Of a stretch of 22,370 nucleotides of DNA, positions 1 to 22,370 are shown piece by piece. Below the pieces are notes generated by a model. The model searched no databases. It was given only the letters and a program-made list of their open reading frames with translations, and was not told the origin of the DNA. Positions within the stretch are counted from its first letter, which is position 1; each line of letters starts with the position of its first letter. Location of the stretch: positions 4,306 through 26,675 of the forward strand of contig CABPSV020000140.1 of assembly GCA_902459845.2 (NCBI GenBank). The letters are read 5' to 3'. Source of the stretch: Hepatocystis sp. ex Piliocolobus tephrosceles. Its lineage: Eukaryota > Apicomplexa > Aconoidasida > Haemosporida > Plasmodiidae. The position numbers were made by a program, and so were the translations under genes.

Positions 1-711
1 CATTTGTTTAATTATTTTATGAATATGATCGTTATTAAAATTTACAACGTTTTCTATACTTTTTATTTTTTTTTCATACTCTTCAATGTCTTTTTTTTCT
101 TTTTCTTGTTTTATTTGAAGTTTTTTTACGTCTTCTAATTTTTTAATTTCCATACAAATCATTTCATATATTTCTTTTTTTTTTGTGTCTTTTTTTATTT
201 GTTCGAGTAACTCTTTATAAATTTTATTTTTTTTTTTAATCTTTTTTAATTTTTTTACATTCTTCTTTATACCTTTTCCTATAAACAAAAAATCCTTTTT
301 TACTGACATTAATTCTGTATGTAAAATATTAATATTGCTTTCTATTCTATTATGATAAAAATAACCATTTAAAAAAGATAAATTTTCATTTAAATATTCT
401 TTTTTTTTTTTTTGAGCATTTAATATTGCTAATTCATTATCAAAAGAATTTTTATTAGTTAAGTTTTCCCTTTTTGCATTTTTTTCATTCTTGTCATTAT
501 TGTCATTATTGTTGTTATTTTTGTTATTGTTATTGTTGTTGTTATTGTTGTTGTTATTGATTATTTCGTTTTTGTCGTGTTTTTCGTTTGCGTCTATCAC
601 ATATGGCTCATTTTTTAAAAAAAGTTTAATAGATTTGTTAATGCAATGTGCAAGGTCTACTTTAGGTTCAAAAAGGCTCTGGACACAAGTACCGTCAAAT
701 ATATCTTCCAT
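1..711 (-). CDS. Coiled-coil protein of unknown function, 5' part only
   Basis: The minus strand reads openly from an ATG at 709-711 (start MEDIFDGTCVQSLFEPK) to the window edge, 237 codons without a stop, so the 3' end lies outside the window. The start codon sits in the A-rich context usual for Plasmodium (AAATAAATGG). Residues 1-45 look globular, about 50-80 are an Asn run with a few Asp and Lys, and about 100-237 are a highly charged Lys/Glu/Ile-rich helix with regular hydrophobic spacing that should form a coiled coil. I see no enzyme motif, signal peptide or membrane span. A tethering, cytoskeletal or kinetochore role would fit the shape, but nothing in the sequence picks one. The gene is transcribed away from the plus-strand gene at 2172, sharing a 1.46-kb upstream region. 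Confidence 0.8.
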   Translation of the reverse strand, partial: MEDIFDGTCVQSLFEPKVDLAHCINKSIKLFLKNEPYVIDANEKHDKNEIINNNNNNNNNNNNKNNNNNDNNDKNEKNAKRENLTNKNSFDNELAILNAQKKKKEYLNENLSFLNGYFYHNRIESNINILHTELMSVKKDFLFIGKGIKKNVKKLKKIKKKNKIYKELLEQIKKDTKKKEIYEMICMEIKKLEDVKKLQIKQEKEKKDIEEYEKKIKSIENVVNFNNDHIHKIIKQM

Positions 712-989
712 TTATTTTTTTTCTTTTTTATGAGTTTGTTCGTTGTGTGTATGTTTATAAAAAATAACAAATTAAGGAGGTTACAAGTGTATATATATGT
801 ATGTTAACATATGTGCTTTTTAGCTCTATAATGTTATGTTCATCAATGTAATGAGTTATTAACGCATTAACTTGTTATTTTATTTCTTAGTTTGTATATT
901 ATTAGTCACTATTTAAAAAAAAAAAGAAAAATAAACTCAATTTAAGCTATATATAAAAACATATATTTAATGCGAATATGAATAACCTA

Positions 990-1024
<35 letters not shown>

Positions 1025-1234
1025 AATTCTTCGTTCTACCCTTTGTTATATGAAAGAAATTCTTACTGTTGCAAAAGTTCCTTGTTTTTTCTTTTTTATA
1101 TAAGGCGATGGGTTGAAAAAAATAATGAACGTAATAAAAAAAAAAAAAAAAAAATTTTTATTAACTTAAAAATTTACGAAGCATAAAGAATAATAAAAAA
1201 ATGTAGAATTATGTAAATATAAATATACATAGTA

Positions 1235-1244
1235 TGCACGTGCA
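1235..1244. promoter_or_regulatory. Candidate ApiAP2 site, TGCACGTGCA palindrome
   Basis: TGCACGTGCA is a perfect 10-bp palindrome and therefore contains GTGCA on both strands. GTGCA is the reported core of some Plasmodium ApiAP2 factors, including AP2-I. Its palindromic form midway between two divergent genes would suit control of both. Binding is inferred from the motif alone. Confidence 0.35.
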
Positions 1245-1348
1245 AACGAATTTACAGTTATTATAAGCTTTTTGAAAAGAGAAAAGGAAATGAGCGTAAT
1301 TATTCTTTCTGTTTTTGTATCTCGTAGTTCATGTTCACAGTTTTTAAA

Positions 1349-1379
<31 letters not shown>

Positions 1380-1840
1380 TAAAAATAAAAAAATAAAAAT
1401 TAAATCATTCGTAAAGCAATGTTTCTTCTATCATTTTTAACCATACAAATTTGTCCCTATATATGCTTATGTGTTATGTTATTTTTTTGTCAAACTAAAA
1501 TACTTAATTTATCTACTTAATGAATAAAAAGAGGGTAAATAAATGGATAAATAAATAAAAAAAATAAAATAAATGAACTATTGAACAAGTGCACAATGAA
1601 AATTTATATATTGAGTAAAATGAGTAAATTATTTGTTGAGCATGCAAATATAGAAACCGAATAACAGTACGCTGTAGTAGTATTTTTTTTTTTTATTATG
1701 TTGTTACATATTTTATATTTGTAAGGTTAATATATGCAAGTGTGCGAATATTTTGCAGGATGAAAAAAAAAAAAAAATAAAATAAAATAAATAAATAAAA
1801 TAAAAAAAAAAAATAATAAATAGAAAAATAAATAAAAAAC

Positions 1841-2030
1841 AAATTGGTATAAATTGTTATAAATTGTTATAAATTGTTATAAATTGTTATAAATTGTTAT
1901 AAATTGTTATAAATTGTTATAAATTGTTATAAATTGTTATAAATTGTTATAAATTGATATAAATTGATATAAATTGATATAAATTGATATAAATTGATAT
2001 AAATTGGTATAAGTTGGTATAAATTGGTAT
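1841..2030. repeat. 10-bp minisatellite, 19 copies, in ordered variant blocks
   Basis: The unit is AAATTGNTAT. Position 7 changes in blocks: G once (1841-1850), T ten times (1851-1950), A five times (1951-2000), then G three times (2001-2030, one copy also AAG instead of AAA). The array ends about 140 bp before the ATG at 2172. Because the unit is close to one helical turn, the AAATT tracts are phased and the DNA is probably curved. Confidence 0.95.
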
Positions 2031-2171
2031 AAATTTGTAAGCTAAAAAAGGAGATAGAAAAGATAATAGTAATTATAAATAACAAAAACTTATTAGTAAT
2101 AGTGCGAGAAGTGGGAAAAAAAAAAAAAAAAACAAAAAGAATAAAATAGAAAAGTGTGTTTTGATTTTGTT

Positions 2172-5100
2172 ATGCGATTTTATTTTTTTATTGAGGTATA
2201 TATTATATACATTGTGCTGATCAGTTGTCTTTTAATTAAAAACAAAAACGGACATGTAAATAATCAGGGAAATTTTTTTATAAATTTGTATCTAAACAAA
2301 TATAATAAATATAGTAAATATAATAAATATAATAAATATAATAAATATAGTAAATATAGTAAAAGTAGTAAATATAATAAATGTAGTAAATATAATAAAT
2401 ATTTTATAAATAATTACAACTATAAACATTATGTGAATAATTACAACTATAAACATTATGTGAATAAATACAATTATAAACATTATGCGAATAAATACAA
2501 TAAAAATATTATTAGTAGTAAAATTGTTGTAACAGCTCAACCCAGTGAGCAATATGAATCTTTTCCTCATGGTACAGCTTTAACAAGTTCATTGGAATCG
2601 CCTATTGTTGGTTTAAAAATAGGTGAAAAGTTGATAAAAGAAAAAAATGCACATAATTATAACAATGTAGTTTTTTTTAATATACCAAGTGATTGTAGTA
2701 ATGAAAATGGAAGTATAATGTTATTATACAAATTAAATAAAGAATTATTTATATGTCGAAATAAAAATAAAATTAATACATTACTTTGTTTGTACTATAT
2801 ACCAACAATAACATCTATAACAAGTATATATAATATATTACATACCTTTAGTTTATTTGATTCACATATAAAAGAAAATATTATTTATCATATGTGTTTA
2901 AAATGGTTATATACATATACTAATAAAAATGAAAAAATATTTAAAATACTTGATTTGAACAGGTACAAATTTAGTATACAACATATAAAAGTATTAAAGA
3001 AATATGTTAAGCAAAAAAGACAAAATAATGGATTATTATATGGGTCATATTTACATGGAGAAAATGAAGTACAAACATGTACGTTCAGAACAAATATGTT
3101 TAAAAAAACAGATATATCATTAAACAGTCATAATTATAAGAAATTTTACACTAGTTATAATAAATGTTCGAGCAAACAAATAAACACAAAACAAACAGTT
3201 AATGAAAACAAAATAATTGATATTTATTTAAAATTTAAAAAGAAATTAAACATTCTTCTGTTCAGCATTAAAGACAATAATAAATGTTACAATGTATATA
3301 AAAAAGTAAAAAGAAATATTTTATATTATGACATCTTTGACAGATTTATTTTATTAAACTATTTTTATAAATATGAAAAATATAGACTACTGTTATTATT
3401 TTTTAAACATCACATCTATCCTGATCTAAATAAAAACGGTAATAACTTATTTATAATAAATTTTATTAATAAATTAAATACAAACAATGTACTACTAAAT
3501 AAATACATAACAAAAACAAACATGATTATATATGATATCTTACGTAACAACACAGTAGTAAATAAAAAAAAAGATATGTACAAACTAAATATACTGTCAC
3601 ATATAAATACTTATAATTTTATTGATAATTATATAAAAGATAATATTTATTTTTTTAAGGATAAAAATAAAAATAAAAAAAAACTATCATATAACAATAA
3701 TTCGAATATAAATTATTTATTCTATGTAAATATGTTAAATTCCTTTTTGCATGAAAAAAATTACTATTATGTTCATATTTTTTTGAAACAGTTTTTTTGT
3801 TATTACTCACAACAAGAAGATATAAAAAATATTTTATATGATATAAAATGGTTTTATTTTTTAATTACATTATCATATGAAATGAAAATATATTATACTA
3901 AAAAAAAAAATGACATAAATACAAACAATTTTGATTATAAATTAAAAAGTTATAATAATGATTATTATACAAATACTGTTCAAATATATAATGAGGACAT
4001 ATTCAGTAATACACAACAAACAGATATTCACAATATACAGGATATTAAAGCCAGTTTAAATAAAAAGGTAATAACATTTCTACAAAATCAAAAAAAAAAA
4101 AAAAATCAAAAAAAAAAAAAAAATCAAAAAACAAAAAAAAATCAAAATCAAAAAAAAAAAATTTTACTACTAAATAGACAAAAAAGGGATAGCACAATAA
4201 AAACTTATTCATATTTGCTTATATTACAATACGTATTTTTATTACGCTTAAATTTGAAGAAAACTAATTTTGTAAATAAACATGTTTCTAACTATTTTGA
4301 AAATGAAATAGCACAAAAGGTGTGTCTTTATGGTAACGAAGCTACATCAGTCCATATTAGTGAACCTCAAAAAAAAAAAAAAAAAAAATCAAACATAAAG
4401 GTAGAACATAATGACATTATTTATTCTTGTAAAGAAAAGAACAGTGATGACTTTTTTAATTATAACACAATGGATAAAGATGCATATTTTAGTAGTGACA
4501 TACATAAGTTAATGGCAAAAAAACAACTAAAAAGAAAAAAAGAGCTTTATTATATTATTAAAAAATATAAAGAAATATTAAAAACCAATTCTGTTAAAAA
4601 TAAAACTAATGAAATATTAATATATAATCATATGTTTAATGAGTTGTTCAATTTTATAACTAATTATATTCAGGACCTAGAAGAAAGAATGTTACAAAAA
4701 AAGTTTGAACATACAACTATGATAGAATTAGGAAGTGTTATAAAATATATAATAAATATATGTAACATAAATATATGTTTTTTATTTTTACTGTTGGAAT
4801 GTTTATACAAATGTAATTATAATAAAAAAGCGTCATTATATATTTTATATGTACAAAAGGAAATGAAAAAAAAAAAAAAAATTTTTAAATGCATAAAACC
4901 AGAAATACGTAAATTGATAGATAATCATTTTCGATCTGGACAAACAGAGTTCCTTAAAAAAGAAACAACTCCTTTAGTTAAAAAAAACGTTACATTATTT
5001 TTTGAAAATTTTAAATTACAATATAAAACTATTTATAATATATACGAAACTATACTTAGTTGTAGTAACAAACAGAAAATAACTCATTTGGTTCAAAAAC

Positions 5101-6824
5101 TTATTTATTATGATAAACAAAATATAAACATGTCATCAGTACAAATATTTAAAAAACCAATCCTTGTTCTTAATTTGAAACAAATATTTTTTATTTTTTA
5201 TTATTTAAATAGTTATAATATGCACACTGATATTATTAATTTATTTACGCATATAATGGATTATAAATATATGAGGGATTTATTTTATCATTATATATCA
5301 AAACATGGACAAAAGGAGCCAGTAAAACAAGCCTACACTAGTGACGTACTTGCTCCCAAACCAAGTGCACTATTATCACCATTAAAAAAAAATAATAACA
5401 ACGAAACACGAACATTATGTAAAAATATCTTTTTTATTTATTATAATGCTAAACTGTGTTTTGATAACTTTTTTTATTTTTCAGAAGAGGCAAAGTACAT
5501 GAAAAAATTTAGGAAATATTTTTTTTTCTATTATAAACCTTTATACATATATAAATATTTAATTAATAAGTATAAAAAAAAAAATATATATTATTATACC
5601 ACAACTAATAATGAACGTAGTAACGAACACAGCAACGGAAGTAGCAGCGGAAGTAGCAACGGAAGTAGCAGCGGAAGTAGCAACGGAAGTAGCAGCGGAA
5701 GTAGCAACGGAAGTAGCAGCGGACGTAGCAACAAAAATAGAAGCGGAAGTAGCAACAAAAATAGCAACGGAAGTAGCAACAAAAATAGCAGCGGAAGTAG
5801 TAACGAAAGTAGCAACAAATGCAATAGTAAAAATAAAAACCAACTGTCACTAATTGAGCAAGAGCTACAAAACTTATATAACAATAAACATATTAGCAAA
5901 CAAAATATAGACAAATTAAAAAATAGTAAAATTTTTAATGCTTTTTTTCTTCAACTAATACATAATTATATTAGCAAAAAAGAGTATACGTTGATTTTTA
6001 ACGGATTAATGAAATATTTACAAAAAAATAAAAATATATTATATTACAGTAGTACCAATAATTATAGTATAATAATGCCTCATTCTAATTGTAGTAACAA
6101 AATAATGAATAACAGAAACAGAAAAAAAAATGCACAAGAACAATATTATTATATATATCTATATTTTTATTTAACTTTTAAATGTTATTTAAATACGCAC
6201 AAAATGTCCAAAATTAATTTTTTAATATTGTTAAAAACATTTTTACTAATGAATGATATAAATAGTTTTAAAGCTATTGTTAAATTATATCCAAAATTAG
6301 TATATAATAATTATATTTTAGTCAATTCCATATTAAATGATCACCTTTTATTATTATCTAGCAAAAACAGTAGTATTAAAAATTTACTAAATAATGTAAG
6401 TGTGCCGACTGACATATATATTATGCATAAAAAAAAACTTATTATTTTTAATTTAAATTATAATCAACTCATCAAAATATTTTATAATGTTTTTATACCT
6501 CCTTATAATAATAGTACCGATGAAACGAATAAAATAATTTTTTTTATTGATTATAAAAACATAATAATTAATTTAATCAATTTATCATACTTTTTTAATT
6601 TTCCCTTTTTAAATAATGAAAAATTTATAAATTTTTTGAATAAACAAAACATTACATTGAATGAACAAAAGCTTTGGAATATTTCTGAATTTATCATATT
6701 TTATGGAAATTGTGTTGAAAAAAAAAAAAAAATTATCCAATTTTTTACTGAACATAATCGCAAATTCCTTATTAGGAAAAATAATAATATAAAGGACGCT
6801 TTGATTGTTTCTTTCAAAAAGTAA
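2172..6824 (+). CDS. Conserved-type Plasmodium protein of unknown function, probably apicoplast-targeted
   Basis: An uninterrupted 1550-codon frame ends at TAA 6822-6824. The frame opens upstream, but the first ATG is at 2172 and a stop lies in frame at 2142-2144, so I start at 2172. The bases before this ATG (TTTGTT) are a weak context, and a spliced upstream exon cannot be excluded. Residues 1-22 are a hydrophobic signal-like segment. Residues 9-125 contain no Asp or Glu and are rich in Asn, Lys and Tyr, the classic signal plus transit peptide of apicoplast proteins. The rest alternates hydrophobic and Lys/Asn-rich stretches that look like helical hairpins, for example [16 protein letters not shown], faintly resembling PPR/TPR-type repeats. 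No catalytic motif is visible. Low-complexity inserts are described separately; Lys tracts (4091-4160, 4369-4388) rest on long A runs. Confidence 0.85.
2295..2402 (+). repeat. NKY/SKY tripeptide repeat in the leader
   Basis: A 9-bp unit (AATAAATAT and variants) encodes about twelve copies of NKY or SKY just after the hydrophobic segment of the 2172-6824 protein. It supplies most of the positive charge of the presumed transit peptide. Confidence 0.85.
2409..2501 (+). repeat. 27-bp repeat, three copies plus a partial
   Basis: Units at 2409-2435, 2436-2462 and 2463-2489 encode [18 protein letters not shown] and NKYNYKHYA, followed by a partial NKYN. The repeat continues the acidic-free leader of the 2172-6824 protein. 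Confidence 0.85.
5619..5819 (+). repeat. GC-rich Ser/Gly/Asn repeat inside the 2172-6824 gene
   Basis: Short units of AGC, AGT, GGA and AAC codons encode SSGSSNG-type repeats, later mixed with AAA codons (SNKNSNG). The block is visibly much richer in G and C than the surrounding gene. Its simple period leaves other frames open on both strands, but those readings are low-complexity shadows. Confidence 0.9.
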
Positions 6825-7105
6825 TGCTAACGTGTTTCAGTGGCCAAACAAATGCATGTGTGTATACATTGCTTTGCATCAAGGACATTTTATTTTTATT
6901 CATGGATAGTACATACATATGTGTACACGAAGAAAGAGAGAGAGCGAATTAATACGGTAAGCCATGTTTTTTTTTTTTTTTTGCACAATTGTCTAAATTT
7001 AACTTCTAAGTTTTTGAGCAAACGTTGTATGACTATTGTTTTTCTACACAATTACCTCGCTATATATGGCTATGTCTTATTGTGTTTTTTTTTTTTTGTT
7101 TTTTC

Positions 7106-7147
<42 letters not shown>

Positions 7148-7385
7148 TTATTAATTATTTAAAAAAAAAAAAAAAAAAAAAAGATAACTATTTTGATGTT
7201 GTTTTTTTACAAGTTAACTACTTTTTAAAATTATACTTTTATTTTTGTCTATTTTTTTAAAACTATTAAAAATGTACTTTTTATAAATATAAAAAAGATA
7301 GTTTGTTTTTTTTTACATATGAATCTTAATAAAATATATAAGTAGTGAATGCACTATTTATTTTTTAGCATGTAAGCATGTGTGA

Positions 7386-7419
<34 letters not shown>

Positions 7420-7492
7420 GTGGTATGTTATCGTTAACGCATGTAACTGTGTATACGAAACATTTTCAATGTTTATTTGTTGTTGTTTTTTA

Positions 7493-7886
7493 GCATGCTA
7501 CTATAATGTACAATTTTAGATATATATGCATGTGCACAGTTAAACACTTAAAAAAAAAAAAATTATTTTGGTTTTTTTATTAACATGCATGTATAAAGCC
7601 ATAAAAAAAAAAAAAAAATGATTATATATTTATGAAGTATCTACAAAAACTTGACAAATGAAACGCGTTTAGTTTTATAAACTGTGGCTGTTTATATAGC
7701 TAAATAAAGGTCTTTTAAAAGATATAAAATTAATTATATGTACATATATGTATATGTGTATATTTATATATGTGAAAATTTTACTTTAGCTGATTAATAC
7801 CGGTCATATATTATAAAAACTCCTTGGCTTTTTTTTTTTTTTTTTTTTTTTTTTTTGTGGGTCATGTCACCATGTGTGCTTGCATG
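7493..7886. promoter_or_regulatory. Cluster of candidate TGCATG ApiAP2 sites
   Basis: TGCATG occurs at 7527-7532, 7586-7591 (within the palindrome CATGCATG) and 7881-7886, with GCATGC at 7493-7498; another copy is at 6853-6858. TGCATGCA is the reported motif of AP2-Sp, a sporozoite activator, and also of AP2-EXP. The downstream gene is a TRAP-family gene, so the match is suggestive. The sites are 1.5-1.9 kb from its ATG, and a few isolated copies also occur elsewhere in the window. Confidence 0.35.
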
Positions 7887-8639
7887 GCTTAACATAAACT
7901 CCTATGATTTTAAAATAAAATAATTAAAAAATAAAAAACATAAAATAAAATATAAAATATAAACAATAAAATCGTTCTCAAAAATTTACAAACAACAAAC
8001 TTTTTTTAATATAATTTCGTCTTTTTAAAACTGTCTTTTTAAAATTTTTAATTTTTTTTTCTTTTTATCTTTTTAAAAACACTGCCTTTTTAAATTTTTT
8101 TTTTTCAATTTTGTCTTTTTCAAATTTTATAACTTTTTAATTTTTTCAATTTTATAACTTTTTAATTTTTTTAATTTTTTCATAACTTAATCCATTTGTT
8201 ATAATACTTCCCCCCTGGCGGTATTAAATTTTTTATTTAAATTTTTACCTATTATATATATATATATATATATATAACTTTTTAATTTTTTAATTTTTTT
8301 TTTCAACATACTCACCACGTTACCCTCCAAAAAAACATTAACATTAACATTTTGATAATTGTTTTTGTTTTTTAAATTTTTAATTTTTATAATTTTTTTA
8401 TATTTGTTTTTTTTTATGCGATTATAAATGTTACACATTTTATGTGTACGTATTATATATAATTGGCTAAATTTTTTTTACACATTTTATACACAACGGA
8501 CAACATGTAGACTTGTTCTGTTATACATTTTCTGCTGTATATACAATATATTATTCACATATAAAAAATATATAAGTATACATGTGTATACTTATTTACT
8601 TACTTTTGTTTTTATTTTATTAAATGTGAGTTTATAAGA

Positions 8640-8760
8640 GGCACATTATTCGAATACGACATTGATTCCTCAGCTCTTTTGTTGCTGTCCCCTATGCAAC
8701 AAAATTTTGTATTCAATACCCATTTATATAATTCTGAATAAAATGCTACATAATACTTTT
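8640..8760. ncRNA. Candidate structured RNA, strand unknown
   Basis: This patch has more G and C than its surroundings and can fold. A perfect 9-bp stem (TTTTGTTGC 8677-8685 with GCAACAAAA 8696-8704) closes a 10-base loop, TGTCCCCTAT. An outer 6-bp stem pairs GAATAC 8652-8657 with GTATTC 8709-8714. Past screens in AT-rich Plasmodium found RNA genes as such islands. An ACA at 8758-8760 could hint at an H/ACA snoRNA, but I do not see the second hairpin or a clear H box, and no tRNA or snRNA signature. Low confidence. Confidence 0.25.
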
Positions 8761-9371
8761 TTATGAAAATTTTTGTAACGTCAAATAGAGAATAGTTATT
8801 TAATTTATTTTTGAATAAAAATGACTATTTGAATTTTTTGTTTTTTTTTTTTTTTTTTTTTTTTTTGTATTTATATACATTTTTTTTTTAGTTTTTATAC
8901 CACTTGTGGTTTAAACACACATTCACATGTATGTTCATATAGGTATGATCATCTATATGGATATATAATTTTTTTTTTAATTTAAATTTTTGTAAAATAT
9001 ACCGATTAGTACATATATGTTTATATATACATAGGTATATATTGGAATGTACATACGTTTTTTTTTTTTTTTTTGCTATAAAAAGACAAATAACAAAAAT
9101 ACTGCACAAATCAAGTTTATAATAAGTTTTTTTTTTTTTAATTTTAACCTTTTTTAATTTTAACCTTTTTTAATTTTAACCTTTTTTAACTTTTTTTTTT
9201 TTTAACTTGTTTTATACTTGTTCGCTATTCTTCTGTTCATCTCCTTTTTTATCAATTTATTTTGTTCGTTTTTTTATTTTTTATTTTTACACATGTTTTA
9301 CTGATTAGTAGAAATAAAAAAAAAATAAATAATCAAACAGATAAATAGCACAAAAAGCTATAGAACGAAAT

Positions 9372-9372
<1 letters not shown>

Positions 9373-9403
<31 letters not shown>

Positions 9404-9423
9404 GAACGAACGAACGAACGAAC
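9373..9423. repeat. AACT/AACG tetranucleotide array abutting the TLP start codon
   Basis: Seven AACT units (9373-9400) are followed by five AACG units (9401-9420) and AAC, directly before the A of the ATG context. The array forms the last 51 bases of the leader of the TRAP-like gene. Confidence 0.95.
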
Positions 9424-9424
9424 A

Positions 9425-12400
9425 ATGGGTTATAGAAACTTGATTTTTAGTTTAGTGTTTTTTTTCGTTATATTTTGTTCTCACAATGAAAGTAAACAAT
9501 TAATTGACAGTGTAACTACCAAGGGAGATTTAGAATTAATAATATTATTTGATATAGGTTATAAAAATATAAAGAAAAAGTTTTTAACTGATGGTCTTAA
9601 GAATATAATTGAAACGAGTAAACAGTTATTAGTGCAACATCATAACAAGATTAAACTAACGTATATTACATACAATAGTAAAGAAGTGAACACTAAGATT
9701 GAGATTGATAATTCAAGTTGTACAGAACCTTATAATGAAAAAGAAAATAAAAATAACAATGATGTTTTTAAAAATTTTTTAAAAGTAGTGAATGATACGA
9801 AATTAGAAAAAGAAAATAAAGATTCAGAACATTTGAAAGCTTTAAATTATGTAGCTATGAGACATTTTAATCATAAATTATCAAAAAGTATTAGGTTAGT
9901 TGTTATGTTCATGCACACTGATGGTGTTATAGATATTAATAGGGTTGATATAAATGTTATAACTCATTTATTTGATTCAAAAAAAGTTACTTTAAATATT
10001 ATAACAAGTCTTGAGTTTGTAACTTATTGTCAATATTTACATGGTATAGGTCCAAATACAAATGAATTATATAGATGTGTTGGTAGAAAATCATATTATA
10101 ATGATAATGTTTTTTCTTATTATTTACCCCGCTTTTATGATGATATAGCAGATAATGCCATATGTCCTGATTTTAATTATTATTCAGAATGTTCAGAAGA
10201 ATGTGATGTAGGTCATCATACAGCTCATATGAAATCGTTAAATCCTTTAGTACCAGCAACAACAGGGTTGTATAATAGGGTAGGTAAAAGTTGTTTTGAA
10301 CAAAAAAATACAATAACACATGAATGTTTTCATAGAAGTTGTGACAGTTCGCTTGATGTATGTGATATTCGGTTAGATATAACACTGGTAGTAGATGAAA
10401 ATTCGACAATGTCACAAGAAGTATGGTTAAATAGTATAATGAAACCTATACGTGCTTTGATTACTAATTTAAACATTAGTAAAAATTTGATAAATCTTGT
10501 AATAACGACATTTTCTTCTAAAATATACAAACTGTACAATTTTAGTGATTTTATATCAACAAATAGAGATAAAATAATAGATTTGTTAGATGATCTAAGA
10601 TTTAATTTAGGAGATAGTTCTAGAAATATAAATAACGCTTTGTATTTTGTATATAAAAATATTCTTAATAGTAATGTACGAAGACCAAATGCCAATAAAA
10701 TAGTAATTGTTGTTACTTCTAATACTATAGATAAAAAGTCTCTAGTTGGTGTAGAAGAAACTATAAGATTAATTGAAAAAAACTATAAAGCTACTGTATA
10801 TTCTATTTGTATTAATAGTATTGATGAAGAAAGCTGTAAAAAAATGGCTAGTAAAAAATATATAACCAATTATGATGAGGTGGCTATAGATGCCTTGTTA
10901 CTTAGAAAGAAAAATCCCATATATAATAATATCGTTTATAGTGCAAACTATAGCAACAATTTTGCATTTCTTTTATCTTCTACATTTGATATGGAAGCCG
11001 ATATGAAATATATCCAGAGGCAGATATGTTCTAATTCGTTTGAAGATATTCAAGTTATAAAGAAAATCGACGATGAAGAAAAAATTGAAAAAAGAAAATT
11101 ATTATTGGAAGAAAAAAAAAAAGAATTTCAAAGACGCCAGCGAGAAAGAGAACAAAAAAGAAAAATTGAAGAAAATAAGCCAGAAACTATATTAGCAGAA
11201 AAAGCTTTACACCAAATTCCACCACCAGTATTTAAGAAAGAAGAAAAAATCCAAAAATCACCTCCACCAGAAATAAAAACAAAAGATGATGGAAAAACAG
11301 ATACAACAAAAGTAAATCAAGATGTTGTTGGTGTAGTGAAAGAAACAGAAAAAGATAAAACGGATGAAAAAAAAGGTGGAATTATACGTAATTTTTTCAA
11401 AACTAAAGATAATGATAAAACTAAAGATAATAATAAAATTAAAGATAATGATAAAACTAAAGATAATGATAAAACTAAAGATAATGATAAAACTAAAGAT
11501 AATGATAAAACTAAAGATAATGATAAAACTAAAGAAAATGATAAAACTAAAGATAATGATAAAACTAAAGATAATGATAAAACTAAAGATAATGATAAAG
11601 AAAATGATAAAACTAAAAATAATGATAAAACTAAAGATAATGATAAAACTAAAGATAATGATAAAACTAAAGAAAATGATAAAACTAAAGATAATGATAA
11701 AACTAAAGAAAATGATAAAACTAAAGATAATGATAAAACTAAAGAAAATGATAAAACTAAAGAAAATGATAAAACTAAAGATAATGATAAAACTAAAGAT
11801 AATGATAAAACTAAAGAAAATGATAAAACTAAAGATAATGATAAAACTAAAGAAAATGATAAAACTAAAGAAAATGATAAAACTAAAGATAATGATAAAA
11901 GTAACTCACCTGAAAATGTAGTTATATACCATAATAATCCTGGATCTAAATTGAATCGATCTATAGCATCAGTTGATAAGAAGGATGTCATATTAAAATC
12001 TGTTACCCATTTAAACGAAGACGATAATGATGGAAAAGATACTCACATAAATAATGAAGATTCACAAATTCGTAAGAAGAGTAAGTCAGAGTTATGTTTA
12101 AACAACAATTGTCACAACAAATCTTCTGGTTCTGATCCTAATAAAAATAAATCTTCATTATTACAAAAACTATGGCATTTAATTAAATTAAAAAATAAAA
12201 AAAAATATAATTTAGGAAATAGTAGTTTTTATAAAAAAGATCCTAAACATTTAGATGAGCTAATCAATAAAGCTATAAATTTAAATGAACGNNNNNNNNN
12301 NNNNNNNNNNNNGAAGGTGGTAATAAAAATTTAAATAAAAAAGATGGAGCTATAAATGATAGTAATTTATCCATTGGAGATTCTGAACATGACATAAATG

Positions 12401-14265
12401 ATATGCTAAAAAAAAAATCATTAGCAGATTTAACTTCCGGTAATTTATTTTATAAACCTAAAATAAATGGACTTAATAGATATGATAGTACACGTTCTTT
12501 AGGTAAAAATGTAACTTTTAATTTGAAAGATAATATAAAATATAATAATAATCGTAAAGATAATAATACTGATTTAGAAAAAACAAAAGAAGGAAAGGAA
12601 ATGGATGAACTAGCAACAAATAAAACGACAAAAGATAACGACGATTTGTATAAAAATCCATACAAATTTATCATAGAAATGCTAGAAAACTTAAAAAAAG
12701 AATCTTTACAACCAAATATAAATGAGGAAACTATAAAAGAAAAATATGATGATAAGGATAAAGATATCAATAATGATAAAACAGAAAATGGTAAAGAAGT
12801 ACCTACAATCAAACACGATGATGCAGATCAACCAAAGAAGAATGAAACAATTGTTTTGACAGAAAAAAATGCAGAAAATAAAAATAATAATAATGTTAAA
12901 GATACAGAGAAAAGTGTTGACAACGAGAAAAAAGACACTGATAAGGTTATTATACCTATATTAAAGAATATACCAAATACAGATAATAATAATGTTAATA
13001 ATAACAATAATAATAATGATGTTAAAGATACAAAGAAAAGTGTTGACAACGAGAAAAAAGACACTGATAAGGTTATTATACCTATATTAAAGAATATACC
13101 AAATACAGATAATAACAATGTTAATAATAATAATGTTAAAGATACAAAGAAAAGTGTTGACAACGAGAAAAAAGACACTGATAAGGTTATTATACCTATA
13201 TTAAAGAATATACCAAATAAAGATAATAACAATGTTAATAATAACAATAATAATAATAATAATGTTAAAGATACAAAGAAAAGTGTTGACAACGAGAAAA
13301 AAGACACTGATAAGGTTATTATACCTATATTAAAGAATATACCAAATAAAGATAATAACAATGTTAATAATAACAATAATAATAATGATGTTAAAGATAC
13401 AAAGAAAAGTGTTGACAACGAGAAAAAAGACACTGATAAGGTTATTATACCTATATTAAAGAATATACCAAATACAGATAATAACAATGTTAATAATAAT
13501 AATGTTAAAGATACAAAGAAAAGTGTTGACAACGAGAAAAAAGACACTGATAAGGTTATTATACCTATATTAAAGAATATACCAAATAAAGATAATAATA
13601 ATGTTAATAAAAATAAAGATGGTTATCCTCAAATTCATAAAGACGATTATAATGAAGATGGTGATGATTATCATATTAAAAAAATAAAGGATAGTGTATT
13701 ACCAGAAACGGTAAAATCGTCAATACCACACCATGAAGAAAATCCTATTGTCAATAAAAATTATAAAAATGAGCATGATAAATTTTATAATAGTAATAAA
13801 ATTCAAGACAACAATAAAAATAAAAATAGTGATGATTTTAATAAAAAAAATAATAATAATGATCCTATATTACCTTTTAATTTTACGAACAAAATAGAAA
13901 CACAAGAAGAAGATACAATAATAAAAAATAAAAGAAATGCATGGGAAGCAGATTTAAAAACATTAAAAAAAAGGAATGAACCTCTGGTTAAAAATGAAGA
14001 ATTAGCAAAACTATATTGGGAAGAGGAAGAAGCAGCCAAAAAAAAAAGTATATATAGTGGAGCATATTTTTATTGTGCTTCTATTGCAGTTGCATTTTTG
14101 GCCTTAACGATAGGGTTATTGTGTTACATAAGTTATGCTAATAAGAAAAAATCATCACATGATAATCAAAATAAATCTACCGATTTTATGGAAAAAAAAA
14201 CAGATCCTAAAAATAATATTAATAAAGAGCAAGTTATGGACATGCATGATAGTAATTGGCAGTAA
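9425..14265 (+). CDS. TLP: TRAP-family adhesin, probably TRAP-like protein TLP (one gene spanning an assembly gap)
   Basis: Type I surface protein of the TRAP family, which links parasite surface adhesion to the actin motor through a short tail. Residues 1-20 are a signal peptide. A vWA-like domain covers about 35-235, a divergent TSR about 247-306 (CSEEC core), and a second vWA-like domain about 317-510. Then follow a charged helix with proline stretches, 27 KTKD/END repeats, a spacer with the N gap, six long repeats, a membrane span encoded at 14062-14139, and a roughly 40-residue tail ending DMHDSNWQ. A penultimate Trp is the aldolase-binding hallmark of TRAP tails. Total about 1610 residues. 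The frame changes across the 21 N, but from 12313 it reads openly (EGGNKNLNKKDG) into the second part, so the apparent break comes from gap size. The two-vWA, one-TSR layout points to TLP rather than TRAP or CTRP, from memory of the family. Confidence 0.85.
11399..11896 (+). repeat. 18-bp coding repeat, 27 units
   Basis: The unit AAAACTAAAGATAATGAT encodes KTKDND, with a frequent KTKEND variant from GAT to GAA. There are 27 full units plus one 12-base short unit (KEND) after unit 11. It lies in the extracellular stalk of the TRAP-like protein. Both other-frame and opposite-strand readings stay open but are shadows. Confidence 0.95.
12292..12312. other. Assembly gap of 21 N
   Basis: Unknown bases lie inside the TRAP-like gene. 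The upstream frame enters the gap at codon position 3, and the downstream frame has codon position 1 at 12313. An intact gene therefore needs a true gap length equal to 1 modulo 3, such as 19 or 22 bases, not 21. Confidence 0.98.
12895..13617 (+). repeat. Six long coding repeats (114-129 bp)
   Basis: Units start at 12895, 13021, 13135, 13264, 13390 and 13504. Each encodes VKDTKKSVDNEKKDTDKV, then IIPILKNIPN, then an Asn-rich linker of variable length; the first unit has VKDTEKSV. Unit spacings are 126, 114, 129, 126 and 114 bp. The non-linker part is almost identical at base level, a sign of recent expansion or gene conversion. Confidence 0.95.
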
Positions 14266-14492
14266 GCAATCGAAGAAATATAAGCGTATGTTAGCGCATA
14301 TAAAAGAATATACAAATGTTTATATAATAATAGTCCAATTTTTTAATTTTATTTTATTTTATTTTTTTTTTTTTTTTTTGTGTGTGTGCTTAATTTTTTA
14401 TTAATAGAAAAATACGTCTTTCTTTTATGCTAATTGTTATTATAAAATATAACATATAATTTTTTTTTATTACTTTGCTGCCACTCAATTCG

Positions 14493-14531
<39 letters not shown>

Positions 14532-15089
14532 TAATATTTCTTTGTTTATGTGTTCATTTTTTTTTTTTTTTTTTCCCTTATGACCCGTTTTTTTATATAA
14601 TACAGATCTTACGTGCTAGAAAGCAACTAAAAAAATAAAAAAACGTATTTAGTTTAGTGTCAATATGTATGTCTGTTTTTTTATATCTTTTTTTTTTTTT
14701 TTTTTAACATTATAACATATAATAATTATTAAATTATAAATTTTAAATTTTAAATTTTAAAATTAAATAAACGTTTTTATCAATTTTATATGTATATATG
14801 TATATATGTTATAAGATACATGAGGCATAACCAATTTGAATAAAGTTGTGTTTTATACGAGCGGGAGAAAAAATAAATAATTTTTTTGTAAGAAATAATC
14901 GTGTTAATCATACAAAAAAAAAAAAAATAAGGTGTAGCTATTTTTTTTACATTTGTTCTTTGTTCTTTGTTCTTTGTTCTTTGTTCTTTGTTCTTTGTTT
15001 GTTTGTTTTTTTTTTTTATTTTTTTTGTTTTATTTTTTTTATTTTTTTTTGCTCATCCTATAAGATAAAAATAATAATATATATAAATT
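14266..15089. other. Convergent intergenic region
   Basis: This 0.8-kb region holds the facing 3' ends of the TRAP-like and HROB-like genes. It contains several T runs, a 15-unit AT microsatellite (14497-14526), AAATTTT-type repeats (about 14740-14765) and six copies of TTTGTTC (14952-14993). No gene is visible. Confidence 0.7.
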
Positions 15090-17552
15090 TTAGATAAACG
15101 TCAACTGATTGTATATTTTTTCTTTTGTCTTGAAATCAGTATCTTCCGCTTTAATTACTCGAACAAGACTTCTTAATGTTATTATTAAATATGGATAGTT
15201 ATCAATACTTTCAAAAATCGTAACATTTTTTAATAATAAAGTAGATCCTACATCTATTAATTTTTGATACTCTTTTTCCACTTCTTTATGTAAACATGCA
15301 GCCATTTGTCCCGATGGGTCCATTGTAACGATAAAGTACCCATGACTACGACATTTAATACTTTTTATTATTACCATCAATCTACTTATTCGATATTGAG
15401 AAAAATGTTTATCTTTTAATATGTTATGTATATTGTATTTATAAAGAAATAAATAATTATTATTGTTGTTACTGTTGTTGCTATTGTTGCTATTGTTGCT
15501 ATTGTTGCTATTGTTGCTGCTGTTGTTGCTACTGTTAGGACCTTGTTGAATGTACTTATGCACATTTATACCCAAATGAAATGCATCTATAGGTAAATTT
15601 AATATTTTTAAAGCTTTTAACCATGATTTATATTTTATAAAAGAATAACAATAAATTAATTCCTTTTTTTTATCATCAAATATATTTACTTGTGTATTTA
15701 AATGATTAATTTTTTTTTTTTCTGGTTCAAACTTGTTCGTATGTTCATCATACTCGTCCGTATATTCACCATACTCGTCCGTATATTCACCATACTTGTC
15801 TGTATGTTCACCATACTTGTTTGTATGTTCATCATACTTATCTGTATGTTCATCATATACATTTACATTTTCATTGTCATTTTGTTTTTGTTGTATGTTA
15901 TTACTAAGATGTTCTAACAAAACAGATGAAGTATTATGTTTAAACAAATCATTTTTAATAAATTTTTTATCAATCGAATTAAAATTATTATGATCATATT
16001 TTAATGAAGTAAATTTAGATGGTGTAGATACATATGAGGAGTAGTTATCTTCATCTGTTTTAAATATATTATTTGTGTTGTAATTATATTCTAATTGATT
16101 TTTTTTTAATAACTTGTTTTCACAATCGTTAAAATAATTATTGTGATTAATATTAGTATTGGTAGTATTAACAGTATCGAAACTATTAGTAGAAGATGGA
16201 TGTTTATTTGCATAATTACGTTTTTGTAACATATTTTTTTTTAATATTTCATTATTATTATTTATTTCATTTTGTAACAATGTAGAAACAGAATTTAATA
16301 CATTGTTGGCTGTAAAATTATTTTTTCCAGATTTGTATTTATTATTACCGTCATTGTTATTACTATTACTGTCGTTGTTATTACTACTGCCGTTGTTATT
16401 ACTTCTGTCGTTGTTATTACTACTGCCGTTGTTATTACTACTGTCGTTGTTATTATTACTGTCGTTGTTATTATTACCGTCATTGTTATTACTATTACTG
16501 TCGTTGTTATTACTACTGCCGTTGTTATTATTACTGTCGTTGTTATTACTACTGTCGTTGTTATTACTACTGTCGTTATTATTACTGTCGTTGTTATTAC
16601 TACTGCCGTTGTTACTACTATTACTATTGTCATTACTTTTTATAAAACTATTTTTGGACATGTAACTGTTGTTCATAATATCGTGTGGCACATATGTTAC
16701 AGATTGTTCATTACATAAATCAGTTTTTTCAATTTTTTTATTTAATTTGCAACTATATTGCATTATATTTTTATTACTTATTTCGTCTAAGTTTGTATTA
16801 AATTCTTCATTTTTACGTTTTTCTTCATTTTTACGTTTTTCTTCATTTTTACGTTTTTCTTCATTTTTACGTTTTTCTTCATTTATACATACAAAGTTTG
16901 TAACATTTTTATTAAAAAAGTGAAATTTATTTAAGTCGTTATTATTTTTGTTTGTTATGCTACTTATAGTATTATTTTTTATGTTACTTATTATACGACA
17001 TGTTTCATTTTTTTTATTATTCAGATTTTTACATAAATGTGAAGATTCTTTTTCATTCACCTGATAATTTATATTAATGTTTTTGTCGATAGTTTGTTCG
17101 TATGTTGTATTACCCGCGATATTACTAATTTCGGTCGGTTTATTTTTACAAAATTGTATCGAATTATTATTATCATCATATATGTCACTATAACCCCTAT
17201 TATTACTACTACTACTACTGTTATTATTATTATTATTACTATTGTTAAAAATTTTATTTTTATTTTTTTTTACATAGTTGTTCTTATTATTACTATCACT
17301 ATCACTATTTCTACCTTCAAATGTTAATAATTTTTTTTTTTCACAATTAGTATTTTTAAAAAAATTATCTAATGTTCCTATGTTTCGTATATTAAAGTTT
17401 AATATAGAACTTGAGCATGATTTATTCGTTTGGTTTTGGACATTTTCTTTATTAAAACTGGTATATGTTGTTTTTTTTTTTTTCAATTCATTTTTTTGAT
17501 TATATTCATCATCACTTTCGTCTAACAAACAAGACAAGTTTTCATCTAACAT
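15090..17552 (-). CDS. HROB-like (C17orf53) OB-fold protein, Asn-rich
   Basis: A single 820-codon frame runs from an ATG at 17550-17552. Most of residues 1-635 is low-complexity (Asn/Ser runs, EEKRKN and EHTDKY repeats), with short conserved-looking pieces such as MLDENLSCLLDESDDEY and GTLDNFFKN. The C-terminus is globular. Residues about 640-680 (YKSWLKALKILNLP) are helical, then an Asn insert, then about 718-805 match my memory of the HROB OB fold (former DUF4539). Key pieces are RISRLMVIIKSI, MDPSGQMAACLHKEV, VGSTLLLKNVTIF and YLIITLRSLVRVI. Human HROB binds and stimulates the MCM8-MCM9 helicase in homologous recombination, in the nucleus; the same role here is inference. It could be another OB-fold protein of the RPA or RMI type, but DPSG...H favours HROB. 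It faces the TRAP-like gene tail to tail. Confidence 0.7.
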   Translation of the reverse strand: MLDENLSCLLDESDDEYNQKNELKKKKTTYTSFNKENVQNQTNKSCSSSILNFNIRNIGTLDNFFKNTNCEKKKLLTFEGRNSDSDSNNKNNYVKKNKNKIFNNSNNNNNNSSSSSNNRGYSDIYDDNNNSIQFCKNKPTEISNIAGNTTYEQTIDKNININYQVNEKESSHLCKNLNNKKNETCRIISNIKNNTISSITNKNNNDLNKFHFFNKNVTNFVCINEEKRKNEEKRKNEEKRKNEEKRKNEEFNTNLDEISNKNIMQYSCKLNKKIEKTDLCNEQSVTYVPHDIMNNSYMSKNSFIKSNDNSNSSNNGSSNNNDSNNNDSSNNNDSSNNNDSNNNNGSSNNNDSNSNNNDGNNNNDSNNNNDSSNNNGSSNNNDRSNNNGSSNNNDSNSNNNDGNNKYKSGKNNFTANNVLNSVSTLLQNEINNNNEILKKNMLQKRNYANKHPSSTNSFDTVNTTNTNINHNNYFNDCENKLLKKNQLEYNYNTNNIFKTDEDNYSSYVSTPSKFTSLKYDHNNFNSIDKKFIKNDLFKHNTSSVLLEHLSNNIQQKQNDNENVNVYDEHTDKYDEHTNKYGEHTDKYGEYTDEYGEYTDEYDEHTNKFEPEKKKINHLNTQVNIFDDKKKELIYCYSFIKYKSWLKALKILNLPIDAFHLGINVHKYIQQGPNSSNNSSNNSNNSNNSNNSNNSNNNNNYLFLYKYNIHNILKDKHFSQYRISRLMVIIKSIKCRSHGYFIVTMDPSGQMAACLHKEVEKEYQKLIDVGSTLLLKNVTIFESIDNYPYLIITLRSLVRVIKAEDTDFKTKEKIYNQLTFI
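15729..15854 (-). repeat. 21-bp coding repeat (EHTDKY), six units
   Basis: Six 7-residue units encode DEHTDKY, DEHTNKY, GEHTDKY, GEYTDEY, GEYTDEY and DEHTNKF. They lie in the low-complexity part of the HROB-like protein, just before its globular C-terminus. Confidence 0.9.
16340..16640 (-). repeat. Asn/Ser/Asp/Gly repeat tract
   Basis: About 100 codons of (S/G)NNND(S/G)-type units made from AAT/AAC, GAC, AGT and GGC/GGT triplets in the HROB-like protein. The triplet periodicity leaves other frames open on both strands. Confidence 0.85.
16809..16880 (-). repeat. 18-bp coding repeat (EEKRKN), four units
   Basis: Four identical or nearly identical 18-bp units encode EEKRKN in tandem within the HROB-like protein. 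Confidence 0.9.
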
Positions 17553-17640
17553 AATTTTAGTTATAAATTAATTGGGTTATTTTTAAAAATAAAAAAAATA
17601 AATCATAACTTTAGTTGTAAGTTAAATGGACTGTTTTTAA

Positions 17641-18000
17641 AAATAAATGGATAAAAAACAAATGGATAAAAAACAAATGGATAAAAAACAAATGGATAAA
17701 AAACAAATGGATAAAAAATAAATGGATAAAAAATAAATAGATAAAAAATAAATGAATAAAAAACAAATGGATAAAAAATAAATGGATAAAAAATAAATAG
17801 ATAAAAAATAAATGGATAAAAAACAAATGGATAAAAAATAAATGGATAAAAAATAAATGGATAAAAAATAAATAGATAAAAAATAAATGGATAAAAAATA
17901 AATGGATAAAAAATAAATGGATAAAAAATAAATGGATAAAAAATAAATAGATAAAAAATAAATGGATAAAAAACAAATGGATAAAAAATAAATGGATAAA
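17641..18000. repeat. 15-bp minisatellite, 24 copies
   Basis: The unit is AAAYAAATGGATAAA, with C/T variation at one site and occasional AG or GA in place of GG. The C-bearing copies cluster at the end nearest the HROB-like gene (units 2-5) and recur at units 9, 13 and 23. As 15 is a multiple of 3, all three minus frames stay open, giving Phe/Ile/Leu-rich readings that are not genes. Confidence 0.95.
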
Positions 18001-18212
18001 TAAATATACATACATGCATACATAATAAACATCACCCAGGCGGTTCAAAATATATAAAATAAGCTTGTGCAATTTTGGATAAAATAACCAAACAACTTGA
18101 TTTGTTTAATATCCATGTGTTTTTATACCTTTAGTCAAAAACAGTTTTATTATTTTGTTGAAAATTGATGCATAAGTGAGACGGTGAGAATAACCTATTC
18201 AAAAGCCAAACA

Positions 18213-18254
<42 letters not shown>

Positions 18255-18259
18255 AAAAA

Positions 18260-18291
<32 letters not shown>

Positions 18292-18540
18292 TTCAAATAA
18301 AAATAAATTAAAATGAAATCAAATTAAATAATCTGAACAGCGTGTAAAAATGCTACACTTGTTGTATATGCAGTTAGTATACATTACAATTTTCAAAATA
18401 AAAAAACATTTGTATATACACCAAACGTTATAAATAATAAGACTAAACGTTAGTGTACACATATACATGTAATATACATAGCACATGTGTGAGAGAATGG
18501 AATAAAATATTTGTTAAGCCTAATTTTACTTCTACTGTTC

Positions 18541-18572
<32 letters not shown>

Positions 18573-18715
18573 GTATACATATTTCCACATAGCATTTGTG
18601 TTTAATTAATTAAAATGGGTAAAACATAAATGAAGTAACATTTTTGACGAAACAAAACCACACAAAATCATTCTAATTTTTTTTTTTTTCTATGTCTTAT
18701 CAACAAAAACATGTA

Positions 18716-18716
<1 letters not shown>

Positions 18717-18766
<50 letters not shown>

Positions 18767-18807
18767 AGGAAAATACCACAAAAAAAGGCCCCTCCCCCTT
18801 CCCAACC
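18717..18807 (-). promoter_or_regulatory. G-rich element and T47 tract after the RABL3-like stop codon
   Basis: On the RABL3 transcript strand, G tracts of 2, 3, 5 and 4 lie within 19 bases (18789-18807), read as GGTTGGGAAGGGGGAGGGG, followed about 25 bases on by a T47 run (18717-18763). GGGAGG at 18764-18769 and CCTCCC at 18791-18796 can also pair as a hairpin. The position, about 40-60 bases after the stop codon, suggests a role in 3'-end formation; this is inference. Confidence 0.4.
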
Positions 18808-18843
18808 TTTCAAAAAAAAAAACAAACGATCGAACAAATGTGT

Positions 18844-20163
18844 CTAGTCAGGCGAGTTATACTTCTTATTATAAACGTTTTTTAAAAAAGTTAGAAATTT
18901 CTCTATGTCAACAACATAATCAATTGAGCTAGCTTTTATTTCTATTGCCTTACTAATATTATATTCAAGTTTTTTTAAAATTTCTTTTTTTATTTTGAAA
19001 TTACTATTTTTTTGGTATATTGCTATATTTGTTAAAAAACCTGGAAAAAATAAATTATAAAAAAAGTGTTTTTTTGGTGTTTTAACAAAAGCTGGTTTTT
19101 CTTTTGAATCTTTTTTATCTATTTTTGTTGCAACACAAGCTATCGGGATTTCCCCTTCTAATATTTGTTCATTTTTATGGTGAACTCCTTTTTCAATATC
19201 TGACATGTCATCATCATAATAATAATCAGATGTATTACAAAATGTGTTTCTTTTTTTTTTTTTTATATTATTTATATAGTAAGAATTTTTACTATAGTCA
19301 TCATCTGTGTCTTCTTCGTTATTATTATAATTTAACTCTCTTGGATTTATTTTTTTATTCATTTTTTTTTTTTTTTTTTTTGTTTTGTTATTAATGTTTA
19401 TACTATTGTTACCATTCTTTTTAAAAAAAAAATTCCAAAAAATGTTCCCTTTGTTTTCATTAGTACAGAAAATATCAGAAGGTGGCTTCGTATTAATATA
19501 TAACTCATATAGCCAATTTACTAAATTATGGTAAGACTGATTATTGGAAGTATCATATACTAATAAAATACCATCATGATTTTCATAAAATATATTTCTT
19601 ATATATGCATAAGTTTCTACACCACCAATTTCAAAAAATTCAACAAATAAAATATTATCTTCATTATTATTATTACTATTATTTATGTCGTTACTATTAC
19701 TACTATTTAATTTGTTACTGCTAGTATTATTATTTTGTATCTGCGTATTCATATATAAATTATTAAAATGGTACCCCTTCCTTAATATATTAATAGGCAT
19801 ATTCTGTTCAAACATATTATTATTATACTCACAATTTTTATTCCATAAAAATGTATATATTTCATATCCATATGTATATTTATGTCTTTCTTCAAAAAAT
19901 GTACTTTTTGAATTTAATTGTGTTTCAATAAATTCTAATAAATTTTTTTTTGTTTGAAAAAATACAGATTCTACAGCACGTTCGAGTTGTTGTTTACTAC
20001 TATTATTACTACCTTCTACATTTTTGTTTCCTTCATCTATATAGGTAAAATAATCAAAGTAATTGATTGGATATATATCACAAAACCTTTCACTAATTAA
20101 TTTTAAAAACGAGCTTTTACCTACACCTAAGTCTCCGAGAACTAGTATTTTTAAACTTTCCAT
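18844..20163 (-). CDS. RABL3-like small GTPase with Plasmodium inserts
   Basis: A 439-residue frame begins at ATG 20161-20163 and ends with TAG. The P loop is GDLGVGKSS (residues 10-18). The switch II segment is FVEFFEIGGVETYA (EIGG at 178-181), followed by HDGILLVYDTSNNQSYHNLVNWL. The base-binding motif is TKID (346-349), and KASS (410-413) sits at the G5 position before FLTFLKNVYNKKY. The GG in switch II, the LVYDTSNNQS piece and the ending resemble RABL3, which is about 236 residues in humans. The extra length comes from inserts at about 45-165 and 235-335. There is no C-terminal Cys, so no prenylation, as in RABL3. Human RABL3 has been linked to RAS-family prenylation and proliferation; the parasite role is unknown. 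SRPRB is an alternative but would carry an N-terminal membrane span, absent here. Confidence 0.75.
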   Translation of the reverse strand: MESLKILVLGDLGVGKSSFLKLISERFCDIYPINYFDYFTYIDEGNKNVEGSNNSSKQQLERAVESVFFQTKKNLLEFIETQLNSKSTFFEERHKYTYGYEIYTFLWNKNCEYNNNMFEQNMPINILRKGYHFNNLYMNTQIQNNNTSSNKLNSSNSNDINNSNNNNEDNILFVEFFEIGGVETYAYIRNIFYENHDGILLVYDTSNNQSYHNLVNWLYELYINTKPPSDIFCTNENKGNIFWNFFFKKNGNNSININNKTKKKKKKMNKKINPRELNYNNNEEDTDDDYSKNSYYINNIKKKKRNTFCNTSDYYYDDDMSDIEKGVHHKNEQILEGEIPIACVATKIDKKDSKEKPAFVKTPKKHFFYNLFFPGFLTNIAIYQKNSNFKIKKEILKKLEYNISKAIEIKASSIDYVVDIEKFLTFLKNVYNKKYNSPD

Positions 20164-20666
20164 GGGGGTTGTACTATAAATGTATAATATGTTTTAACGA
20201 TGTAGGCACATGTTAAAAAAATAAAAAATAAAGTGAAAAATTAAGTGAAAAATTAAGTGAAAAATTAAGTGAAAAATTAAGCGAAAAATTAAGTGAAAAA
20301 TAAAAAATAAAGTAAAAAGTAAAAAGTAAAAAGTAAAATATAAAAAATAAAAAAAATGATACTACTAAAATGTACGTAAATGAACACAAACAAACAGTTT
20401 TTATTTATTAGTTTATTTGCGTTTTTGTAACGCACTGAAATATAAAAATGTGTATCTTAGTATATTCTTTTTATCTTACAAATATACAAATGTATTACTG
20501 ATTCTTATATTAATACGTTTTTTTTCTGTTTTATAGTCTCATTTGATCGGTATAATATATACTAAAAAAAAAGTTTTTTTTTTTTTTTTTTTTTTTTTAA
20601 CTAATTTTTGTTACATTTATTTTTTATATATTAATATATTTAAAAAGGAGAGTGGAAAAAAAATAT
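20164..20666. other. Intergenic region upstream of RABL3-like gene
   Basis: About 500 bp with a 12-bp array (20233-20304), AAAAAGT repeats (about 20310-20338), and an A9-G-T25 junction (20564-20598). It would serve as a shared head-to-head promoter if the small ORF at 20667 is real. Confidence 0.6.
20233..20304. repeat. 12-bp tandem repeat, six copies
   Basis: The unit GTGAAAAATTAA starts at 20233, 20245, 20257 and 20269, with GCG at 20281 and a decayed copy at 20293. It lies 70-140 bp upstream of the RABL3-like start codon. Confidence 0.9.
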
Positions 20667-20798
20667 ATGCGGTTTAACATTACTACCACAATTATTTGCA
20701 TAGCAATAGCTATAATTATCGGTTTATTTTGTTTCATTTCCCTTTTTTTTGAACACAAAAAAGACAATATGCAAACTTTATACAGTAAAGAAATATAA
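20667..20798 (+). CDS. Possible 43-residue single-span membrane protein
   Basis: A short frame from ATG 20667 to TAA 20796-20798 encodes MRFNITTTIICIAIAIIIG, then LFCFISLFFEHKKDNMQTLY and SKEI. A basic residue at position 2, an uninterrupted hydrophobic segment at about 8-28 and a charged tail (EHKKD) fit a small membrane anchor or signal anchor. Codons such as ACC, TGC, TCC, CAC and GAC are unusual for intergenic DNA here, which argues for coding. A good splice donor, GTAAAG at 20785-20790, lies inside the frame, so this could instead be a first exon encoding a signal peptide. I found no convincing second exon downstream. I do not recognise the family; tiny ER or mitochondrial membrane subunits are possible. 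Moderate to low confidence. Confidence 0.4.
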   Translation: MRFNITTTIICIAIAIIIGLFCFISLFFEHKKDNMQTLYSKEI

Positions 20799-20917
20799 AA
20801 AAAAAAAAAAAAAAAAAATTATTTTTAATATATGCATATGTGCTAAAAGAAAAAAAAAAAAGGTATAAGATAGTGGGTAGGTATATATAAGCGAAATAAC
20901 TAATTTATATGTTGGAC

Positions 20918-20954
<37 letters not shown>

Positions 20955-21847
20955 ACTTATCGAACAAAGAAAAAAATTTGTATACTAAATACGTGTTATA
21001 AAGAGTACTAAAGTTTTATTAATTTTTACCAAAAACATGAAAAAGTGAAGTTTCAAAAATTATGTAGAAAGAAATAGCTTAAAGAGTAAGGAAAAAAAAA
21101 ATGAAGAAACAAAAAATGAAGAAAAAAAAAAATAAAGAAAAAAAAAAATGAAGAAACGAAAAATGAAGAAAAAAAAAATAAAGAAAAAAAAATGAAAGAA
21201 AATAAAAATGAAAGAAAATAAAAATTGTTTTGTATTTTCTAAAACTCAAATGTTTTTTTTTCTATTTTTCGTTTAATATTCAAGAATATATATGCAAATA
21301 CACATAAACATTCACAATTTCATGTGTTCTATTAGTAAGTTTTTATTGCAACTAAATATGTGAACATACTGGCTTAAAAACATAAACTGATGCCATACAT
21401 GTATGTATGTATCCGTGTATATAAAAAAAAAACGTTCTTTTATGTACACGTATACATACAGACATGAATGTAAAGTTGAAAGCCGTAAAAAAAGATTATG
21501 TTTAAATTTACCTGCTCCTTTTGTTAAAATTTAAAAAAAAAGGAAAGAGAAAGGCGTTTAAAGTTATGCATATAATATATATATGTCTTTAGTTTATAAA
21601 CACATAGTTCGAATGTGGTACAAATGTAAGAATTCCTAATATACGTAGCTGTATCCACATATGTATTCTATTATACAATCTCTTTTTTTTTTTTTTTTTT
21701 TTTATCTTTACATTTAATTACACATTATTGTTAAACTAAACAGGCAAATAACTTATTCTATAAGTTAAAAAAAAAAAAAAAAAAAAACAAACAAACGAAC
21801 GAACGAATGCATATGTAAATATGTAATTTAAAATACATAACATTTAT

Positions 21848-21887
21848 GAACACTAGAACACTAGAACACTAGAACACTAAAACACTA
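21848..21887. repeat. 8-bp tandem repeat, five copies
   Basis: GAACACTA is repeated four times followed by AAACACTA. It is a short intergenic minisatellite. Confidence 0.9.
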
Positions 21888-22017
21888 GAAAATTAACGTA
21901 CAAGAGAATCAAATTAATACTTATTCACCATATATAAACATATTTTTATGCAAAAAAGTTGTATTTTTATTTGTTTTTAATGTATTTGTGTATACAACAG
22001 GAAAAAAAATAACAAAT

Positions 22018-22157
22018 AAAAAAAAAGTAAAAAGTAAAAAAAAGTAAAAAAAAATAAAAAAAAGTAAAAAAAAGTAAAAAAAAGTAAAAAAAAGTAAAAA
22101 AAGGTAAAAAAAAGTAAAAAAAAGTAAAAAAAAGAAAAAAAAAGAAAAAAAAAGTAA
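22018..22157. repeat. A-rich AGTAAAAAA tandem array
   Basis: Fourteen or so imperfect units of about 9-10 bases (AGTAAAAAA with AGAAAAAAA, AATAAAAAA and GGTAAAAAA variants). Units differ mainly in A-run length. Confidence 0.8.
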
Positions 22158-22370
22158 AATAAAATAAAACAAACATACACATGCATTTTATATAAAAATT
22201 AATACTTTTATTTGTATTTTATCTAAAAATTAAATTTATTAATAACATTCAAATTTTACATAGTTCGTACTAATAAAATAACATAAATAATAATAATAAT
22301 ACAGTACATTAAGAATTTTGCATGTTCTAGTCAAACGATTTTGTATATGTTGGTAAAAAAAAAAAAAAAT

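Follow-up and report, generated by a model that had tools for sequence, protein, structure and literature searches.

The window, a 22,370-nt stretch of one contig of Hepatocystis sp. ex Piliocolobus tephrosceles, carries on its minus strand a gene that we read, with a probability of about 0.75, as the parasite orthologue of HROB. Sequence comparison and structure prediction point to a protein that is largely disordered and ends in an OB fold, which would dock on MCM9 and stimulate the MCM8-MCM9 helicase. New here is that the GPAG core of the MCM8-binding motif (MBM) is kept in six of 20 orthologues and missing from the window protein and the other 14; all 21 proteins keep the MCM9-contact residue. 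The features of the gene are given below, with reference to alignments A1 (13 orthologues and the window protein), A2 (19 of the 20 orthologues), A3 (16) and A4 (13 and the window protein).

15090..17552, minus strand: HROB-family gene, one uninterrupted ORF of 820 aa, stop codon included in the span (ORF translation).
17505..17552, minus strand: acidic conserved N-terminus MLDENLSCLLDESDDE, a candidate RPA1-binding motif by analogy with human HROB (conserved in A1).
15660..15761, minus strand: residues 598-631, the stretch just upstream of the pre-OB block, site of GPAG in six orthologues, motif missing here (sequence comparison).
15552..15659, minus strand: residues 632-667, conserved block LIYCYSFIKYKSWLKALKILNLPIDAFHLGINVHKY that precedes the OB fold (A1 and A2, with many invariant columns).
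15456..15542, minus strand: residues 671-699, Asn/Ser-rich portion of the linker (translation; pLDDT <50 at fragment residues 29-66).
15147..15395, minus strand: residues 720-802, HROB OB-fold domain, PF15072 (Pfam, OB model and profile-profile match to mammalian HROB).
15213..15215, minus strand: F780, equivalent of human HROB F553, the MCM9 contact (alignment, VT(I/V)F; role from the available part of PMC11055865).

The whole 820-aa ORF matches Pfam HROB (PF15072; curated cut-off, 30.8 bits) with an E-value of 1.5e-23 and 83 bits over residues 720-802 and profile positions 1-84 of 85, and its last 110 residues match the full profile (1-85) with an E-value of 4.4e-25 and 87.9 bits. In addition, hhalign aligns it to mammalian HROB with an E-value of 7.6e-9, and the PF15072 match is unique in the Hepatocystis assembly (12.39 Mb, 611 contigs). 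All 14 proteins scanned, namely the window protein and 13 orthologues, match HROB, with no second Pfam family at E≤0.001. No other OB family (RPA, TEBP and SSB types) exceeds its Pfam cut-off; tRNA_anti-codon alone is listed, at E 0.16 with the 110-residue piece, below cut-off. Outside the OB families, Secretin_N_2 reaches E 0.0012 with a 186-residue piece, below cut-off, over the stretch holding the Asn-rich linker, and an NCBIfam scan of the window protein gave nothing at E≤0.1. Judged by profile match and predicted fold, the ORF product is a HROB family member, and its start is probably right, since the first residues (MLDENLSCLLDESDDE) line up with the starts of 13 orthologues in A1. The earlier note had proposed a C-terminal HROB OB fold from the letters alone, and the Pfam score far over cut-off and an AlphaFold2 OB barrel bear it out. 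The four segments that it quoted lie at residues 721-732, 745-758, 768-780 and 788-800, and the interval that it gave, 15090-15400, encloses the domain (15147-15395, minus strand).

Two protein searches, one of which scored the 7982 candidates sharing most words, yielded 20 orthologues, all with a precomputed PF15072 assignment: 16 from Plasmodium, together with P0013, P0019, P0020 and P0021. In NCBI the 16 Plasmodium proteins are called conserved with unknown function, hypothetical or uncharacterized. The domain label is not new, since the UniRef names of 14 of the 20 orthologues begin with 'Homologous r...' and the HROB label is thus already in automatic annotation. We take P. relictum and P. 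gallinaceum to be bird-infecting and the 14 other named Plasmodium orthologues to be mammal-infecting. The mammal-parasite proteins are like the window protein in having the same domain, the same invariant residues and no GPAG; they are shorter (541-665 aa versus 820), the extra length of the window protein being largely repeats and Asn-rich stretches. In contrast, the bird-parasite proteins, whose C-terminal fragments are 73% (P. relictum, P0006) and 69% (P. gallinaceum, P0016) identical to that of the window protein, and P0013, P0019, P0020 and P0021, at 53-58% identity, differ from it in having kept GPAGL. In a tree of the conserved blocks (148 columns), the window protein falls among the malariae, ovale, rodent and vivax-group parasites (support 90/94, a branch without a star), and on this grouping a placement with Laverania was rejected; this tree, built from one short protein, does not settle the branching order of bird, Laverania and other Plasmodium parasites.

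The MBM of human HROB, residues 396-413, is needed for MCM8-9 binding in cells, and its deletion or mutation abolishes that binding (PMC7290032, available part); by analogy, a GPAG-less protein might therefore not serve MCM8-9 at all. Among the best 120 of 613 matches to human HROB, RRFPGPAG(I/L/V)LP is present in 118, which are not independent because isoforms, unnamed rows and close relatives are included; the two matches that lack it are short (423 and 393 aa). This human motif is missing from the window protein. Among the haemosporidian orthologues, the sequence reads GPAGLQHKIKK in P. relictum and P. gallinaceum and DLVGPAGL(R/Q)QKLK in P0013, P0019, P0020 and P0021; all 14 orthologues without the core are from mammal-parasite Plasmodium. 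In the six, GPAG lies 31-34 residues ahead of a conserved Trp, versus 54 in human, and the position of human L405 is occupied by Gln or Arg rather than Leu; both points, like the narrow base of the tree, caution against too simple an interpretation of the motif loss.

Composition shuffles placed GPAG within 60 residues before the domain block in only 0 to 4 of 20000 cases. With a position matrix built from mammals only, the top-scoring upstream window fell on GPAG in all six GPAG proteins (equalled by 0 to 8 of 300 shuffles), and none of the 15 proteins lacking GPAG, the window protein included, had a strong window, 28 to 287 of 300 shuffles doing equally well. With a matrix built from both groups, 16 to 282 of 300 shuffles equalled the same 15 proteins, P. 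reichenowi and one P. vinckei protein being borderline at places far from the domain. As up to 8 of 300 shuffles reach the scores of the GPAG proteins, the matrix scan taken alone is only fair evidence, and the exact GPAG shuffles are stronger.

These scans bear on a reading that retains a sizeable minority share of our belief, namely that in mammalian Plasmodium another or a diverged sequence of the disordered part, such as a KIKK-like remnant upstream of the OB fold, still lets HROB bind MCM8, with no function lost. Consistent with such divergence, P. ovale has EFQRKIKK and P. malariae ELELKIRK where P. relictum has GPAGLQHKIKK. Furthermore, a broad contact surface with MCM8 is predicted for human HROB residues 362-440, and single changes at the MCM8 interface did not notably impair unwinding in vitro, although combined changes did under stricter conditions (PMC11055865, available part). 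The lack of a strong window in the 15 non-GPAG proteins argues against it, however, and by inspection the Laverania, rodent and vivax groups have no visible common motif in their upstream sequences.

The MCM9-contact residue is conserved. Specifically, VT(I/V)F with the F553 equivalent is present in 21 of 21 haemosporidian proteins, F780 sits in an invariant column of a 38-row alignment, the equivalent residue of the P. relictum orthologue is also aligned with F553 by profile-profile comparison, and GVFSPS is found in 120 of 120 of the best 120 of 613 matches to human HROB. In the available part of PMC11055865, F553 of human HROB contacts MCM9 and its change strongly impaired unwinding, and the human OB fold (492-575) is dispensable for DNA binding and required for MCM8-9 stimulation.

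MCM9 itself is encoded in the Hepatocystis genome by an open frame of 1527 codons, stop to stop (L006:456-5039), whose best match is human MCM9, at 249 bits versus 157.8 for the best other MCM. The match starts at human MCM9 residue 98, beyond M45, the partner of F553. An MCM protein search of the genome returned three genes in all, of which the other two look by sequence like MCM4 and MCM2. Neither the MCM search nor the WHD_MCM8 profile found MCM8 in the 12.4-Mb partial assembly, and of the six MCM2-7 genes no more than two turned up; with only three MCM genes in a partial assembly, the missing MCM8 carries no information. For P. falciparum, PMC3536722 names MCM8 in a figure legend, and both MCM8 and MCM9 are in the PfSET10 interactome (PMC11580448). 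In addition, MCM9 is expressed in mosquito midgut stages (PMC10100735). A blood-stage P. falciparum MCM4 pulldown contained neither MCM8 nor MCM9 (PMC12218279), a result that bears on the replicative complex; all four papers are cited from the parts available.

The 'dedicated MCM8-type helicase cofactor' of the earlier note thus survives in part: MCM9 is encoded and both helicase subunits are named in P. falciparum, but the phrase goes too far for this species: the window protein and 14 of 20 orthologues have no MCM8-binding motif, yet retain the residue that contacts MCM9 in human. Parasites without GPAG probably hold the helicase mainly via MCM9, as the sequence pattern suggests, the known MCM8 grip being lost or replaced. 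The GPAG state requires one change on the tree. A tentative scenario, in our view less likely than not, is loss of the MCM8 grip of HROB on the stem lineage of the mammal-infecting Plasmodium, leaving an adaptor for MCM9 only; if it were true, the parasite MCM8-9 would be loaded or activated differently from that of bird-infecting relatives and of the hosts.

A first AlphaFold2 run on an alignment of 20 haemosporidian sequences was weak (mean pLDDT 54.6), and adding mammalian HROBs to the alignment raised the mean pLDDT to 66.7. The resulting model of the C-terminal fragment shows an OB barrel in the order beta1-3, helix, beta4-5 (fragment residues 71-170; block pLDDT 76-91). A sequence search of solved structures with the C-terminal fragment and A2 gave weak matches only (best E 0.059 and 5), which for the matches listed fell in low-complexity stretches. 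The structural matches to the model are filled by OB-fold proteins and include RPA70, Teb1 and CST, so the fold alone does not fix the partner. It is conceivable, if improbable, that the HROB-descended OB fold has been repurposed to serve RPA, RAD51, telomere or replication factors rather than MCM9; these structural neighbours and the loss of the MBM core are in keeping with this, whereas the invariant MCM9-contact Phe and the MCM9 gene in the genome argue against it. The earlier note had also named rival OB families as what would speak against its proposal; none reaches its Pfam cut-off, and AlphaFold2 does predict an OB fold. That the protein is an ordinary OB-fold single-strand binder of the RPA, TEBP or SSB type and wrongly called HROB is very improbable, for although RPA1 OB-1 is the best Foldseek match by E-value (1.6e-5), the four top-ranking rows are all RPA with low TM-scores (0.23-0.35), the Pfam HROB match (4.4e-25) stands against a single other OB family under cut-off (0.16), and hhalign finds mammalian HROB.

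Outside the OB fold, the SFI.Y.SW block is kept together with it in all aligned orthologues, the remainder being mostly low-complexity. This pre-OB block is modelled as helices at low confidence (block pLDDT 47-58 over fragment residues 1-30), and hhalign made no alignment between it and its mammalian counterpart; in the available part of PMC11675949, a helix-rich region directly precedes the HROB OB fold. The linker between block and OB fold has 34 residues in the window protein, versus 9 to 87 in the 20 orthologues. At the other end, the named Plasmodium proteins keep the start MLDENLSCLLDESDDE; P0013, P0019 and P0020 have a similar MIDDNLACLLDDSEEE, which P0021 lacks. In human HROB, RPA1 is bound by acidic stretches within the N-terminal third (PMC7290032, available part).

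Two islands stand out in A1. SSILNFNIRNxxxLDNFF (residues 48-65; 17358-17411, minus strand) is conserved within the N-terminal region of Plasmodium HROBs; a PIP-box reading of its LDNFF was rejected, as it has no Gln and FF is lost in P0013, P0019 and P0020. An ETNLYxE-like island (residues 275-282; about 16707-16730, minus strand), EKTDLCNE in the window protein, is present in several Plasmodium HROBs within an otherwise variable middle.

Human HROB (MCM8IP, C17orf53; P0023) is, like the parasite protein, largely low-complexity with a single HROB OB fold near the C-terminus, and the two share the DPTGEM..H / DPSGQM..H core, the F553 equivalent and an acidic N-terminus. The window protein differs in stopping 18 residues past the Pfam match, without the acidic tail of human HROB, and in having Asn-rich stretches. 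PMC11675949 describes HROB as an early eukaryotic gene of wide but patchy distribution, and its main text has no mention of apicomplex, Plasmodium, Toxoplasma, alveolat, ciliate or protist.

Returning to the reading of the gene as a HROB orthologue, the parasite protein would act after RAD51 has been loaded, in recombination and in fork repair. Its acidic N-terminus may bring it to RPA-coated single strands, its OB fold would bind the parasite MCM9, and the helicase would in this way be held mainly through MCM9 in the GPAG-less species.

Two other genes of the window flank the HROB gene:

9425-14265, plus strand: VWA-domain gene (E 5.4e-17) with charged repeats and a C-terminal hydrophobic stretch (Pfam; neighbour gene).
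18844-20163, minus strand: Ras-family GTPase (PF00071, E 1.2e-10), its domain broken by Asn- and Lys-rich inserts (Pfam; neighbour gene).

The VWA gene is split into two frames by an N run at 12292-12312, which is either a gap in the assembly or withheld sequence. Farther upstream, 2172-6824 (plus strand) is a 1550-aa ORF with a hydrophobic signal-like start and no family over cut-off (CFAP143, E 0.0015, below cut-off). We take the VWA gene at 9425-14265 to resemble TRAP-like protein (TLP), which we assume to be PF3D7_0616500 in P. falciparum. With the ras GTPase at PF3D7_0616700 and TLP at PF3D7_0616500, the P. falciparum HROB gene is presumably PF3D7_0616600. The name 'ras GTPase' for PF3D7_0616700 comes from the available part of PMC5135057. 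Judged by titles among the matches listed, a literature search found no paper on haemosporidian HROB; for DUF4539/PF15072 none was on Plasmodium by title, and a gene-identifier match concerned the neighbour gene.

Plasmodium replicates in multinucleate rounds and undergoes meiosis in the mosquito, and to our knowledge little is known of how its recombination helicases are controlled. The HROB gene is a clear-cut target for experiments, and because bird and mammal parasites differ naturally, comparing them may allow the contacts of HROB with MCM8 and with MCM9 to be told apart.
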